From positions 694,376-758,375 of the forward strand of contig NZ_FOIE01000001.1 in NCBI RefSeq assembly GCF_900111455.1: 64,000 nucleotides of DNA, given 5' to 3'. Of the stretch, positions 1-64,000 are shown piece after piece. The notes under the pieces were generated by a model. That model ran no database searches. It saw only the letters and a program-made list of their open reading frames with translations, and was not told the origin of the DNA. The position numbers and the translations under genes are program-made. Within the stretch, counting starts at the first letter, position 1, and the number at the start of each line of letters is the position of its first letter. The stretch comes from Geodermatophilus poikilotrophus (lineage in GTDB: Bacteria; Actinomycetota; Actinomycetes; Mycobacteriales; Geodermatophilaceae).

Positions 1-315
1 GCCCGCACCGGCCACGGCCAGCCCGGCCTTGAGCCCGCCGACCGTGCCGAAGCCCTGCTGCAGCGCGATGCGCCGTCCGCCCACCTGGGTCAGCCGGAGC
101 CCCGCGAGCAGGGTGGCCGCGATGCCACCGAACTGGGCCGGCTGGAAGCGGCTCCACGCCGAGCTGGCCACCCGGATCCGGTCGATGCCCTGGGACAGGT
201 CGCTGCCGGACTTGTTGACGCCGGCGATGCCCATCACCGCCCCGCCGAACCAGAGGGCCGAGCCGAGGTCGTGCACGGCCTGGGCCACGAAGTGGTTGTC
301 GGTGTTGCCGGTCAT
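1..315 (-). CDS. Hypothetical membrane-associated protein, C-terminus cut by window edge
   Basis: The first 105 codons of a minus-strand gene whose 3' end lies outside the window. ATG at 315 is preceded by a good GGAGG Shine-Dalgarno six bases upstream. The product starts MTGNTDNHFVAQAVHDLG and carries glycine/alanine-rich stretches (about residues 18-32, LWFGGAVMGIAG, and 83-105) that could be membrane segments around a polar stretch with VNKSGSDL. I do not recognise the family. It is a plausible conserved actinobacterial protein of unknown function, with no frameshift visible in the part seen. Confidence 0.6.
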   Translation of the reverse strand, partial: MTGNTDNHFVAQAVHDLGSALWFGGAVMGIAGVNKSGSDLSQGIDRIRVASSAWSRFQPAQFGGIAATLLAGLRLTQVGGRRIALQQGFGTVGGLKAGLAVAGAG

Positions 316-504
316 CTGTTCCTCCGGTGCATCGGGTCTCCCTCTTGAGTGGCCGCCCCTACCCGGGTCCGCGGACCGGTAACGGGCAATGCCGTGACAC
401 GCCGGAGAAAGCGGCGGGGCGGGTGGGAGCGACTCCGGCGGGGTAGGCGACGTGGCGGCCGCCGTTCGGGCAGTCGGACCGGCCTGAGCCCCGCGGAGAC
501 CACC

Positions 505-717
505 ATGACGCGCCCAGCCGTTCCCGTGTCCGAGATCGACCGAGGCATCGTCGAGGCGCACCGCGACCTCGGCGCGGCCCGGTCGGCGTTCGCGCAGTCC
601 CCGAGCGGTGCCGCGATCACCGCCTGCCAGGCGGCGGAGGCGCGGCTCAACGAGCTGCTCGACGTCCGGTTCGACCGCATGACCGCCGCCCGCCCGCCCG
701 CCGCGTCCGCGGCGTGA
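505..717 (+). CDS. Small hypothetical protein, 70 aa
   Basis: A short open frame with ATG at 505, chosen over the upstream in-frame start at 349 because the upstream part is arginine-rich, low-complexity and unlike coding sequence. The product ([20 protein letters not shown]...) is predicted mostly alpha-helical, with a regular heptad-like spacing of leucine and alanine from residue 10 to 60 and an alanine/proline tail. No domain is recognised. There is no strong Shine-Dalgarno, so it may be leaderless or not expressed. It lies between a minus-strand gene and the cold-shock gene. Confidence 0.45.
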
Positions 718-862
718 CCACTGTCCCGACGGGTGCCCGCCCGCGCGCGCGGCGGGTGGAGGAGGCTGGAGGCTGCGGCCGCGCCTCCCCGAGGGGGCAG
801 CGGGGCCGGAGGACGGTCGGTGGGACGGGCTCGCCGGCGACGAGCAGTGCAGGAGCAGTTGG

Positions 863-1783
863 ATGCCGCAGGGCACGGTGAAGTGGTTCAACGCCGAGAA
901 GGGGTTCGGGTTCATCGCACCCGACGACGGAGGGCAGGACGTCTTCGTCCACTTCTCCGCGATCGCCGACGAGGGCGGGTTCCGGACCCTCGACGAGGGC
1001 CAGCAGGTGGAGTTCGAGGCCAGCCAGGGCCAGCGCGGGCTGCAGGCGGACTCGGTGCGGCCGGTCGGCGGCGCCCCGCGACGCCAGGACGCCGGGTACG
1101 GCCAGGAGCGTGACCGCGGGCGCGACGACCGCGATCGGGGTCGCGGGCGGGACGACGACCGGGGCCGTGGACGCGACAGCGACCGCGGCCGGTCCTCGTC
1201 GCGGGCCGGGCGCAGCACCGGCACGGTCACCTGGTTCGACAACGACAAGGGCTTCGGGTTCATCCAGCCCGACGAGGACGGCCCGGACGTCTTCGTGCAC
1301 TTCTCGCAGATCGCCGACAGCGGCGGCTACCGGAGCCTCGACGAGGGCCAGCGGGTCGAGTTCGACGTCACCCAGGGCCAGCGCGGGCCGCAGGCCGAGG
1401 ACGTGCGGTCCGCCGAGCGCGGCGGGGGCGGCTCCCGGGACGCCGGCCCGCGGGGCGGGTACCGCGACCGCGACTCCGGCGGGTACCGCGACCGGGACGG
1501 CGGGGGGTACCGCGACGGTGGCCGGGACGCCGGGCGCGGCGGCGGCGGCGCAGGTCGCCGTCCCTCGGGCGGTGGCCGGGCCAACGGCACGGTGAAGTGG
1601 TTCAACGCCGAGAAGGGCTTCGGGTTCATCGAGCCCGACGACGGCGGCCCGGACGTGTTCGTGCACTTCTCGGCCATCTCCGACCGCGGTGGCTTCCGCA
1701 GCCTCGACGAGGGCCAGCGGGTCGAGTTCGAGGCCAGCGAGGGCCAGCGCGGCCGGCAGGCCGACCGGGTCGACCCGGCTTGA
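863..1783 (+). CDS. Triple cold-shock-domain protein with RG-rich linkers
   Basis: 306 aa containing three full cold-shock domains at about residues 1-68, 118-183 and 242-304. Each has the RNP1-like KGFGFI (13-18, 129-134, 251-256) and RNP2-like VFVHF (27-31, 143-147, 265-269) nucleic-acid-binding motifs. Typical bacterial Csp proteins have one domain of about 67 aa. The linkers (69-117 and 184-241) are disordered and rich in Arg, Gly and Asp, with repeated RDRGRG- and GGYRD-like units resembling eukaryotic RGG boxes. AGGAG upstream of ATG supports the start. A 57-base hairpin element begins right after the stop. The likely role is RNA binding or chaperoning in the cytoplasm; the three-domain form could bind long RNA or condense with it (inference). 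Confidence 0.93.
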
Positions 1784-1784
1784 A

Positions 1785-1841
1785 GAAGGACCCCGTCCTC
1801 CCCACCCCTGGCAAGCTCGGGGCGGTGCCCTGGACGGGGCC
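1785..1841 (+). repeat. 57-base hairpin element, copy 1
   Basis: Starts one base after the stop of the cold-shock gene. It follows the shared plan AGGA, outer arm CCCCGTCC, 6-base linker, inner arm CCCC, 10-base loop TGGCAAGCTC, inner arm GGGG, 9-base linker, outer arm GGACGGGG, CC. The inner stem differs from the other copies at both paired positions, so pairing is kept. It may act as a terminator for the cold-shock gene. Confidence 0.8.
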
Positions 1842-1891
1842 TGCGCGCCGGCGCCGCGCCCTCCGGGGTGCGGCGCCGGCGGGCCGGCCTG

Positions 1892-3268
1892 TCACAGCTG
1901 CCGGACGTCGGCCTCCACGGCCTCGAAGGCCTTGCGCGCGGCGATGAGCACCGGGTCCCAGACCGGTGAGAACGGCGGGGCGTAGGAGAGGTCGAGCGAG
2001 AGGATCTCGTCGACGCCCATCTCGTTCCAGATGCAGATGGCGAGGGCGTCGACGCGCTTGGCCGCCGCCTCCCGGCCGACGACCTGCGCGCCGAGGAGCC
2101 GGCCGCTGCGCCGCTCGGCGATCATCTTCAGCCGGATCGGCTGCGCGCCCGGGAAGTAGCCGGCCTTGGTCGTCGAGTCGACGACGGCGGTGACGAACTG
2201 GTATCCGGCCGCCTCGGCCTCGGCGGTGGACAGCCCGGTGCGGGCGGCCTCCAGCTCGCAGATGCGGGTGATCGCGGTGCCGATGACACCGGGGAAGGTG
2301 GCGTAACCGCCGCCGATGTTGATGCCCGCCACCCGGCCCTGCTTGTTGGCGTGCGTGCCCAGGGCGACGACGACCCGCTGGCCGGAGAGCCGGTGCACCG
2401 ACTCGACGCAGTCGCCGGCCGCCCAGACCCCCTCCACCTGGGTGCGCATCCCCGCGTCGACGGCGATGCCGCCGGAGACGCCGAGCGGGATGCCGGCCTC
2501 CTCGGCGAGCCGGACCGCCGGGCGCACGCCCAGGCCGAGCACCACCAGGTCGGCGGGCAGCTTCCGGCCGCTGGCGGTCACCACCGCGCGGGCCCGGCCG
2601 CCGGCGTCGGTCTCGATCGCCGCGACGGCGTCGGAGAGGACCAGTTCGATGTCCTCCTTGCGCACGGCCTCGGCGATGAACTCGCCGACGTCGGGGTCGA
2701 AGGTGCCGACCGGGGTCGCGGACATGTCGACGACGGTCACGTCGAGCCCGCGGATCCGGCAGGCCTCGGCGATCTCCAGGCCGATGTAACCGCCACCGAC
2801 GACGACCACGCGCCGCACGTCCCCGCCGTCGAGCGCGGCCCTCAGCGCCGCGCCGTCGTCGAGTGTCTGCACGCCGTGGACGCCGGTCGAGTCGATGCCG
2901 GGCACCGGCGGCCGCATCGGGACGCTGCCGGTGGCGTACACGAGGTCGTCGAACGGCTCGACGCCGCCGTCCCCGCCGGCGAGGTCCCGCCAGGAGACGA
3001 CGCGGCGGTCCAGGTCGATGCCGACGACCTCGGTCCGCATCCGGACGTCGATGCCCATCGCGCGGTGCTGCTCGGGCGTGCGGGCGACCAGGTCGGCCTC
3101 ACGCTCGACGGTGCCGCTGATCCAGAACGGGATGCCGCACGCCGAGTACGACGTCGCCCGGCCCCGCTCGAACACCACGACGTCCAGGTCGGGACGCCGC
3201 TTCTTCGCCTGCGCCGCGGCGCTGCCGCCCGCGGCGTCCCCACCGATCACGACCACGCGTCTGCCCAC
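1892..3268 (-). CDS. FAD-dependent disulfide reductase, CoA-disulfide reductase / NADH oxidase type
   Basis: 458 aa from GTG at 3268. Family: pyridine nucleotide-disulfide oxidoreductases of the CoADR/Nox/persulfide-reductase class, which use one active-site cysteine. The sequence shows an FAD-binding VVVIGGDAAGG (residues 5-15), the single cysteine C44 in SACGIPF exactly where CoADR keeps it, an NAD(P)-binding GGGYIGLE near residue 160, the FAD-distal WAAGDC motif, and the C-terminal dimer-interface YAPPFSPVWDP with the conserved tyrosine. It probably reduces CoA disulfide, persulfides or oxygen with NAD(P)H in the cytosol. The start is supported by a TAGCGT -10 box seven bases upstream (leaderless); the longer frame to 3328 would run through this promoter. 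The exact substrate is not determinable. Confidence 0.88.
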   Translation of the reverse strand: MGRRVVVIGGDAAGGSAAAQAKKRRPDLDVVVFERGRATSYSACGIPFWISGTVEREADLVARTPEQHRAMGIDVRMRTEVVGIDLDRRVVSWRDLAGGDGGVEPFDDLVYATGSVPMRPPVPGIDSTGVHGVQTLDDGAALRAALDGGDVRRVVVVGGGYIGLEIAEACRIRGLDVTVVDMSATPVGTFDPDVGEFIAEAVRKEDIELVLSDAVAAIETDAGGRARAVVTASGRKLPADLVVLGLGVRPAVRLAEEAGIPLGVSGGIAVDAGMRTQVEGVWAAGDCVESVHRLSGQRVVVALGTHANKQGRVAGINIGGGYATFPGVIGTAITRICELEAARTGLSTAEAEAAGYQFVTAVVDSTTKAGYFPGAQPIRLKMIAERRSGRLLGAQVVGREAAAKRVDALAICIWNEMGVDEILSLDLSYAPPFSPVWDPVLIAARKAFEAVEADVRQL

Positions 3269-3340
3269 GTCCCGGACGCTAGGGGACCCGGTGCGCGTCC
3301 GCCGGTCCACGGTGCGGCGCCCCGGCACTAGCGTCGGTCC
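3269..3340. promoter_or_regulatory. Divergent pair of leaderless promoters
   Basis: Two identical -10 boxes, TAGCGT, face away from each other. The one on the minus strand (about 3275-3280) ends seven bases before the GTG of the flavoenzyme. The one on the plus strand (3329-3334) ends six bases before the ATG of the proline-rich peptide. With this spacing the mRNAs should start at or next to the start codon. Confidence 0.65.
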
Positions 3341-3490
3341 ATGACCGTCCCGCCACCTCCCGGTCCACAGCCGCCGTCGCCGACGCCGTCGCCCGTGGAC
3401 CCCGTCCCGCCGCCGGAGCCCGCCCCGTTCCCCGTGCCGGGTCCCACCGACCCCTCGGCGCCGCCGCCGTCCGGCCCCCAGCCGGTCTGA
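3341..3490 (+). CDS. Proline-rich small protein, 49 aa
   Basis: A 49-residue frame from ATG at 3341 to TGA at 3488-3490. About half of its residues are proline, with serine, valine and acidic residues between. No signal peptide, cysteine or known domain is visible. The start is supported by a TAGCGT -10 box six bases upstream on the same strand, which makes it a leaderless gene divergent from the flavoenzyme. Function unknown; a disordered tether or binding peptide is possible. The proline codons are mostly CCG/CCC, as expected here, so composition alone does not prove coding. Confidence 0.5.
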   Translation: MTVPPPPGPQPPSPTPSPVDPVPPPEPAPFPVPGPTDPSAPPPSGPQPV

Positions 3491-3733
3491 GGCTCCCCGG
3501 CGCGGTCGTCGCCGGGCAGCGGCTCGCCGGCGTGCCCGGCGGACCCGGGCTGCGGGCCGCCCCGCGAGAGCCGCTGCCGGCCGCCGCGGTCAGCGGACGG
3601 CCGTTCCGGTCGCTGGTGTGCCCGGCGGTCCCTCCGTCCCTGCTCCGCCACGCGGCAGGGGGTCCTGGCAGGGTCGTCCCGACGCCGTCGTCCGCACGAG
3701 GGCCCGGCGGACCGGAGCGGGGAGGACGGCGAC

Positions 3734-4414
3734 GTGGTGGGCGGCGGAGACGGTGCTGCGGGGCAGGGCAGGAGCTGGCGGGACGGGCTGCGCGACGGCG
3801 CTCCGTACGGCGCCGCGGCGTTCGTGCTGGCGGTGTCCTTCGGGGTGGTGGCCACCGACGCCGGGATGCCCGAGGTCGCCGCGATCGTGATGTCGGCGCT
3901 CGTCTACTCGGGCTCGGGGCAGCTCGCCGCGCTGGGCATCGTCGGCTCCGGCGGGGGCGTCGGGGCGGCGGTCGGGGCCGCCACCCTGGTCAGCTCCCGG
4001 TTCCTGCCGATGGGCTTCGCGCTCGGGCCCTCGTTGCGCGGCAGCCGGCTGCGCCGGGCGCTGGAGGGCCAGGCGACGGTGGACGCGTCCTGGGCGATGG
4101 CCGCCCGCGGCGACGGCCGGTACGACCGCGAGTACCTCTTCGGCCACTCCGCGGCGCAGTACGTCCCCTGGGTGGCCGGCACGGTCGTCGGGGTCTTCGT
4201 GCCGGTGCTCGACACCCGCGCCCTCGGCCTGGACGCCGTCTTCCCGGCGTTCTTCCTCGCACTCCTCGCGGCGGAGGTCAGCGACCGGCTGCGACTCGGC
4301 GTGGCCCTGGCCGGCGGCGGGGTCGCGCTCGCCCTCGTGCCGGTCGCCCCGCCGGGCCTGCCGGTCCTGGCCGCCGGCGCCGTGGCCCTCGTCGGGCTGC
4401 GGAGGCCGCGGTGA
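3734..4414 (+). CDS. azlC: AzlC-family branched-chain amino acid exporter subunit
   Basis: 226 aa, GTG start behind a GGGGAGG Shine-Dalgarno. AzlC is the large subunit of the AzlCD exporter of branched-chain amino acids and analogues in the inner membrane. The family-typical first segment RDGAPYGAAAFVLAVSFGVV is followed by the conserved ALVYSGSGQLAAL motif, LVSSRFLPMGFALGP and a FGHSAAQYVPWV region; about five to six membrane helices are expected. The stop overlaps the start of azlD as GTGA, so the pair is translationally coupled. The first 13 residues are poorly conserved and the true start could lie a few codons downstream. Confidence 0.92.
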   Translation: MVGGGDGAAGQGRSWRDGLRDGAPYGAAAFVLAVSFGVVATDAGMPEVAAIVMSALVYSGSGQLAALGIVGSGGGVGAAVGAATLVSSRFLPMGFALGPSLRGSRLRRALEGQATVDASWAMAARGDGRYDREYLFGHSAAQYVPWVAGTVVGVFVPVLDTRALGLDAVFPAFFLALLAAEVSDRLRLGVALAGGGVALALVPVAPPGLPVLAAGAVALVGLRRPR

Positions 4415-4731
4415 ACCCGTCGAGCTGGTGGCTGCTCATCGGCCTGTGCGTGCTGACGACCGCACTCACCCGTGGAGCCGGCCCGGCCGCGACCGGCGGG
4501 CGGGAGCTCCCCGCGCCCGCCGTGCGGGTCGTCGTCCTGCTGTCCTCGGCGCTGCTGGCCGCGCTCGTCGTCACCTCCGCGCTGGCGGACGGCACCGCGC
4601 TGCGCGTCGGCGCCGACACCGCCGGCGTGGCCACCGCCGGCCTGCTGCTGTGGCGGCGGGCGCACCTGCTCGTCGTCGTCCTGGGCGCCGCCGCGGTCAC
4701 CGCCGGCCTGCGCGCCCTCGGCGTGGACTGA
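4411..4731 (+). CDS. azlD: AzlD-family branched-chain amino acid exporter subunit
   Basis: 106 aa from the GTG at 4411 that overlaps the azlC stop. AzlD is the small partner with four membrane helices, and the hydrophobic blocks WWLLIGLCVLTTALTR, VVVLLSSALLAALVV, TAGLLLWRR and HLLVVVLGAAAVTAGL fit this. It works with AzlC to export branched-chain amino acids. Its stop codon is the first arm of a hairpin whose other arm holds the stop of the convergent HxlR gene. Confidence 0.9.
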   Translation: MNPSSWWLLIGLCVLTTALTRGAGPAATGGRELPAPAVRVVVLLSSALLAALVVTSALADGTALRVGADTAGVATAGLLLWRRAHLLVVVLGAAAVTAGLRALGVD

Positions 4732-4749
4732 GCCGAGCGGCCCGGCTCA
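4729..4749. terminator. Bidirectional hairpin holding both stop codons
   Basis: Arms TGAGCCG (4729-4735) and CGGCTCA (4743-4749) around a seven-base loop. The first TGA is the azlD stop and the last TCA is the HxlR stop read on the minus strand, so one palindrome ends both convergent genes and may terminate both transcripts. Confidence 0.5.
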
Positions 4750-5205
4750 GGCCCGAGCGCCCCGGGGCACCGGCCGGACGTCGCGGGCCCCGGAGAGCTC
4801 GTGGCCGGCGTCGCAGACCAGGGCCAGGTGCACCGGCTCCTCGCAGCCGCGGTGCCGCAGCTCGAGGGGGACGTCGCCGTCCTCGGCCAGGTACCTGTCC
4901 CCCCACGCCATGAGGGCGACCAGGACCGGGTGCAGGTCGATGCCCTTCTGCGTCAGCCGGTACTCGTGCCGCTGCCGCTCCCCCGGCGCCTGGTACGGGA
5001 CCCGCCGCAGGACACCCTGGTCCACGAGCGTGGCGAGCCGGTCGGTGAGCACGGCCCGGGGCGCGCCGAGCACCCGCTGGAAGTCGGCGAACCGGCGCAC
5101 GCCGAGGAACGCCTCCCGCAGCACGAGCAGGCTCCACTTCTCGCCGATGACGGCCAGCGTGCCCGCGACGGAGCAGCGCGACCGGTCCCAGGGAGCCTCG
5201 CTCAC
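4747..5205 (-). CDS. HxlR-family winged-helix regulator
   Basis: 152 aa from GTG at 5205; a TATGCT -10 box ends six bases upstream, so leaderless. HxlR proteins are dimeric winged-helix regulators, often redox- or aldehyde-responsive. The sequence has the characteristic start RSRCSVAGTLAVIGEKWSLL with an N-terminal cysteine (C11) in the position used for sensing by HypR-type members, LREAFLGVRRFADFQR, RLATLVDQGVLRR and the wing YRLTQKG. The C-terminal extension includes two more cysteines (RGCEEPV, LVCDAGH). It faces an acetyltransferase across an 82-base region with two GTTC-N7-GAAC dyads, its likely operators, which would also make it autoregulated. Confidence 0.9.
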   Translation of the reverse strand: MSEAPWDRSRCSVAGTLAVIGEKWSLLVLREAFLGVRRFADFQRVLGAPRAVLTDRLATLVDQGVLRRVPYQAPGERQRHEYRLTQKGIDLHPVLVALMAWGDRYLAEDGDVPLELRHRGCEEPVHLALVCDAGHELSGARDVRPVPRGARA

Positions 5206-5287
5206 GACACCAGCATAGCGGCTGGGTTCACTTGACGAACTACCTCGGGAGGAGCAGAGTTCGCTCAACGAACCCAGGGAGGCCGGG
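5206..5287. promoter_or_regulatory. Divergent control region with two HxlR-type operators
   Basis: Two 15-base dyads of the form GTTC-N7-GAAC lie at 5226-5240 and 5259-5273, with centres 33 bp apart (about three helical turns). The two sites are also roughly inverted copies of each other over 19 bases. They sit between the -10 box of the HxlR gene and the Shine-Dalgarno (GGGAGG) of the acetyltransferase gene. Confidence 0.7.
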
Positions 5288-5782
5288 ATGGATCTGCCCG
5301 TGACGACCAGGCCGGTGCGGCCGGACGACGGCCCGCTCTTCTGCCGGCTGTGGGACCGCCTCTCCCCCGAGACGGTCTACCGGCGCTTCCACGCGCCGCT
5401 GCGCTCCCCGCCGGCGGACGCACACCGGCTGGTCGAGGTCGACCACGACCTGCGCGAGGCGCTGGTCGCCGTCGTCGGCGGGGAGGTGGTCGGGGTGGCC
5501 CGCTACGACCGCTCCCCCGCCGACCCCGGGACCGCTGACGTCGCCGTGGTCGTCGAGGACGCCTGGCAGGGCGTCGGCGTCGGCCGGCAGCTGCTCGGCG
5601 AGCTCACCCAGCTGGCCGCCCGTCGCGGCGTCCGCAGCCTCACCGCCGACGTCCAGGCCGACAACGACCGGGTGGTCGGGCTGGTCCGGCGGCTGCTGCC
5701 CGGCGCCGTCCTCACCTCCCGGCACGGCGTCTACGCCGTGCAGAGCCCGGTGCCCGGTGCTGCCGCACCGGTCGCCGCCTGA
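5288..5782 (+). CDS. GNAT-family N-acetyltransferase
   Basis: 164 aa, ATG behind GGGAGG. GNAT fold enzymes transfer an acyl group from CoA to an amine. An N-terminal segment RPVRPDDGPLFCRLWDRLSPETVYRRF resembles the GNAT domains of protein acetyltransferases. The acetyl-CoA binding region AVVVEDAWQGVGVGRQLLGELTQLAARRGV has the Q/RxxGxG/A-like loop (QGVGVGRQ), followed by ADVQADNDRVVGLVRRL. The position opposite an HxlR gene suggests induction by its signal. The target (protein lysine or small molecule) is unknown. Confidence 0.85.
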   Translation: MDLPVTTRPVRPDDGPLFCRLWDRLSPETVYRRFHAPLRSPPADAHRLVEVDHDLREALVAVVGGEVVGVARYDRSPADPGTADVAVVVEDAWQGVGVGRQLLGELTQLAARRGVRSLTADVQADNDRVVGLVRRLLPGAVLTSRHGVYAVQSPVPGAAAPVAA

Positions 5783-5800
5783 CCTGCGAGAGGAAGCACC

Positions 5801-5941
5801 ATGTCCCTGCGCACCAGCTTCGCCGCGCACCGCCGCACCCGCGCCCGCCTGCGCGAGGAGCGCGCCTTCGAGCGGCTGCTCGCCCGGGCCCCGACCGTCG
5901 AGTCCGCGCACGAGCTGCGCGCCCTCGCCACCCGCCGCTGA
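5801..5941 (+). CDS. Small basic protein, 46 aa
   Basis: ATG at 5801, 18 bases after the acetyltransferase stop and preceded by GAGAGGAAG. The 46-residue product is a single arginine-rich helix candidate (MSLRTSFAAHRRTRARLREE, then AFERLLARAPTVESAHELRA) with alternating charged and hydrophobic positions. It is probably co-transcribed with the acetyltransferase. No known family; nucleic-acid or membrane-surface binding is conceivable from charge alone. Confidence 0.55.
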   Translation: MSLRTSFAAHRRTRARLREERAFERLLARAPTVESAHELRALATRR

Positions 5942-5950
5942 CAGCCGCGG

Positions 5951-6460
5951 TCAGCCGGCCGGCGGCCGCAGCTGCCCGTAGAGGCGGGCGAGGTCGGGCA
6001 GCTGGTGGTGGGCGTTCAGCCCGCTCGGGTTGGGCACCACCCAGGTCGCCGCGCCGCCGACCCGCTCGGGCTGCAGCCCGGTGCCCGCGCGCGGCCGGTC
6101 GAAGCCGAGCCGGTAGGCCGTGATGCCGAGGACGGCGAGCACCCGCGGCCGGTAGCGCGCGACCAGCTCGCCCAGGGCTCCGGCTCCGGCCCGCAGCTCC
6201 TCGGGGGAGAGCTCGGCTGCGGTCCGGGTGGGCCGGTCCACCACGTTGGTCACGCCGAGGCCGTACTGCAGCAGGTCCATGTCCTCCTCGGGCCGCATCA
6301 GCCGCGGGGTGAGGCCCGCCCGGTGCAGCGCCGGCCAGAAGCGGTTGCCCGGCCGGGCGAAGTGGTGCCCGCGCTCGGCCGACGTCAGCGACGGGTTGAT
6401 CCCGCAGAAGAGGACGTCGAGGCCGGGGGCGATGACGTCGCGCAGCGGCTTGCCCGGCAC
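5951..6460 (-). CDS. mug: Mug/TDG-type mismatch-specific uracil-DNA glycosylase
   Basis: 169 aa from GTG at 6460, with TACCCT seven bases upstream (leaderless). Mug enzymes remove uracil or thymine mispaired with guanine and etheno-cytosine. Visible motifs are the catalytic-loop FCGINPSLTSAERGHHF with the GINP signature, RPGNRFW, GLGVTNVVDRPT, and the intercalation motif VVPNPSGLNAHH near the C-terminus. The length fits the family (about 165-170 aa). A much longer frame continues upstream only because this GC-rich DNA lacks stops. Convergent with the 46-aa gene. Confidence 0.92.
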   Translation of the reverse strand: MPGKPLRDVIAPGLDVLFCGINPSLTSAERGHHFARPGNRFWPALHRAGLTPRLMRPEEDMDLLQYGLGVTNVVDRPTRTAAELSPEELRAGAGALGELVARYRPRVLAVLGITAYRLGFDRPRAGTGLQPERVGGAATWVVPNPSGLNAHHQLPDLARLYGQLRPPAG

Positions 6461-6499
6461 GGCGGCGAGGGTAGCCGGGGACGGCGCACACTGGCCGGC

Positions 6500-8128
6500 A
6501 TGACCGAGGGCGCCGACGCGGCCTTCCGCCGCTTCGTCGCCGCCGAGCGCGACGGCCTCCTCGCCGAGGCCCTCCGGCTGACCGGCGACCCGGACCGGGC
6601 CGAGGACGCCGTCCAGCGCGCGCTGGCCCGCACCCGGCTGCACTGGGGACGACGCGGCGCCGACCCCGCGACGACCGCCGCCGACGCGCTGCACGACGCG
6701 GCCACGGGGGAGGACGGCGGACAGGTCCTCGAGTCGCTCGACGACCGACGACCACCGGCGCCCCCTCCGCCCGCGCACTGGCGGCTGGACGCCGACGCGG
6801 CCGCCACCGACGCCCTCGGCCGCGCCCGCCGGCAGCGCCGGGTCCGCACCGCCGGGCTCGCCGCCGCGGCCGCCGCCACCGTGGCGGTGGCCGCCCTGGT
6901 GGTCCCGCAGCCGGGTCCGGAGCCGCGCGACGCCGGGGGCGCCCCGCAGCCGGCCGCCGACGTCCCGGTGCTGACCGAGCCCACCCGCGGCACGCTCGCC
7001 GGGGACACCGCGTTCGTCGAGGCCGCCCGCCGCGCCGACTGGGGCCCGCTGACCCCGCCGCCGGTCGAGGAGCGCCGCGTCGTCCTCGCCACCGACACCC
7101 CCGACGGCCGCGTCGTCCTGCTCGCCGGCACGGTCGACGAGGACGTCCGCGGCGTCTGGCTCACCGGCCCGGTGGGCGCACCGCCCGAGCAGCTCACCCG
7201 CTCCGTCCCCCAGGACCTCGGCCCGTACCGGCCGGCGTCGCTGCTGGTCGGCGGCCCCGGCCCGGCGACCCTCGTCGTCGTCACCGCCCCCGGCGACGAG
7301 GTCGAGGTCTCCCCGCGGCTGCAGGTCGGCCCGCGCGGCACGGTCGACCGCAGCTACGAGCCGGTCCCGGCCGACGGCGGCCTCGCGGTCACCGGGGTCC
7401 GGACCACGACCGCCGGAGCCGGCACCAGCGTCCGCGTGCTGCGCGACGGGCAGCCGGTGTACCGCGCCGGCGTCACCGCCCCCTCCCTCCCCACCGGAGC
7501 CGCGCCCGGCCTCCCGGCCGGTCCCGCGGAGGTCCCGCCGCTGGAGCCGCTGCGCCCGGCGTCCGCCCGCCCCGCCGAGCGGCTGGTCACCGAGGCGCTG
7601 ACCGACATCGCCGTCCCGCTGGGCGCCGAGCCCGCCGACCTGCAGCCGCAGCTGCTCTGGGCGGGCACCCTGCCGATGCCCGAGGTGCCGGGCAGCGCCG
7701 CCGTCGTCGTCGGCCGCAGCCCCGGCGGCGGGCTGGTCGTCACCACGTGGGCCGGCCAGCTCGGCGCCACCGGCGCCGGCCGCACCGTGCCCTGCGGCGT
7801 GCACACCCCGCCGGGGACGACGGACGTCGCCGGGCTCGTGGTGGCGCGGGTGTGCGACCTCTCCTCGCCCGAGAGCGAACCCTCGGACGCCGGCCGCTGG
7901 CTGGTCGTCACCGCGCCCGCCCCCGCCGCGGCCGCCGCCGTCCTCGACGAGCACGGCGGCCTGCTCGCGACCGTCCCGCTGCCCGACGGCGGCGGGGTCG
8001 CCCTCCTCCCGACCGGGGCGCGGGACGTGCGCACCCTCGACGCCGCCGGGCGGGCGCTCACCGAGGTGCCGGTCAGCGCGATCGCCACCGAGCCGTTCGG
8101 GGACTACGGCTCCGGCGAGGTCCGCTAG
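6500..8128 (+). CDS. Membrane-anchored protein with N-terminal sigma-factor region-2-like segment
   Basis: 542 aa from ATG at 6500; a CACACT box seven bases upstream suggests a leaderless start. Residues 5-52 ([20 protein letters not shown]... then [20 protein letters not shown]) match the region-2 helices of SigE-type ECF sigma factors from memory, but no region 4 follows. A proline-rich spacer and a basic stretch lead to one hydrophobic helix at about 115-132 ([17 protein letters not shown]), then some 400 residues of predicted extracytoplasmic beta-rich sequence with a cysteine pair (VPCGVH, ARVCDL). It looks like a sigma-like cytoplasmic sensor of ancestral origin attached to an exported domain. 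Function unknown. Confidence 0.75.
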
Positions 8129-9039
8129 GCCCGGCGCGGCACCGGCACGGTCATCAGGTCCGCCGCCACCACCAGGTCGCCGTCGAACACCTCCGCCGCC
8201 TCGTCCCGGAAGCGGGACGGGTCGGGGTAGCGCTGCGAGAAGTGGGTGAGCACCAGCCGCCGCACCCCGCACTCGGCGGCCACCGTCGCCGCCTGCCGCG
8301 CGGTCAGGTGCCCGTACTCACGGGCCAGCGCGGCGTCCTCCTCGAGGAACGTCGACTCGATGACGAGCAGATCGGCCCCGTCGGCCAGCGCGGGGACCGC
8401 GTCGCACAGCCGGGTGTCCATCACGAAGGCCACCCGCTGCCCCGGCCGGTGGGCGCTCACCTCCTCCAGCCGCACGGTCCGCCCGCCGACGTCCAGCGAC
8501 CCCGCCCGCTGCAGCCGACCGACGTCCGGCCCGGCCACCCCGGCCCGGGCCAGCGCCTCGGGGAGCATCCGGCGGCCGTCGGGCTCGACCAGCCGGTAGC
8601 CGAACGCCTCGACGAGGTGGTCCAGCCGCCGGGCCTCCAACGTCCACGACGGCCCCGCGGCCACCGGCCCGTCGACGGCCAGCGGCTCCTCGCGCAGGTC
8701 GAGGACGTCGTGGAACACCGACGCGGCGCGCAGCCGGCCGAAGTACTCCCGCCCGGATGCCGGGAAGTGCGCGGACACCGGGTGCGCGACCCGGTCCAGC
8801 GACATCCGCTGCACCACGCCCGGCACGCCCAGGCAGTGGTCGCCGTGGAAGTGGGAGATGCACAGGTGGGTGACCGCGCTGCTCGGCACGCCGGCGAGCA
8901 GCAGCTGCCGCTGGGTGCCCTCACCCGGGTCGAACAGGAACCCCTCGCCGTCCCAGCGCAGCAGGTAGCCGTTGTGGTTGCGGGTGCGGGTGGGCGCCTG
9001 GCTGGCGGTGCCGAGGACGACGAGCTCGCGCACGGCCAC
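8125..9039 (-). CDS. rnz: Ribonuclease Z (metallo-beta-lactamase fold)
   Basis: 304 aa, GTG start eight bases after the stop of the upstream gene. RNase Z cuts the 3' trailer from tRNA precursors. The zinc-binding HFHGDH (residues 63-68), the later histidine in [17 protein letters not shown], the ESTF motif and LTHFSQRY near the C-terminus all fit the family, as does the N-terminal [19 protein letters not shown]. It forms an operon with the gamma-carbonic-anhydrase-like gene. Its stop overlaps by four bases the stop of the convergent 542-aa gene. Confidence 0.94.
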
Positions 9040-9046
9040 CGCCGGC

Positions 9047-9571
9047 TCAGCCGACCTGCTCGACGCCCGCCGCGTGCCGCCGGGCCAGCTCGCGGTAGAT
9101 CGCCGGGTTGCCGTCGACCCAGACCGCGGCCCCCTCGCTGAGCGGGCCCCGCACCGTCGCCGGGGCGCCGAGCGCCAGCACCCCGTCGGGGACCACCGCC
9201 CGCGGCGGCACCAGGCTGTGCGCGCCGACGAGCGCCCGGGTGCCGATGCGGGCGCCGTCCTGCACGGTGCTGCCGTTGCCGATCAGCGCCTCGGCGCCCA
9301 CCACCGCGCCGTGGACGACGCACTGGTGGCCGACGGTCGCGCCCGGCCCGATCTCGGTCTCCGGGTCCGCGCCACCGTGCAGCACCGAGTTGTCCTGCAC
9401 GTTGGCGCCGGCCCGCACGACGATGCGGCCGAAGTCCGCGCGCAGCACCGCGCCGTACCAGACCGACGCCCCGGCCTCGACGACGACGTCGCCCACGAGC
9501 GTGGCGGTCGGGGCGATCCACGCCTCCGGGGAGACGGAGGGGGCACGGCCTTCGAAGGAGAACAGCGGCAC
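9047..9571 (-). CDS. Gamma-carbonic-anhydrase family, left-handed beta-helix protein
   Basis: 174 aa from GTG at 9571, with TACGCT six bases upstream (leaderless). Hexapeptide repeats (V/I-G/A-x-x-x) run from about residue 20 to 140. The three zinc-ligand histidines of the family are in place: H65 (NSVLHGG), H82 and H87 ([10 protein letters not shown]). Relatives include Cam, YrdA, PaaY and CaiE; some hydrate CO2, others act on CoA thioesters or have no known activity. It forms an operon with RNase Z. Carbonic anhydrase activity is possible but not shown. Confidence 0.9.
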
Positions 9572-9662
9572 GGGCGGAGCGTAGGGGCCGGTCCAGCCCC
9601 TCCCTCCCGGGTGTGGTCCGCGTTACGTTCGGCGTCCGTCGCCCGACCCTGCTGGAGGACCC

Positions 9663-10838
9663 ATGGACCGGCTCCGCTTCGGCACCTTCCTCGCTCCCTT
9701 CCACCCCGCCGGGGAGAACCCCACGCTGGCCCTGCAGCGGGACCTGGAGCTGGTCGAGCACCTGGACCGGCTCGGGTACGACGAGGCCTGGATCGGCGAG
9801 CACCACTCCGCGGGCACCGAGATCATCGCCTCGCCGGAGATCTTCATCGCCGCCGCGGCGGAGCGGACCAAGCACATCAAGCTCGGCACCGGCGTCACCT
9901 CGATCGCCTACCACAACCCGCTGTGGGTGGCCGAGCGCATGGTGCTGCTCGACCACCTCACGCGGGGCCGGGCGATGCTCGGCTGCGGCCCCGGCTCGCT
10001 GCCCACCGACTCGATGATGCTGGGCCTCAACCCGACCGACACCCGCGAGCTGCTCGAGGTCGACCTCGACATCATCATGCGGCTGCTGCGCGGTGAGACG
10101 GTGACGCAGAAGACCCGTACGCACGACCTGGTCAACGCCCGCCTGCACCTGCGCCCCTACACCCAGCCGCGCTTCGAGGTCGCCGTCGCCGCGGTCGCCT
10201 CCCCCACCGGACCGCGGATGGCCGGGCGGCACGGCATCGGGCTGCTCTCCATCGGCGCCACGCTCACCAAGGAGGGCTTCGACGCCCTGGCCCACCACTG
10301 GAACGTCGTCCAGGAGCGCGCCGAGCACTTCGGTCAGACGGTGTCCCGCCGCGACTGGCGGCTGGTCGGGCTCATGCACGTCGCCGAGACCCGCGAGCAG
10401 GCCTACGCCGACGTGCAGCACGGCATCGAGACCTGGTTCCGCTACTTCCAGAAGACGGCCGCCTTCCCGCAGATGGCCGTCGAGGGCGGCGACGCCAAGG
10501 AGATGATCGACTTCATCAACGAGGCCGGGATCGGGGCCATCGGCACGGTGGAGGACGCCCGCGCGCAGGTGCAGCGGCTGTGGGACCAGTCCGGCGGCTT
10601 CGGCTGCATGCTGCTGCTCGGCCACGAGTGGGCGAACCCGCAGGCCACCAAGCGCTCGTGGGAGCTCATCGCCCAGCACGTCGTGCCGCACTTCCAGGGC
10701 GGCGAGGTCTCCCACGCCCAGCAGACGCTGGACGCCAAGGAGTACGCGATGGGCAAGCGTGAGGACTACGCCGCCCAGCAGATGCAGGCCGTCGCCACGA
10801 TGACCGAGCGGTACGAGCAGGAGAAGGCCGGCGGCTGA
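9663..10838 (+). CDS. LLM-class flavin-dependent monooxygenase
   Basis: 391 aa, ATG behind GGAGG. Bacterial luciferase-like (TIM barrel) oxygenases use FMNH2 and O2. The start RFGTFLAPFHPAGENPTLAL and the segment GYDEAWIGEHHSAGTEIIASPE match the limonene-monooxygenase-like subgroup. GTGVTSIAYHNPLWVAERM and GRAMLGCGPGSLPTD form the flavin-binding side of the barrel. The C-terminal region ends in a charged helix. Substrate unknown. It needs a flavin reductase from elsewhere; none is adjacent. A strong hairpin follows the stop. Confidence 0.9.
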   Translation: MDRLRFGTFLAPFHPAGENPTLALQRDLELVEHLDRLGYDEAWIGEHHSAGTEIIASPEIFIAAAAERTKHIKLGTGVTSIAYHNPLWVAERMVLLDHLTRGRAMLGCGPGSLPTDSMMLGLNPTDTRELLEVDLDIIMRLLRGETVTQKTRTHDLVNARLHLRPYTQPRFEVAVAAVASPTGPRMAGRHGIGLLSIGATLTKEGFDALAHHWNVVQERAEHFGQTVSRRDWRLVGLMHVAETREQAYADVQHGIETWFRYFQKTAAFPQMAVEGGDAKEMIDFINEAGIGAIGTVEDARAQVQRLWDQSGGFGCMLLLGHEWANPQATKRSWELIAQHVVPHFQGGEVSHAQQTLDAKEYAMGKREDYAAQQMQAVATMTERYEQEKAGG

Positions 10839-10850
10839 CCTCCGCGGGCT

Positions 10851-10881
10851 GGCCGCCGCCCCGGTGGTCGGGGCGGCGGCC
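10851..10881 (+). terminator. Intrinsic-type hairpin after the monooxygenase gene
   Basis: Perfect 12-bp stem, GGCCGCCGCCCC and GGGGCGGCGGCC, around a 7-base loop, beginning 12 bases after the stop. No T-tract follows, which is usual for actinobacterial hairpins. Confidence 0.7.
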
Positions 10882-10889
10882 GGCCGCTG

Positions 10890-11081
10890 TCACCGCAGCG
10901 GGAAGGAGTGGTGCTCGTGCGCGACGCGCCACCGGCCGCCGTCGCGGCGCAGGCCGAGGGTGATCCGGAGCCGGTGCCCGGGGTGCTCGGCCGGCTCGGC
11001 CGCCGCCCACCGCAGCACCAGGTCGCGGACGACGGACCTGTCGTCGCTCATGCCGGTGGAGACCGCGGTCGGTGCGCCGGC
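10890..11081 (-). pseudogene. C-terminal remnant of a SnoaL-like/DUF4440 (NTF2-fold) protein
   Basis: A minus-strand frame open from 11081 to TGA at 10890 encodes only the end of an NTF2-fold protein: VSTGMSDDRSVVRD, RLRITLGLRRDGGRWRVAHE and HHSFPLR, which matches the last two strands of the SgcJ/EcaC-like and SnoaL-like families. The first two thirds of the domain are missing and an in-frame stop precedes the fragment at 11082-11084. An ATG at 11051 could allow a 53-aa product, but this cannot fold as the parent does. The lost part probably went when the adjacent TetR/MFS unit arrived or by deletion. Confidence 0.55.
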
Positions 11082-11137
11082 TCATCGGCGTGCCGATCGG
11101 TGTGGCCGAGGCGACACGTCCTGCACGGCGCGCAAAG

Positions 11138-11152
11138 TTGCACGGTCTGCAA
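11138..11152. promoter_or_regulatory. TetR operator candidate
   Basis: Perfect dyad TTGCA-CGGTC-TGCAA, 22 bases upstream of the TetR start. The left half also reads as a -35-like TTGCAC, so binding would block the promoter of the TetR/MFS pair. Confidence 0.6.
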
Positions 11153-11173
11153 GAAAAGGCCGACCATGGCCGA

Positions 11174-13418
<2,245 letters not shown>

Positions 13419-13567
13419 CCCCGCCGGCCGAGGGCGACCCCTGCGCGCCGAGCACCGGACCGGCCCGCCGAGTGGGCAGTTGCGGTCGCCGACGCGCACG
13501 GACACGCCGCGGCGGGCGACCCGGACTGCGCACCGGGCTCAGGGCCCGAGGTGCCGGCGGCGCCGGG

Positions 13568-14533
13568 TCAGCGGGCGACGGCGGCGATGGTGGCGGCCAG
13601 CGGCGTACCGACCGCCGGGGTGGCCGACGGGACGAGGTCGAGCGAGGCGAGCGCCCGGGCGGTGTCGACGAAGTCCCGGACCGGCTGGGCCTCCATGTCG
13701 TTGCGCCAGGCGATCGCGACCGGGGACGGCGGCAGCCCCGCCACCGGGACGAACGCCAGCCCGGGGCGGTCGTAGTAGCGCTGGGTGGAGGCCTGGGTGA
13801 AGGCGACACCCCGACGGGACAGGATCGCCTCGAAGCACTCGTCCACGCTGGCGACCTCGGCGCCGAGCCGGACCGTGTGCGGACCCCGGCTGTCGACGGC
13901 GAGCCAGAAGTCCCGCCAGTACTCCGGTGCCCGCCGGCCGACGAAGGGCTGGTCGACGACGTCCTCCACCGAGACGCGGTCGCGCGTGGCCAGGGGCGAC
14001 TCGCTCGAGGTCACCAGCACCCGCGGTTCGACGAACAGGGTCTCCATCGACAGCCAGCTCTGCACCAGGACCGGCGGGCGGATGAACGCCACGTCGACGC
14101 TGCCGGTGGACAGACCGACGTAGGGGTCGGCGAAGTCGTGCGAGCGCATCTCCAGCTGCACCCGGGGACAGCGGGCCTGGAACGCCGCCAGGATCCTGGG
14201 GGTGAGCTCCGCCGCGGCGTTGGCCTGGAAGCCGACGACCAGGCTCCCCCCGCCGCCGTCGGCGGCCGCCCGGCGGGTGGCGGCGGTCAGGCGCTCGACG
14301 CCGACCAGCAGGCGGTGCGCCTCCTCGAGCAGCACCACGCCGGCCGGGGTCAGCTCCACGCGCCGGCTCGTCCGTTCCAGCAGCTGCGCCCCGAGGGTGT
14401 GCTCGAGCTTGCGGATCTGCACGCTGAGCGAGGGTTGGCTGATGTGCAGTCGCGCCGCGGCCCGGCCGAAGTGGAGCTCCTCGGCGACAGCGACGAAGTA
14501 GCGGAGGACGCGGAGTTCAGGAGCGTCCGTCAC
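13568..14533 (-). CDS. LysR-family transcriptional regulator
   Basis: 321 aa, GTG start. The DNA-binding domain at residues 5-65 is typical (LRVLRYFVAVAEELHFGRAA, LHISQPSLSVQIRKLE, LGAQLLERTSRRVELTPAG), followed by the linker helix and a periplasmic-binding-like effector domain (about 95-300). It faces the SCP2-like/hydrolase operon across 166 bases. That region contains CCAAT (about 14569) and ATTGG (about 14603) as distant inverted half-sites. It probably activates those genes in response to their substrate. The effector is unknown; many such regulators control aromatic compound breakdown. Confidence 0.92.
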   Translation of the reverse strand: MTDAPELRVLRYFVAVAEELHFGRAAARLHISQPSLSVQIRKLEHTLGAQLLERTSRRVELTPAGVVLLEEAHRLLVGVERLTAATRRAAADGGGGSLVVGFQANAAAELTPRILAAFQARCPRVQLEMRSHDFADPYVGLSTGSVDVAFIRPPVLVQSWLSMETLFVEPRVLVTSSESPLATRDRVSVEDVVDQPFVGRRAPEYWRDFWLAVDSRGPHTVRLGAEVASVDECFEAILSRRGVAFTQASTQRYYDRPGLAFVPVAGLPPSPVAIAWRNDMEAQPVRDFVDTARALASLDLVPSATPAVGTPLAATIAAVAR

Positions 14534-14699
14534 GGACCCACCCTAGGAGCGGTGGCAGCCGTCACACCAATGCCCCTGGCCTATCGATCGGTGGCCGACA
14601 GGTATTGGACGTGAGCCGGATCACACGGATCTGATGGCACCGGCCGCCGGCACGACCCCGCGGCCCACACGTCCCACCTGCTCGGAGAGGAGCACGCCG

Positions 14700-15107
14700 A
14701 TGACCGCTGCGACCCGCGCGCCGTCCGCCCAGGCGTGGGCCGACGCGTTCGCCGAGGCCAGCAACACCGACCCGGAGATCCAGGCCCACGGCAAGTACTT
14801 CACCTGTTCGTACCTGCTCGACGCCACCGAGCGCAGCTACGTGGTGGAGGTGCAGTCCGGCCGGGTGGTGAACGTCGCGGTGGACCCCGGTCCGCTCGAC
14901 GTGGCCTACGACTTCGCCATCCGGGCCAGCGCGGAGACGTGGCGCGGTTTCGGCGAGCCCGTGCCGGCCCCCATGTACCACGGGATCTGGGCGGCCACGT
15001 TCCAGCGGGACATGCGCCTGGAGGGCAAGGTGCTCGTCCTCATGCAGAACCTGCGGTGCATCACCCGCCAGATCGAGCTGCTGCGCGTCGTCGGCGCCCC
15101 CGTCTGA
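14700..15107 (+). CDS. SCP2-like small protein in a LysR-controlled operon
   Basis: 135 aa from ATG at 14700 behind GGAGAGGAG; the upstream in-frame ATG at 14634 lacks a ribosome site. The segment SYVVEVQSGRVVNVAVDPGP, the tryptophan-containing SAETWRGFGEPVPAPMYHG and the end LEGKVLVLMQNLRCITRQIE suggest an SCP2 sterol-transfer-like fold, in which a hydrophobic tunnel binds lipids or other hydrophobic ligands. It lies 14 bases upstream of the alpha/beta hydrolase, so a carrier or accessory role for that enzyme's substrate is likely. Family assignment is moderate. Confidence 0.72.
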   Translation: MTAATRAPSAQAWADAFAEASNTDPEIQAHGKYFTCSYLLDATERSYVVEVQSGRVVNVAVDPGPLDVAYDFAIRASAETWRGFGEPVPAPMYHGIWAATFQRDMRLEGKVLVLMQNLRCITRQIELLRVVGAPV

Positions 15108-15121
15108 GGAGGAAGACAGCC

Positions 15122-15982
15122 ATGAGCAGGATCTCCCCCGTCACCGGCCACTACGTGACGCTCGAGGTCGACGGCCTCGAGTACAAGGTCTTCTACCTCG
15201 AGAACGGCACCGGCCAGCCGCTGGTCTGCCAGCACACCGCCGGCTGCCACAACCACCAGTGGCGCGGCCTGCTGGAGGACGACGAGATCACCGCGGACTA
15301 CCGCGTCATCGCCTACGACCTGCCCCGCCACGGCAAGTCGGACCCGCCGGAGAACGCCGAGTGGTGGAAGGAGGAGTACAAGCTCACCGCCGACCACTAC
15401 GTCAACTTCATCGTCGCCCTCTGCGACGCGCTGGAGCTCGAGGACCCGATCTTCATGGGCTCCTCGTTCGGCGGGAACGTCGCGTTGCAGCTGGCCCTCC
15501 GCCACCCGGACCGGTTCGCCGGAGTCCTCTCGGTCGAGGGGGCCGACTACTCCCCGGGCTTCTACCTCGACTGGTGGCAGCACCCGCACGCCAACGCCGC
15601 ACAGGTGTGCGCGAGCGGGGTCTGGGACCTGATGGCGCCGCAGTCCCCCGAGGCCGACCGATGGAAGACCTGGTTCTACTACTCGCAGGGGTCCGAGGCG
15701 TTCAAGGGCGACCTGCACTTCTACTCGGTGGACCACGACCTGCGGGGCCGGCTCGGCGAGATCGACGGCGACCGCTGCCCGGTGGTCATGCTCACCGGGG
15801 AGTACGACTACCTCACGACGCCCGAGGACAGCGCCCGCACGGCGGGCGAGATCAAGAACGGCGCGTTCATCGCCATGCCCGAGATCGGGCACTTCCCGAT
15901 GAGCGAGAACCACGCCACCTTCCGCCGCTACCTCCTCCAGGGACTCCAGGCGCTGCAGGACGTGAAAGCGAAGTCCGGCTGA
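15122..15982 (+). CDS. Alpha/beta-fold hydrolase
   Basis: 286 aa, ATG behind GAGGAGGAAG. The catalytic triad can be read: nucleophile S115 in MGSSFGGN, an aspartate in the LTGEYDYLTTP segment and histidine in EIGHFPMSEN. The N-terminal QHTAGCHNHQWRGLL supplies the HTAG-type oxyanion motif, and AYDLPRHGKSDPP is family-typical. Closest in style to hydrolases that cleave esters or C-C bonds in aromatic or lipid degradation. It is the second gene of the LysR-linked operon and is followed by a perfect 15-bp hairpin. Substrate unknown. Confidence 0.9.
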   Translation: MSRISPVTGHYVTLEVDGLEYKVFYLENGTGQPLVCQHTAGCHNHQWRGLLEDDEITADYRVIAYDLPRHGKSDPPENAEWWKEEYKLTADHYVNFIVALCDALELEDPIFMGSSFGGNVALQLALRHPDRFAGVLSVEGADYSPGFYLDWWQHPHANAAQVCASGVWDLMAPQSPEADRWKTWFYYSQGSEAFKGDLHFYSVDHDLRGRLGEIDGDRCPVVMLTGEYDYLTTPEDSARTAGEIKNGAFIAMPEIGHFPMSENHATFRRYLLQGLQALQDVKAKSG

Positions 15983-15989
15983 TCCCCCC

Positions 15990-16023
15990 TGAGCCGGTGG
16001 GCAGTCACCTGCCCACCGGCTCA
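15990..16023 (+). terminator. Strong hairpin ending the hydrolase operon
   Basis: Perfect 15-bp stem (TGAGCCGGTGGGCAG with its complement) around the loop TCAC, beginning eight bases after the hydrolase stop. No T-tract. Confidence 0.8.
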
Positions 16024-16210
16024 GGAGCCTGGTGCTCCGCCGCACCGAGCCGGGCGCGCGGTGGCGCGGCCGGTGACCGTCGTGCGGTCATCGGCCGCTC
16101 AGCGGGTGCGGGAACCACCACGACCGCACACTCCCGCGGCCGGACCCGCTCCCAGCCGTCGTCCAGGCTGCTCGCAGGACCGTGCCGGGCCGGCCGGGCA
16201 CCGTGGGGTC

Positions 16211-16663
16211 ATGGCCGCCGACCACCGCGGAGGACTGGACGCCGCCCTGCTGCTCGCCGCTCTCGCGGTGGCGTGGCTGACCCTCACCCCGGCCGGGGGC
16301 GCCGGCTGGGTGTGGGGTGCCCCGCTCACCGAGCTGCGCTGGTACGCGACCGGGCTGGGCTCGGAGGCGACGGTGCTGCAGCTCGTCGGCAACCTGGCGC
16401 TGCTGGTCCCGCTCGCCGTCCTGGCGGTGCTGCGCCGGCCACGGCTGGGCACCCCGACGCGGCTGGCCGCGCTCGCGGTCGCCGCCGGCGCCGGCATCGA
16501 GCTGCTGCAGTGGGCCCTGCCGCTGGGCCGCGTGGTCTCCCCGGTCGACGCCGCGCTCAACGCCGCCGGCGCGCTGGCGGCCGGGCTGGTGGTCGCGCTG
16601 GCCACCGGCCGGTCGAGTCAGGGGCGGATCGCCCGGCTCGGCGGAGGGCCCGCCCTGCGGTGA
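16211..16663 (+). CDS. VanZ-family membrane protein
   Basis: 150 aa from ATG at 16211. Four hydrophobic segments (about 11-25, 52-70, 82-96, 115-135) flank the VanZ-family signatures: a conserved LQLVGNLALLVPLAVL block and the acidic ELLQWALPLGRVVSPVDAAL loop, which corresponds to the E-x-x-Q...R-x-x-x-x-x-D pattern. VanZ-like proteins affect teicoplanin or lipoglycopeptide resistance in enterococci; actinobacterial homologues have no settled role. The upstream 228 bases hold the terminator of the previous operon and no gene. The next 248 bases contain small GC hairpins (for example CCCCGC-GT-GCGGGG at 16693) and no gene. Confidence 0.85.
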   Translation: MAADHRGGLDAALLLAALAVAWLTLTPAGGAGWVWGAPLTELRWYATGLGSEATVLQLVGNLALLVPLAVLAVLRRPRLGTPTRLAALAVAAGAGIELLQWALPLGRVVSPVDAALNAAGALAAGLVVALATGRSSQGRIARLGGGPALR

Positions 16664-16911
16664 GGGGACCGTCGCTGCTCGACGTGAGGCGGCCCCGCGT
16701 GCGGGGTGCTCCACGCGCGAGGCCTGACCCACGGCCGCCCCCGGGCGCGGTCAGCGGGCTGGGACGAGCCCAGCACACCCACGGGCGGAACGCCTGCTGA
16801 GCGCCTCCGGCCGCCTCGACCCGGGTGCTCCGCAGTGGGTCGTTCAGGGACACGGAGCGGGCCCGCGGCACCGGGCGGGGCCACCGGTCTCCCCGGCCGA
16901 GCCGACGCGGC

Positions 16912-17598
16912 TCAGCGCCAGCGGTACTCCAGCTCCGGGCGGCCCGCGCCGCCGTAGCGCGGCGCCCGATCGACCAGCCCGGTGTCGGCGAGGTACTCCA
17001 GGTAGCGCCGGGCGGTGATCCGCGAGGCACCGATCAGCTCCGCGGTCTCCGCGGCCGACAGCCCCTCGCCGGCGGAGCGGACGGCGGCGACGACGGCGTC
17101 GAGGGTCTCCCGGCCCATCCCCTTGGGCAGCGGCGCCGGGCGGGTGGACCGCACACCGCCGAGCACGCGGTCGACGTCGTCCTGCCCGGCGGCGTCCCCA
17201 CCGGCGTGCAGCCGCTCGCGGTACTCGGCGTAGGCGGCCAGGCGGTCGCGCAGCGCCGGGTAGGTGAACGGCTTGAGCAGGTAGCCGACGACGCCGTGCG
17301 CGGCGGCGGCCCGCACCGTGGCCAGCTCGCGGGCGGAGGTGACGGCGAGGACGTCGACCTGCGCGCCGGCGCCGCGGATCCGCCGGCACAGGTCGATGCC
17401 GTGCCCGTCGGGCAGGTTCATGTCCAGCAGCACCAGGTCGACCGGCTGCCGGGCCAGCGCGTCGAGGGCCGCGGCCCCGGTGCCGGCGACCGCCGCGGTG
17501 GTGAAGCCCGGCGTCCGGTCGACGTACGCGCGGTGGGCCTCGGCGGCGACCGGCTCGTCCTCCACGACCAGCACCCGGATCGCGGGGACCCGGGTCAC
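16912..17598 (-). CDS. Response regulator, CitB/DcuR family
   Basis: 228 aa from GTG at 17598, overlapping the kinase stop as GTGA. The receiver domain has the acidic pocket E13-D14 (VVEDEP), phospho-acceptor D59 (LVLLDMNLPDGHG), the T/S in LAVTSAR and K in GYLLKPF. A linker leads to a C-terminal helix-turn-helix (LSAAETAELIGASRITARRYLEYLADTG). This architecture is that of DcuR/DpiA/CitB regulators of C4-dicarboxylate or citrate uptake. It would bind the dyads at 19268-19299 and switch on dctA. Confidence 0.92.
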   Translation of the reverse strand: MTRVPAIRVLVVEDEPVAAEAHRAYVDRTPGFTTAAVAGTGAAALDALARQPVDLVLLDMNLPDGHGIDLCRRIRGAGAQVDVLAVTSARELATVRAAAAHGVVGYLLKPFTYPALRDRLAAYAEYRERLHAGGDAAGQDDVDRVLGGVRSTRPAPLPKGMGRETLDAVVAAVRSAGEGLSAAETAELIGASRITARRYLEYLADTGLVDRAPRYGGAGRPELEYRWR

Positions 17599-19223
17599 CG
17601 GGACACCGCCGGCACCCCGACGGGCAGCGTGACGGTGAACAGCGCACCGGGGCCGGGCCGCACAGTCAGCGTGCCGCCGTGCCGGGCCACGGCCTGGGCG
17701 GCCAGCGCCAGCCCCAGCCCGCGACCGAGGCCGGTGGGCGCAGCGGTCGTCTCCTTGGTGCTCCAGCCGCGCTCGAACAGCCGCGGCACGTCCTCCTCCC
17801 GCACCCCGGGGCCGGTGTCCTCGACCCGGATCTCCAGCCGCCCGCCGTCGACCTCCGCGGCGAACTGCACCTCCCGCGGCGGCTCGCCGGCCAGCGCCGC
17901 GTCGATGGCGTTGTCGAGCAGGTTGCCGACGATCGTCACCAGGTCGCCGCCGGGGATGCCGGTGTCGCCCACCGCCGTCGCCGGGTCCACCTCCAGCAGC
18001 ACGCCGCGCTCGTGCGCGGTGGCGGCCTTGCCCAGCAGCAGCGCGGACAGCACCGGGTCGCCGACGGCGTCGACCACCCGGTCGGTGAGCTGCTGGGCCG
18101 AGGCCAGCTGGGCGGTCGCGAAGTCGATCGCCTCCTGGGTGCGGCCGAGCTCGACCAGCGACACGGTCGTGTGCAGCCGGTTGGCCGCCTCGTGCGCCTG
18201 GGCGCGCAGCGACTCGGCGAAGGAGCGCACGCTGTCCAGCTCGCCGGTCAGCGCCTGCAGCTCGGTGTGGTCGCGCAGGGTCACCACGGCGCCGGCCGAG
18301 CGACCCTCCGGCCGCGGCGGGGCCTGGTTGACCACCAGCACGCGGGTGCCGGTCACGTGCACCTCGTCGACGGCGGTGCGCTGCTGGGCGAGCGCCGCGG
18401 TCAGCTCCGGCGGCAGGCCCAGCTCGCCGACGTGCCGGCCGGTGGGGTCGTCGGCCAGCCCGAGCAGCCGCCGCGCCTCGTCGTTGACCAGCTGCACCCG
18501 CTGCCCGTCGTCCACCAGGAGCAGCCCCTCCCGGACCGCGTGCAGGACGGCGTGGTGGTAGTCGACCATCCGCGCCAGCTGCGCCGGGGACAGCCCGTGG
18601 GTCTGCCGCCGCAGCCGCCGGGACAGCGCCCAGCTGCCCAGCCCGCCGACGGCGAGGGTCGCGGCCGCCGTCCCGACGATGCCGGGGACGGCGGCGGCGA
18701 GGTCCTCCCCGATGACCTCGACGGTGACGCCGGCGGAGACCACGGCCACCACGTCGCCGTCGACGTCGACGACCGGGCCGGTCGCGCGCACCGACGGGCC
18801 GAGGGTGCCGGTGTAGGTCTCGGTGAACGTCTCCCCGTCCAGGGCCGGCGCGATGCTGCCGAGGAACGGCCGGCCGATCTCGCCGGGGTCGGGGTGGGTG
18901 TACCGGGTCCGGTCGGGGGCCAGGACGGTGATGAACGACGTCCCGGTGTCGGCGCGGACCGCCTCGACGTAGGGCTGCAGGACCGCGGTCGGATCGGGGC
19001 CGGTCACCGCGTCGACGACCAGCGGTGAGTCGGCGATGCTCTCCACGATCGCCGTCGTCTCCTCCTCGGCGGCGGCCCGGACCGCCTGGCGCGCGTCGAG
19101 GTAGGCCACCGCCATGGCCGTCAGGACGACCACCGCCATGACCAGCGCCTGGAGCAGCAGCAACCGCCGGGCCAGGCTGGCGTCTCCCCGACGGCGGTGA
19201 CCGAGGAAGGCAGCGAGCGTCAC
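17595..19223 (-). CDS. Sensor histidine kinase, CitA/DcuS family
   Basis: 542 aa from GTG at 19223 (CACACT box seven bases upstream). Order of parts: N-terminal membrane helix (about 24-40), an extracytoplasmic PDC/PAS sensor (about 45-180), second membrane helix (about 183-203), a cytoplasmic PAS domain (about 220-320), the SpoOB-type dimerisation helix with H344 in LRAQAHEAANRLHT, and the ATPase domain with N box NLLDNAIDAAL, DTGPGV, and GLGLALAAQAV. This layout fits kinases that sense citrate, malate, fumarate or succinate. It forms an operon with the response regulator and faces dctA. Confidence 0.92.
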   Translation of the reverse strand: MTLAAFLGHRRRGDASLARRLLLLQALVMAVVVLTAMAVAYLDARQAVRAAAEEETTAIVESIADSPLVVDAVTGPDPTAVLQPYVEAVRADTGTSFITVLAPDRTRYTHPDPGEIGRPFLGSIAPALDGETFTETYTGTLGPSVRATGPVVDVDGDVVAVVSAGVTVEVIGEDLAAAVPGIVGTAAATLAVGGLGSWALSRRLRRQTHGLSPAQLARMVDYHHAVLHAVREGLLLVDDGQRVQLVNDEARRLLGLADDPTGRHVGELGLPPELTAALAQQRTAVDEVHVTGTRVLVVNQAPPRPEGRSAGAVVTLRDHTELQALTGELDSVRSFAESLRAQAHEAANRLHTTVSLVELGRTQEAIDFATAQLASAQQLTDRVVDAVGDPVLSALLLGKAATAHERGVLLEVDPATAVGDTGIPGGDLVTIVGNLLDNAIDAALAGEPPREVQFAAEVDGGRLEIRVEDTGPGVREEDVPRLFERGWSTKETTAAPTGLGRGLGLALAAQAVARHGGTLTVRPGPGALFTVTLPVGVPAVSR

Positions 19224-19267
19224 GCCCGCGAGTGTGCCCGGGAGCGATCCACGCCGGGTCCCGCGTG

Positions 19268-19299
19268 CACGCAATGAACGAATGCGTGACCCTGGTCAC
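19268..19299. promoter_or_regulatory. Two overlapping dyads upstream of dctA, response-regulator site candidate
   Basis: CACGCA (19268-19273) pairs with TGCGTG (19283-19288), and GTGACC-CT-GGTCAC (19286-19299) is a perfect palindrome. Both lie between the divergent kinase and dctA, the position expected for the CitB-like regulator. Confidence 0.5.
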
Positions 19300-19392
19300 C
19301 GGGCACCGCACTGTGATGTACGCCGCCCCCGCGGACACACGCACGGCACACCCCGCAGGCCTCCCGCCGCGGGCCTACCCCCAGGAGCAGTC

Positions 19393-20835
19393 ATGGCGTC
19401 AGGCACTGCGGCCGGGCAACCACCGGCCACCAAGAAGCGGGATCGCACCCACTGGCTGTACATCGCCGTCATCGGCGCGGTGCTCGCCGGCATCGCGGTC
19501 GGCTTCGCCTTCCCCGAGTTCGCCGTGTCGCTCAAGTGGCTCGGCACCGCGTTCGTCGGCCTGATCAAGATGCTGATCGCGCCGGTCATCTTCTGCACGA
19601 TCGTGCTGGGCATCGGCGCCATCCGGCAGGCGGCCAAGGTCGGCCGGATCGGCGGGCTGGCGCTGGGCTACTTCATCCTCATGTCGACCATCGCCCTGGC
19701 GATCGGCCTGGTCGTCGGCAACATCCTGAGCCCCGGCGACGGACTGCAGCTGTCCGAGGAGCTGCGCGGCGAGGGCGCGCAGCTGGCCGGCACGGCCGAG
19801 GAGTCCGGCGGCACCACCGACTTCATCCTCGGGCTGATCCCGACCACGCTGGTGTCGGCGCTGACCGAGGGCTCGGTCCTGCAGGCGCTGCTGGTGGCCC
19901 TGCTCACCGGTTTCGCCATCCAGGCCATGGGCCGCGCCGGCGAGCCGCTCCTGCGCGGCATCGGCCACTTCCAGCGGCTCGTGTTCCGCATCCTCGCGAT
20001 GATCATGTGGGTCGCACCGATCGGTGCCTTCGGCGCCATCGCCGCCGTCGTCGGCGAGACCGGGATCGACGCGCTGAAGAGCCTGGCCGTGATCATGCTC
20101 GGCTTCTACGCCACCTGCGCGCTGTTCGTGTTCATCGTCCTGGGGCTGCTGCTGCGGCTGGTCGCGAAGATCAACGTCTTCTCGCTGCTCAAGTACCTGG
20201 GGCGCGAGTTCCTGCTGATCGTCTCCACCTCGTCGTCGGAGACCGCGCTGCCGCGGCTCATCGCCAAGATGGAGCACGCCGGCGTCAGCCAGCCGGTCGC
20301 GGGCATCGTCGTCCCCACCGGGTACTCCTTCAACCTCGACGGCACCGCCATCTACCTGACGATGGCCTCGCTGTTCATCGCCGAGGCGCTGGGCGACCCG
20401 CTGTCGATCGGTGAGCAGATCGGGCTGCTGGCCTTCATGATCATCGCCTCGAAGGGGGCCGCCGGGGTGACCGGCGCCGGCCTGGCCACGCTGGCCGGCG
20501 GGCTCTCGGCCCACCGTCCGGACCTGCTGGACGGCGTCGGCCTGATCGTCGGCATCGACCGGTTCATGTCCGAGGCGCGGGCGGTGACCAACTTCGCGGG
20601 CAACGCGATCGCCACCGTCCTGATCGCGACCTGGACCAAGGAGCTCGACCGCGAGCAGCTCGACGCCGTGCTCGCCGGTGACCGGCCCTTCGACGAGGAG
20701 ACCATGCTCGACGACGACGGCCACGGCGGGGGCTCAAGCGACGACAACCTCCCCGCCGACGCGACCAACGCCGGTCCTGGCCAGCGCGACGCCGGTGACG
20801 CGCAGGCCAAGCTGGCGGAGTCCTCGGTGCGCTGA
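19393..20835 (+). CDS. dctA: C4-dicarboxylate:cation symporter DctA
   Basis: 480 aa from ATG at 19393 behind CAGGAG. DctA belongs to the glutamate/dicarboxylate symporter fold with eight membrane helices and two re-entrant hairpins. The serine-rich hairpin STSSSETALPRLIAKME, the family signature VPTGYSFNLDGTAIYLTMAS, and MIIASKGAAGVTGAGL followed by the substrate-binding VGIDRFMSEARAVTNFAGNA are all present. Imports succinate, malate or fumarate. The C-terminal 60 residues are acidic and disordered, longer than in E. coli DctA. Divergent from its likely two-component regulator. Confidence 0.94.
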   Translation: MASGTAAGQPPATKKRDRTHWLYIAVIGAVLAGIAVGFAFPEFAVSLKWLGTAFVGLIKMLIAPVIFCTIVLGIGAIRQAAKVGRIGGLALGYFILMSTIALAIGLVVGNILSPGDGLQLSEELRGEGAQLAGTAEESGGTTDFILGLIPTTLVSALTEGSVLQALLVALLTGFAIQAMGRAGEPLLRGIGHFQRLVFRILAMIMWVAPIGAFGAIAAVVGETGIDALKSLAVIMLGFYATCALFVFIVLGLLLRLVAKINVFSLLKYLGREFLLIVSTSSSETALPRLIAKMEHAGVSQPVAGIVVPTGYSFNLDGTAIYLTMASLFIAEALGDPLSIGEQIGLLAFMIIASKGAAGVTGAGLATLAGGLSAHRPDLLDGVGLIVGIDRFMSEARAVTNFAGNAIATVLIATWTKELDREQLDAVLAGDRPFDEETMLDDDGHGGGSSDDNLPADATNAGPGQRDAGDAQAKLAESSVR

Positions 20836-20855
20836 CCCGCACCGCGTTCCCCCGG

Positions 20856-20887
20856 GGGCGCCCGGTCCTGTCCAGGACCGGGCGCCC
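20856..20887. terminator. Shared hairpin between dctA and the convergent MFS gene
   Basis: Arms of 14-15 bp (GGGCGCCCGGTCCTG with its complement) and a very short loop, placed between convergent genes, so it can act for both strands. Confidence 0.75.
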
Positions 20888-20895
20888 TCGTCGCG

Positions 20896-22416
20896 TCAGG
20901 AGTGGGCGGCGTGCCCGTGCCCGTGGACGGCGTCGTGGCCGTACTCGGCCGCGTCCGCCCGGTCCTGCCGCCGGGTGCGGCGCAGGTCGACGACGGCGAG
21001 CACGAGGGCCGCGGCGATCCCGGCGAGGGCGACGGCCAGGCCGGCGGCCGCGGCCGCCGGGTAGTCCTGGGCGGTGGCGCCGAGGACGACGTAGAACAGG
21101 CCGGGCAGCGCCGCCGTCCCGATGACCGCGCCGAAGCGCTGCGCGGTCTGCAGCCCGCCCCCGGCCGCGCCGGCCATCCGCACCGGGACGTCGCGCAGCG
21201 TCATGGTGATGTTCGGCGAGATGACGAAACCGCCGCCGAGCCCGCCCACCAGCAGCGCGGGGGCCACCGCCCAGGGGACGGCGTCGGCCGGCACGAGCAG
21301 CAGGACGGCGACCGTCGCGCCCAGGCCGGTCAGCACCCCGACCAGGCCGATGACGGTCAGCAGCCGCCCGACGCGCTCGACCAGCCGCCCGGCCACCACC
21401 GCCGCGGTCGCCGAGCCCAGCGCGAACGGCGTGACCGCCAGGCCCGACTGCAGCGGGGTGAGCCCCAGGCCGGTCTGGAAGAACAGCGCGAAGACCAGCC
21501 AGATGCCGCTGAAGCCGACGAAGTAGACGGTGCCCAGCGCCGCCCCGAGGCCGTAGCCGCGGGTCTCGGTGACCAGCCGCGGGTCGAACACCGGCTCCCC
21601 GCCGCGGCGGACCACCCGCCGCTCCCAGGCGACGAAGCCGCCCACCAGCAGCACCCCGACCGGGAAGAGCCACCACAGCCGGGACAGGCCGCCGGCCTCC
21701 GCCTGCACCAGCGGGAGCAGCAGGGCCAGCGCCCCGGCGCCCAGCAGCAGCACCCCGCCGACGTCGATGTGCCCGCGCCCGCCCGCCCCGCTGCGGGGCA
21801 GCAGCCGCCAGGCGAGGACGAACGCGACGACGCCGATCGGCACGTTGACGTAGAAGATCCACCGCCAGTCGGCCACCTGCAGCAGCAGCCCGCCGACGAT
21901 CGGGCCGACCGCGGTGGACACCCCGACGACCGCGCCGAACAGGCCGAACGCCCGGCCCCGCTCGCCGCCGCGGAACAGCTGCTGGATCAGCCCGGAGTTC
22001 TGCGGCGCGAGGACCCCGGCAGCCAGGCCCTGCGCCAGCCGCGCGGCGATGAGCAGACCCACGGACGGCGCCGCACCGGCCGCCGCGCTGCACAGCACGA
22101 AGCCGGCCAGCCCGACGAGGAACATCCGCCGCCGGCCGAGGGCGTCACCCAGCCGGCCGGCCGGCACGAGCATCAGCGCGAAGGTGAGCGCGTAGCCGGA
22201 GACCACCCACTGGACCGACGCCGCGGAGGCGCCGAGGTCGCGCTGCAGCGTCGGCAGCGCCACCGACACGATGCTGACGTCGAGCAGGCTCATGAAGCCG
22301 GCGACGAGGGTGACCGACAGCGCCCGCCAGCGCCGCGGGTCCGGCCGGTACTCCTCCTCACCGCCGGGGTCCCCCGCGGTCCGGGCCGTCCGGTCGAGGT
22401 CGGGCCGGGCCGTCAC
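20896..22416 (-). CDS. MFS efflux transporter, DHA2 family
   Basis: 506 aa from GTG at 22416 behind GGAGG; the frame open to 22590 has no ribosome site. The 14-helix DHA2 pattern includes FMSLLDVSIVSVALPTLQRDL, LVPAGRLGDALGRRRMFLVG, ARLAQGLAAGVLAPQNSGLI and GPIVGGLLLQVADWRWIFYV. The C-terminus is histidine-rich (HDAVHGHGHAAHS), which could bind metal or simply be a tail. There is no local regulator on its own strand. It probably exports drugs or other hydrophobic compounds. Confidence 0.92.
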   Translation of the reverse strand: MTARPDLDRTARTAGDPGGEEEYRPDPRRWRALSVTLVAGFMSLLDVSIVSVALPTLQRDLGASAASVQWVVSGYALTFALMLVPAGRLGDALGRRRMFLVGLAGFVLCSAAAGAAPSVGLLIAARLAQGLAAGVLAPQNSGLIQQLFRGGERGRAFGLFGAVVGVSTAVGPIVGGLLLQVADWRWIFYVNVPIGVVAFVLAWRLLPRSGAGGRGHIDVGGVLLLGAGALALLLPLVQAEAGGLSRLWWLFPVGVLLVGGFVAWERRVVRRGGEPVFDPRLVTETRGYGLGAALGTVYFVGFSGIWLVFALFFQTGLGLTPLQSGLAVTPFALGSATAAVVAGRLVERVGRLLTVIGLVGVLTGLGATVAVLLLVPADAVPWAVAPALLVGGLGGGFVISPNITMTLRDVPVRMAGAAGGGLQTAQRFGAVIGTAALPGLFYVVLGATAQDYPAAAAAGLAVALAGIAAALVLAVVDLRRTRRQDRADAAEYGHDAVHGHGHAAHS

Positions 22417-22577
22417 GGGCGCCTCCGGGGGTCTGCAGCGGCGGCGCCCGGTGCGCGCCCGCCGTCCCCCCGATGGTCCGCCCGGTCCGCCGGAGCCGCA
22501 GGGCGGGGCCTCCGGCCCTGGCCGCGCCCGCTCGCGCGCTCCTAGCGTGGCCATCCCGACGACTACGGAGGTGCACG

Positions 22578-23648
22578 ATGACCACGTCACTCGACGAGAC
22601 CCGGGTGGCCGCCTTCGGCGAGCAACTCGTCGGCGCCTACGTCGGCGGCATGGTGGCCCTGATGATCGACCTGGCCTCGCGGACCGGGCTGCTCGACGCC
22701 CTCGCCACCGGTCCCGGCACCAGCGAGGAGCTGGCCGCGCGGGCCGGCCTGGCCGAGCGCTACGTCCGCGAGTGCCTGGGGTCGTTGGTCACGGCCGGGG
22801 TCGTCGAGTACGACGCCGGCACCCGGCAGTACACCCTCCCGGCGGAGCACGCCGTGCTGCTGACCGGCCCGGGGTCGATGAACATGGCCCCGATCAGCCG
22901 GTTCGTCACCCTGCTCGCCACCCACGTCCCCGGTGTCGCCGAGGTGTTCCGGACCGGCGGGGGTGTGCCCTACGAGGCCTACCGCCCGGACTTCACCAAC
23001 GTCATGGACGGCGTCTCGCGCGGGGTCATGGACGGTCAGCTGCTCGACGGCATCCTGCCGCTCACCGGCGAGCTGCCCGCCCGGCTGACCGAGGGCGTGC
23101 GGGCCGTCGAGATCGGCTGCGGCACCGGCCACGCGCTGAACCTGATGGCCCGGGCGTACCCGCGGTCGTCGTTCACCGGCTACGACCTGGCCGGCGACGC
23201 GATCGACCAGGCCCGCGCGGAGGCGGCCGAGTGGGGACTGACCAACGTGTCCTTCGAGGTGCTCGACGTCGCCCGGCTGCCCGGCGAGCCGCCGTCGACC
23301 GCCGTGTTCGCCTTCGACGCGATCCACGACCAGGCCGACCCGGCCGGTGTCCTGTCGCGGGTCCGCGCGGCGCTGGAGCCGGGCGGGTGGTTCGTGATGG
23401 TGGACATCAAGGCGGCCTCCGCCCTCGAGGACAACGTCGGCAACCCGATGGCGCCCTGGCTGTACGCCGTCAGCACGCTGCACTGCATGACCGTCTCCCT
23501 GGCCCAGGGCGGCGCCGGCCTCGGCACGGTGTGGGGCGAGCAGCTGGCCCGCCGGATGCTCGACGAGGCCGGCTTCGTCGACGTGGCCGTGCACGAGGTG
23601 CCCGACGACCCGTTCAACTCCGTCTACGTGGCCCGCACCCCGCGCTGA
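22578..23648 (+). CDS. SAM-dependent methyltransferase with N-terminal winged helix
   Basis: 356 aa from ATG behind GGAGGT; a TAGCGT box at 22545-22550 gives a short leader. Residues 1-100 form a winged-helix-like dimerisation domain (MIDLASRTGLLDALATGPGT, AARAGLAERYVRECLGSLVT), as in Rv2258c-like and O-methyltransferase families. The Rossmann domain has motif I VEIGCGTGHALNLMA, motif II YDLAGDAIDQAR and FAFDAIHDQADP. Substrate unknown. It is divergent from the MFS gene across 161 bases; the pairing could mean modification and export of the same compound, but that is a guess. Confidence 0.9.
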   Translation: MTTSLDETRVAAFGEQLVGAYVGGMVALMIDLASRTGLLDALATGPGTSEELAARAGLAERYVRECLGSLVTAGVVEYDAGTRQYTLPAEHAVLLTGPGSMNMAPISRFVTLLATHVPGVAEVFRTGGGVPYEAYRPDFTNVMDGVSRGVMDGQLLDGILPLTGELPARLTEGVRAVEIGCGTGHALNLMARAYPRSSFTGYDLAGDAIDQARAEAAEWGLTNVSFEVLDVARLPGEPPSTAVFAFDAIHDQADPAGVLSRVRAALEPGGWFVMVDIKAASALEDNVGNPMAPWLYAVSTLHCMTVSLAQGGAGLGTVWGEQLARRMLDEAGFVDVAVHEVPDDPFNSVYVARTPR

Positions 23649-23652
23649 GCAG

Positions 23653-23673
23653 AGGACCCTCTGCCCCCCACCG
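23653..23673 (+). repeat. Truncated 5' half of the 57-base hairpin element
   Basis: Five bases after the methyltransferase stop, 21 bases match the 5' part of copy 4 with one deletion (AGGACCCTC, TGCCCCCCACCG). The 3' arm that would complete the outer stem is not present. Probably a decayed copy. Confidence 0.4.
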
Positions 23674-23711
23674 CGCGACGGCGTGTCCCGGTGCGGCAAC
23701 CCCGTGATCGA

Positions 23712-25145
23712 CTACGAAGGTGTGGACTCCTGCAGCGGGAGGCGCACCTGGAAGCGGGTGTCCCCCGGGCGGGAGCGCACCCGCAGGTCGCCGCCGTGCC
23801 GGGTGACGACGACGCGGTAGGAGACGTCGAGGCCCAGACCGGTGCCCTGGCCGACCGGCTTGGTCGTGAAGAACGGCTCGAACACCCGTTGCCGCAGCTC
23901 CTCGGGGATGCCCGGGCCGGTGTCGGCGACCTCGACCAGGGCGCAGTCGCCGTCCCGGGCGGTGCGCAGGGTGAGCGTCCCCTCGCCGGCCATCGCGTCC
24001 AGCGCGTTGACGACCAGGTTCGTCCACACCTGGTTGAGCTCCCCCGGGTAGCCGGGCACCGGCGGCAGCGTCCGGTCGTAGTCCTTGACCACCCGCACAC
24101 CGGACGGGGTCTTGGCACTGAGCATGACCAGCGTGGCGTCGAGCCCGGCGTGCAGGTCGGTGGGCTGGTGCGGGGCGCGGTCGAGCTGCGAGTACTGGCG
24201 GGCGGCCTCGACCAGGCCGGAGATGCGGCCGGTGCTGTCGGCGATCTCGGCGAGCAGCGACTCGGTCTCCACGGCATAGGCCAGCCAACGCAGGGCGGGC
24301 TCCAGGGCGGCGGGCTCGACGGTGTCGACGACCCGCTCCAGGTCCGCGGGCCCGAGCCCGGCGCCGACGAAGACGCCGGCGAGCTCGTAAGCACCGCCGA
24401 CGTCCCGCTCGTCGAGCCAGTCGCCGAGCTCGTCCTCCCGGTCGGCGCGCTCGAGCGCGGTGGGCTCCGGGGCGCTGCCGACCCGGGCCACCAGCTCCTC
24501 CTGCAGCCCGGTCAGCGACCGCAGCACCGCGCCGTCGAGCCGGCCCTCCGACAGCAGGGCCAGCTTGTGCCGCATCCCGGCGAACCGCTCGCGCAGCGCC
24601 GCGGCGGCCCGCGACGCCGCGGCGGCCGGGTTGTTGAGCTCGTGGGTGAGCCCGGCGGTCAGCTTGCCGAGGGCCAGCAGCCGCTCCCGCTGCCCGACCA
24701 GCTCGGCGGAGTTCCGCTGACCGATGAACATGCCCTCCAGCAGGTGCACGGCCATCGGGTACCAGCGCCGGAACTGCGCGGCGAACTCGGTCGCGGGCAG
24801 CTCGAGGAAGCGGCAGTCGGTCACCGCGCGGACCGTCGCCGGGTAGCGCTGGTCGACCCGCTCGCCGACGTAGAACTGCACCGCACCGGAGTACACGCCG
24901 CGGTGCGACGTCCGCACGGTCTCGACCTCGCTGCCGCCGACCCGGCGGGACATGCTCAGCGTCCCCTCGAGGAGGACCGAGAAGCACCGGGCCGGCTCCC
25001 CCTCGACCGAGACCTCGGCGCCGGCCGGGTGGGCGACGACGGCGCCGTGGTCGGCGACCCAGGCCAGCTGCCCCTCGTCCAGGTCGGTGAAGAGGAACAG
25101 CTCGCGCAGCTCGGCAGCCGACAGCCGCTCGGCCGCCGTCGTCAC
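23712..25145 (-). CDS. Histidine kinase with N-terminal cyclic-nucleotide-binding-like domain
   Basis: 477 aa, GTG start behind GAGGAGG. Residues 10-125 form a cNMP-binding beta-barrel like that of CRP ([20 protein letters not shown], the SRRVGG and [19 protein letters not shown] strands). Then comes a kinase core with H168 in [16 protein letters not shown], a long helical insert (190-300), and the ATPase domain with [42 protein letters not shown]. No membrane helix, so cytosolic. It lies 73 bases downstream of the receiver/reductase gene, whose receiver domain is the likely phosphorylation target. The cNMP pocket arginine of true cAMP binders is not evident, so the ligand is uncertain. Confidence 0.9.
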
Positions 25146-25159
25146 GACCCCTCCTCGCC

Positions 25160-25221
25160 GGCGCTCGTCGGACTCGCTCCGAGTCGTGTCCTGCCCCCGG
25201 ATGCCCTCGCGACCTCGGTCA
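25160..25221 (-). repeat. 62-base intergenic repeat, copy A
   Basis: Shares its two ends with 58583-58644: 14 identical bases (GGCGCTCGTCGGAC) at one end and 15 of 16 (CTCGCGACCTCGGTCA) at the other, with exactly 32 divergent bases between. On the minus strand it begins with the TGA stop of the reductase gene and ends just before the GGAGG of the kinase gene. Confidence 0.6.
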
Positions 25222-26877
25222 TCTCTCCTCCAGGTACCGGTGCACGAGGGTGACCGCCATGGCGCCCTCGCCGACGGCGGAGGCGACCCGCTTCACCGAG
25301 TCCGCCCGCACGTCGCCGGCGACGAACACCCCGGGCAGGCTGGTCTCCAGCAGGTACGGGTCGCGGTCGACGTCCCAGCCGGCGGGACGGCGCCCCTCGC
25401 GCAGCAGCGCCGGGCCGGTGGGGATGAAGCCGCGCTCGTCGCGGACCACCGCGCCGTCCAGCCAGCCGGTGCGCGGCTCACCACCGATGAAGACGAACAG
25501 GTGGCTGGCCGGCAGCGTCTCCCGCTCGCCGGTCCGCGCGTCCTCCACGGTGATGGCCTCGAGGTGCCCGTCGCCCTGCGCGCCGGCCACGGTGGTGCAG
25601 GTGCGGACGGAGATCGACCCGATGCCGGCGATCTGCTCGACCAGGTAGGCCGACATGGAGGCCTCCAGCGACGCCCCCCGGACCAGCAGGCACACCGAGC
25701 GCGCGTACCGGGCGAAGAACACCGCCGCCTGGCCCGCGGAGTTGGCCCCGCCCACGATGTAGACGTCGCTGTCGGCGCACTCGGCGGCCTCGGTCATCGC
25801 CGAGCCGTAGTACACGCCGCGGCCGGTCAGGTCGTCCACGCCGTCCACACCGAGGCTGCGGTAGGAGACGCCGGTGGCCAGGACGACGGCGTGCGCGGCG
25901 ATGCGGCGGCCGTCGTCGAGGTGGAGCACCCGCTTGGGCCCGTGCGCCTCGAGCGTCACGACGTCACGGGCCAGCAGCAGCTCGGCGCCGAACTTGACCG
26001 CCTGGCGGCGGGCCCGGTCGGCCAGCTGCCCGCCCGAGACGCCGTCGGGGAAGCCGAGGTAGTTCTCGATCCGGCTGCTCTGCCCGGCCTGCCCGCCGGT
26101 GGCCTCCCGCTCGACGAGCACGGTGCGCAGCCCCTCGGACGCGCCGTAGACCGCGGCGCCCAACCCGGCCGGCCCGCCGCCGACCACGACCAGGTCGTAG
26201 AACTCCTCCCGCGGGTCGACGGCCAGCCCGACGACGGCGGCGAGCTCGGCCTCGCCCGGGTGCCGGAGCACCCGCGCGTCCGGGGTGACGACGATGGGGA
26301 CGTCGTCCGGACCGGCGCCGGCGGCAGCGAGGATCCGCTGTCCGTCCGGCTCGTCGGCGTTGAACCAGCGGTACGGGACGGCGTTGCGGGCCAGCAGGTC
26401 GCGGGCGCGGAAGGACGGGGCCGACCAGCGGTGGCCGACCAGCTTGACGCCGTGCACCTCGGGGTCGGGCGTCTCGTGCCAGGCGGTCAGCATGGCGTCG
26501 ACGGTGCGGTAGAGCTTCTCCTCGGGCGGGTCCCAGGGCTTGAGCAGGTAGGCGTCGACGTCGACGTCGTTGATGGCCGCGATGGCCGCGTCGGTGTCGG
26601 CGTAGGCGGTGAGCAGCGCGCGGCGGGCCCGCGGGACCAGGTCCATCGCCCGCTCCAGGAACTCGATGCCGTTCATCTCCGGCATCCGGTGGTCGGCCAG
26701 CAGCATCGCCACCGGCTCGCCACGCAGCTTGAGCTCCCGGAGCGCCTCGAGGGCCTCGGCGCCGGAGCCGGCGCGCAGCACCCGGTACGCGTCGCCGTAC
26801 TTCCGGCGCAGGTCACGGGCGACGGCGCGGGAGACCTGCGGGTCGTCGTCGACGGTGAGCAGCACGGGTCGGCCCAT
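25219..26877 (-). CDS. Receiver domain fused to thioredoxin-reductase-like flavoprotein lacking CxxC
   Basis: 552 aa from ATG at 26877 behind AGGAGG. Residues 1-125 are a receiver with D11/D12, phospho-acceptor D62 (LLADHRMPEMNG), T in LLTAY and K in YLLKPW. Residues 130-225 are a thioredoxin-fold-like connector (ARNAVPYRWFNADEPDGQRI). Residues 230-550 form an FAD/NADPH reductase: VVVGGGPAGLGAAVYGASEG, SSRIENYLGFPDGVSG, VLATGVSYR, VYIVGGANSAGQAA, GVFVAGDVR. The CxxC that thioredoxin reductases carry between the NADPH-domain entry and the GG(A/G)NSAG motif is replaced by GVYYGSAMTEAAEC, so the classical disulfide relay is absent. Probably a phosphorylation-controlled NAD(P)H-using protein. The downstream kinase is its likely partner. 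Confidence 0.92.
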   Translation of the reverse strand: MGRPVLLTVDDDPQVSRAVARDLRRKYGDAYRVLRAGSGAEALEALRELKLRGEPVAMLLADHRMPEMNGIEFLERAMDLVPRARRALLTAYADTDAAIAAINDVDVDAYLLKPWDPPEEKLYRTVDAMLTAWHETPDPEVHGVKLVGHRWSAPSFRARDLLARNAVPYRWFNADEPDGQRILAAAGAGPDDVPIVVTPDARVLRHPGEAELAAVVGLAVDPREEFYDLVVVGGGPAGLGAAVYGASEGLRTVLVEREATGGQAGQSSRIENYLGFPDGVSGGQLADRARRQAVKFGAELLLARDVVTLEAHGPKRVLHLDDGRRIAAHAVVLATGVSYRSLGVDGVDDLTGRGVYYGSAMTEAAECADSDVYIVGGANSAGQAAVFFARYARSVCLLVRGASLEASMSAYLVEQIAGIGSISVRTCTTVAGAQGDGHLEAITVEDARTGERETLPASHLFVFIGGEPRTGWLDGAVVRDERGFIPTGPALLREGRRPAGWDVDRDPYLLETSLPGVFVAGDVRADSVKRVASAVGEGAMAVTLVHRYLEER

Positions 26878-26989
26878 GGCGGCCTCCTGTCCGGCCCTGC
26901 CGGACCGATGAGGTGCGGGAGGACGGCGTCGTTGCCGGGTGACCGCCACGCTAGCCCGGCGGAGCAGCGGTGCGACAGCCTCGCCCGGC

Positions 26990-27358
26990 TCAGGCGCGGT
27001 GGACCGGCTCCGGGAACGTCTCGCGCACCGCCACCATGTCGAGCCCGCGGATCGTGGCGATGAGCAGCTCGACGGAGTCCTCGGGCAGCCAGCCCGGCTC
27101 GGCGAACACCGGCACCCCGTCGCGGAAGACCATGAGGCTCGGCGCCCGCTCGACGCCGACCGCGGCCGCCAGCGCCGGCTCGGCGGGCAGGTCGACGGCT
27201 CGGAACCGCAGGTCGGGGTGGCGGTGGGCGGCGGCGTCGAAGACCTCCGCGAACGCGCGGCTCGAGCCCGACCCCGCGTCGCGGAAGTCGACCAGCACGA
27301 TGCCCGCGGCCTGCGTCGCGGCCGCGAAGTCCTCCCCGGAGAGGCTCGTCGTCCCCAT
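26990..27358 (-). CDS. Thioredoxin-like protein without the CxxC active site
   Basis: 122 aa from ATG at 27358. The thioredoxin beta-alpha-beta order is visible (IVLVDFRDAGSGSSRAFAEV, LRFRAVDLPAEPALAAAVGV, the cis-proline loop RAPSLMVFRDG). WCGPC, however, is replaced by RDAGSGS; the protein has no cysteine at all. It therefore cannot exchange disulfides and more likely binds or scaffolds. It lies 112 bases upstream of the reductase-like fusion on the same strand and is divergent from the UBP zinc-finger gene. This neighbourhood recurs in actinobacteria as far as I recall. Confidence 0.85.
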   Translation of the reverse strand: MGTTSLSGEDFAAATQAAGIVLVDFRDAGSGSSRAFAEVFDAAAHRHPDLRFRAVDLPAEPALAAAVGVERAPSLMVFRDGVPVFAEPGWLPEDSVELLIATIRGLDMVAVRETFPEPVHRA

Positions 27359-27444
27359 GCTGACCTCCGTCCCCCCGACCGAGTGTGCCCCGCCGGCCGC
27401 GCGACGGCTTCCGGGAGCCGGTGCCCGTCCCTACCGTGACCGGC

Positions 27445-27792
27445 GTGGACGCTGCTGCTGCGATCGACCCCTCGGTACCGCCCAGCGGGACCGGCTGCCT
27501 GGAGTGCGACGCCACCGGGGGGTGGTGGTTCCACCTGCGCCGCTGCGCCGCGTGCGGGCACGTCGGCTGCTGCGACAGCTCGCCGTCGCAGCACGCCCGC
27601 CGGCACGCCGCCGAGACCGGGCACCCGGTCATCCGCAGCTTCGAGCCCGGGGAGCGCTGGTTCTGGGACTTCACCCGGGACGAGGTCGTCGCCGGCCCCG
27701 ACCTCGCGCCCCCCGCGCACCACCCGCTCGACCAGCCGGCGCCGGGCCCCCGCGGCCGGGTGCCCGCCGACTGGCGGTCCCGGCTGCACTGA
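27445..27792 (+). CDS. UBP-type zinc-finger protein
   Basis: 115 aa from GTG at 27445, with TACCGT seven bases upstream (leaderless). The ZnF-UBP fold binds the C-terminal tail of ubiquitin in eukaryotes; bacterial stand-alone versions are common in actinobacteria with unknown ligands. Zinc-ligand pattern: GCLECDATGGWWFHLRRCAACGHVGCCD, then SQHARRHAAETGHPV and WFWDF. It is divergent from the thioredoxin-like/reductase/kinase genes. That context suggests a role in the same signalling cluster, perhaps recognising a glycine-tailed peptide (inference). A small dyad GTCGGC-TCA-GCCGAC follows the stop (27797-27811). Confidence 0.9.
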   Translation: MDAAAAIDPSVPPSGTGCLECDATGGWWFHLRRCAACGHVGCCDSSPSQHARRHAAETGHPVIRSFEPGERWFWDFTRDEVVAGPDLAPPAHHPLDQPAPGPRGRVPADWRSRLH

Positions 27793-27927
27793 GTCCGTCG
27801 GCTCAGCCGACCCGTTCGGCCGCCGCCGGTGGAGCCGCCGGACGCGGCGGGGGGATGGACGGGACCGGCCTCGCGGGCCGCCGGCGGCGCTCGGCCGGGT
27901 CGCCGCGCGGTACCCCACCTCGTCGGG

Positions 27928-28046
27928 ATGGCCACGGCCGGATCCCACGACGAGGGGTCGGCGGTCGGCGGTGGCTGCGACGACCAGGTCGAGGTCGAGT
28001 TCGCACTCGACCTGCTGCTCGACGGCTTCCAGCGGCTCCACCGGCA
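27928..28046 (+). pseudogene. Possible C-terminal remnant of a TetR-type regulator
   Basis: In the 302-base gap after the zinc-finger gene, one frame encodes GGCDDQVEVEFALDLLLDGFQRLHR, which resembles the final helix of TetR regulators with a TetR_C domain (pattern DxFExGLDxLLDGLERL). Nothing before it matches the rest of a TetR protein, and the frame then runs into the next gene in a wrong phase. If real it is a short gene relic. The rest of the gap shows no gene. Confidence 0.35.
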
Positions 28047-28094
28047 CCCCTCGGACCCCCGCCGGGCCGGTCCGAGGGGTGGCACAGTGCCCCT

Positions 28095-28442
28095 GTGTCG
28101 ATGCAGTCGCTCTTCGCGGGGGTCGCGGTCGCCGACTTCCCTCGCGCGGCCGAGTGGTACCGCCGGCTGTTCGGCCGGGACGCCGACGTCGTGGCGCACG
28201 ACCGCGAGGTGCTGTGGCAGGTCGCCGGGACCGGCTGGCTCTACGTCGTCGAGGACGCCACCCGCGCCGGTCGCGCCCTGGTCGCCATCGAGGTGCCCGA
28301 CCTGGAGGACGCGGTGACCGACCTGGGGACGCGCGGCATCCGCTGCGGCCCCATCGGGGCCGAGGGCGACGGCGCGCGCAAGGCCGTCGCGACCGACCCG
28401 GAGGGGAACACGATCGCGTTCATCGAGGTCGCCGGCGCCTGA
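28095..28442 (+). CDS. VOC-family (glyoxalase/dioxygenase fold) protein
   Basis: 115 aa from GTG at 28095 (CACAGT box six bases upstream); an ATG at 28101 is an alternative. One VOC module: LFAGVAVADFPRAAEWYRRLFG, REVLWQVAGTGWLYVVEDAT, RALVAIEVPDLEDAVTDLGT, ATDPEGNTIAFIEVAG. The usual glutamate near the C-terminus (IAFIEV) is present, but the first-strand histidine of metal-binding members is replaced, so metal use is doubtful. Function unknown. Convergent with the TetR gene that follows. Confidence 0.85.
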   Translation: MSMQSLFAGVAVADFPRAAEWYRRLFGRDADVVAHDREVLWQVAGTGWLYVVEDATRAGRALVAIEVPDLEDAVTDLGTRGIRCGPIGAEGDGARKAVATDPEGNTIAFIEVAGA

Positions 28443-28465
28443 CGAGCCGCGCAGGACCTCGGGTC

Positions 28466-29170
28466 TCAGCGGGCGGTGAGGTGCGCGACGACGAGGTCGC
28501 CGAGCATCCGGCGCTGGTGCTCGCGCCGCTCGGCGTCGAGCATGTCCCGGCCGAAGAGGGCGCGCCAGGTGTGCCGGTTCGCCGTCCGGAAGACGCAGAA
28601 CGAGCTGATCACCTGGTGCACGTCGAGGGCGTCGACGTCGCCCCGGAACAACCCGGCGTCCCAGCCGCGCTCGAGGATCCGGCCGAGGACGTCCAGCACC
28701 GGGTTGGCCAGCCCGGACAGCGCCTCGGAACGGGCGATGTGCTCGGCTCGGTGGATGTTCTCGATGCTCACCAGCCGGATGAACTCCGGGTGCGCCTCGT
28801 GGTGGTCGAAGGTGAGGCCGGCGAGCTCCCGCACCGCCTGCACCGGGTCCAGGTGCTCGACGTCGAGCCCCTGCTCGAGGCTGCGGATCCGCTTGTAGGC
28901 CCGCTCCAGGACGGCGACGTAGAGCTGCTCCTTGCCGCCGAAGTAGTAGTAGATCATCCGCTTGGTCGTGCTGGTCTTGGCGGCGATCTCGTCGACCCGC
29001 GCCCCGGCGTAGCCCCGGTCGGCGAACTCCTGGGTGGCCACGTCGAGGATCTCCGCCCGGGTGCGCTCGGCGTCCCGCTGCCGCGGCGGATCGGGCACGG
29101 CCGCGACCGAGGGGACGGGCTCGTCGGGCAGCTGCTGGGCGGCGGACGACACGGGTGCGGACCTCTTCAC
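28466..29170 (-). CDS. TetR-family regulator, likely of the shikimate genes
   Basis: 234 aa, GTG start. After a 30-residue flexible tail the helix-turn-helix is typical: RDAERTRAEILDVATQEFAD, GYAGARVDEIAAKTSTTKRMIYYYFGGKEQLY. The C-terminal domain (LEQGLDVEHLDPVQAVRELA ... EFIRLVSIENIHRAEHI) resembles the TetR_C group that includes regulators of aromatic and quinate/shikimate catabolism. It lies next to the transporter, dehydrogenase and dehydratase genes. Two related sites, ACTAATTGGTACATTA and ACCAGTTGGTACATAA, in the control region at 30945-31074 are its best operator candidates. Confidence 0.88.
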   Translation of the reverse strand: MKRSAPVSSAAQQLPDEPVPSVAAVPDPPRQRDAERTRAEILDVATQEFADRGYAGARVDEIAAKTSTTKRMIYYYFGGKEQLYVAVLERAYKRIRSLEQGLDVEHLDPVQAVRELAGLTFDHHEAHPEFIRLVSIENIHRAEHIARSEALSGLANPVLDVLGRILERGWDAGLFRGDVDALDVHQVISSFCVFRTANRHTWRALFGRDMLDAERREHQRRMLGDLVVAHLTAR

Positions 29171-29401
29171 GTCGGTGGACTCCCCCCGAGCCTAGGACGG
29201 CCCGTGGCGACGCCCGGGAGGCCGACCGATCGGCCCGTGGCGGCCGACTCGCAGACGGCGCCGGCCACCTGCAGGGTCGCCGGCCGGTCCCGGCCGCGGC
29301 ACACGGGCTCCGCCTCCCCGCGGACGACGGCCGCGGAGTACGCCGGCCACCGCGATGCGACGCCGGGCGCTGCGGACACGTCGTCTCCCTGGACGCAGAG
29401 G

Positions 29402-29439
29402 CCGGTGGCCGGGCCGACGAGTGCCGGCCCGGCCACCGG
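29402..29439 (-). terminator. Hairpin after the MHS transporter gene
   Basis: Perfect 14-bp stem CCGGTGGCCGGGCC / GGCCCGGCCACCGG with a 10-base loop, 15 bases beyond the stop of the minus-strand transporter gene. The rest of the 283-base gap between the TetR and transporter genes shows no gene. Confidence 0.7.
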
Positions 29440-29453
29440 GTGGGGGTCCTCGC

Positions 29454-30845
29454 TCAGAGCGAGGCGCGGATGCGCTCGTACTCCTCGCGCGGCACCATCG
29501 GTGCGTCGTCGCGGCCCAGGTCGTCCATGTGCACCCGGTGGGTCTCCCGGGCCGACCAGGCGGCCGTCGCCGCGATGATCCCGATGCCGAAGGTGATGCC
29601 GCCGACGATCAGCGGCACGTTGGCGTCGCCAGGGGCGATGATCGCGTACACGGTGGGCAGGAACGCCGTGATCATCGTGCCCAGGTTCTGCGAGACCGCG
29701 AAGGCGGTGACGCGGGTCCGGGTGGGGAACAGCTCCTGGTAGAAGGCTGGGAAGACCGCGTTGTAGCCCTGGTAGACGACGCCCCACATCAGGATGGCGA
29801 ACACGAAGGCCCAGACCACGGAGCCCTGGCTGATCGCGTAGAGATAGGCGAAGGACAGCGCCGTCGAGCCCAGGGCGCCGACGATGATGCAGGGCCGCCG
29901 GCCGATGCGGTCGGACAGGTTGCCGACGTAGGGGATCAGCAGCACGGCGACCGCGTTGCCGACCACCGAGATCCACAGGTAGGTGGCGGCGCTGAACTCG
30001 ATGCCGTACGCCTCCTGCGTGGCGTAGGTGGCACCGAACACGGTGGTCGCCACCGGGACGGCGTTCATCAGCGCCATGCAGATCACCCGGAGCATGTCCG
30101 GGCCGCTCTCCCGGACCGCCTGGACGATCGGCGCCTTGGGCACCTCGCCGTGCACGGCCTCCTCCTGGAAGACCGGCGTCTCGTCGACCCGGCGTCGGAT
30201 GATGACGCCGGCGACCACCACGAGGGCGGACAGCAGGAACGGGATCCGCCAACCCCAGGACTGGAACGCCTCCTCGGGCAGGATCGCCGCCAGCGGCAGG
30301 AACACCGCGGCCGCGAGGATCTGCCCGGCCTGCACGCCCTGCAGGGTGTAGCTGGCGTAGTAGCCGCGCCGGCCGAAGGGCGCGTGCTCGACGATCATCG
30401 CGCTGGCGCCGGAGATCTCCCCGCCCACGGCGAAGCCCTGCACCAGTCGCAGCGCCACCAGCAGCGCCGGAGCCAGCAGGCCGACCTGCTGGTAGGTGGG
30501 CAGCAGCGCGACGAGGAACGTGGACACGCCCATCAGCAGCATGCACAGCACCAGCACGTTCTTGCGGCCGCGGGTGTCACCCCAGTGGCCGAGGACGAAC
30601 GCCCCGATCGGCCGGGCCACGTAGCCCACCCCGAAGGTGGCCAGCGAGATGATGATCCCGATCTGCGGGTCGGACTCCGGGAAGAAGAGCGTCGGGAACA
30701 CCAGGGCGGCGGCCTGGGCGTAGATGAAGAAGTCGTAGTACTCCAGGGCGCTGCCCATCCAGCCGCTGGCCGCGGCCTTCCTGGGGGTCTTCTGGAACTC
30801 GCTGGGCTCGTGCGAGCCGGGGGGTTCGACCACTCGGTCGCGCAT
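29454..30845 (-). CDS. MHS-family metabolite:proton symporter, likely shikimate uptake
   Basis: 463 aa from ATG at 30845 behind AGGAGG. Twelve-helix MFS of the metabolite:H+ symporter group, which includes ShiA, KgtP and PcaT. Motifs: GSALEYYDFFIYAQAAALVF, GYVARPIGAFVLGHWGDTRG, RKNVLVLCMLLMGVSTFLVA, LRLVQGFAVGGEISGASAMI, LSDRIGRRPCIIVG. Its position divergent from shikimate dehydrogenase and dehydroshikimate dehydratase points to shikimate, quinate or protocatechuate as cargo (inference). The shared control region at 30945-31074 suggests co-induction. Confidence 0.9.
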   Translation of the reverse strand: MRDRVVEPPGSHEPSEFQKTPRKAAASGWMGSALEYYDFFIYAQAAALVFPTLFFPESDPQIGIIISLATFGVGYVARPIGAFVLGHWGDTRGRKNVLVLCMLLMGVSTFLVALLPTYQQVGLLAPALLVALRLVQGFAVGGEISGASAMIVEHAPFGRRGYYASYTLQGVQAGQILAAAVFLPLAAILPEEAFQSWGWRIPFLLSALVVVAGVIIRRRVDETPVFQEEAVHGEVPKAPIVQAVRESGPDMLRVICMALMNAVPVATTVFGATYATQEAYGIEFSAATYLWISVVGNAVAVLLIPYVGNLSDRIGRRPCIIVGALGSTALSFAYLYAISQGSVVWAFVFAILMWGVVYQGYNAVFPAFYQELFPTRTRVTAFAVSQNLGTMITAFLPTVYAIIAPGDANVPLIVGGITFGIGIIAATAAWSARETHRVHMDDLGRDDAPMVPREEYERIRASL

Positions 30846-30944
30846 CGGTCCTCCTGGGAGGGAAGGGGGTGCGCCGGCTGGCGCGGGGACGGCGGTGCTC
30901 GGTGCGGAGAGCGAGCGCAGTGACCGACACCACGTCCGCAATGA

Positions 30945-31074
30945 ACTAATTGGTACATTAGCGTGGCGTGGAGCACAAGCCCCGGCTCGCAGACGGTCGT
31001 CGTCCGCTGGTGGAGGCTGGTGCGGGACGGCGGGATGTGGTCTGCTGCACATCAACTCACCAGTTGGTACATAA
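30945..31074. promoter_or_regulatory. Divergent shikimate control region with two operator-like repeats
   Basis: ACTAATTGGTACATTA (30945-30960) and ACCAGTTGGTACATAA (31059-31074) match at 13 of 16 positions and lie 114 bases apart. Each overlaps a -10-like TACAT[T/A]; read on the minus strand the first also gives TAATGT for the transporter. This stretch is far more AT-rich than its surroundings. Confidence 0.6.
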
Positions 31075-31087
31075 GGGGGGCGGTCCC

Positions 31088-31966
31088 GTGGCGGACGGCG
31101 CGCAGGGATTCCTGATCGGTCTGGTCGGCAGCGGCATCGGCCCCTCGCTGTCCCCACCGCTGCACGAACGCGAGGCCGACGAGCTGGGCCTGCGCTACCT
31201 CTACCGGCGCCTGGACCTCGACCGGCTGCAGAGACCGGCGTCGGCGGTCGGCGAGGTCCTCGCCGCCGCCCGGCTGGCCGGCTACGACGGGCTCAACGTC
31301 ACCCACCCCTGCAAGCAGCTGGTCCTCGAGCACCTCGACGAGCTCTCCCCCGACGCCGCGGCCCTCGGTGCGGTGAACACCGTCGTGCTGCGCGACGGGC
31401 GGGCGGTCGGGCACAACACCGACTGGTCCGGCTTCGCGCGGGCTTTCGACCGGGGGCTGCCCGAGGCCCCGCTGGACCGGGTGGTGCTGCTCGGCGCCGG
31501 AGGCGCCGGGGCCGCGGTCGCGCACGCGCTGCTCACCCTGGGCACCCGCCGGCTGACCGTCCTGGACGTGGACGGCCGGCGGGCCGGTGAGCTCGCCGCC
31601 TCGCTGGGCGGGCGCTTCGGCGCCGACCGCGCCGAGGGCGGCGACCTCGGCACGCTGCCGGCGGCGCTGGAACGCGCCGACGGGCTGGTGCACGCCACCC
31701 CCACCGGCATGGCCGCCCACCCCGGGTTGCCGCTGGACGCCGGCCTGCTGCGCCCCGGGCTGTGGGTGGCCGACATCGTCTACCGGCCGCTGGAGACCGC
31801 GCTGGTGCGCACCGCCCGGGAGCTGGGCTGCCGGGTGCTGGACGGCGGCGGCATGGCGGTGTTCCAGGCCGTCGACGCCTTCCGGCTCTTCACCGGCATC
31901 GAGCCCGACGCCGAGCGGATGCTGACCCACTTCACCACGCTGGTCAGCGACGTCCGTGTCCGGTGA
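31088..31966 (+). CDS. qsuD: Shikimate/quinate dehydrogenase (AroE fold, catabolic)
   Basis: 292 aa from GTG at 31088; the frame extends to 30968 but those 40 residues do not look family-like. AroE-type motifs: GSGIGPSLSPPLHEREADEL (substrate SxS), GLNVTHPCKQLV with the catalytic lysine, LGAVNTVV, VGHNTDWSGFARAF (NTDxxG), the nucleotide-binding LGAGGAGAAVAHALL, ATPTGM and DGGGMAVFQAVDAF. The aspartate in TVLDVDGRRAGEL after the second strand favours NAD+ over NADP+. It oxidises shikimate to 3-dehydroshikimate, the substrate of the next gene. The neighbours make a catabolic QsuD role more likely than biosynthesis. Confidence 0.9.
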   Translation: MADGAQGFLIGLVGSGIGPSLSPPLHEREADELGLRYLYRRLDLDRLQRPASAVGEVLAAARLAGYDGLNVTHPCKQLVLEHLDELSPDAAALGAVNTVVLRDGRAVGHNTDWSGFARAFDRGLPEAPLDRVVLLGAGGAGAAVAHALLTLGTRRLTVLDVDGRRAGELAASLGGRFGADRAEGGDLGTLPAALERADGLVHATPTGMAAHPGLPLDAGLLRPGLWVADIVYRPLETALVRTARELGCRVLDGGGMAVFQAVDAFRLFTGIEPDAERMLTHFTTLVSDVRVR

Positions 31967-33890
31967 AGGAGAAGGACCCCGTCCTCCTCACCGCTCGCGA
32001 GCTCGCGGCGAGCCTCTGGACGGGGCCGCCACCCGCGCCCCTCGCCATCGGGCGATCGCCACGGTCTGCCTCTCCGGCACGCTCGAGGACAAGATCGCCG
32101 CAGCGGCCGCCGCCGGGTTCGACGGCATCGAGGTGTTCGAGCCGGACCTGGTCGCCTCCCCCTGGTCCCCCGCCGAGCTGGCCGCCCGCTGCGCGGACCT
32201 GGGCCTGTCGATCGACCTCTACCAGCCGTTCCGGGACCTCGACTCCACCGATGACGACCGCTTCGCCCGCAACCTGCGCCGGGCCGAGCACAAGTTCGAC
32301 GTGATGGCGCAGCTCGGCGTCGACACCGTGCTGGTCTGCTCCTCGGTCGCACCGGACGCCGTCGACGACGCCGACCGGCTGGCCGGGCAGCTGGCCACCG
32401 CCGCCGCCCGCGCCGGGGAGCGCGGCCTGCGGATCGCCTACGAGGCGCTGGCCTGGGGCCGGCACGTCTCGACCTGGGAGCGGTCGTGGGACGCCGTCCG
32501 GCGCGCGGACTCCGCCGCCCTCGGGCTGTGCCTGGACAGCTTCCACGTGCTCTCCCGCGGTGGTGACCCGGCCGGCTTCGCCGACGTCCCCGGGGGGAAG
32601 CTGTTCTTCCTGCAGCTGGCCGACGCGCCGCGGCTGGCCATGGACGTGCTGCAGTGGAGCCGCCACCACCGCCTCTTCCCCGGCCAGGGCGCCTTCGACC
32701 TGCCTGGCTTCGTCGCCGCCGTGCTCGCCACCGGCTACGCCGGGCCGCTGTCGCTGGAGGTCTTCAACGACGTCTACCGGCAGGCCGACCCGGCCCGGAC
32801 GGCGGTGGACGCGATGCGCTCGCTGCAGTGGCTGGAGGAGGCGCTCGCGGTGCGCGACCCGGCGTCCGGTCTGGTCCCGCCCCCGGCCGCGCCGGCGCTG
32901 TCGGGCTGGTCGTTCACCGAGCTCGGGGTCGACGGGGTCTCCGGGCCGCGGGCGGCCGAGGTGCTCGCCGCGCTCGGCTTCACCCACACCGGCCAGCACC
33001 GCTCCAAGCCGGTGCAGCTGTGGGAGCAGGGCGGGGCGCGGGTGCTGCTCAACGCCTCGGTGGTCCGCCCGGCCGCGACCGGCGTCGCCTCGGTCGCCGC
33101 GCTCGGCCTCGAGAGCGCCGACCCCGGCCGCTCGGCCGCCCGGGCGGAGGCGATGAGCGCCCCGGTCCTCCCCCGCACCCGCGGCGCCGCCGAGGCGGAG
33201 CTGTCGGCCGTGGCCGCGCCCGATGGCACGCAGGTCTTCTTCACCCGCACCGTCCCCGACGGCTGGCCCGCCGACTTCCTGCCCACCGGGCAGCAGGCGG
33301 GCCCCGGAGCCGGGATCACCGGAGTGGACCACGTGGGGTTGACCCAGCCGTTCGACTCCTTCGACGAGGCGGGGCTGTTCTACCGGGCGGTGCTGGGCCT
33401 CGAGGCGCAGGAGGTCGTCGAGACCGCCGCGCCGTTCGGGCTGGTGCGCACCCGGGCCGTCACCGACCCCGACCGGTCGGTCCGGCTGGCGCTCTCGGCC
33501 GCGACGCTGCGCCGCGGCGGCTGGGCGCCCGGCGTGCCCGAGCCGCAGTACGTCGCCCTGGCCACGGACGACCTGGTCGCCACCGCCCGCGTCCTGCACG
33601 AGGCCGGGGCGCCGCTGCTGCCGCTGCCGGCCAACTACGCCGCCGACCTCGAGGCCCGCTTCGACCTGCCCGCCGACGTCCTGGCCGCGATCCGGGAGCA
33701 CGGCCTCATGTACGAGGAGGACGGCGCCGGCGGCTACCTGCACCTGGCCACCGAGGTGCTCGGCGACCGGGTCTTCTTCGAGGTGGTGCAGCGCCTGGAC
33801 GGCTACGACGGCTACGGCACCGCCGACGCCCCGGTGCGCATGGCCGCCCACCGCCGCCGGCGGCAGGCGGCCCTGGTCCCGCCGCGCTGA
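31956..33890 (+). CDS. qsuB: 3-dehydroshikimate dehydratase, QsuB/AroZ type, with C-terminal HPPD-like domain
   Basis: Up to 644 aa. Residues 32-285 form a TIM-barrel sugar-isomerase-like domain (IATVCLSGTLEDKIAAAAAA, GFDGIEVFEPDL, the metal ligands in YEALAWGRHVS, CLDSFHVLSRGGDP, SLEVFNDVYRQ) that dehydrates 3-dehydroshikimate to protocatechuate. Residues 300-625 contain two VOC modules resembling hydroxyphenylpyruvate dioxygenase (VDHVGLTQPFDSFDEAGLFY, YLHLATEVLGDRVFFEVVQR), as in QsuB. The start is unusual: the only GTG in frame (31956) overlaps the upstream stop, lacks a Shine-Dalgarno, and the first ~27 residues are translated hairpin repeat. The family-like part begins at about residue 33 without its own start codon. 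Confidence 0.9.
   Translation: MSGEGEGPRPPHRSRARGEPLDGAATRAPRHRAIATVCLSGTLEDKIAAAAAAGFDGIEVFEPDLVASPWSPAELAARCADLGLSIDLYQPFRDLDSTDDDRFARNLRRAEHKFDVMAQLGVDTVLVCSSVAPDAVDDADRLAGQLATAAARAGERGLRIAYEALAWGRHVSTWERSWDAVRRADSAALGLCLDSFHVLSRGGDPAGFADVPGGKLFFLQLADAPRLAMDVLQWSRHHRLFPGQGAFDLPGFVAAVLATGYAGPLSLEVFNDVYRQADPARTAVDAMRSLQWLEEALAVRDPASGLVPPPAAPALSGWSFTELGVDGVSGPRAAEVLAALGFTHTGQHRSKPVQLWEQGGARVLLNASVVRPAATGVASVAALGLESADPGRSAARAEAMSAPVLPRTRGAAEAELSAVAAPDGTQVFFTRTVPDGWPADFLPTGQQAGPGAGITGVDHVGLTQPFDSFDEAGLFYRAVLGLEAQEVVETAAPFGLVRTRAVTDPDRSVRLALSAATLRRGGWAPGVPEPQYVALATDDLVATARVLHEAGAPLLPLPANYAADLEARFDLPADVLAAIREHGLMYEEDGAGGYLHLATEVLGDRVFFEVVQRLDGYDGYGTADAPVRMAAHRRRRQAALVPPR
31971..32027 (+). repeat. 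57-base hairpin element, copy 2
   Basis: Begins four bases after the shikimate dehydrogenase stop. Outer arms CCCCGTCC and GGACGGGG, inner arms CCGC and GCGG, loop TCGCGAGCTC, linkers of 6 and 9 bases. It lies inside the open frame of the next gene and supplies its N-terminal residues. Confidence 0.85.
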
Positions 33891-33910
33891 GGCAGACCCC
33901 CGTGCAGGGA

Positions 33911-33967
33911 GCAGGACCCCGTCCTCCTCACCGTTCGCGAGCTCGCGGCGGGCCTCCGGACGGGGCC
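33911..33967 (+). repeat. 57-base hairpin element, copy 3
   Basis: Twenty bases after the dehydratase stop, in the same orientation as copy 2, so this gene is flanked by direct copies about 1.94 kb apart. Inner arms CCGT and GCGG (one G-U pair), loop TCGCGAGCTC, outer arms as in copies 1 and 2. May terminate the shikimate operon before the convergent gene. Confidence 0.85.
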
Positions 33968-34007
33968 AGGCGCGAGCCTGCCAGCGGTGGGGAGCAGCGG
34001 TCCTCCC

Positions 34008-35756
34008 TCAGCGGCGGCGGGTCTCCGGGAACAGCAGGTCGACGAAGCGCTGCGCCGTCGGCCGCGGCTCGTGGTTGGCCAGCCCCGGCCGCTCGTTGGC
34101 CTCGATGAACACGTGCTCGGGCCCGTCGACGTCCGGGACGATGAAGTCCAGGCCGGTGACCGGGATGTCGATGGCCCGGCTGGCCCGGACGGCGGCCTCC
34201 GCGACCTCCGGGTGCAGCCGCGCGGTGACGTCCTGGATCGTGCCGCCGGTGTGCAGGTTCGCCGTCCGCCGGACGCGGAGGCGCTCCCCCGACGGCGGGA
34301 CGTCACCCATCGCGTAGCCGGACTCGGCCACCACCGCGGCGGTGACCTCGTCCAGCGGGATGCGCGACTCACCGCCGGTGGCCCGCTCGCGCCGGCGGCT
34401 GGTCTCGCGGACCAGCGCGGTGACGTCCCGGTGGCCGTCGCCGACGACCTCGGCGGGCCGGCGGACGGCCGCGGCCACCACCTCGTGGTCGATGACGACG
34501 ACCCGCAGATCCTCCCCCGCCACCAGCTCCTCGACCAGGACGTCGGGGCAGTGCCGCAGGGCCACGTCGACCGCGCGCCGCAGGGCGGCGGGGTCCTGCA
34601 CCCCCACCGTGATGCCCCGGCCCTGCTCGCCGCGGGCCGGCTTGACCACCACCTGCCCCACCTCGTCGAGCAGCGCCAGGGCGGCGGTGAGGTCCCCGCC
34701 GGGCACCTCGGCGCCGCGGGCCACGCGGACCCCGACGCCCTGCACCACGCGCCGGGTGACCCGCTTGTCGTCGCACCGGCTCATCGCGACCGCGGTGGTC
34801 AGCTCCGAGAGGCTCTCCCGGGTCAGCACGCTGCGCCCGCCGAGGCTCAACCGCATCTCGCCGGACGCGACGTCGGTGACCTCCACGCGGACGCCCCGGC
34901 GCAGCGCCTCGTCGGCGAGGATCCGGGCGTAGGGGTTGAGGTCGTCGAGACCGGGCGGGCCGCCCACGAACAGCGGTGCGTTGATCGAGTTCTTCCGCTT
35001 GACCACGACCGCCGACACCTGCCGGAACCCCAGCTTGCGGTACAGCGCGATGGCGCCGGTGTTGTCGTGCAGCACCGACAGGTCCAGGTAGGCGCGCCCG
35101 CGCGCGGCGTACCGCTCCGCCAGCACCCGCACCAGCGCCTCCCCCGTCCTCGGCGGCGCGCTCTGCGGGTCGACGGCGAGGCACCACAGGCTGCTGCCGC
35201 CCTCGGGGTCGCCGAACGCCAGCACGTGGTCGACCCCGGTGACCGTCCCGACCACCCCACCGGTCCGGCGGTCCTCGGCGACCAGGTGGGTGACGGTGCG
35301 GGTGCGCTGGTTGCGCCAGGTGGTCACCGGGTCGGCGGGCACCATGCCGGCGCGGTCGTGGATCAGCTCGAGCTCGCGGACGTCGGCCGGGCTGGACACC
35401 GTCCGGACGAAGACGCCCTCGATGAGCTCGCGCCGCGGGCGGTAGCAGTGCAGGTCGAGCCGGAAGGTGTAGCTCGGGTCGACGAAGAGCTCGTCCGGCG
35501 CCAGCCCGACCAGCACCTGGGGGTCCCGCGGGTAGATGCAGATGTCCCGGCGGCCGTCGGCCTCGTCGCGCAGCACGTCGACGATGCCCCGGAGGTCGGC
35601 GAAGGTCTGCCCGAAGACCAGCCGCCCCCAGCCCAGGTCGAGCGCCACGCCGGGCCGCATCCCGCGCAGCTGGTGCTCCGACGGCGGCTGCCAGGGGACG
35701 CCGGTGAGCGGGCTGGCGGCCGACAGCGGGGACCGGCGGCGGATCGGGGGCCGCAT
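34008..35756 (-). CDS. ngg: N-acetylglutaminylglutamine synthetase (GNAT plus ATP-grasp)
   Basis: 582 aa from ATG at 35756. An N-terminal segment (SPLTGVPWQPPSEHQLRGMR ... GWGRLVFGQTFADLRGIVDV) precedes a GNAT acetyltransferase (about 130-290, with LDLSVLHDNTGAIALYRKLG) and an ATP-grasp ligase (about 310-580, with VVKPARGEQGRGITVGV, LVEELVAGEDLRVVVIDHEV, FIVPDVDGPEHVFIEANERP). This fusion is the synthetase of the osmoprotectant NAGGN pathway, making N-acetylglutaminylglutamine from two glutamines and acetyl-CoA. Its usual partner, the AsnB-like amidotransferase, is not in the window. Upstream 299 bases hold no gene; TTACGGA near 35990 on the minus strand may be part of a promoter. Confidence 0.85.
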   Translation of the reverse strand: MRPPIRRRSPLSAASPLTGVPWQPPSEHQLRGMRPGVALDLGWGRLVFGQTFADLRGIVDVLRDEADGRRDICIYPRDPQVLVGLAPDELFVDPSYTFRLDLHCYRPRRELIEGVFVRTVSSPADVRELELIHDRAGMVPADPVTTWRNQRTRTVTHLVAEDRRTGGVVGTVTGVDHVLAFGDPEGGSSLWCLAVDPQSAPPRTGEALVRVLAERYAARGRAYLDLSVLHDNTGAIALYRKLGFRQVSAVVVKRKNSINAPLFVGGPPGLDDLNPYARILADEALRRGVRVEVTDVASGEMRLSLGGRSVLTRESLSELTTAVAMSRCDDKRVTRRVVQGVGVRVARGAEVPGGDLTAALALLDEVGQVVVKPARGEQGRGITVGVQDPAALRRAVDVALRHCPDVLVEELVAGEDLRVVVIDHEVVAAAVRRPAEVVGDGHRDVTALVRETSRRRERATGGESRIPLDEVTAAVVAESGYAMGDVPPSGERLRVRRTANLHTGGTIQDVTARLHPEVAEAAVRASRAIDIPVTGLDFIVPDVDGPEHVFIEANERPGLANHEPRPTAQRFVDLLFPETRRR

Positions 35757-36055
35757 CACCACCGGGCACCGCCGGGGGTCGGGCGCCGGCTGGGCCGGGA
35801 GCCGGACAGGATCGTGGCTCCGTGCATGGGGGGCCATCCCTCGGGGGGTGCGACCGCGTGCCCACGGGTGCACGGCCGGAACTGCGCTGCGCGCCGATCG
35901 CGAGGAGCGGTCCTCCGGCACCATGGCGGCGTGCTCCACCAGACCGGGTCGAGCAGCCCTGCCCACTCCCGGCCCTTCCGAAACACGTCCGTAACACACG
36001 GGGCGCCGGGATCCCCGCGCCCGGGAGCCGTCGCCGCGACCCGCCGGGCGGCGCC

Positions 36056-36766
36056 TCAGGCCCGCAGGTGCGTCTCGAAGAAGCGCAGGATGCGCCCCCA
36101 GGCGTCCTCCGCCGAGGGGTGGTGGTGGCTGAGGCCGGCCACCCGCTCCAGGACGGCGAACGGCCCGCTGTCGTGCCGGTTCATGAACGAGTGCCCGGCG
36201 TCGGGGTACTCGCGGACGTCGTTGGGCACGCCGTTGCCGGTCAGCGCCCGCTCCAGCCGGTGCCCCGCCCCGCGGAGGGCCGGGTCCCTGCGGCCGTAGC
36301 TGGCGACCACCGGGCAGGCGCCGGCCAGCAGCCGCTCGGCGTCCCTGGGGACGAACCCGTAGTTGGGCGCCGCGACGTCGAACCCGCGGGTGGCGCCCAG
36401 CAGCGCGAAGCCGCCGCCCATGCAGAAGCCCAGGACACCGACCCGGCCGGTGCAGTCCGGGCGGCCGGCCAGCCAGCCGCGGGCCGCCTCCAGGTCCCCG
36501 AACGCCGCACCCTCCCGGCGCAGCAGGTCGCCGAAGGTGCGCTTCAGGCAGCGCACGGCACCGCCGGCGCTGAACAGGTCGGGCGCGACGGCGAGGTAGC
36601 CCGCGGCGGCGAGCCGGTCGGCCTGCTCGCGGGTGTCGTCGTTCAGCCCGAAGGCCTCGTGCACCACCACCACGCCCGGCCAGGGTCCCTCCGACACGGG
36701 CGGCACGGCGAGGTGGGCGCGCAGCTGCGGGGTGCTCGCCCCGCCGGGGACGGTCGTCTCGGGCAC
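36056..36766 (-). CDS. Dienelactone hydrolase family protein
   Basis: 236 aa, GTG behind GGGAG. The Cys-His-Asp triad of dienelactone hydrolase is visible: nucleophile cysteine in [14 protein letters not shown], aspartate in [10 protein letters not shown], histidine in [11 protein letters not shown]. The N-terminal [20 protein letters not shown] is also typical. The classical enzyme opens dienelactone in chlorocatechol breakdown; many actinobacterial members act on unknown esters. No catechol genes are adjacent, although the dehydroshikimate dehydratase nearby yields an aromatic product. Confidence 0.88.
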
Positions 36767-36872
36767 GGGCGGCTCCCGTCGTCGTCGGCCGGGTGGGCGC
36801 CCCGGACGCTACCCAGCGGGCCGGCCTGGAGCAGGGTCCGAGCCCGGGAGCGGCGGGGGCGGGGGTCCTCGG

Positions 36873-37901
36873 TCAGCCGGTGAAGGCGAGGGTCTCCGCG
36901 AGCCGGGACGGCGTCACCGTCTTCAGCCGGGCGACGGCGTCGGCCAGCGGCACCAGCTCGATCTCCGTGCCGCGCAGCGCCACCATCCGGCCGACGCTGC
37001 CCTCGTGCGCGGCGACGGTGGCGTGCAGGCCGAACCGGGTGGCCAGCACCCGGTCGAAGGAGGTCGGCGTGCCGCCGCGCTGCACGTGGCCGAGCACGGT
37101 GGTGCGCACCTCCTTGCCGGTGCGCCGCTCCAGCTCCTCGCCGAGCTGCTGCGCCACGCCGGTGAACCGCTTGTGGCCGTACTCGTCGACGCCGCCGTCG
37201 CGGACGAGCATCGTGCCGGGCAGCGGGGAGGCGCCCTCGGCGACGACGCCGATGACGTGCGAGTCGCCCCGGGCGAAGCGGTCCTCGACGATCTTCGCCA
37301 CCTCGGCGACGTCGAAGGGCTCCTCCGGCACCAGGGTCAGGTGCGCGCCGGCGGCCAGGCCCGCGTGCAGCGCGATCCACCCGGCGTGCCGGCCCATGAC
37401 CTCCACGAGCAGCACCCGCTGGTGCGACTCGGCGGTGGTGTGCAGCCGGTCGATCATCTCCGTGGCGATGCTGACCGCGGTGTCGAACCCGAAGGTCAGG
37501 TCGGTGCAGTCGATGTCGTTGTCGATGGTCTTGGGGATCCCCACCACCGGGACGCCGGCCTCCGACAGCAGGTGCGCCGCGGTGAGCGTGCCCTCGCCGC
37601 CGATCGGGACGAGCACGTCGACGCCGTGCTCGGCCAGCACGGCCGTCATGTCGCCGAGCCCCGCGTGCAGCTTCTCCGGCGCCACCCGGGCCGAGCCCAG
37701 CGTCGTCCCGCCGCGGGTCAGCAGGCCGTCGACGGCGGGGACGTCCAGCGGCGTGGTCCGGTCCTCGAGCAGGCCGCGCCAGCCGTCGCGGAAACCGATC
37801 ACCGAGCTGCCGTACTGGGTCGTCGCGGTGCGGACCACCGATCGGATGACGGCGTTGAGGCCGGGGCAGTCGCCCCCGCCGGTCAGGATCCCGATGCGCA
37901 C
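36873..37901 (-). CDS. pfkA: 6-phosphofructokinase, ATP-dependent actinobacterial type
   Basis: 342 aa, GTG start behind GAGGAG. It phosphorylates fructose 6-phosphate in glycolysis. Motifs: ILTGGGDCPGLNAVIR, PIGGEGTLTAA, PKTIDNDIDCTD (catalytic aspartates), EVMGRHAGWIAL, GHVQRGGTPTSFDR. The phosphoryl-donor residues read G104 (GGEGT) and K124 (PKTID): the glycine is the ATP-type choice and the lysine is common in actinobacterial ATP enzymes, whereas pyrophosphate enzymes have aspartate at 104. So ATP use is expected. Allosteric-site residues cannot be judged safely. Confidence 0.95.
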   Translation of the reverse strand: MRIGILTGGGDCPGLNAVIRSVVRTATTQYGSSVIGFRDGWRGLLEDRTTPLDVPAVDGLLTRGGTTLGSARVAPEKLHAGLGDMTAVLAEHGVDVLVPIGGEGTLTAAHLLSEAGVPVVGIPKTIDNDIDCTDLTFGFDTAVSIATEMIDRLHTTAESHQRVLLVEVMGRHAGWIALHAGLAAGAHLTLVPEEPFDVAEVAKIVEDRFARGDSHVIGVVAEGASPLPGTMLVRDGGVDEYGHKRFTGVAQQLGEELERRTGKEVRTTVLGHVQRGGTPTSFDRVLATRFGLHATVAAHEGSVGRMVALRGTEIELVPLADAVARLKTVTPSRLAETLAFTG

Positions 37902-38041
37902 CGGGGCAGCTCCTCAGGTCGTGGCGGAGTGCACGACCATACGTCATGACGACATGACGACACGACGACACGTCGGTGTCCCGACCGGGAGGGCGGAGAT
38001 CACGCCCGTCGCCCTCCTCGGCGGTCGCGCCGGGAGGGCGC

Positions 38042-38830
38042 TCAGCCGGGCTCGGCCGCCCGCTCGACCAGGGCGGCGAGCTGGTCCCGGGCGGCCTCCG
38101 CGACCCGCGGCGGCACGCCGAGGTCGCGCAGCTGCTCGGCGGCCGCGGCCATCTCCGCCGACCGGCGGCGGGCGTGCAGGTGCGACCCGGCGACGAAGGT
38201 CTCGACGTCGGTCGCGGTGAAGCGGTCCAGCTCGGCGCCGATGTCGCCGCGCAGCCAGTCCGCGACCCCGGCCGCCTCCGCGCCCTCCACCGCCTCCACC
38301 ACGGCGGCGGCCACGCCCTTCCAGAAGACGCTGCGCAGCAGCTTGCGGGAGATGGCCGCGCCGGGCGGACCGTCCAGCAGGTCGACGGTCACGCCGAAGC
38401 CGGCCAGCACCTCGGCGTAGGACCGGGCACCGTCCCCGGAGGCCAGCATCGGGGTGCGCAGCCCCCGCCCGGGGACCGTGGCCAGCAGCGCCACGTCGGC
38501 CACCGGCACGCCCCGGCCGGCCACGGCCGCGGCCAGGTCCCGCTTGACGCTCGGCGCGGCGGTGTTGAGGTCGGCCCACACGGTGCCCGGGCGCAGGCCG
38601 GGGAGGGCGTTGCGCAGCGCGACGGGAGCGTCGGCGGCGCTGTTCACGCTGAGCACCAGGTCGGCGTCGGCCACCGCGGCGGCCTCGTCGGCCCGCGGCA
38701 GCACCCCGGGCGGCGGGCGCACCCGCGGGTCGTACCCGCGCACGTCGGCGCCCGCGGCGAGCAGGTCGCGGGCGATCTCCGATCCGGCCTCCCCCAGCCC
38801 CAGCAGCGCGATGACCGGCGCTCGGTCCAC
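38042..38830 (-). CDS. NAD(P)-dependent 6-phosphogluconate-dehydrogenase-like oxidoreductase
   Basis: 262 aa, GTG behind GGAGG. Rossmann start VIALLGLGEAGSEIARDLLA with the GxGxxG fold of beta-hydroxyacid dehydrogenases, then DLVLSVNSAADAP, DLNTAAPSVKRDLA and a C-terminal helical domain with ISRKLLRSVFWKG, whose lysine corresponds to the catalytic lysine. This matches the group with a DUF1932 C-terminal domain. Substrate unknown, probably a small hydroxyacid. Single gene between pfkA and a STAS gene; no clear operon. Confidence 0.82.
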   Translation of the reverse strand: MDRAPVIALLGLGEAGSEIARDLLAAGADVRGYDPRVRPPPGVLPRADEAAAVADADLVLSVNSAADAPVALRNALPGLRPGTVWADLNTAAPSVKRDLAAAVAGRGVPVADVALLATVPGRGLRTPMLASGDGARSYAEVLAGFGVTVDLLDGPPGAAISRKLLRSVFWKGVAAAVVEAVEGAEAAGVADWLRGDIGAELDRFTATDVETFVAGSHLHARRRSAEMAAAAEQLRDLGVPPRVAEAARDQLAALVERAAEPG

Positions 38831-38908
38831 GGTCGCCCACCTCCCCCGGCCCCCGGCGGGCCGTCCTCGCGGACTGTAGGGCGGGCCGCCCGCGGGCGTG
38901 CGGGCCGG

Positions 38909-39250
38909 TCAGGCCCCGCCGTCGTCCTCGAGGGTGAAGAGCACCGAGATGCCGGCGAGGTCGAGCACCTTGCGGAACCGCGGCGAGGCGGACCGCAGGA
39001 CCGCCGGCCGGCCGTCGCGCGCCGCGGACTGCGCCCAGCGCACCAGCAGCGACAGGCCGGCCGAGTCGATGTAGCCCACCGAGGCGACGTGCACCGCGAC
39101 CAGCGCGCGCTCGTCCACGCCCTCGGCGCGCATCCGCCCGACCAGGGGCTCGTCGACGTCGCCGAGCAGGTGCAGCACCGGGCCGGCGTCCTCGTGCACC
39201 ACCCGGAAGGCCCCGCTCGGCGGCTCGGACCCGGAGCTCAGGCGGTGCAC
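38909..39250 (-). CDS. STAS-domain anti-sigma factor antagonist
   Basis: 113 aa from GTG at 39250 (CAGAGT box seven bases upstream). One STAS domain: FRVVHEDAGPVLHLLGDVDE, VAVHVASVGYIDSAGLSLLV with the phosphorylatable serine in DSAG, and LRSASPRFRKVLDLAGISVL. Such proteins bind an anti-sigma kinase and are dephosphorylated by SpoIIE-type phosphatases. One such phosphatase is encoded 1.7 kb away (40984-42660), so a partner-switching module is likely; the kinase is not in the window. Confidence 0.9.
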   Translation of the reverse strand: MHRLSSGSEPPSGAFRVVHEDAGPVLHLLGDVDEPLVGRMRAEGVDERALVAVHVASVGYIDSAGLSLLVRWAQSAARDGRPAVLRSASPRFRKVLDLAGISVLFTLEDDGGA

Positions 39251-39314
39251 GCCCCCCACTCTGACGGCGGGTGCCCGGCGCGACAACCGCGTCGCGGGGC
39301 CCCGCACCGGGCGG

Positions 39315-39548
39315 CTACTGGACCGGCGCGTCCGGCGGGGGCAGCCGGACGGTGCGGGCCTCCTCGACCGCGGCCACGCCCTCGACCCGCAGCTCCCCGA
39401 GCGCCCGCCCGGCGGGCAGCTGCCCGGCGATCAGGCCCACCTCGGAGAGCACCTGCTCGACCTGCAGACCGTGCCGGCGCAGCGCCTCGGCGACCGCGTC
39501 CAGCTGGGCGAGGTGCGCGTCGTCGACGGTGACGATCACAGCGGTCAC
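39315..39548 (-). CDS. Free-standing subtilisin-propeptide-like (I9-type) small protein
   Basis: 77 aa from GTG at 39548; TACCGT six bases upstream marks a leaderless start. The pattern beta (AVIVTVDDAH), helix (LAQLDAVAEALRRHGL), beta (QVEQVLSEVGLIAGQL), helix (AGRALGELRVEGVAAVE), beta (EARTVRL), PPPDAPVQ matches the ferredoxin-like fold of subtilase propeptides and inhibitor family I9. It lies 38 bases downstream of an S8 peptidase gene on the same strand. A role as separate folding helper or inhibitor of that protease is likely. Similar small proteins are sometimes labelled ketohydroxyglutarate aldolase, which the size rules out. Confidence 0.68.
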   Translation of the reverse strand: MTAVIVTVDDAHLAQLDAVAEALRRHGLQVEQVLSEVGLIAGQLPAGRALGELRVEGVAAVEEARTVRLPPPDAPVQ

Positions 39549-39586
39549 GGGGGAACGGTAGCCCCGGGTGGCGCCGCCGGGGTGGC

Positions 39587-40873
39587 TCACCGCGGCGCGA
39601 GCGGCAGCCCCGAGCCCACGTCCACCGAGGGGGCGGTCAGCCGCCGCGCGGCCCCGGTCAGGGTCTGCCAGAGCTCCCGCCCCCGCAGTCCGGTCTCCTC
39701 GGCCCACAACGCGGCCAGGCCGGCGACGTGCGGCGTCGCCATGCTGGTGCCGCTGATCGTGGTGTAGCAGTCCGGCAGCGGCCAGGACGAGTACACGTCC
39801 ACCCCGGGCGCGGCCAGGTCGACCTGCCCGCCGGGGACGGCGCCGCTGCGGGCGGAGAACCGGGCGACCGCGAGGGCGGGGTCCAGCGCGCCGACGGCCA
39901 GGACCTCCGGGCTGTTGGCCGGCACGCCGACGAAGCCGGCGTCCCCGTTCTCCCGGTCGGCGTTGTTGCCCGCGGCGGCCACGATCAGCGACCCCTGGTT
40001 CAGGGCCCGCCGGCCCGCCGCCGTGTAGGCCGGGCTGACCTCGGCGACGTCGGCGCCCAGCGACATCGAGATCACCTGGCAGCCGTTGCGCACCGCCCAG
40101 GCGATGCCGGCGAGGATCTCGGCGTCGGTGCCCGAGCCCTCGTCGCTGAGCACCTTCCCGACGAAGACCTCCGCGTCGGGGGCGACGCCGTAGCCGCGCG
40201 TCCCCTGCGGGGTGCGCGGTCCGCAGGCGGTGCCGACGCAGTGCGTGCCGTGACCGTGCCCGTCCTGCGGCGACTGGCCGGCGACGAACGAGGTGGCGGT
40301 GACCGCGCGGCCGGCGAGGTCCGGGTGGGTGAGGTCGACGCCGGTGTCGAGCACGGCCACCCGGATGCCGCGGCCGGTGCGCGGCGAGGCCGGCACCTCG
40401 GTGGCCTGCAGGCCCCAGGTGTACTCCGGGGTGTCGGCGAAGGGCGGGGTGGTGGGCCCGGCGGTGTCCCCGGGCAGGTCGATCAGCCGCCCGGCGAGGT
40501 CGGTGACGCCGTCCCGGTACCCGGCGAGGTAGCCCTCGGGGACCTCCGGCAGGACGTGGTGGACCAGTTCGGGGGTGACGGCGAGCACCGCCCCGTCGCC
40601 GGCCAGTCGCCGGGGGTCGACGGCGGCCACGGCCAGCCCGAGCCCGGGGAAGACGACCGCGTCGGCCTGCCGCAGCGCCCGCGCGTCGGCGTCCCCCGGC
40701 TCGGCGTCGCGGGAGTCGGCGACGTCCGAGAGCCCGGCCAGCCGGCGCAGCGTGGCCGCGCCGTCCTCGTCGGGGTCGGCGAAGACCACCACGGACCGCC
40801 CGGTCGTCGTCGGCGGGGGGACACCGGGACGGCCCACCCCCGGACCCCTCCGGGTCGTCGGTCGTCCGATCAC
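39587..40873 (-). CDS. S8-family subtilisin-like serine protease
   Basis: 428 aa from GTG at 40873 behind GAGGAGG. Catalytic triad D166 (VAVLDTGVDLTHPDL), H198 (GHGHGTHCVGT) and S367 (SGTSMATPHVAG), with oxyanion N293 (AAAGNN). The first ~150 residues form an alpha/beta extension with no signal peptide, and the end has no membrane anchor, so the protein looks cytosolic. The next gene downstream encodes an I9-like protein that may regulate it. Targets unknown. Confidence 0.92.
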   Translation of the reverse strand: MIGRPTTRRGPGVGRPGVPPPTTTGRSVVVFADPDEDGAATLRRLAGLSDVADSRDAEPGDADARALRQADAVVFPGLGLAVAAVDPRRLAGDGAVLAVTPELVHHVLPEVPEGYLAGYRDGVTDLAGRLIDLPGDTAGPTTPPFADTPEYTWGLQATEVPASPRTGRGIRVAVLDTGVDLTHPDLAGRAVTATSFVAGQSPQDGHGHGTHCVGTACGPRTPQGTRGYGVAPDAEVFVGKVLSDEGSGTDAEILAGIAWAVRNGCQVISMSLGADVAEVSPAYTAAGRRALNQGSLIVAAAGNNADRENGDAGFVGVPANSPEVLAVGALDPALAVARFSARSGAVPGGQVDLAAPGVDVYSSWPLPDCYTTISGTSMATPHVAGLAALWAEETGLRGRELWQTLTGAARRLTAPSVDVGSGLPLAPR

Positions 40874-40983
40874 GGCTGCCTCCTCGTCGGGACCCGGCCC
40901 GGACGCCCGGTGCCGCGACCCATCGTGACGCGCTGCCACCCCGTCCGCACCCTGAGCAGCCGAGGGCTCCCCCGCGGCCTCGC

Positions 40984-42660
40984 TCAGCCGGCGGGGGCAC
41001 CGCCCTGGGCGGAGCAGCGGACGGCGACGACCGCGACGTCGTCCTCCGGCTGGCGCCCGACGATCCGCTCGATCAGCGCGTCGCACAGCCGGTGCACCGG
41101 GACCGCACCCAGCTCGCGGACCGCGGCCACCAGCCGGTCGGTGCCCTCGTCGATGCCGGTGCGGCCCTGCTCGACCAGCCCGTCGGTGTAGAACAGCAGC
41201 GTGTCGCCGGGGCCGACCTCGGCCACCGCGTCGGTCCGGGGACCGGTCGACTCCGCGCCCAGCAGCGTCTGCGGCTCGCTCGCCAGCAGCTCCACCCGGC
41301 CGTCGCCGCGCAGCAGCAGCGGTGGCAGGTGCCCGGCCGAGGACCAGCGCAGCACCCGCCGTCCGCTGCCGGCCAGCTCGCCCGGCTGCTCGATGCGCGC
41401 GATCAGCGCGGTCGCCAGGGTGCCGATCCGCAGACCGGTGAGCGCGGCGTCGACCCGGGTGAGCACCCGCGCCGGCTCCTCCTGCCGGTCGTAGGCGATG
41501 CCCCGCAGGATGCTGCGCACCTGCCCCATCGCCGCGGCCGCGTCGACGTTGTGGCCCACGACGTCGCCGATCACCAGCAGCGTCGCGCCGTCGGGCTGCT
41601 GGAAGGCGTCGTACCAGTCACCGCCGACGTGCAGCGTGCTCGACGCCGGCAGGTAGCGGACGGCGATCTCCAGGTCGTCGGGCTGCGGCGGCGGGGTCAG
41701 CAGGCTGCGCTGCAGGGTCTCGGCGACGGCGAGCTGGCGGCCGTAGAGCCGGGCGTTGTCGATGGCCAGCGAGGCGCGGCGGGCCACCTCCACCGCCGTG
41801 GCGATCTCCATCTCGCTGTGCGGGGGCCGGGCCGAGCCGTTGACCAGCCCGAGGACGCCGAAGGTCTCCGCCCGGGCCCGCAGCGGGACGACGGTGATCG
41901 AGCCCGCGTCCAGCCGTTCCCAGGCCGCACGGACCTCCTCGTCGCCGCCGATGGCCGGCTCGACCATCGCCGGGTCGATCACCGGCAGGTGGATCGGCTC
42001 GCCGGTGAGCAGCGCGGTCACCATCGGATTGTCGTCCGCCGCGGCGCGCACCCTCCGGCTCAGGTAGAGGTCGAGGTCGGCCGCCCGGGCCGGGTCGCGG
42101 TGGCCCCAGCCCTCGTCGGCGGGGGCGCCGTCGTCCCCCAGCACGGTCACGACGGCCCAGTCGCACAGCCGCGGGACGACGAGGTCGACCAGCGTGGCCA
42201 CCGACTCGTCCGGGTCCAGGGTGCTGACCATCGACTCGCTGACCTCGGCGAGGTAGCGCAGCCGGTCGTCCTCGGCCGCGCCGGCCGGGGGGTCGAGCAC
42301 GCCCTCGGGCGCCGGGCCGGCGCTGCGCCTCAGGGCGACGTGCAGGCGGTCGTCGACCCGGTGCGCGGTGGCGTCCAGCCAGCAGCCCGCCGGCGGGTAG
42401 AAGCCGCGCCAGGTCACCCGGTCGCCGACGCTGCGGGCGTGCAGCAGGAAGCTGTGGAAGATCGTGCCGGCGAGCTCGGGCAGCGCGATCCAGATGTTGC
42501 GGCCGGCCAGCTCCTCGCGCCGGCGACCGAGCAGGTCCGCGGCGGCCTGGTCGACCGACACCAGCGTCCAGTCTCCGTCGAAGACCGCGACGGCGGACCG
42601 CCGCGGATCAGCGGCCCGCCCCTCCGGGAGGAGCGCTGCGCGCAGTCCGCCATCCCTCAC
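40984..42660 (-). CDS. PAS-GAF-SpoIIE protein phosphatase (RsbU type)
   Basis: 558 aa, GTG start. Order: PAS-like domain (about 20-110, AVFDGDWTLVSVDQAAADLLG), GAF domain (about 150-310, VATLVDLVVPRLCDWAVVTV ... NARLYGRQLA), and a PP2C/SpoIIE phosphatase (about 330-555) with LPASSTLHVGGDWYDAF, VIGDVVGHNVDAAAAMGQ, RWSSAGHLPPLLL, LFYTDGLVEQ and DDVAVVAVR, which hold the metal-binding aspartates and glycines. It would dephosphorylate STAS antagonists to release a sigma factor. The STAS gene at 38909-39250 is the nearest candidate substrate. Confidence 0.93.
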   Translation of the reverse strand: MRDGGLRAALLPEGRAADPRRSAVAVFDGDWTLVSVDQAAADLLGRRREELAGRNIWIALPELAGTIFHSFLLHARSVGDRVTWRGFYPPAGCWLDATAHRVDDRLHVALRRSAGPAPEGVLDPPAGAAEDDRLRYLAEVSESMVSTLDPDESVATLVDLVVPRLCDWAVVTVLGDDGAPADEGWGHRDPARAADLDLYLSRRVRAAADDNPMVTALLTGEPIHLPVIDPAMVEPAIGGDEEVRAAWERLDAGSITVVPLRARAETFGVLGLVNGSARPPHSEMEIATAVEVARRASLAIDNARLYGRQLAVAETLQRSLLTPPPQPDDLEIAVRYLPASSTLHVGGDWYDAFQQPDGATLLVIGDVVGHNVDAAAAMGQVRSILRGIAYDRQEEPARVLTRVDAALTGLRIGTLATALIARIEQPGELAGSGRRVLRWSSAGHLPPLLLRGDGRVELLASEPQTLLGAESTGPRTDAVAEVGPGDTLLFYTDGLVEQGRTGIDEGTDRLVAAVRELGAVPVHRLCDALIERIVGRQPEDDVAVVAVRCSAQGGAPAG

Positions 42661-42746
42661 GTCGTCCCCACGCTCCGATCGACCGCAACGGGCCTCGACG
42701 GGGGAATCTACGCCAGCACCCCCGGCGGCTCCCGGAGCTGCACGGG

Positions 42747-43064
42747 TCAGCCCAGGCGCTCCACGAGGTGCACGGCCACCGGCTCCCCGGCCTCCTTGCC
42801 GATGGCCTGCCGGACCTCCGCGGCCACCGGCAGCTTGTGCGTGCCGTCGCCCAGGGCCATGAAGGAGCTGCGGAAGGGGTGGCCGTCGATGGTGCCGCGC
42901 ACCTTCACCAGCCCGCGGGTGCCGAAGAACTCCGCGGAGCCGGGCATCTGCACGTAGGTCCAGCCGCCCGGTGCCGGGCTGCGCTGCAGGAGCGCGGTGA
43001 ACGCGGTGTCCAGCGGGCCGCTGCGCCGGGGCCGGCTGACGGGTCGGTGAGGCGTGGTGGTCAT
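42747..43064 (-). CDS. DUF1905-domain protein
   Basis: 105 aa from ATG at 43064; an ATG at 43097, six bases after the chrA stop, is an alternative. One DUF1905 domain: [64 protein letters not shown] small beta-barrel family with no known function, sometimes fused to YdeI-like domains. Probably co-transcribed with chrA upstream. Confidence 0.8.
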
Positions 43065-43102
43065 GCCCTGCAGACCGCGCGCGGCGTCCGGACTCATCGG
43101 CG

Positions 43103-44506
43103 TCACCCCACGGGGAGTCCGGCCAGCCCCGCGGCGAGCCCCAGCAGCGCGCAGACGCCGAGGGTCCGCAGCACCGACCAGCGCAGCCGGAACAGCAGCA
43201 CCGCGGCCACGACGGCGAGCGCCAGCGGCACCGGCCGCAGCGCCGTCGGGTCGGGCAGCTCCAGGGACAGCGGACCCCGGTCGACGTCGACGGTCCCGGA
43301 GAACAGCGTGTGGACGGCGAAGTAGACCCCCAGGTTGGCGATCACGCCGACCACCGCCGCGGTGATGCCGGTCAGCGCCGCCGACAGCGACCGGTTGCCG
43401 CGCAGCCGCTCCATGTAGGGGGCACCCAGCAGCACGAACAGGAAGCTCGGCACGAAGGTCACCCAGGTGACGAGCAGCGAGGCCAGGACGGCGGCGACCC
43501 AGGGGTCGAGCGTGCCCGGGTCGCGGTACGCGCCGAGGAAGGCGACGAACTGCACCACCATGATCAGCGGTCCGGGCGTGGTCTCGGCCAGCGCCAGCCC
43601 GCGCACCATCTCCCGCGGCCCCAGCCAGCCGTAGGTCTCCACCGCCTGCTGAGCCACGTAGGCCAGCACGGCGTAGGCGCCGCCGAAGGTGACCACCGCG
43701 GCACCGGAGAAGAACAGTCCCTGCTGGGTGAAGACGCTGCCGGCGCCGGTCAGCAGCGCGACCGCGGCCACCGGCACGGCCCACCCCAGCAGTCCGACGA
43801 GCAGCACCCGCAGCGTCCGGCGCGCGGTCGGCGGCTCGGAGTGCAGGACGTCGTCGCTGATGACCGGTGGTAGGCCGTCGTCCCCCGCTGCGGCCGCCGC
43901 CTTCTGCGGCACGGCGGTCGGGCGCCAGCGGCCCAGTGCCCAGCCGGCGACGCCGGCCAGTGCCACCACCACCGGGAACGGGACGCCGAACAGCGCCAGG
44001 GCGAGGAATGCGGCGACCGCGATCGCGACCAGTGCCCGGCTGTTCAGTGCCCGCTTCGCGACCCGCTGGACGGCCTGGGCGACGATCGCCAGCACCGCGG
44101 GGGCGAGGCCGGCGAACACCGCGAGGACGGCGGTGGTGTCGCCGAATGCCACGTAGACCGCGGAGAGCACCAGCAGGGCCACGACCCCGGGGAGCACGAA
44201 CAGCCCTCCGGCCACCAGCCCGCCGCGGGTGCCGTGCAGCAGCCAGCCGACGTAGGTGGCCAGCTGCTGGGCCTCCGGGCCGGGCAGCAGCATGCAGTAG
44301 TTCATGGCGTGCAGGAACCGGCGCTGGCCGATCCAGCGGTGCTCGTCGACGAGCGTGCGCTGCATGACCGCGATCTGCCCGGCCGGGCCGCCGAAGGTCT
44401 GCAGCGAGATGAGGAACCAGGCCCGCACCGCCGTGCGGAACGGCACGACGTCCTGTTCGCCGGGACGGGGTCGTGCCACGGCGGCATCGTCCCGCGGCGC
44501 GGTCAC
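43103..44506 (-). CDS. chrA: ChrA-type chromate/anion transporter, two fused CHR domains
   Basis: 467 aa from GTG at 44506, overlapping the sulfotransferase stop as GTGA. Two homologous CHR halves are visible: [21 protein letters not shown] with [15 protein letters not shown] in the first, and [21 protein letters not shown] with [18 protein letters not shown] in the second, joined by a short cytoplasmic loop (residues ~205-235). About ten to twelve membrane helices. ChrA exports chromate by proton antiport and may handle sulfate-like anions. Translational coupling to a sulfotransferase is unusual and may mean an oxyanion or sulfur link. Confidence 0.93.
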
Positions 44507-45477
44507 CGGGCCTCGCTCCCGGCCGACCGGGAGCGGAAGTCGCCGCGGCCGGTGTCGCCCTTCCAGTCGGCGAAGGACTCGCCGGTCAGCTCCTCGAGCT
44601 GCTCGATGTCGGGCAGCAGCGGCTCGAGCACCTCGCGCCGGACCTCGACCGGCATCGCGGGCCGGGGAGCTCGCCCTGCGTGCAGCGCGGCGACGAGCGG
44701 GCGGCTCACCTGCCGCCACACCTGCGGCGGGGCGTACGCGCCCAGGGCCGCGCCGGCGCGGACCAGCCGGGACAGCGCGCGGTGGCGCGGCCCGTCGGCG
44801 ACGTACGGCTTCACGTTCTCCGGGGGGACCGCGTGCGCGACGCCGGGTGCCACGCCGAGGAAGGCGCTGACCCGGTCGAGGGTCTCCCGCGGGCTGTCGA
44901 CCACCTGCCGGTAGCGCAGCAGCAGGACCCGCTCCCGGGGCACGTGCCGGTACAGGTCCCGCAACTGCTCCCCGTAGCGGCCCAGGCCGCGGTAGTGCCA
45001 GAACGGCGCCCACCCGTCGGCGACCCGCCGCTCCTCCTGCCGGACGGCGGCGAGGAAGTCCGCCTCGGGCTCCAGGCCGTCGGCGCGCAGGTGCACCCAG
45101 TTCGACCACGCCCGGTCCACCGGGTCCCGGACGACGGCGACGACCCGGACGTCCGGGACGTCGGCGGCCAGCCGGGCCTGGGCGGCGCGGTCGTGGAGGT
45201 AGAACGGCGTGCTCTCGCCGCGCACGGCGTCCTCCGGGGCGGCGGTGAACAGCGCGAGGTAGTCCTGCCGCCGCCAGATCCACTCCCGGGCGCTGTGCGC
45301 GTCGCCGGGCCCGCGCTGCTGCGACCGGGGCGGCGGGCGGCCGTCGGTCAGGTAGAACTTGGGCTCCTTGACCGGCGAGAGGTACAGGCCGGGGTGGGTG
45401 GCCAGCGCGGCGTGCAGCGCCGTCGTCCCGGCCTTGGGGGCGCCGGCGACGACGAACTGGGGCAGGCGTCCGGTCAC
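44503..45477 (-). CDS. Sulfotransferase-family protein
   Basis: 324 aa, GTG behind GAGGAGG. PAPS-dependent sulfotransferase fold: 5'-phosphosulfate loop [19 protein letters not shown] (residues 8-26), KEPKFYL, the 3'-phosphate motif [19 protein letters not shown], and [20 protein letters not shown]. It resembles heparan-sulfate/Stf0-like bacterial enzymes that sulfate lipids or sugars. Divergent from the propeller gene and coupled to chrA. Acceptor unknown. Confidence 0.9.
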
Positions 45478-45545
45478 GGGGTGGTCCCTCCTCGGTGGTG
45501 TGCAGACTGGGCGGCGTCCCCTCCGGTCGACCGTGGAGCCGCCGC

Positions 45546-46472
45546 GTGCCCAGCCACCCCGTCCCGACGTCCCTGGCCCGTCCGCCGGTCGCCGACCGCT
45601 TCTGGGCCGACGCCGCGGTGGTGCTGGAACCGGAGGACCCGCGGCCGGGCTCCTGGGCCGGCGGCCCGTCGGTGCAGCTGGTCGACGGGACGTGGTGGCT
45701 GGCCGCCCGGCTGCGCCGCCCGGTCGGCGAGGGCCGCGGGTTCGCCAACGTGGTGTCGCGGTCCGACGACGGGGTGCGGTTCGCCCCGGTGGTCGCGGTC
45801 GGCAAGGACCGCTTCGGCGCCGAGTCGCTCGAGCGCCCGGCCCTCGTGCACACCCTCGAGGGGCGGTGGCGGCTCTACGTCAGCTGCGCGACGCCGGGCA
45901 CGAAGCACTGGCGGGTGGACCTGCTCGAGGCCGACGACGTCGAGGGTCTGGCGAGGGCCGAGCCGCGGACGGTGCTGCCGGGCAGCGACCTCGCGGCGGT
46001 CAAGGACCCGGTCGTCCGGCACGACGGTCGGCAGTGGCACCTCTGGGCCTCGGTGCACCCGCTGGACGAACCGGAGGCCACCGACCGGATGACCACCGAG
46101 CACGCCACCAGCCCCGACGGCACCGTCTGGACCTGGCAGGGCACCGCGCTGGCCGGCACGCCGGGGAGCTGGGACGCCCGCGGCGTCCGGTTCGCCACCG
46201 TGGTCCTGGACGGCGACCGGACCTGGGCCCTCTACGACGGGCGCGCCACGGCCGGGGAGAACTGGGAGGAGCGCACCGGGCTGGCCACGGCCGTCGGCGA
46301 CGGCCGGTTCGCCGCGGCCGGCGACGGGCCGCTGCTGCAGAGCCCGCACCCGCCGCACGGGCTGCGCTACGCCGACGTCGTGCCGCTGCCAGGGGGCGGT
46401 GCCCGCTGGTTCTACGAGGCCACCCGGGCCGACGGCGCCCACGAGCTGCGCACGGTGCTGCTGGACGGCTGA
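45546..46472 (+). CDS. Five-bladed beta-propeller protein, glycoside-hydrolase-like
   Basis: 308 aa from GTG at 45546 (GGAG about ten bases upstream). Repeating beta segments with W/aromatic-D patterns (VQLVDGTWWLAARLRR, RPALVHTLEGRWRLYVSCAT, KDPVVRHDGRQWHLWASVH, VVLDGDRTWALYDGRA, ADVVPLPGGGARWFYEATRA) indicate a five-bladed propeller as in GH43/GH32/GH117-like proteins. No signal peptide. Catalytic acids cannot be assigned with confidence. It may recognise or cleave a sugar sulfated by the divergent sulfotransferase, but that is speculation. Confidence 0.75.
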   Translation: MPSHPVPTSLARPPVADRFWADAAVVLEPEDPRPGSWAGGPSVQLVDGTWWLAARLRRPVGEGRGFANVVSRSDDGVRFAPVVAVGKDRFGAESLERPALVHTLEGRWRLYVSCATPGTKHWRVDLLEADDVEGLARAEPRTVLPGSDLAAVKDPVVRHDGRQWHLWASVHPLDEPEATDRMTTEHATSPDGTVWTWQGTALAGTPGSWDARGVRFATVVLDGDRTWALYDGRATAGENWEERTGLATAVGDGRFAAAGDGPLLQSPHPPHGLRYADVVPLPGGGARWFYEATRADGAHELRTVLLDG

Positions 46473-46693
46473 CCGCGGCACGGGGTCTCCTCGCGTCCGG
46501 GGCCCGGGTACCGGGAGCCCGCGCTTGCCGGCACCGGTCGGTGCCCGCCTGGTCGTCACCCGGGGCACCCCATCGCGGAGGAGGGTTGCCGGCCAGCGAG
46601 CCGGGGCTCCGCGCTGGCGCTCATGACCTGCCGGGAGCCTGGCACGCCGTTCCGAATGCCGTCAAACCCGACCGACGTGGTAGGCATTGACCC

Positions 46694-46789
46694 GTGCCCG
46701 CCGTCCCGACCGTCCCCGCCGCGCTGCCGCGGCTGGTCCGGCGCGTGCACGTCGACCTCGGCCGGGTCCGGTCCGCCGCCTGTCGCTGA
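46694..46789 (+). CDS. Sulfur-type leader peptide, 31 aa
   Basis: GTG at 46694 follows a TAGGCA box by seven bases, so leaderless. The product ends LVRRVHVDLGRVRSAACR, which matches the actinobacterial leader peptides with the core R-R-x-H-V-D-L-C-R-V that precede sulfur-assimilation and cysteine-handling genes and are thought to couple ribosome pausing at cysteine codons to downstream expression. Here the first cysteine of the core is glycine, and one cysteine remains next to the stop. CCGGCC (about 46805) and GGCCGG (about 46824) between it and the next gene could form an attenuator stem. The gene behind it is a broken cysteine dioxygenase. Confidence 0.75.
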   Translation: MPAVPTVPAALPRLVRRVHVDLGRVRSAACR

Positions 46790-46854
46790 CGGCGCCCCCG
46801 CCCTGCCGGCCGCCGATCCCCGTGGCCGGGCCGACTCCCCGAGGAGACCCCGTC

Positions 46855-47154
46855 GTGCCCCGGTCCCTGCCGTCCCCTGCCGCCCTGCGCCGGGAGCCGC
46901 TGGAGCGCGCTGCTCCCCCGCGACGCCGCCGCCGATGCCTGGACCCGTCTCTGCACGAGGACCTGTCGCACGCCCAGGTGTGGCTGCTGCCCTGGCTGCC
47001 CGGCCAGGGCACCGGCCTGCACGACCACGGCGGCTCGGCCGGCGCCTCCGCCGTCGTGCGCGGCACGCCGCGGCTGACCGTCATGAACACCTACCGCGTC
47101 CAGGGGCGGGGGCTGGTGCGCACCGGCACCGAGGAGGCCGGCGTCGACTGGTGA
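46855..47154 (+). pseudogene. Cysteine dioxygenase type I, frameshifted and truncated
   Basis: The frame from GTG 46855 (GAGGAG upstream) contains the cupin core AQVWLLPWLPGQGTGLHDHGG with two iron-ligand histidines, but only about 99 residues instead of about 170. The expected helical segment RWSALLPRDAAADAWTRL lies in another frame between about 46905 and 46955; a two-base surplus near CGTCTCTGCAC would restore HEDLSHAQVW. After SAVVRG the sequence departs from the family and ends RVQGRGLVRTGTEEAGVDW, perhaps the tail of another gene joined by deletion. The third iron histidine and the tyrosine are missing. Cysteine oxidation to sulfinate is therefore lost. Confidence 0.75.
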
Positions 47155-47181
47155 GGGCCCCTGCCGGAAGGGGTGCCGCCC

Positions 47182-47781
47182 TCAGGAGACGCGGACGGCG
47201 GAGACGTCGAACTCGATCTGGATGCGGTCGCTGACCAGCACGCCGCCGGTGTCCAGGGGCGTGTTCCAGGTCAGCCCCCAGTCGCTGCGCTTGATCGCCA
47301 GCGCGCCCTCGAAGCCGACCCGCGTGTTGCCGAACGGGTCCTTGGCCGAGCCGGTCAGCGTGAAGTCCACCGACACCGGCCGGGTGGTCTCCCGGATGGT
47401 GAGGTCACCGGTGACCGTGTAGGTCTCCTCGTCGACCTGCTCCACGTCGGTGGAGACGAAGACGATCTCGGGGTACATCTCCACGTCGAGGAAGTCCGCG
47501 GAGCGCAGGTGCGCGTCGCGGTCGGCCTGGCCGGTGTCGATGCTGGCGGTCCGGATGCGCAGCGCCACCGAGCTGGCCGCCGGATCGGCGACGTCGAGGT
47601 GCGCCGTCCCGGCGAAGTCGCCGAACGACCCGCGCACGGTGGTCACCATGGCGTGCCGGGCACGGATCCCGATGCGCGTGTGCGCGACGTCGACCTCGTA
47701 GTCCCCGGTGACGTCGACGAGCGCGCTGGTGGCGGCGTCGAAGTCGGTGGGGTCAGCGTCAGATGCCCGGTGCTTGCCCAC
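47182..47781 (-). CDS. YceI-family lipocalin-like protein
   Basis: 199 aa, GTG behind GGGGGAGGAGG. YceI proteins have an extended beta-barrel that binds polyisoprenoids. The start YEVDVAHTRIGIRARHAMVT, GSFGDFAGTAHLDVADPAAS, DAHLRSADFLDVEMYPEIVF and the end KRSDWGLTWNTPLDTGGVLV are all family-typical. Unlike E. coli YceI there is no signal peptide, as in many actinobacterial members, so it is probably cytosolic. Function unknown. The next 236 bases show no gene. Confidence 0.92.
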   Translation of the reverse strand: MGKHRASDADPTDFDAATSALVDVTGDYEVDVAHTRIGIRARHAMVTTVRGSFGDFAGTAHLDVADPAASSVALRIRTASIDTGQADRDAHLRSADFLDVEMYPEIVFVSTDVEQVDEETYTVTGDLTIRETTRPVSVDFTLTGSAKDPFGNTRVGFEGALAIKRSDWGLTWNTPLDTGGVLVSDRIQIEFDVSAVRVS

Positions 47782-48017
47782 GGTGGCCCTCCTCCCCCTG
47801 CACGCGCTCCATCCTGGCTGATCCCGTCCCGGGGGGACACGTCAGGGTCCCCGCACCGGTCCGTTGCGCAGGTCGCGGCCCCGGCCGGACCGTGCGACGG
47901 GCCCGGGGAGGCGGGCGATCGGGTCCCACGAGGTTGCCCGGCTCCCTGCCGCGGCGGTCGTCCCCGACGGCGCCGGCCCGGGACCCGGAGTCGCCCGTGC
48001 GCGCGGACGCACGCCCC

Positions 48018-48779
48018 TCAGCGACCGCGCCAGACGGGTCGGCGCTTCTCGGCGAAGGCGGCGGCACCCTCCCGGGCGTCCTCGCTGGCGAAGACCGGGG
48101 CGACCAGGTCGGCCTGCCGCGCCCACCCCTCCGTGGTCGTCCAGTCCGCGCTCCCGCGGACCACGGCCTTGGTCGCGGCCAGCGCGAGCGGGCCGTTCGC
48201 CGCGACGGTCGCGGCCAGCGCCAGCGCGCCGTCCAGCGCGCCGCCCTCGGGGGTCACCCGGTTGACCAGGCCGACCTCCGCGGCCCGCCGGGCGTCGATC
48301 GGGTCACCGGTGAGCAGCATCTCCATCGCCACGTTGGCCGGCACCCGCGTCGGCAGCAGCAGCGCACCGCCGCCCGCGGCGACGAGCGACCGCTTCACCT
48401 CCGGCACCCCGAAGCGCGCGGTCTCGGCGGCCACCACGAGGTCGCAGGCGAGGACCAGCTCGAAGCCGCCGGCGAGCGCCCAGCCCTCGACGGCGGCGAT
48501 CAGCGGCTTGCGGGGCGGGGTCTGGGTGATGCCGCACAGCCCGCGGCCCTCGATGGCCGGGCTCTCCCCGCGCAGGAACGCCTTGAGGTCCATGCCGGCG
48601 GAGAAGGTGCCGCCGGCGCCGGTGAGGACGCCGACCCGCAGCTCGTCGTCGGCGTCCAGCTCGTCGACCGCCGCGGCCACCGTCTCCGCGACGGTCCGGT
48701 TGAGCGCGTTCCTGGCCTCCGGCCGGTCGATCGTGACGAGCAGGACGCCGTTCCGCCGCTCCACCAGCACCTCGTCCAC
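48018..48779 (-). CDS. Enoyl-CoA hydratase/isomerase family (crotonase)
   Basis: 253 aa, GTG start. Crotonase fold motifs: VLLVTIDRPEARNALNRTVA, oxyanion-hole GAGGTFSAGMDLKAFLRG, AAVEGWALAGGFELVLACDL, and FGVPEVKRSLVAAGGGALLL. One of the two hydratase glutamates is present in PEVKRS and the other position reads WALAGGFE, so hydratase or isomerase activity is possible. It lies nine bases behind the CaiB-like gene, so the pair forms an operon acting on CoA thioesters. Confidence 0.9.
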   Translation of the reverse strand: MDEVLVERRNGVLLVTIDRPEARNALNRTVAETVAAAVDELDADDELRVGVLTGAGGTFSAGMDLKAFLRGESPAIEGRGLCGITQTPPRKPLIAAVEGWALAGGFELVLACDLVVAAETARFGVPEVKRSLVAAGGGALLLPTRVPANVAMEMLLTGDPIDARRAAEVGLVNRVTPEGGALDGALALAATVAANGPLALAATKAVVRGSADWTTTEGWARQADLVAPVFASEDAREGAAAFAEKRRPVWRGR

Positions 48780-48788
48780 CGAACCTCC

Positions 48789-49943
48789 TCAGTCCGCCTG
48801 GACCACGGCGCCGGCCTCCAGCAGGCCGGTCACCTCGTCCTCGCCGAAGCCCCACCCGGCCAGCGCCGTGCGGGTGTCCTGGCCGGGCGCGCGCGGCTCC
48901 CCGCGCACCGCACCCGGGGTGCGCGAGAAGCGCGGCGCCGGCGCGGGCTCCGGGTGGCCGCCGCGGTCGGCGAAGGTGCCGCGGGCGGCCAGGTGGGGGT
49001 GCGACGGCGCCTCGGTCAGCCCGAGGACCGGCGTCACGCAGGCGTCGGTGCCGGCGAAGGCCTCGGCCCACTCGTCGCGGGTGCGGGTGGCGAAGGCGGC
49101 GGCGATCCGCTCGCGCTGCTCCGGCCAGCGGGCGACGTCGAGCTGGCCGCCGTGCGCGTCGGGGTCGAGGCCCAGCCCCGCGAGCAGCTGCGCGTGGAAC
49201 TGCGGCTCGATGGCGCCGACGGCGACGTGCCGGCCGTCGGCGCAGGCGTAGGTGCCGTAGAACGGCGCGGCGCCGTCGAGCAGGTTGGCCGCCCGGCGGT
49301 CCTGCCAGCGGCCGGCGCCGAGCAGGCCGTAGACCATCGTGACCAGCGAGCTGGCGCCGTCCACCATGGCCGCGTCGACCACCTGGCCGCGCCCGCTGAT
49401 CTGCCGCTCGAGCAGCGCGGCGAGCACGCCGACGACGAGGAACAGCGCGCCGCCGCCGAAGTCGGCGACGGCGTTGAGCGGCGGGACCGGCGCCTCCGCC
49501 GTCCCGATGGCGTGCAGCGCGCCGGTCAGGCCCAGGTAGTTGATGTCGTGCCCCGCGCGGTCGGCGAGCGGGCCGTCCTGGCCCCAGCCGGTCATCCGCG
49601 CGTACACCAGCCGCGGGTTGCGGGCCCAGCACTCGTCCGGGCCGACGCCGAGCCGCTCGGTGACCCCGGGCCGCAGCCCCTCGACCAGCACGTCGGCGCT
49701 CTCCACCAGGCGGAGGACGACGTCGCGGCCGGCCGGGCTCTTGAGGTCGACGGCCACCGACGGGCGGCTGCGGTTCAGCGCGTCCCGCTCCGGTGGCACC
49801 AGCTGCGTGCCGCCGCCGGGACGGTCCACGCGGACGACGTCGGCGCCCAGCTCGGCCAGCAGCAGGCAGGCGTAGGGCACGGGCCCCAGGCCGGCCAGCT
49901 CGACGACGCGGATCCCCGCCAGGGGGCCGGAGGGCGGCAGCAC
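48789..49943 (-). CDS. CaiB/BaiF family CoA-transferase, alpha-methylacyl-CoA racemase type
   Basis: 384 aa from GTG at 49943; the TAGGTT box seven bases upstream overrules the TTG at 49952. The N-terminal LAGIRVVELAGLGPVPYACL ... ELGADVVRVDRPGG, the SPAGRDVVLRLVESADVLVE segment with the conserved catalytic aspartate further on (AGHDINYLGLTGAL), and the end GEDEVTGLL fit alpha-methylacyl-CoA racemases, which epimerise 2-methyl branched acyl-CoA in sterol side-chain or branched fatty acid breakdown. The crotonase downstream and icmF nearby fit branched-acid metabolism. Confidence 0.9.
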   Translation of the reverse strand: MLPPSGPLAGIRVVELAGLGPVPYACLLLAELGADVVRVDRPGGGTQLVPPERDALNRSRPSVAVDLKSPAGRDVVLRLVESADVLVEGLRPGVTERLGVGPDECWARNPRLVYARMTGWGQDGPLADRAGHDINYLGLTGALHAIGTAEAPVPPLNAVADFGGGALFLVVGVLAALLERQISGRGQVVDAAMVDGASSLVTMVYGLLGAGRWQDRRAANLLDGAAPFYGTYACADGRHVAVGAIEPQFHAQLLAGLGLDPDAHGGQLDVARWPEQRERIAAAFATRTRDEWAEAFAGTDACVTPVLGLTEAPSHPHLAARGTFADRGGHPEPAPAPRFSRTPGAVRGEPRAPGQDTRTALAGWGFGEDEVTGLLEAGAVVQAD

Positions 49944-49999
49944 GGCCGCCAACCTAGCAACGCCCGGTGGGCCGACAGGGGCCCGAGGACCGCAGCGAC

Positions 50000-50017
50000 G
50001 AGCGGAGCACCCCGCTC
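50000..50017 (-). terminator. Small hairpin at the end of the serine hydrolase gene
   Basis: GAGCGG (50000-50005) and CCGCTC (50012-50017) with a six-base loop. The second arm includes part of the stop codon of the minus-strand hydrolase gene. Confidence 0.4.
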
Positions 50018-51137
50018 AGAGGCAGGCGTACAGGGTCCGCCAGAACTCCTGCGGCCCGTCGTCCGGGCCGCCCATCAACCGGCCGGTGAGCAGCACCGCG
50101 ACCATTTCGCGGGCGGGGTCGGCCCAGGCGCTGGTGCCGGTGCCGCCGTCCCAGCCGAACCGGCCCGGGGTGCACCACGGCTCGGTCTGCTCGACGCAGA
50201 CGCCGGTCTGCAGGCCCCAGGAGACCCCGGGCTCCAGGAAGTCCGCCGCGCCCGCCCGCTGCGCGGGGGTGAGGGCGTCGGCGGTCAGCGCGGCCACCGA
50301 CGCCGGGGACAGCAGCGGAGCGCCGCCGTCGGCCAGCGCGGCCAGGACGGTGAGCACGTCCGGCGCCGTGGAGACCAGGCCGGCCGCCAGGCCCTCGAAC
50401 GCCGGCGGGACGGTGGCGTCGGGGGCGTCGACCGGGACGAGGCCGTCGGGGGTGGTCGCGTGGACGGTCGCCAGCCGGGCGGGGTCGACCGCGGTGAACG
50501 CGGTGTCGGTCAGCCCCAGCGGCCCGGTGACGCGCTCCGCCAGCAGGGCCGCCACCGGCCGGCCGGTGGCGCGCGCGAGCAGCACGCCGAGCACGTCGGC
50601 GGGCAGGTGGTAGAGCCAGACCTCGCCGGGCTGGGCGGCGAGCGGGACCTCCGCCAGCCGGCGCAGGTACTCGTCGGGGGTCAGCGCCGGCGGCCAGGGT
50701 CCGGGGCCGATGCCGCGCTCGTCGATGGCCCGCGCCAGCGGGCTGCCGTCCCAGACCCCGCCGAAGCCGGGCGTGCTGGTGAGCAGGTGCCGCACGGTGA
50801 TCGGCCGCTCGGCGGGCACGGTGTCGGCCAGCGGCCCGGTGCGGTCGCGCAGCACCCGCGGCGCGGCCAGCTCGGGCAGCCACTCCCCCACCGGGTCGTC
50901 GAGGCCCAGCACGCCGTCCTCCCGGAGCGCGAGGGTGAGCGCGCCGGCGACCGGCTTGGTCACCGAGGACATGCGGAACAGCGTGTCCGGGCCCATCGGC
51001 TGCACGTCTCCGGCGGTGGTCGTGCCGCCGCACAACACCTCCGTCGTGCCACGGTGCCGGACCGCGGCGACGAAGCCGGGCAGCAGGCCCTCGTCGACCT
51101 GGCGCTGCAGGAGGTCCCGGACCGGCGCGAGTCTCAT
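50016..51137 (-). CDS. Beta-lactamase-fold serine hydrolase (class C / EstB-like)
   Basis: 373 aa. Nucleophile serine in RMSSVTKPVAGALTLAL (SxxK), the YxN-like motif as YHLPADVLGVLLARATG with tyrosine, and a late GWDGGTGTSAW segment in the place of KTG. No signal peptide, which favours an intracellular esterase or peptidase over a true beta-lactamase. Such proteins (EstB, LACTB-like) cleave esters or D-peptides. Single gene; substrate unknown. Confidence 0.9.
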   Translation of the reverse strand: MRLAPVRDLLQRQVDEGLLPGFVAAVRHRGTTEVLCGGTTTAGDVQPMGPDTLFRMSSVTKPVAGALTLALREDGVLGLDDPVGEWLPELAAPRVLRDRTGPLADTVPAERPITVRHLLTSTPGFGGVWDGSPLARAIDERGIGPGPWPPALTPDEYLRRLAEVPLAAQPGEVWLYHLPADVLGVLLARATGRPVAALLAERVTGPLGLTDTAFTAVDPARLATVHATTPDGLVPVDAPDATVPPAFEGLAAGLVSTAPDVLTVLAALADGGAPLLSPASVAALTADALTPAQRAGAADFLEPGVSWGLQTGVCVEQTEPWCTPGRFGWDGGTGTSAWADPAREMVAVLLTGRLMGGPDDGPQEFWRTLYACL

Positions 51138-51240
51138 GCGTGTGGAGACCCCGGCCGGCCGCCGGACTCATCGGTCCGGACGGCGGCCCCACCGGGGGTG
51201 CACGCGCCGGCGCCGAGGACCCGTGGCCGCGGCGGGAGGT

Positions 51241-52473
51241 TCAGGTCGTGGCGCCGGGCGAGGGCTCGCTCTGCAGGTCGGCCTGCCACAGGTCGGGGCC
51301 GAACACCTCGTACTGGACGTCCCGGGGCGGGATCCCGCGCTCGATCAGCGCACTGCGCACGGCCTGCATGAACGGCAGCGGACCGCACAGGTAGTAGGCC
51401 GCCCCGGCGGGCAGGTCGACCGCGCCGACGTCCATCGTCCCGGCGTGCACGCCGTCGACCGGCAGCGCGCTGTCGGCGCCGGACTCGTACCAGACGTGCA
51501 CCGTGGCGTTCGGCAGTGCGCGGACGTCGTCGAGCACCTGACCGCGCAGGGCGAAGGACGCCTCGTCGCCGTCGGCGTGCAGCAGCGTGATCGGCAGCTC
51601 GGAGCCGGCGTGCCGCAGGTGGGAGAGCATGCCGGCCATCGGGGTGATGCCGATGCCCGCGCTGAGGAACACCGCCGGCCGCCAGTCGTCGAGCACCACG
51701 TCACCGAAGGGCAGGGACAGGGTCAGGGTGTCCCCGACCTGCACGCGGTCGCAGAGGTGGGTGGAGACCTCGCCGTCGGGCTTCCCGGCGCCGCGGACCC
51801 GCTTCACCGAGAACTGGCGGTGCTCCCCGTCGTCGGCGCGCGTCAGGCTGTACTGCCGCGGCTGGTGGACCCCGTCGGGCATGCGCACCTTGACCGACAC
51901 GTACTGCCCCGGCAGGGAGGTCTTGACCAGCCGGTCGTCGACCCGGCGCACCCGGAAGGTGACCACGTCGTCGGTCTCGTCGACCTTCTCCTCGACGCGC
52001 CAGTCCCGCCACACCCGCTCCGGGCGGACCCCGCGCGCGCTGTACAGACCCCGCTCCTGGTGGATCAGGGCATAGGCCATCAGCCAGTACACCTCGTCCC
52101 AGGCGGCGGCGACCTCCGGCGTGACCGCGTCGCCGAGCACGTCGGCGATCGCCCAGAACAGGTTCTCGTGCACCACCTGGTACTGCTCGGGCCGGATGCC
52201 GAGTGAGGCGTGCTTGTGCGCGATCCGGTTCAGCAGCTGCTCGGGCAGCTGCTCCGGGGTCTGCAGCAAGGTGCTGGCGAAGGCTGCCACCGACCCGGCC
52301 AGCGCCACCTGCTGGGTGCCCTCGGCCTGGTTGCCCCGGTTGAACACCCCGTCCAGCAGCTGCGGATGGGCGTCGAACAGGTGCCGGTAGAACCGCTGCG
52401 CGATCTCGCCGATGTGCTCGGCCACCACGGGCAGGGTCGCCTCCACCACCGGACGGGCGCGGTCGGACAACAT
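51241..52473 (-). CDS. hmp: Flavohaemoglobin, nitric oxide dioxygenase
   Basis: 410 aa from ATG at 52473 behind GGGGAGA. It converts NO and O2 to nitrate with NAD(P)H. N-terminal globin (1-140): ARPVVEATLPVVAEHIGEIA, RFYRHLFDAHPQLLDGVFN, proximal-histidine region LNRIAHKHASLGIRPEQYQV. FAD domain (150-260): YVSVKVRMPDGVHQPRQYSL with RQYSL, and GEVSTHLCDRVQVGD. NAD domain (265-400): VFLSAGIGITPMAGMLSHL and YYLCGPLPFMQAVR. Full length and intact. The 264-base upstream region shows no dyad I can assign to NsrR with confidence and no gene. Confidence 0.95.
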   Translation of the reverse strand: MLSDRARPVVEATLPVVAEHIGEIAQRFYRHLFDAHPQLLDGVFNRGNQAEGTQQVALAGSVAAFASTLLQTPEQLPEQLLNRIAHKHASLGIRPEQYQVVHENLFWAIADVLGDAVTPEVAAAWDEVYWLMAYALIHQERGLYSARGVRPERVWRDWRVEEKVDETDDVVTFRVRRVDDRLVKTSLPGQYVSVKVRMPDGVHQPRQYSLTRADDGEHRQFSVKRVRGAGKPDGEVSTHLCDRVQVGDTLTLSLPFGDVVLDDWRPAVFLSAGIGITPMAGMLSHLRHAGSELPITLLHADGDEASFALRGQVLDDVRALPNATVHVWYESGADSALPVDGVHAGTMDVGAVDLPAGAAYYLCGPLPFMQAVRSALIERGIPPRDVQYEVFGPDLWQADLQSEPSPGATT

Positions 52474-52737
52474 GCGGCTCTCCCCTCGTCGTCGTCCTGG
52501 GCCGCGGGAGTCCCGGGCCCGGCCGTGCACCCGTGGACGCCGGGGACGCACCCGGGCGGCCCGTCGCCGCGCCGTGTGCGTGGCCCCGACGTCCTGGCCG
52601 GTCCCGGCGGCCTGGTTCCCGTCCGCGCGGTCTCGGGCGGCACCCTCGTGGCCTGGGTCCCGTGGCCCGGGACGACCGTAGCGACCGCCCCGACCGCCCG
52701 CGATCGGTGGTCCCGGGTCTCCGGCCGACGTCTCCGG

Positions 52738-53541
52738 TCAGGACGGCCGGCAGGCGATCGCCGCCAGCAACCGCGCGCGAGCCGGGCCGAGCGAGGGGCC
52801 GTACCAGGTCAGGTCGCGGCCGGACACCAGCGCGGTGCGGATCCCGGGGAAGGCCTCGGGCCCGTCGTCGGCGGTGAACACGTAGGGCTCGTCGGGGAAC
52901 AGCACGACGTCGGGTCGCGCCGTCCGCACGGCCTCGACCGGCACGTGCGGGTAGCGGTCCGCTCCCGCGCCGAAGACGTTGACCAGCCCGAGCCGGGCGA
53001 GCACGTCACCGGTGAAGGTGCGCGGGCCGACGACCATCCACGGGTCGCGCCACACCGGGACGGCGACCCGCAGCCCGCTCGTGGGCGCGGGCTGCGCCCA
53101 CACCCTCGCGGCGTCCGCCAGCCAGCCGGGCTCACCGACGTCGAGCACCTCGTCGAACAGCCGGCGCATCGAGGCCAGCGCCTCGTCGACCGACTCGATG
53201 ACCGTGACCCACACCGGGACGCCGGCGGCCCGCAGCCGGTCGACGTCCAGCCGCCGGTTCTCCTCCCGGTTGCAGACGACGAGGTCCGGCTCGAGCGCCG
53301 CGATCGCCGCGCGGTCGGGGTTCTTGGTGCCCCGCACGCGGGTCACCGCGAGGCCGGTCGGGTGGGTGCACCAGTCGGTGGCGCCCACCAGCCGCTCGGG
53401 GACGGTGACCGCGAGCGCCTCGGTGAGCGAGGGCACCAGCGACACCACCCGCCGCGGCGGCCGCGGCAGCTCGACCGGGTGGCCGAGGTCATCGGCCCTC
53501 GTGCAGGGGCCCGCCGTGAGCTTGCGAACGGTGGGGGGCAC
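52738..53541 (-). CDS. BtuF-like cobalamin-binding (helical backbone metal receptor) protein
   Basis: 267 aa from GTG at 53541. The fold is that of class III solute-binding proteins: PRRVVSLVPSLTEALAV, GATDWCTHPTGLAVTRVRGTKNPD, DLVVCNREENRRLDVDRLRA, RDPWMVVGPRTFTGDVLARL, RPDVVLFPDEPYVFT. BtuF binds vitamin B12 in the periplasm, but no signal peptide is present here and the protein seems cytosolic. It lies right behind icmF, a B12 enzyme, so a role in holding or sensing cobalamin for the mutase is plausible. Its start and first ~18 codons lie inside hairpin element copy 4, whose AAGGA can act as the ribosome site. Confidence 0.85.
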   Translation of the reverse strand: MPPTVRKLTAGPCTRADDLGHPVELPRPPRRVVSLVPSLTEALAVTVPERLVGATDWCTHPTGLAVTRVRGTKNPDRAAIAALEPDLVVCNREENRRLDVDRLRAAGVPVWVTVIESVDEALASMRRLFDEVLDVGEPGWLADAARVWAQPAPTSGLRVAVPVWRDPWMVVGPRTFTGDVLARLGLVNVFGAGADRYPHVPVEAVRTARPDVVLFPDEPYVFTADDGPEAFPGIRTALVSGRDLTWYGPSLGPARARLLAAIACRPS

Positions 53542-53549
53542 GAGGGTCC
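53494..53549 (-). repeat. 57-base hairpin element, copy 4, with compensatory stem changes
   Basis: On the minus strand it starts in the TAA stop of icmF (AAGGACC...). The outer arms read CCCTCGTGC and GCACGAGGG (nine pairs) instead of CCCCGTCC and GGACGGGG (eight), so pairing is preserved by multiple paired changes. Inner arms are CCGT and ACGG, loop TCGCAAGCTC, linkers again 6 and 9 bases. The element overlaps the start of the next gene. Confidence 0.82.
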
Positions 53550-56500
53550 TTACACATTGCGGCGGTACTGGCCGCCCACCTCGAAGAAGGCGTCGCTGAT
53601 CTGACCGAGCGAGCAGACCCGGACGGCGTCCATGAGGGCGGCGAACACGTTGCCGCCCTCGGTGGCCGCCCGCTGCAGCTCGGCCAGCGCGGCCGGCGCC
53701 TCGTCGGCGTGCCGGGCGTGGAAGTCCGCCAGCCGCTGCAGCTGCGACTGCTTCTCCGCCTCCGTGGCCCGGGCGAGCTCCACCGGCTTCGGCGGCGTCT
53801 CGTCGCGGTGCGGGTCGAGGAAGGTGTTGACCCCGACGATGGGCAGGCTGCCGTCGTGCTTGCGGTGCTCGTAGAGCATCGACTCGTCCTGGATCCTGCC
53901 GCGCTGGTAGCCGGTCTCCATCGCGCCCAGCACGCCGCCGCGCTCGGCGATCCGGTCGAACTCGGCCAGCACCGCCTCCTCGACCAGGTCGGTGAGCTCG
54001 TCGACGACGAACGAGCCCTGCAGCGGGTTCTCGTTGCCGGCCAGCCCCCACTCGCGGTCGATGATCATCTGGATGGCCAGCGCCCGGCGGACGGAGTGCT
54101 CGCTTGGGGTGGTGACGGCCTCGTCGTAGGCGTTGGTGTGCAGACTGTTGGCGTTGTCGTAGATGGCGCAGAGGGCCTGCAGCGTCGTCCGGATGTCGTT
54201 GAAGTCCATCTCCTGCGCGTGCAGCGACCGGCCCGAGGTCTGCACGTGGTACTTCAGCTGCTGCGACCGCGGACCGGCGCCGTAGCGCTCCTTCATCGCC
54301 ACCGCCCAGATGCGGCGGGCGACCCGGCCGATCACCGAGTACTCGGCGTCCATGCCGTTGGAGAAGAAGAAGGACAGGTTGGGCGCGAAGTCGTCGATCG
54401 CCATGCCGCGCGCCAGGTAGGCCTCGACGTAGGTGAACCCGTTGGCGAGGGTGAAGGCCAGTTGGCTGATCGGGTTCGCCCCGGCCTCGGCGATGTGGTA
54501 CCCGGAGATGGAGACCGAGTAGAAGTTGCGCACCCGGTGCTCGATGAACCACTGCTGGATGTCGGCCATGCAGCGCAGCGCGAACTCGGTCGAGAAGATG
54601 CAGGTGTTCTGGCCCTGGTCCTCCTTGAGGATGTCGGCCTGCACCGTGCCGCGGACGGTGGCCAGCACGAACGCCCGGATCTCCTCGGCCTCGGCGACGT
54701 CGGGCACGCGGCCCTCCTCCTCCCGGAACCGGTCCAGGCGCTGGTCGATCGCGGTGTTGAGGAACATCGCCAGCACCGCCGGGGCCGGGCCGTTGATCGT
54801 CATCGACACCGAGGTGGTCGGGTCGCAGAGGTCGAACCCGGAGTAGAGGACCTCCATGTCGTCGAGCGTGGCGATGGAGACCCCGGAGGTGCCGACCTTG
54901 CCGTAGACGTCGGGGCGCGGGTCGGGGTCGCGGCCGTAGAGGGTGACCGAGTCGAACGCCGTCGACAGCCGGGTCGCCTCGTTGCCGGCGGACAGGAGCT
55001 TGAAGCGGCGGTTGGTGCGGAAGGCGTCGCCCTCGCCGGCGAACATCCGCGCCGGCGCCTCGCCGGACCGCTTGAACGGGAAGACGCCGGCGGTGAACGG
55101 GTAGCCGCCGGGCAGGTTCTCCCGGCGCAGGAAGCGCAGCAGCTCGGCTTGGTCCCGGGTGCGCGGCAGTGCCACCCGCCGCACCTGGTTCCCGGACAGC
55201 GTCGTCCGGGTCAGCGGCGTGCGGACCTCCTTGCCGCGGACGGTGTAGACGTACTCGTCGCCCGAGTAGGCCTCCACCCGTGCGGGCCACTCGTCGAGGA
55301 GCTCGCGCACCTCGGGCAGCAGCTCCCGGTCCGCGGCCTCGACCGCGGCGCGGGCGGCCTGGGCGGCGTCCCCGTTGAGGACGTCGGCGGCCGTGGTCAG
55401 GTGCTGCCGCCGCCGGACGACCTCCGCCTGCGCCTCGGTGGCCGCGTGGTAGCCGCGCACCGCCTCGGTGATCTCGGCGAGGTACCGCGCGCGCTGCGCG
55501 GGGACGACGCTGGTCAGGCCGGACGACGCCGTGACGTCGACCCGCGGCAGGACGCCGGCGCCCGCGGGCAGGCCCTTCTCGACCAGCAGGCCGAGCAGGT
55601 GCTGGTAGAGCGCGGTGACCCCGTCGTCGTTGAACCGGGCGGCGCTGGTGCCGAACACCGGCATGGTCTCCCACGGCTGCCCGAACGCCTCGCGGTTGCG
55701 CACCATCTGCCGGGCGACGTCCCGCCGGGCGTCCTCGGCCCCGCGTCGCTCGTACTTGTTGATCGCGACGACGTCGGCGAAGTCGAGCATGTCGATCTTC
55801 TCCAGCTGCGACGCGGCGCCGAACTCCGGCGTCATCACGTACAGCGCGACGTCGGAGAACGGCACGATCCCGGCGTCGCCCTGCCCGATGCCCGGGGTCT
55901 CGACGATGACCAGGTCGAAGCCGGCGGCCTTGACCGCGCACAGCACGTCGTCCAGGTGCTCGGGCGTCTCCCCGCCGGCCGACCGGGTGGCCAGCGAGCG
56001 GAAGAAGGTGTGGCCGCCCTCGCCGGTCTCCAGGGCGTTCATCCGGATCCGGTCGCCGAGCAGCGCCCCGCCGCCGCGGCGCCGGGTGGGGTCGATCGCC
56101 AGGACGGCGACCCGCAGCTTGTCCTCCTGGTCGGTGCGCAGCCGGCGCAGCAGCTCGTCGGTCAGCGAGGACTTGCCCGAGCCGCCGGTCCCGGTGATGC
56201 CCAGCACCGGCACCGCCCGGCCCTCGGCCGCCTGCCGCACCCTGGTCGCGAGCCCGGCGTCGCGGCCGGACTCGAGCACGGTGATCGCGCGGGCCAGCGC
56301 GGCCGGGTCGCCGGTGAGGAGGGCCTCGACGTCCGGGCCGTGCTCGGTCAGGTCGACGTCGCACTCGCGGATCAGCTCGTTGATCATCCCCGGCAGGCCC
56401 AGGCGCTGGCCGTCCTCGGGGCTGAAGATCCGCACACCCTTCTCGCGCAGCGCGGCGATCTCCTCGGGGACGATCACGCCCCCGCCGCCGCCGAAGACCT

Positions 56501-56783
56501 TGACGTGCCCGGCGCCGGCCTCGGCCAGCCGCTCCACCAGGTAGCCGAAGTACTCGACGTGCCCGCCCTGGTAGGAGGAGATCGCGACGCCCTGCACGTC
56601 CTCCTCCAGCGCCGCCCGGACGACGCTGTCGACGCTGCGGTCGTGCCCGAGGTGCACCACCTCGGCGCCCTGGCTCTGCAGCAGCCGGCGCATCACGTTG
56701 ATCGCGGCGTCGTGGCCGTCGAACAGGCTCGCCGCGGTGACGAAGCGGACCGGGTGGGTGGGGACGTGCAGGTCGGACGGCAT
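53550..56783 (-). CDS. icmF: Fused isobutyryl-CoA mutase IcmF
   Basis: 1077 aa from ATG at 56783. Order: B12-binding domain (1-140) with the cobalt-ligand H24 in LFDGHDAAINVMRRLL and SYQGGHVEYFGYL; MeaB-type G-protein chaperone (about 185-430) with P-loop GITGTGGSGKSSLTDELLRR, VETPGIGQGD and INKYERRGAEDA; mutase TIM barrel (about 480-1070) with STAFDSVTLYGRDPDPRPDV, VSMTINGPA, SISGYHIAEAGANPISQLAF and YHVQTSGRSLHAQEMDFND. IcmF interconverts isobutyryl- and n-butyryl-CoA with adenosylcobalamin, and some members also act on pivalyl-CoA. It fits the acyl-CoA genes nearby. The promoter region contains a dyad around GGACGTCC. Confidence 0.95.
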   Translation of the reverse strand: MPSDLHVPTHPVRFVTAASLFDGHDAAINVMRRLLQSQGAEVVHLGHDRSVDSVVRAALEEDVQGVAISSYQGGHVEYFGYLVERLAEAGAGHVKVFGGGGGVIVPEEIAALREKGVRIFSPEDGQRLGLPGMINELIRECDVDLTEHGPDVEALLTGDPAALARAITVLESGRDAGLATRVRQAAEGRAVPVLGITGTGGSGKSSLTDELLRRLRTDQEDKLRVAVLAIDPTRRRGGGALLGDRIRMNALETGEGGHTFFRSLATRSAGGETPEHLDDVLCAVKAAGFDLVIVETPGIGQGDAGIVPFSDVALYVMTPEFGAASQLEKIDMLDFADVVAINKYERRGAEDARRDVARQMVRNREAFGQPWETMPVFGTSAARFNDDGVTALYQHLLGLLVEKGLPAGAGVLPRVDVTASSGLTSVVPAQRARYLAEITEAVRGYHAATEAQAEVVRRRQHLTTAADVLNGDAAQAARAAVEAADRELLPEVRELLDEWPARVEAYSGDEYVYTVRGKEVRTPLTRTTLSGNQVRRVALPRTRDQAELLRFLRRENLPGGYPFTAGVFPFKRSGEAPARMFAGEGDAFRTNRRFKLLSAGNEATRLSTAFDSVTLYGRDPDPRPDVYGKVGTSGVSIATLDDMEVLYSGFDLCDPTTSVSMTINGPAPAVLAMFLNTAIDQRLDRFREEEGRVPDVAEAEEIRAFVLATVRGTVQADILKEDQGQNTCIFSTEFALRCMADIQQWFIEHRVRNFYSVSISGYHIAEAGANPISQLAFTLANGFTYVEAYLARGMAIDDFAPNLSFFFSNGMDAEYSVIGRVARRIWAVAMKERYGAGPRSQQLKYHVQTSGRSLHAQEMDFNDIRTTLQALCAIYDNANSLHTNAYDEAVTTPSEHSVRRALAIQMIIDREWGLAGNENPLQGSFVVDELTDLVEEAVLAEFDRIAERGGVLGAMETGYQRGRIQDESMLYEHRKHDGSLPIVGVNTFLDPHRDETPPKPVELARATEAEKQSQLQRLADFHARHADEAPAALAELQRAATEGGNVFAALMDAVRVCSLGQISDAFFEVGGQYRRNV

Positions 56784-56823
56784 GTCGCTCCCAGCGTCGG
56801 ACGCGCGACGGACCCGCGCCGAT

Positions 56824-56842
56824 TTAGTTGGACGTCCTAGTA
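56824..56842. promoter_or_regulatory. Imperfect dyad around GGACGTCC upstream of icmF
   Basis: TTAGTTGGACGTCCTAGTA lies 41 bases before the icmF start, centred on GAC|GTC. It overlaps the stop codon (TAA) of the acetyltransferase gene. A TetR-type repressor of acyl-CoA genes is the likely binder; none is encoded beside it. Confidence 0.5.
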
Positions 56843-57414
56843 TCTCCCGCCGAGGCCGCCGTGTCCACGGTCGCCCCCGGTGGGGCCGGCGGGTCGTCGT
56901 CCTCGCCCGGGCCGGTGCCGAGCGGGCGCTGGGACCAGGCGACGTCGTGCCAGTGGCCGAGCTTCCAGCCCACCCGGCGGAACGTGCCGACCGGCTCGAA
57001 CCCCATCGCCGCGTGCAGCCCGACGCTGGCGTCGTTGGGCAGCACGACGCCGGCCAGGGCGGTGCGGAAGCCGCGGGCGGCCAGCCGGTCGAACAGCGCG
57101 GTGTAGAGGGCGCGGCCCGCGCCGGTGCGCCGTCGTCCGGTCTCGGTGTAGACGCTCACCGACGTCGACCAGTCGTAGGCGGCGCGGGCGTTGAAGGTCG
57201 AGCCGTAGGCGTAGCCGACCACCCGGCCGTCGTCCTCGAGCACCACCCAGGCGTGCCGGGCGAGGGCGGCCGCGATGCGACCGGCCACCTCTGCGGCCGT
57301 CGGGGGCTCCAGCTCGAAGGAGACGACGGTGTCGCGGACGTAGGGCTCGTAGATGCGGGCGCACGCCGCGGCGTCCTCGACCGTCGCGTCCCGGACCAGC
57401 CAGCTCTCCGCCAC
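56824..57414 (-). CDS. GNAT acetyltransferase, phosphinothricin-acetyltransferase-like
   Basis: 196 aa from GTG at 57414. The PAT-like signature is clear: WLVRDATVEDAAACARIYEP, YVRDTVVSFELEPPTAAEVA, VGYAYGSTFNARAAYDWSTSVSVYTE, then acetyl-CoA binding RRRTGAGRALYTALFDRLAA, ALAGVVLPNDASVGLHAAMG and FEPVGTFRRVGWKLGHWHDV. Members acetylate amino acids or analogues such as phosphinothricin or methionine sulfone. The last 30 residues are an acidic disordered tail. Its stop lies in the icmF operator. Confidence 0.9.
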   Translation of the reverse strand: MAESWLVRDATVEDAAACARIYEPYVRDTVVSFELEPPTAAEVAGRIAAALARHAWVVLEDDGRVVGYAYGSTFNARAAYDWSTSVSVYTETGRRRTGAGRALYTALFDRLAARGFRTALAGVVLPNDASVGLHAAMGFEPVGTFRRVGWKLGHWHDVAWSQRPLGTGPGEDDDPPAPPGATVDTAASAGDTRTSN

Positions 57415-57434
57415 CCGGCCATGGTGTCGCGTCG

Positions 57435-58568
57435 TCAGGGGAACGCGGCGTGCACGCCGTCGATCGACCAGATCGCCTCGGCGCCGACGACCTCGCGCAG
57501 GTCGCGGGAGTACTCGGCGAGGGCCCGCTCGTGGGTCAGCTCCCCGGCCAGCAGCTCGCGGGCGCCGGCGACCAGGCGGTCGAGGTCCTGCCGCACCCGC
57601 GCGCGCGTCATGCTCGGCGTCCGCGGGCCGTCGTCCCCGTCGAGGACGACGGCCGCCGGGTCGAACTGGCTGAAGGCCGGGTACCGGGTCGGATCGGGCA
57701 GCACGGAACGGAACGGCACCCCGGCGTTCGCCCAGTACTCGAACCAGCGCCCGCCCGAGAGCGCCAGCCACGGCGTGCCGACGGCGAGCGCGGCCATCCC
57801 GAACCCGGAGTGCGGGGCCAGCAGGACGTCGCACGCCTCCACCACGGCCAGCTGCTCGGCGAGGGGGACGTCGACGCAGTCCACGGGACGGGACCGGTGC
57901 GCCAGCAGCACGTCGACGTCCGCCCGCGCCCAGGAGGTGGAGCTGCGCTCGTCCCGGGCCAGCCGGCCGAGCAGGACCAGCTGCAGGCCGGGGACGGCGT
58001 CGGTCAGGGCGTCGAGCACCAGCCGCCAGGAGGCGACCGAGGGGTACAGCGACGGGTCGCTCGACCCGGCGGGGAGGACGGCGATCCGCGGACGGGCGTC
58101 GTCGCCGACCCGGCGGGGAGCCGCGGCCCGGGCGGCGGCGGGGAGGTCGAGGCGCACCGGCTGGTGCGGGAGGTAGCCGACGCGGTCGGCGCCGACGACC
58201 GAGCGACCGGTCCGCGGGCGCAGGTGCGCGTCGGAGGCGGTGTAGTGGTCGCGCATCCCCGGGAAGAGGTCGAGCTGGAAGGGCTGGTGGCGGCGGGTGT
58301 CGTCGACCACCCAGTCCCAGTCGCGCGGGACGGCGGCCAGCCGCTCCGCCGCGGCCGGGTCGGCCTCGAGGAACGGCCCGTCCACGGGGAAGACGGCCGA
58401 CACCGCTGGGCACCAGGTGGCCAGCTCGGTCGGGGTGGCCGCGTTGAGCAGCACGGACACCTCCCGCCCCGGTACGGCGGCGGCGTGCCCGACGCAGTAC
58501 TGCAGCGCCTCGACGGCGTGGCCCAGCTGCTGGGCGTAGGAGAAGTCGACGAGCAGTCGGTCGGTCAC
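57435..58568 (-). CDS. GT-B-fold glycosyltransferase (family 9-like)
   Basis: 377 aa, GTG behind GAGGA that is part of the 62-base repeat. Two Rossmann halves: N-terminal with YAQQLGHAVEALQYCVGHAA and VSVLLNAATPTELATWCPAV, and C-terminal with IAVLPAGSSDPSLYPSVASW, LQLVLLGRLARDERS, the nucleotide-sugar loop CDVLLAPHSGFGMAALAVGTPWLALSGGRWFEYW. The PHSGFGMAALAVGTP motif resembles heptosyltransferases (GT9). Substrate unknown; no glycan cluster is adjacent. Twenty bases upstream of the acetyltransferase gene on the same strand. Confidence 0.78.
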   Translation of the reverse strand: MTDRLLVDFSYAQQLGHAVEALQYCVGHAAAVPGREVSVLLNAATPTELATWCPAVSAVFPVDGPFLEADPAAAERLAAVPRDWDWVVDDTRRHQPFQLDLFPGMRDHYTASDAHLRPRTGRSVVGADRVGYLPHQPVRLDLPAAARAAAPRRVGDDARPRIAVLPAGSSDPSLYPSVASWRLVLDALTDAVPGLQLVLLGRLARDERSSTSWARADVDVLLAHRSRPVDCVDVPLAEQLAVVEACDVLLAPHSGFGMAALAVGTPWLALSGGRWFEYWANAGVPFRSVLPDPTRYPAFSQFDPAAVVLDGDDGPRTPSMTRARVRQDLDRLVAGARELLAGELTHERALAEYSRDLREVVGAEAIWSIDGVHAAFP

Positions 58569-58582
58569 GCGTCCTCATCGCT

Positions 58583-58644
58583 GGCGCTCGTCGGACCCGT
58601 GCCCGGCGGTGCTGTGCTCGTGCGCGACCTCGCGAGCTCGGTCA
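58583..58644 (-). repeat. 62-base intergenic repeat, copy B
   Basis: Same length and ends as copy A at 25160-25221, with a different 32-base middle. Read on the minus strand it runs from TGACCGAGCTCGCGAG to GTCCGACGAGCGCC and is followed by GCGATGAGGA, the ribosome site of the glycosyltransferase gene. Confidence 0.6.
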
Positions 58645-58693
58645 CTGCCCGCAGCGTCGCAGCGGCCGCAACCGGGTTCTCCGGAGGCGCCCG

Positions 58694-58706
58694 TAGCGTG
58701 GACGGC
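58694..58706 (+). promoter_or_regulatory. Leaderless promoter -10 box
   Basis: TAGCGT at 58694-58699 followed by seven bases and the GTG of the VTT-domain gene. It is the same box and spacing as at 3268 and 3341 and fixes the start of this gene. Confidence 0.65.
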
Positions 58707-59300
58707 GTGCGCCCCGGGCCCGGATCCCCCCTCCCGGAGCCGGAGAGCCCGCCGACCCGCCGGCCGTGGCTGCGGCTCGCCGTCCTGGGGGTGCTGCTCG
58801 CGGCGGCCACCGTGGTGGCGCTGACCGTGGAGCGGCCCGGCGTCCCGGCGCTGCAGGGCTGGCTGGACGAAGCGGGGCCGCTCGGCTGGAGCGCCGTCGT
58901 CCTGGCCGTGTCCGGTGCGCTGATGGCGCCGGTCCCCCGGACCGCCCTGTCGGTGCTGCTGGGCGCCGCGGCGGGGTTCCCGGCGGGGCTCGCGGTGGCC
59001 GTGCTGGCCGGCTGGTTCGGCGGGATGGGCGGTTTCGCCCTCGGCCGGCACCTGGGCCGCGACGCCGTCGCCCGGCTCACCGGCTCGCGGCTGGCGCGCG
59101 CCGACCGGCTGTTCCGGGACCGCGGCTTCCTCGCCGTCGCGCTCGCGCGGGTGAGCCCGGTGCCGTTCTGGATCGTCAGCTACGCCGCGGGCCTGTCGAG
59201 CATCCGGTGGCTGCCCGCCACGCTCGGCACCCTCGTCGGCGTCGTGCCGGGGGCGGTGCTGCACGTCGGCATCGGCGCCTCTGTGGTCGGCTGGCTCTAG
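58707..59300 (+). CDS. VTT-domain (TVP38/TMEM64, DedA-like) membrane protein
   Basis: 197 aa from the leaderless GTG at 58707. Membrane segments at about 28-44, 62-85, 90-118, 140-160 and 170-195. The VTT signatures are LMAPVPRTALSVLLGAAAGFPAGL, GWFGGMGGFALGRHLGRDAV and the glycine-rich re-entrant part ALARVSPVPFWIVSYAAGLS. Members are thought to act in lipid scrambling or undecaprenyl-phosphate transport. The first 25 residues are proline-rich and cytoplasmic. Confidence 0.85.
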   Translation: MRPGPGSPLPEPESPPTRRPWLRLAVLGVLLAAATVVALTVERPGVPALQGWLDEAGPLGWSAVVLAVSGALMAPVPRTALSVLLGAAAGFPAGLAVAVLAGWFGGMGGFALGRHLGRDAVARLTGSRLARADRLFRDRGFLAVALARVSPVPFWIVSYAAGLSSIRWLPATLGTLVGVVPGAVLHVGIGASVVGWL

Positions 59301-59393
59301 CCCCCCTTTCGGGTCACCCCCGTCGTGTCGGGTCCGCACAAGGGGTGCCTGGTGTCACAATGGTGAACAACAGGTGAACGAGAGGTGGCTGTC

Positions 59394-59537
59394 ATGCGTA
59401 TGGATACGTGTCCGCAGGTGCGTTGGGTCCCCGTCGTGGACAGCGCCGGGCACCGGCACATGGAGATGCGCTGGACCGTGCCCACCAAGCCGACCGCGCA
59501 GCCGACCGCCGCTCCGGCCACGCTCCGCGCCGCCTGA
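59394..59537 (+). CDS. Small conserved-looking protein, 47 aa
   Basis: ATG at 59394 behind GAGAGGTGG. The product begins MRMDTCPQVRWVPVVDSAGH and continues RHMEMRWTVPTK, then a threonine/alanine/proline tail. Codon use in the first part is less GC-biased than the neighbours (CGT, GAT, ACG), and the upstream 90 bases are also less GC-rich, with two tandem GGTGAAC units. I recall similar short W/M-rich proteins in related actinobacteria but know no function. A hairpin follows the stop by 12 bases, supporting a discrete transcript. Confidence 0.6.
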   Translation: MRMDTCPQVRWVPVVDSAGHRHMEMRWTVPTKPTAQPTAAPATLRAA

Positions 59538-59549
59538 CCGGTTCGCCGT

Positions 59550-59581
59550 CGCCGAGCCGACCCCTGGTGATCGGCTCGGCG
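59550..59581 (+). terminator. Hairpin after the 47-aa gene
   Basis: Perfect 11-bp stem CGCCGAGCCGA / TCGGCTCGGCG with a 10-base loop, starting 13 bases after the stop. Confidence 0.65.
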
Positions 59582-59692
59582 AGGTGACCCCTCGACCGGC
59601 CTCACCCGGCCGGGTGCTCCGGGTCCTGCCCTGCTGGACTCCCGCTCGCCGGATCGGCCGGCCGCCGTATCGGCTGGAGCCGCTCCCGGCCG

Positions 59693-59760
59693 TGATCATG
59701 GGGGTGTCGCCGCCTGGCGCGGCGTGTCCCCGCGCGTCGCCGGCAACAAGCCCATGATCA
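59693..59760. repeat. 68-base inverted-repeat element
   Basis: Ends are perfect 10-base inverted copies, TGATCATGGG (59693-59702) and CCCATGATCA (59751-59760), each itself containing the palindrome TGATCA. The interior (GTGTCGCC ... GGCGTGTCCCC ... GCGTCGCCGG) is partly self-complementary. It has the look of a short palindromic mobile or REP-like element in an otherwise empty region. Confidence 0.65.
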
Positions 59761-59944
59761 ACACTGGCTGGCTCGGCGGATCGCCGTCATCCGCTCCGAC
59801 CGGCCCAGCAGAGCGTGCGCTCGCCAGCGCCTGCCTGCAGGGCCTCGACCGACTCCTGCCCGGCCGACGGACCCCCACGAGCGGCGCTACCTCGGGCGGG
59901 GCCGCGAGCTCGCCGGACTCCTCGCGCGGGCAGGCGGCTGGACG
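59761..59944. other. Intergenic region without a recognisable gene
   Basis: Together with 59582-59692 this makes about 400 bases between the 47-aa gene and the MshC-like gene. Apart from the hairpin at 59550 and the inverted repeat at 59693 I see no gene; short open frames such as ERRYLGRGRELAGLLARAGG near 59880 may be relics but match nothing I know. Confidence 0.5.
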
Positions 59945-61120
59945 TCAGCCGAGCGCGAGCACCCGCACCAGCTGGCGGGCGGCGTCCCCGCCGTCGGTGA
60001 GGGCGACGTCCAGAGCGCCGGAGACGTCGAGGTCGTCGAACAGCCGGTCGGCCACCGCGCGGCTCGCCGCCGGCGACGAGCCGGGACGGCCGGCGGCGGC
60101 GAACAGCTGGTCCAGCCGCGCGGACGCCGTCTCGAGCAGCTCGGGCCGGTACTCCCACGGCTGCGACCACGGCCGGTCCAGCACGAGCAACCGCAACGCC
60201 GGTCCGGAGGTCACTCGCAGCAGGTCGGCGACCAGCGTCAGGTTGCCCGTCGACTTCGCCATCTTGGCGCCGTCCTGGGACACCGCCCCGACGTGCACCT
60301 GGCTGCGCGCGAACGGCGCCACCCCCGAGGCCGCCTCGGCCATCGCCGCCTGGTGCGCGTGGTGCGGGAAGGCCAGGTCGGCGCCGCCCACCAGGACGTC
60401 CACACCCCGACCCAGCGTCGCGGTCGCCATCGCCGCACACTCGGCGTGCCAGCCCGGCCGCCCCCAGCCCCACGGGGAGGGCCAGGCGGGGTCCCGCTCG
60501 CCGGAGGGCCGCCACACCGGCACGTCGGTGGGGTCCTCGCGCAGCGGGCCGTCCGGCTCGTCGCCGAACTCGGCGGCCAGCTCGTGCGCCCGGTCGTGCG
60601 ACAGCCCCGACGCCGCCACGGCCTCGGCACCGCGGAAGAACACGTGCCCCTCCCGCTCGTACGCCCGCCCGGCCCGCAGCAGCGCCGCAGCCAGCTGCTG
60701 CACGTGCGTGATGTGGTGCCGGGCCCGCGGTGCGTGGGTCGGCGGCCGCACCCCGAGGGCGCGCATGTCCTGCTCGAAGGCGAACTCCTGGCCCAGCGCG
60801 AACTCGTCGTAGTGCCGGCCGCGGGCGTCGGCGGCGCGGGTCAGCACGTCGTCGACGTCGGTCACGTTCCGGCTGGTCACCACCTCGACCCCGGCCAGCC
60901 GCAGCACCGACGTGAGGACGTCGGCCCACACGAACGTCGCCGCGTGCCCGAGGTGCGTCACGTCGTAGGGCGTGATGCCGCAGACGTACACGCGCGCGGG
61001 GCTGACCACCGGCAGCGGTCGGCCACCCAGCCGCAGCTCGGCACTGAGGACGTCGACCGGCTCGGCGACGCGGCCGGCGACGCCGACGATCCCGGGTGGA
61101 GTAGCAGCAGGCAGGGGCAT
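59945..61120 (-). CDS. mshC: MshC-like cysteine ligase (cysteinyl-tRNA-synthetase fold)
   Basis: 391 aa from ATG at 61120 (AGGATGG upstream). MshC joins cysteine to glucosaminyl-inositol in mycothiol synthesis. The class-I catalytic core is visible: zinc ligand C47 in VYVCGITPYDVTHLGH, HIGH motif HLGH 56-59, FVWADVLTSVLRLAGVEV, NVTDVDD, second zinc site W224-HAEC228 and HH253-254 in ADLAFPHHAHQ, and KMSKS variant KMAKS (286-290). CGITPYD and the missing anticodon-binding domain favour MshC over CysS. The FPHH(E) and KMSKS motifs deviate from canonical MshC, so it could be a paralogue with another acceptor. Divergent from the clpC2-like gene. Confidence 0.68.
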   Translation of the reverse strand: MPLPAATPPGIVGVAGRVAEPVDVLSAELRLGGRPLPVVSPARVYVCGITPYDVTHLGHAATFVWADVLTSVLRLAGVEVVTSRNVTDVDDVLTRAADARGRHYDEFALGQEFAFEQDMRALGVRPPTHAPRARHHITHVQQLAAALLRAGRAYEREGHVFFRGAEAVAASGLSHDRAHELAAEFGDEPDGPLREDPTDVPVWRPSGERDPAWPSPWGWGRPGWHAECAAMATATLGRGVDVLVGGADLAFPHHAHQAAMAEAASGVAPFARSQVHVGAVSQDGAKMAKSTGNLTLVADLLRVTSGPALRLLVLDRPWSQPWEYRPELLETASARLDQLFAAAGRPGSSPAASRAVADRLFDDLDVSGALDVALTDGGDAARQLVRVLALG

Positions 61121-61196
61121 GCCGCCATCCTGCCCGCTGCGCTCACCCCTCCCGCAGCAGCCCGCGGACGCCACACACGGATCACCGGATCGCATC

Positions 61197-61244
61197 GTCA
61201 ACCGCAGGTTGACGCACCGGGACCGTCAACCTACGGTTGACGGC
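61197..61244 (+). promoter_or_regulatory. Complete leaderless promoter overlapped by two perfect operators
   Basis: Palindromes GTCAACC-GCA-GGTTGAC (61197-61213) and GTCAACC-TAC-GGTTGAC (61225-61241) are centred 28 bp apart. The -35 box TTGACG (61209-61214) lies in the end of the first; 17 bases later the -10 box TACGGT (61232-61237) lies in the second and ends seven bases before ATG. Binding at both sites would occlude the promoter, as expected for autorepression by the HTH protein it drives. Confidence 0.85.
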
Positions 61245-61991
61245 ATGACCCACCCCACCCCGCTCTCCACGTCCGTCCGACTCGACGACCTCATGGCCAC
61301 GATCAAGGAGGTCCACACCGATTCCCTGGAACGGCTGACCGACGCCGTCCTCGTCGCCGACCACATCGGGGAGGTCGCCGACGCGCTCATCGGTCACTTC
61401 GTCGACCAGGCCCGCCGGCAGGGCGCCTCGTGGACCGAGATCGGCGCGAGCATGGGCGTGACCAAGCAGGCCGCGCAGAAGCGCTTCGTACAGCGTCCGG
61501 GTGCCGCCGACTCCGCCGCGCTCGACCCCAACGCCGGGTTCAGCCGGTTCACCCCGCGGGCCCGCAACGCCGTGGTCGCCGCGCAGAACGAGGCGCGCGC
61601 CCGGCGCGACCAGCAGATCCGCATCGAGCACCTGGTGCTCGGCCTGCTGGCCGAACCGGAGGGGCTCGCTGCGCGGGCGGTCGTCGCGCAGGGGGTGCCG
61701 TTGGACCGGGTCCGCGAGGTGGCGACGGCGGTGCTCGGCCCCGCGGGCACCGGCGAGTCGCCGGAGTTGGTGCCCTTCGACGACCGCACGCGGGCGGCGC
61801 TGGAGGCGACCTTCCGCGAGGCGCTGCGACTCGGGCACAACTACATCGGCACCGAGCACGTGCTGCTGGCCCTCCTCGACGCCGACGAGGGCACCGGTGT
61901 GCTGGCCGGCCTCGGCGTCGATCGGGCGCGCGCGGAGGAGTTCGTGGCCGGTGCGCTCGCCGCCGTGCAGGACGAGGGCGGACAGCAGTAG
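61245..61991 (+). CDS. clpC2: ClpC2-like autoregulator: HTH plus Clp N-terminal repeats
   Basis: 248 aa, leaderless ATG. Residues 1-80 form a helical segment ending in a helix-turn-helix (SWTEIGASMGVTKQAAQKRF); residues 95-245 form the double Clp N-domain (FSRFTPRARNAVVAAQNEAR, RIEHLVLGLLAEPEG, then TRAALEATFREALRLGHNYI, GTEHVLLALLDADEG). There is no ATPase. This matches mycobacterial ClpC2 in length and layout; ClpC2 is reported to bind ClpC1-targeting cyclic peptides such as cyclomarin through its Clp repeats and to repress its own gene until bound. The two perfect operators in its promoter fit that model. It could be a resistance-type decoy for ClpC1 poisons. Confidence 0.9.
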   Translation: MTHPTPLSTSVRLDDLMATIKEVHTDSLERLTDAVLVADHIGEVADALIGHFVDQARRQGASWTEIGASMGVTKQAAQKRFVQRPGAADSAALDPNAGFSRFTPRARNAVVAAQNEARARRDQQIRIEHLVLGLLAEPEGLAARAVVAQGVPLDRVREVATAVLGPAGTGESPELVPFDDRTRAALEATFREALRLGHNYIGTEHVLLALLDADEGTGVLAGLGVDRARAEEFVAGALAAVQDEGGQQ

Positions 61992-62016
61992 CGCCCGTGT
62001 GCCACCGTCTCCTCCC

Positions 62017-62868
<852 letters not shown>

Positions 62869-62872
62869 CGGA

Positions 62873-62914
62873 GGACACCCTCCTCCCCGCCCTTCGTAGA
62901 GGACCCGGGGCGAG
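62873..62914. repeat. Hairpin related to the 57-base element, decayed
   Basis: Four bases after the pdxY stop, AGGACACCCTCCTCCCCGCCC resembles the 5' half of copy 1 (AGGACCCCGTCCTCCCCACCC). The 3' part (CGGGGCGAGG) pairs with CCTCCTCCCCG rather than forming the standard outer stem. It probably serves as terminator for the convergent pdxY and oxidoreductase genes. Confidence 0.4.
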
Positions 62915-62922
62915 GCCGGCGC

Positions 62923-63855
62923 CTAGGGGATGAGGACCAGCTTGCCGTGGGTGTGGCCGGCCATCCCCTGCCGGTGCGCCTCGGCGACGTCCTCCAGCGG
63001 GAAGGTCGCCGCGACGACGACCTCCAGCCGGCCGGCGCCGGCCGCCTCGGCCAGCTCGGGCCGGGCGGCGTCCCGCAGCTGCGTGCCGGGGTCGGCGCCC
63101 GGCCCGGCGCCGAGCGCCCTGATCCCGTCGGCCGCGGCCCGGCCGAAGGCGGCGATGGTGGCGATGCGCTGCCGGTCGGCGACCAGCTCCAGGGAGACGT
63201 CGACGGCCTCGTCGCTGCCGACGAGGTCCAGCGCCGCGTCCACCCCGCCCGGGGCGAGCTCGCGCACCCGGCCGGCCAGCCCGTCGCCGTAGCGCACCGG
63301 CTCGGCGCCGAGCCGGCGCACCAGGTCGGCGCCGGCGCCGCCGACGGTGCCGATGACCCGCGCACCGCGGAGCGCCGCGAGCTGGACGGCCATCAGCCCC
63401 ACCCCGCCCGCGGCGCCGTGCACCAGCACGGTGTCGCCTTGGCCGACGCCGGTCGCGGTGAGCGCGTGCACCGCCGTGGCGCCGGTGAGCATCAGACCGG
63501 CGGCCTGCGCCCAGCCGAGCGACGCCGGCTTGGGCATCAGCGCCGTCGCGGGGACGACGAGCTCGGCGGCGTACCCGCCGGAGACCCGGAACCCGATGAC
63601 CTCGGCTCCGACGGCGAGGTCGACGTCCGGACCGACCGCGGTGACCACCCCGGACACCTCGAAGCCGAGGCGCCGCGGGAGCGCGGCCGGGTCGGTGCCG
63701 AACGCGCCGGTGTAGCTCTTCCAGTCCGCCGGGTTGACCCCGGCGGCGCGGACCTCGACCCGCGCCTGCCCGGGGCCGGGGTCGCCGACCGGCCGGTCGA
63801 CGACGGTGAGCACCTCGGGACCGCCGTAGGCGGTCGCCAGGACGACGCGCGTCAC
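62923..63855 (-). CDS. Quinone-oxidoreductase-like NADP-dependent MDR protein
   Basis: 310 aa, GTG overlapping the stop of the aldehyde dehydrogenase as GTGA. Medium-chain dehydrogenase fold without zinc-site cysteines: [56 protein letters not shown], the coenzyme motif [20 protein letters not shown] and [20 protein letters not shown]. Related to zeta-crystallin/QOR; likely reduces quinones or enones with NADPH. Coupled to an aldehyde dehydrogenase, so aldehyde or enal detoxification is plausible. Confidence 0.9.
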
Positions 63856-64000
63856 TCGGACGCGGCGGCGGCGGTGTCCCCCTCGCCCTGCTGGGCGCTG
63901 GGCGGGCCGATCCAGACGGTCTTGGCGTTGCAGAACTCGTACATGCCCACCTCGGTCAGCTCCCGGCCGTAGCCGCTCTGCTTGACCCCGCCGAAGGGCA
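63852..64000 (-). CDS. Aldehyde dehydrogenase, C-terminal end only (cut by window edge)
   Basis: The last ~48 residues of a minus-strand gene: [33 protein letters not shown], then an acidic/alanine tail ending AAAASE. The PFGGxKxSGxGRE block is the conserved C-terminal dimerisation motif of NAD(P)-dependent aldehyde dehydrogenases and most resembles succinate-semialdehyde dehydrogenases. The start lies outside the window. Confidence 0.88.

Follow-up and report, generated by a model that had tools for sequence, protein, structure and literature searches.

Bacterial zinc fingers of the UBP type are reportedly part of a cyclic nucleotide-dependent redox signalling system, as proposed by Burroughs, Iyer and Aravind in 2011. 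The redox proteins closest to the one described here are the thioredoxin reductase (TrxR) TrxB (TIGR01292), AhpF and fusions of an intact glutaredoxin (Grx) domain to TrxR. FFTR and DDOR of cyanobacteria keep the CxxC dithiol and are missing the NADPH motif, as described in PMC9025218. Response regulators can be bound by a thioredoxin that lacks its catalytic cysteines, and in OmpR the linker and the C-terminal part are contact sites (PMC9584953). In S. coelicolor, the putative thioredoxin reductase SCO7298 is upregulated after pH shock (PMC2631018), and SCO7298 might be a member of the family described below. A search of the literature by titles and the starts of abstracts found, among the papers listed, none on the fusion protein reported here or on UBP together with TrxR, and no biochemistry on any family member.

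The locus under study lies in a 64,000-nucleotide stretch of the Geodermatophilus poikilotrophus genome (the window) and encodes a histidine kinase, a receiver-Grx-TrxR fusion, a thioredoxin-like protein and a UBP zinc-finger protein (Table 1). UBP with cNMP-type and TrxR-like partners, in adjacent genes, is common to this locus and the 2011 system, and the parts list was probably predicted already; the locus differs in being a two-component version in which the dithiols and the cAMP-contact residues are lost and lone conserved cysteines remain. The fusion has its fold, FAD motif and dinucleotide domain in common with TrxB, but lacks CxxC and HRRxxxR, falls below the TIGR01292 cut-off and carries added receiver and Grx domains. 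As in AhpF and the intact Grx-TrxR proteins (L057 and L186-L190), a thioredoxin-fold domain precedes the TrxR part; the intact fusions, which are the nearest rows outside the thiol-less clade, differ in having both dithiols (WCxDC and CATC), a length of ~400 aa and no signalling domain. FFTR, DDOR and the fusion are all specialised TrxR relatives, but the fusion has lost CxxC and kept the dinucleotide fold. The thioredoxin fold that docks on response regulators independently of cysteine is a separate protein in that case (PMC9584953), whereas here a Grx domain is built in. What the present analysis would add is a single ancient dithiol loss, a hidden Grx domain, a non-canonical barrel, a near-exclusive kinase pairing and a DnaK-ClpB link.

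Organization of the locus

All four reading frames were confirmed in the window by an ORF check. Minus-strand transcription runs from the thioredoxin-like gene through the fusion to the kinase, with intergenic gaps of 112 and 73 bases, and the UBP gene points in the opposite direction, its listed start separated by 26 bases from that of the thioredoxin-like gene. Matches of relatives in tblastn mostly begin near UBP codons 18-27, and the true UBP start may lie some 18-27 codons inside the listed one. Pfam assigned HATPase_c and cNMP_binding to the kinase (HisKA fell below cut-off), Response_reg and Pyr_redox_2 to the fusion, Thioredoxin to the thioredoxin-like protein and zf-UBP to the remaining product. 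Sigma-70 promoters and terminators were sought at the locus and none was found. Ratios of dN/dS between the four genes and their relatives ranged from 0.09 to 0.62 (32 pairs; Nei-Gojobori, rough at this GC content), and as all 32 pairs lie below 1 there is no sign of decay in the four genes.

Table 1 Features of the locus, with positions in the window
Feature	Positions	Strand	Basis
Soluble histidine kinase: N-terminal cNMP-type barrel, HisKA (His168), insertion, HATPase_c	23712..25145	-	Pfam
Fusion of receiver, thiol-less glutaredoxin and thiol-less thioredoxin reductase, 552 aa, ATG at 26877	25219..26877	-	Pfam, alignments, tree
Receiver domain, residues 1-130	26488..26877	-	Response_reg
Glutaredoxin-fold middle domain (predicted), residues 141-222	26212..26457	-	hhalign, AlphaFold, fold matches
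WSAPS where glutaredoxin has WCxxC	26413..26427	-	alignments, hhalign
GSAM where reductase has CxxC, residues 358-361	25795..25806	-	alignments
Thioredoxin-reductase-like FAD/NAD-binding part (predicted), residues 225-552	25222..26205	-	Pyr_redox_2, PDB fold matches
Cys-less thioredoxin-like protein, local neighbour	26990..27358	-	Pfam Thioredoxin
UBP zinc-finger protein, divergently transcribed	27385..27792	+	PF02148, 2ida match

A receiver joined to predicted former redox domains

The receiver residues Asp10-12, Asp62, Thr90 and Lys113 are invariant in a 50-row alignment (A2) and kept in 115-126 of 130 proteins in a wider set, and Pfam found no DNA-binding domain in the fusion. In the reductase part, the preliminary description was right that CxxC is missing and that GSAM takes its place. 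The GxGPAG motif of putative FAD binding and the thioredoxin-reductase fold are present, and the TIGR01292 score is below threshold (211.2 versus a cut-off of 343.45 bits). The NADPH 2'-phosphate motif HRRxxxR is absent: where TrxB of this genome has VHRREELRA, the fusion has LVRGASLEAS, and three of the four motif residues are replaced as judged by eye from the alignment. This weakens the suggestion that the protein senses NADPH, and the loss, read off an alignment, tilts the expectation slightly towards NADH.

The AlphaFold model of the full fusion is moderate (pLDDT 78.1, pTM 0.55), and its C-terminal part matches thioredoxin reductases best in the PDB (Z 29.5, rmsd 3.7, 299 residues). Because the best 50 matches in the whole-model fold lists are nearly all TrxR and AhpF, the middle domain was modelled separately (pLDDT 89.9; order beta-alpha-beta-alpha-beta-beta-alpha). 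Alone it matched no Pfam family, so its assignment rests on hhalign and fold comparison: its profile aligned to the intact glutaredoxin domain of L057 with a probability of 97.7 (controls, 0.1 for the receiver and ≤1.4 for 20 shuffles), and the nearest solved folds are the glutaredoxin-like 3zit (Z 12.9, rmsd 1.6, 76 residues), NrdH and Mrx1, with no Foldseek match at E < 0.001 (best 2.3e-3, Mrx1). On this model a third ex-redox domain, glutaredoxin-like, sits between receiver and reductase; a motif cysteine occurs at the glutaredoxin site in 6/130 rows, five of which lack the first Cys. We note that the fold list also holds GST and Spx N-terminal domains.

The description of the cluster as one with its redox centres removed thus stands for the reductase and thioredoxin-like sites and extends to the Grx site, but not in the sense of cysteine-free proteins. 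The fusion retains Cys367 (114/130 proteins), which occurs in receiver and cNMP branches alike and is found in 39/62 and missing in 23/62 thiol-less rows of the tree described below, and the kinase barrel retains Cys54 (100/118 rows).

Loss of the dithiols across the family

The 130-protein set comprised the window protein, 49 proteins from relatives' loci (paralogues included) and 80 from named loci (the best 80 of 588 matches). CxxC is absent from the reductase part of 129 of these proteins and is therefore missing as a rule in the family; the sole protein with it is L057, a glutaredoxin-reductase without a receiver. The outcome named in the preliminary description as refuting, homologues that mostly have CxxC intact beside a locally decayed copy, is thus not what the family shows. 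In a 69-row tree, built without the motif columns by a quick method with SH-aLRT support only, 62 thiol-less rows fall on one side of a branch (SH-aLRT 100) and seven intact rows on the other. These seven are the TrxB encoded in this genome and the only six intact Grx-TrxR fusions sampled, whose hosts belong to other families of the phylum. The thiol-less clade spans at least four phyla (Actinomycetota, Deinococcota, Cyanobacteriota and Pseudomonadota). This topology argues for one ancient loss, and as far as the sequences tell, both dithiols, that of Grx and that of TrxR, disappeared in a single event that preceded the family's spread to four phyla or more.

An extra N-terminal domain fits by length in 61/62 thiol-less rows and, where inspected, is a receiver, a degenerate receiver or a cNMP barrel. 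The remaining row, L207 (442 aa), is thiol-less with no room for such a domain; intact fusions have ~400 aa. This distribution suggests that dithiol loss and the gain of a signalling domain went together. Receivers are mostly degenerate in a group of paralogues (L043-L054) whose 11-kb stretches gave no kinase match, and phosphorylation is thus not required across the whole family; the 20 paralogue regions and 20 family regions inspected were hand-picked.

Residues of the kinase and the UBP finger

His168 and Asn380 are present in 118/118 kinase rows and Asp408 in 117/118, and the two-component signature is complete, with the H, N and G boxes in the kinase and Asp, Thr and Lys in the receiver. 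In an HMMER alignment of the N-terminal barrel, the Glu of the cNMP cassette is Ala88 (109/118 rows) and its Arg is Tyr101 (113/118 rows), replacements that count against cyclic-nucleotide sensing by the kinase. The barrel of DNR, which is not known to use cAMP, likewise aligns a Tyr with the cassette Arg.

The UBP protein scored 55.6 bits with PF02148 and matched 2ida, a solved bacterial relative, at E 1.9e-22. Its zinc-ligand Cys and His columns are kept in 47-49 of 49 rows. Of the USP5 pocket residues, the Trp is retained (W48, 49/49 rows), the two Tyr positions are aromatic in 46/49 rows (three gaps) and Arg221, presumably the carboxylate-binding residue, is His59 in 48/49 rows (one gap). 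These residues point both ways on a ubiquitin-type tail as the putative ligand, the question raised in the preliminary description.

Gene neighbourhoods and co-occurrence

Because the named loci are the best 80 of 588 matches, with titles that point to actinobacteria, they favour near relatives; some end at contig edges. Among these best 80, fusion and kinase genes are direct neighbours in 79, and a single gene separates them in the remaining locus. UBP was detected in 38/80 by tblastn and in 36/80 by gene clusters. In 37 of the 38 it lies downstream and co-directional; the remaining locus has it upstream and divergent, like the window. Clustering of all called genes in the same best 80 of 588 gave no other gene recurring in >10 loci. 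Four full-length loci, those of Deinococcus, Nostoc, Caballeronia and Gloeothece, likewise have a kinase relative in the 5 kb fetched; in Nostoc a transposase and a channel gene stand between it and the fusion.

UBP is present in 34/41 relatives, where 22 of 51 UBP genes lie ≤5 kb from a family member and 29 farther away (counted on family rows without canonical TrxR and weaker matches). Across 149 genomes of the phylum, UBP occurs in 31 and a family-profile match in 34. Five of these 34 have only the intact type among the matches listed, and none of the five has UBP; thiol-less members occur in 29/149 genomes, 21 of which have UBP (Fisher p 5e-12, kinship ignored). In two genomes, G016 and G012, neither a fusion orthologue nor a kinase match (E 1e-40; the controls G000 and G009 matched) was found, so the module is dispensable; G012 is without UBP, and G016 retains UBP and the thioredoxin-like gene, which indicates that UBP can stand alone.

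The thioredoxin-like protein has no cysteine at all, as had been claimed, but the proposed site RDAGSGS was slightly off: when the protein is aligned by HMMER with a solved thioredoxin, GSGSS stands opposite WCGPC. Its TIGR01068 score is below threshold (36.2 versus 96.8 bits). A copy at ≥60% identity occurs in 24/26 genomes of the genus, and the active site in 20 copies plus L179 is WCGPS in one (L179), WYGPS in one (L163) and of the SGSS type in 19. The gene adjoins the fusion in 7/29 relatives' loci (1.5-kb flanks), lies beside TetR and MFS genes in G023 and has other surroundings in G004, G021 and G012, and no match to it was found in the 80 named loci (best 80 of 588). It was rejected as a core partner on its absence from those loci and on its location elsewhere in several genomes of the genus, and it is probably a conserved genus-level protein turned neighbour. 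The four-part pathway of the preliminary description accordingly shrinks by this gene; kinase, receiver-reductase and UBP form, as judged from gene company, a conserved module.

Sister proteins beside chaperone genes

Proteins annotated as "cyclic nucleotide-binding domain-containing thioredoxin-disulfide reductase" have a sister architecture with a cNMP barrel for the receiver; these cNMP-Grx-TrxR proteins fall in the same thiol-less clade of the tree, are often accompanied by UBP and differ further in having a DnaK-ClpB region in 7/12 loci. The disulfide-reductase name does not fit the residues deduced from their sequences. In the same 7 of 12 hand-picked loci (three of the 12 from one genus), clpB, an intact-CxxC thioredoxin (WCGPC in five, WCAPC in two) and UBP lie beside the sister gene. 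These seven are divided among this genus (three genomes), Rhodococcus, Streptomyces and two further relatives; dnaK, grpE, a DnaJ-type gene and cbpM are also near where the stretch extends far enough, and in one locus (L182) the UBP gene lies beyond dnaK. No clpB was found in the fetched stretches of the other five. The clpB and dnaK loci place UBP and a thiol-less reductase adjacent to protein disaggregation. None of the 12 fused barrels has an Arg at the matching place, and several keep the Glu, as read by eye without an alignment. UBP-reductase pairs occur also in Rhizobium and Burkholderia.

Proposed mechanism and alternatives

Our leading reading, held at a little under even chances, is a two-component module with a flavoprotein, instead of a DNA-binding domain, as the output of its response regulator, with UBP as a peptide-binding partner and a link to folding stress. 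The fusion would plausibly sense or signal through its predicted bound FAD and NAD cofactors, and not by electron transfer via thiols. A signal read by the non-canonical cNMP-type barrel would lead the kinase to phosphorylate Asp62 of the receiver, phosphorylation would change the arrangement of the reductase domains, and the output protein would report or use bound FAD/NAD(H) without a thiol relay. The cysteine-free Grx domain may act as a linker or docking piece, a role with a precedent in the thioredoxin that binds response regulators without its catalytic cysteines (PMC9584953). UBP would bind a peptide or protein C-terminus and so provide the link to a client, the probable setting being protein-folding stress. 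A wider evolutionary reading, which we put forward tentatively and consider somewhat unlikely as a whole, is that a Grx and TrxR relay was converted once, early in bacteria, to a Cys-independent signal protein that reads FAD/NAD(H), is switched by a kinase or a cNMP barrel and is coupled by UBP to folding stress.

The fusion could instead catalyse a different reaction, as an NAD(P)H oxidase or an NADH:acceptor reductase (quinone, ferredoxin or flavodoxin) switched by phosphorylation of the receiver. Retention of the FAD and NAD folds under purifying selection fits an enzyme, and TrxR-like ferredoxin-NADP reductases, which are not known to use thiols, are among the PDB relatives of the fusion; but the NADPH 2'-phosphate motif is lost, and neighbours other than kinase and UBP each occur in at most 10 of the best 80 of 588 loci, leaving this a doubtful though serious competitor. 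The cyclic nucleotide-dependent redox signalling reportedly proposed in 2011 has the same parts (UBP, a cNMP-type domain and a TrxR-like protein), and an intact-CxxC thioredoxin stands in 7/7 sister ClpB loci. It is nonetheless improbable for this family, in which the Grx and TrxR thiol centres are both lost, the cAMP-contact Glu and Arg of the kinase barrel are replaced and no matching Arg was seen by eye in the 12 fused barrels, though several have the Glu.

Cys367 of the fusion and Cys54 of the kinase, each widely conserved and the former in receiver and cNMP branches, might form the actual redox switch, with single thiols doing the sensing in place of a dithiol relay; with Cys367 missing from 23/62 thiol-less tree rows, we give this little chance. 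That the ligand of UBP is the C-terminal tail of Pup, a protein tag of actinobacteria, is very improbable: Pup is encoded in this genome and the tail-pocket aromatics are kept, but UBP-reductase pairs extend to Rhizobium and Burkholderia, which to our knowledge lack Pup, and Arg221 is His. That a thioredoxin system has decayed locally, in this genome, is scarcely credible, the genus gradient of WCGPS, WYGPS and SGSS in the thioredoxin-like gene notwithstanding, as the loss in the fusion is family-wide and ancient and dN/dS is below 1 in all 32 pairs; for the fusion it is rejected by tree and dN/dS.

Implications for the family

Members of this family are annotated as FAD-dependent oxidoreductases or as cyclic nucleotide-binding thioredoxin-disulfide reductases in all four phyla named above, yet no clade member examined retains the residues for disulfide reduction. 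If the output of the two-component module is a cofactor sensor, a link from NADH state through two-component signalling to the chaperone network would be directly testable, and a function would be offered for bacterial UBP fingers. If the relay was indeed converted to a Cys-independent signal protein, an entire class of proteins now annotated as disulfide reductases would be sensors of metabolic state.

Locus variation around the receiver–Grx–TrxR fusion and its cNMP-type sister

In the window kinase, judging from the sequence, the two phosphotransfer-domain helices seemingly stand apart from each other, with an insertion of ~110 residues between them. No kinase match was present on the stretches that carry paralogues of the fusion (L043-L054), and most of these paralogues have a degenerate receiver, the phosphate-accepting Asp or the acidic pair being gone. 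At the corresponding locus of one relative (G016, stretch L180), the window's MFS, methyltransferase, kinase and fusion genes are absent and the UBP gene is retained; the gap is flanked by the symporter and thioredoxin-like genes and looks like a clean loss. Within a single genus, the active site of the thioredoxin has been lost, with types WCGPS, WYGPS and SGSS (L163, L179, L146-L165).

In Rhizobium leguminosarum, the UBP and reductase-like genes have as their neighbour a gene that carries the annotation cyclic nucleotide-gated ion channel. The cNMP/Grx/TrxR sister architecture belongs to a heat-shock gene cluster, dnaK-grpE-dnaJ-cbpM-clpB-trx-UBP-cNMP/Grx/TrxR, on seven stretches (L174, L175, L176, L170, L193, L209 and L182), some of which show it only in part. 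A DUF1931 gene follows in L174, L175, L170 and L193. The hosts of this cluster are actinobacterial genomes and plasmids of Rhodococcus and Streptomyces.

Coordinates of the loci described
Stretch	Coordinates	Feature
Window	23712-25145 (-)	Kinase
L180 (G016)	8452-10742	Locus lacking the four genes
L171 (R. leguminosarum)	5034-8367	Channel, UBP and reductase-like genes
L174	1-6201	Heat-shock cluster
L175	1-10496	Heat-shock cluster
L176	6441-15340	Heat-shock cluster
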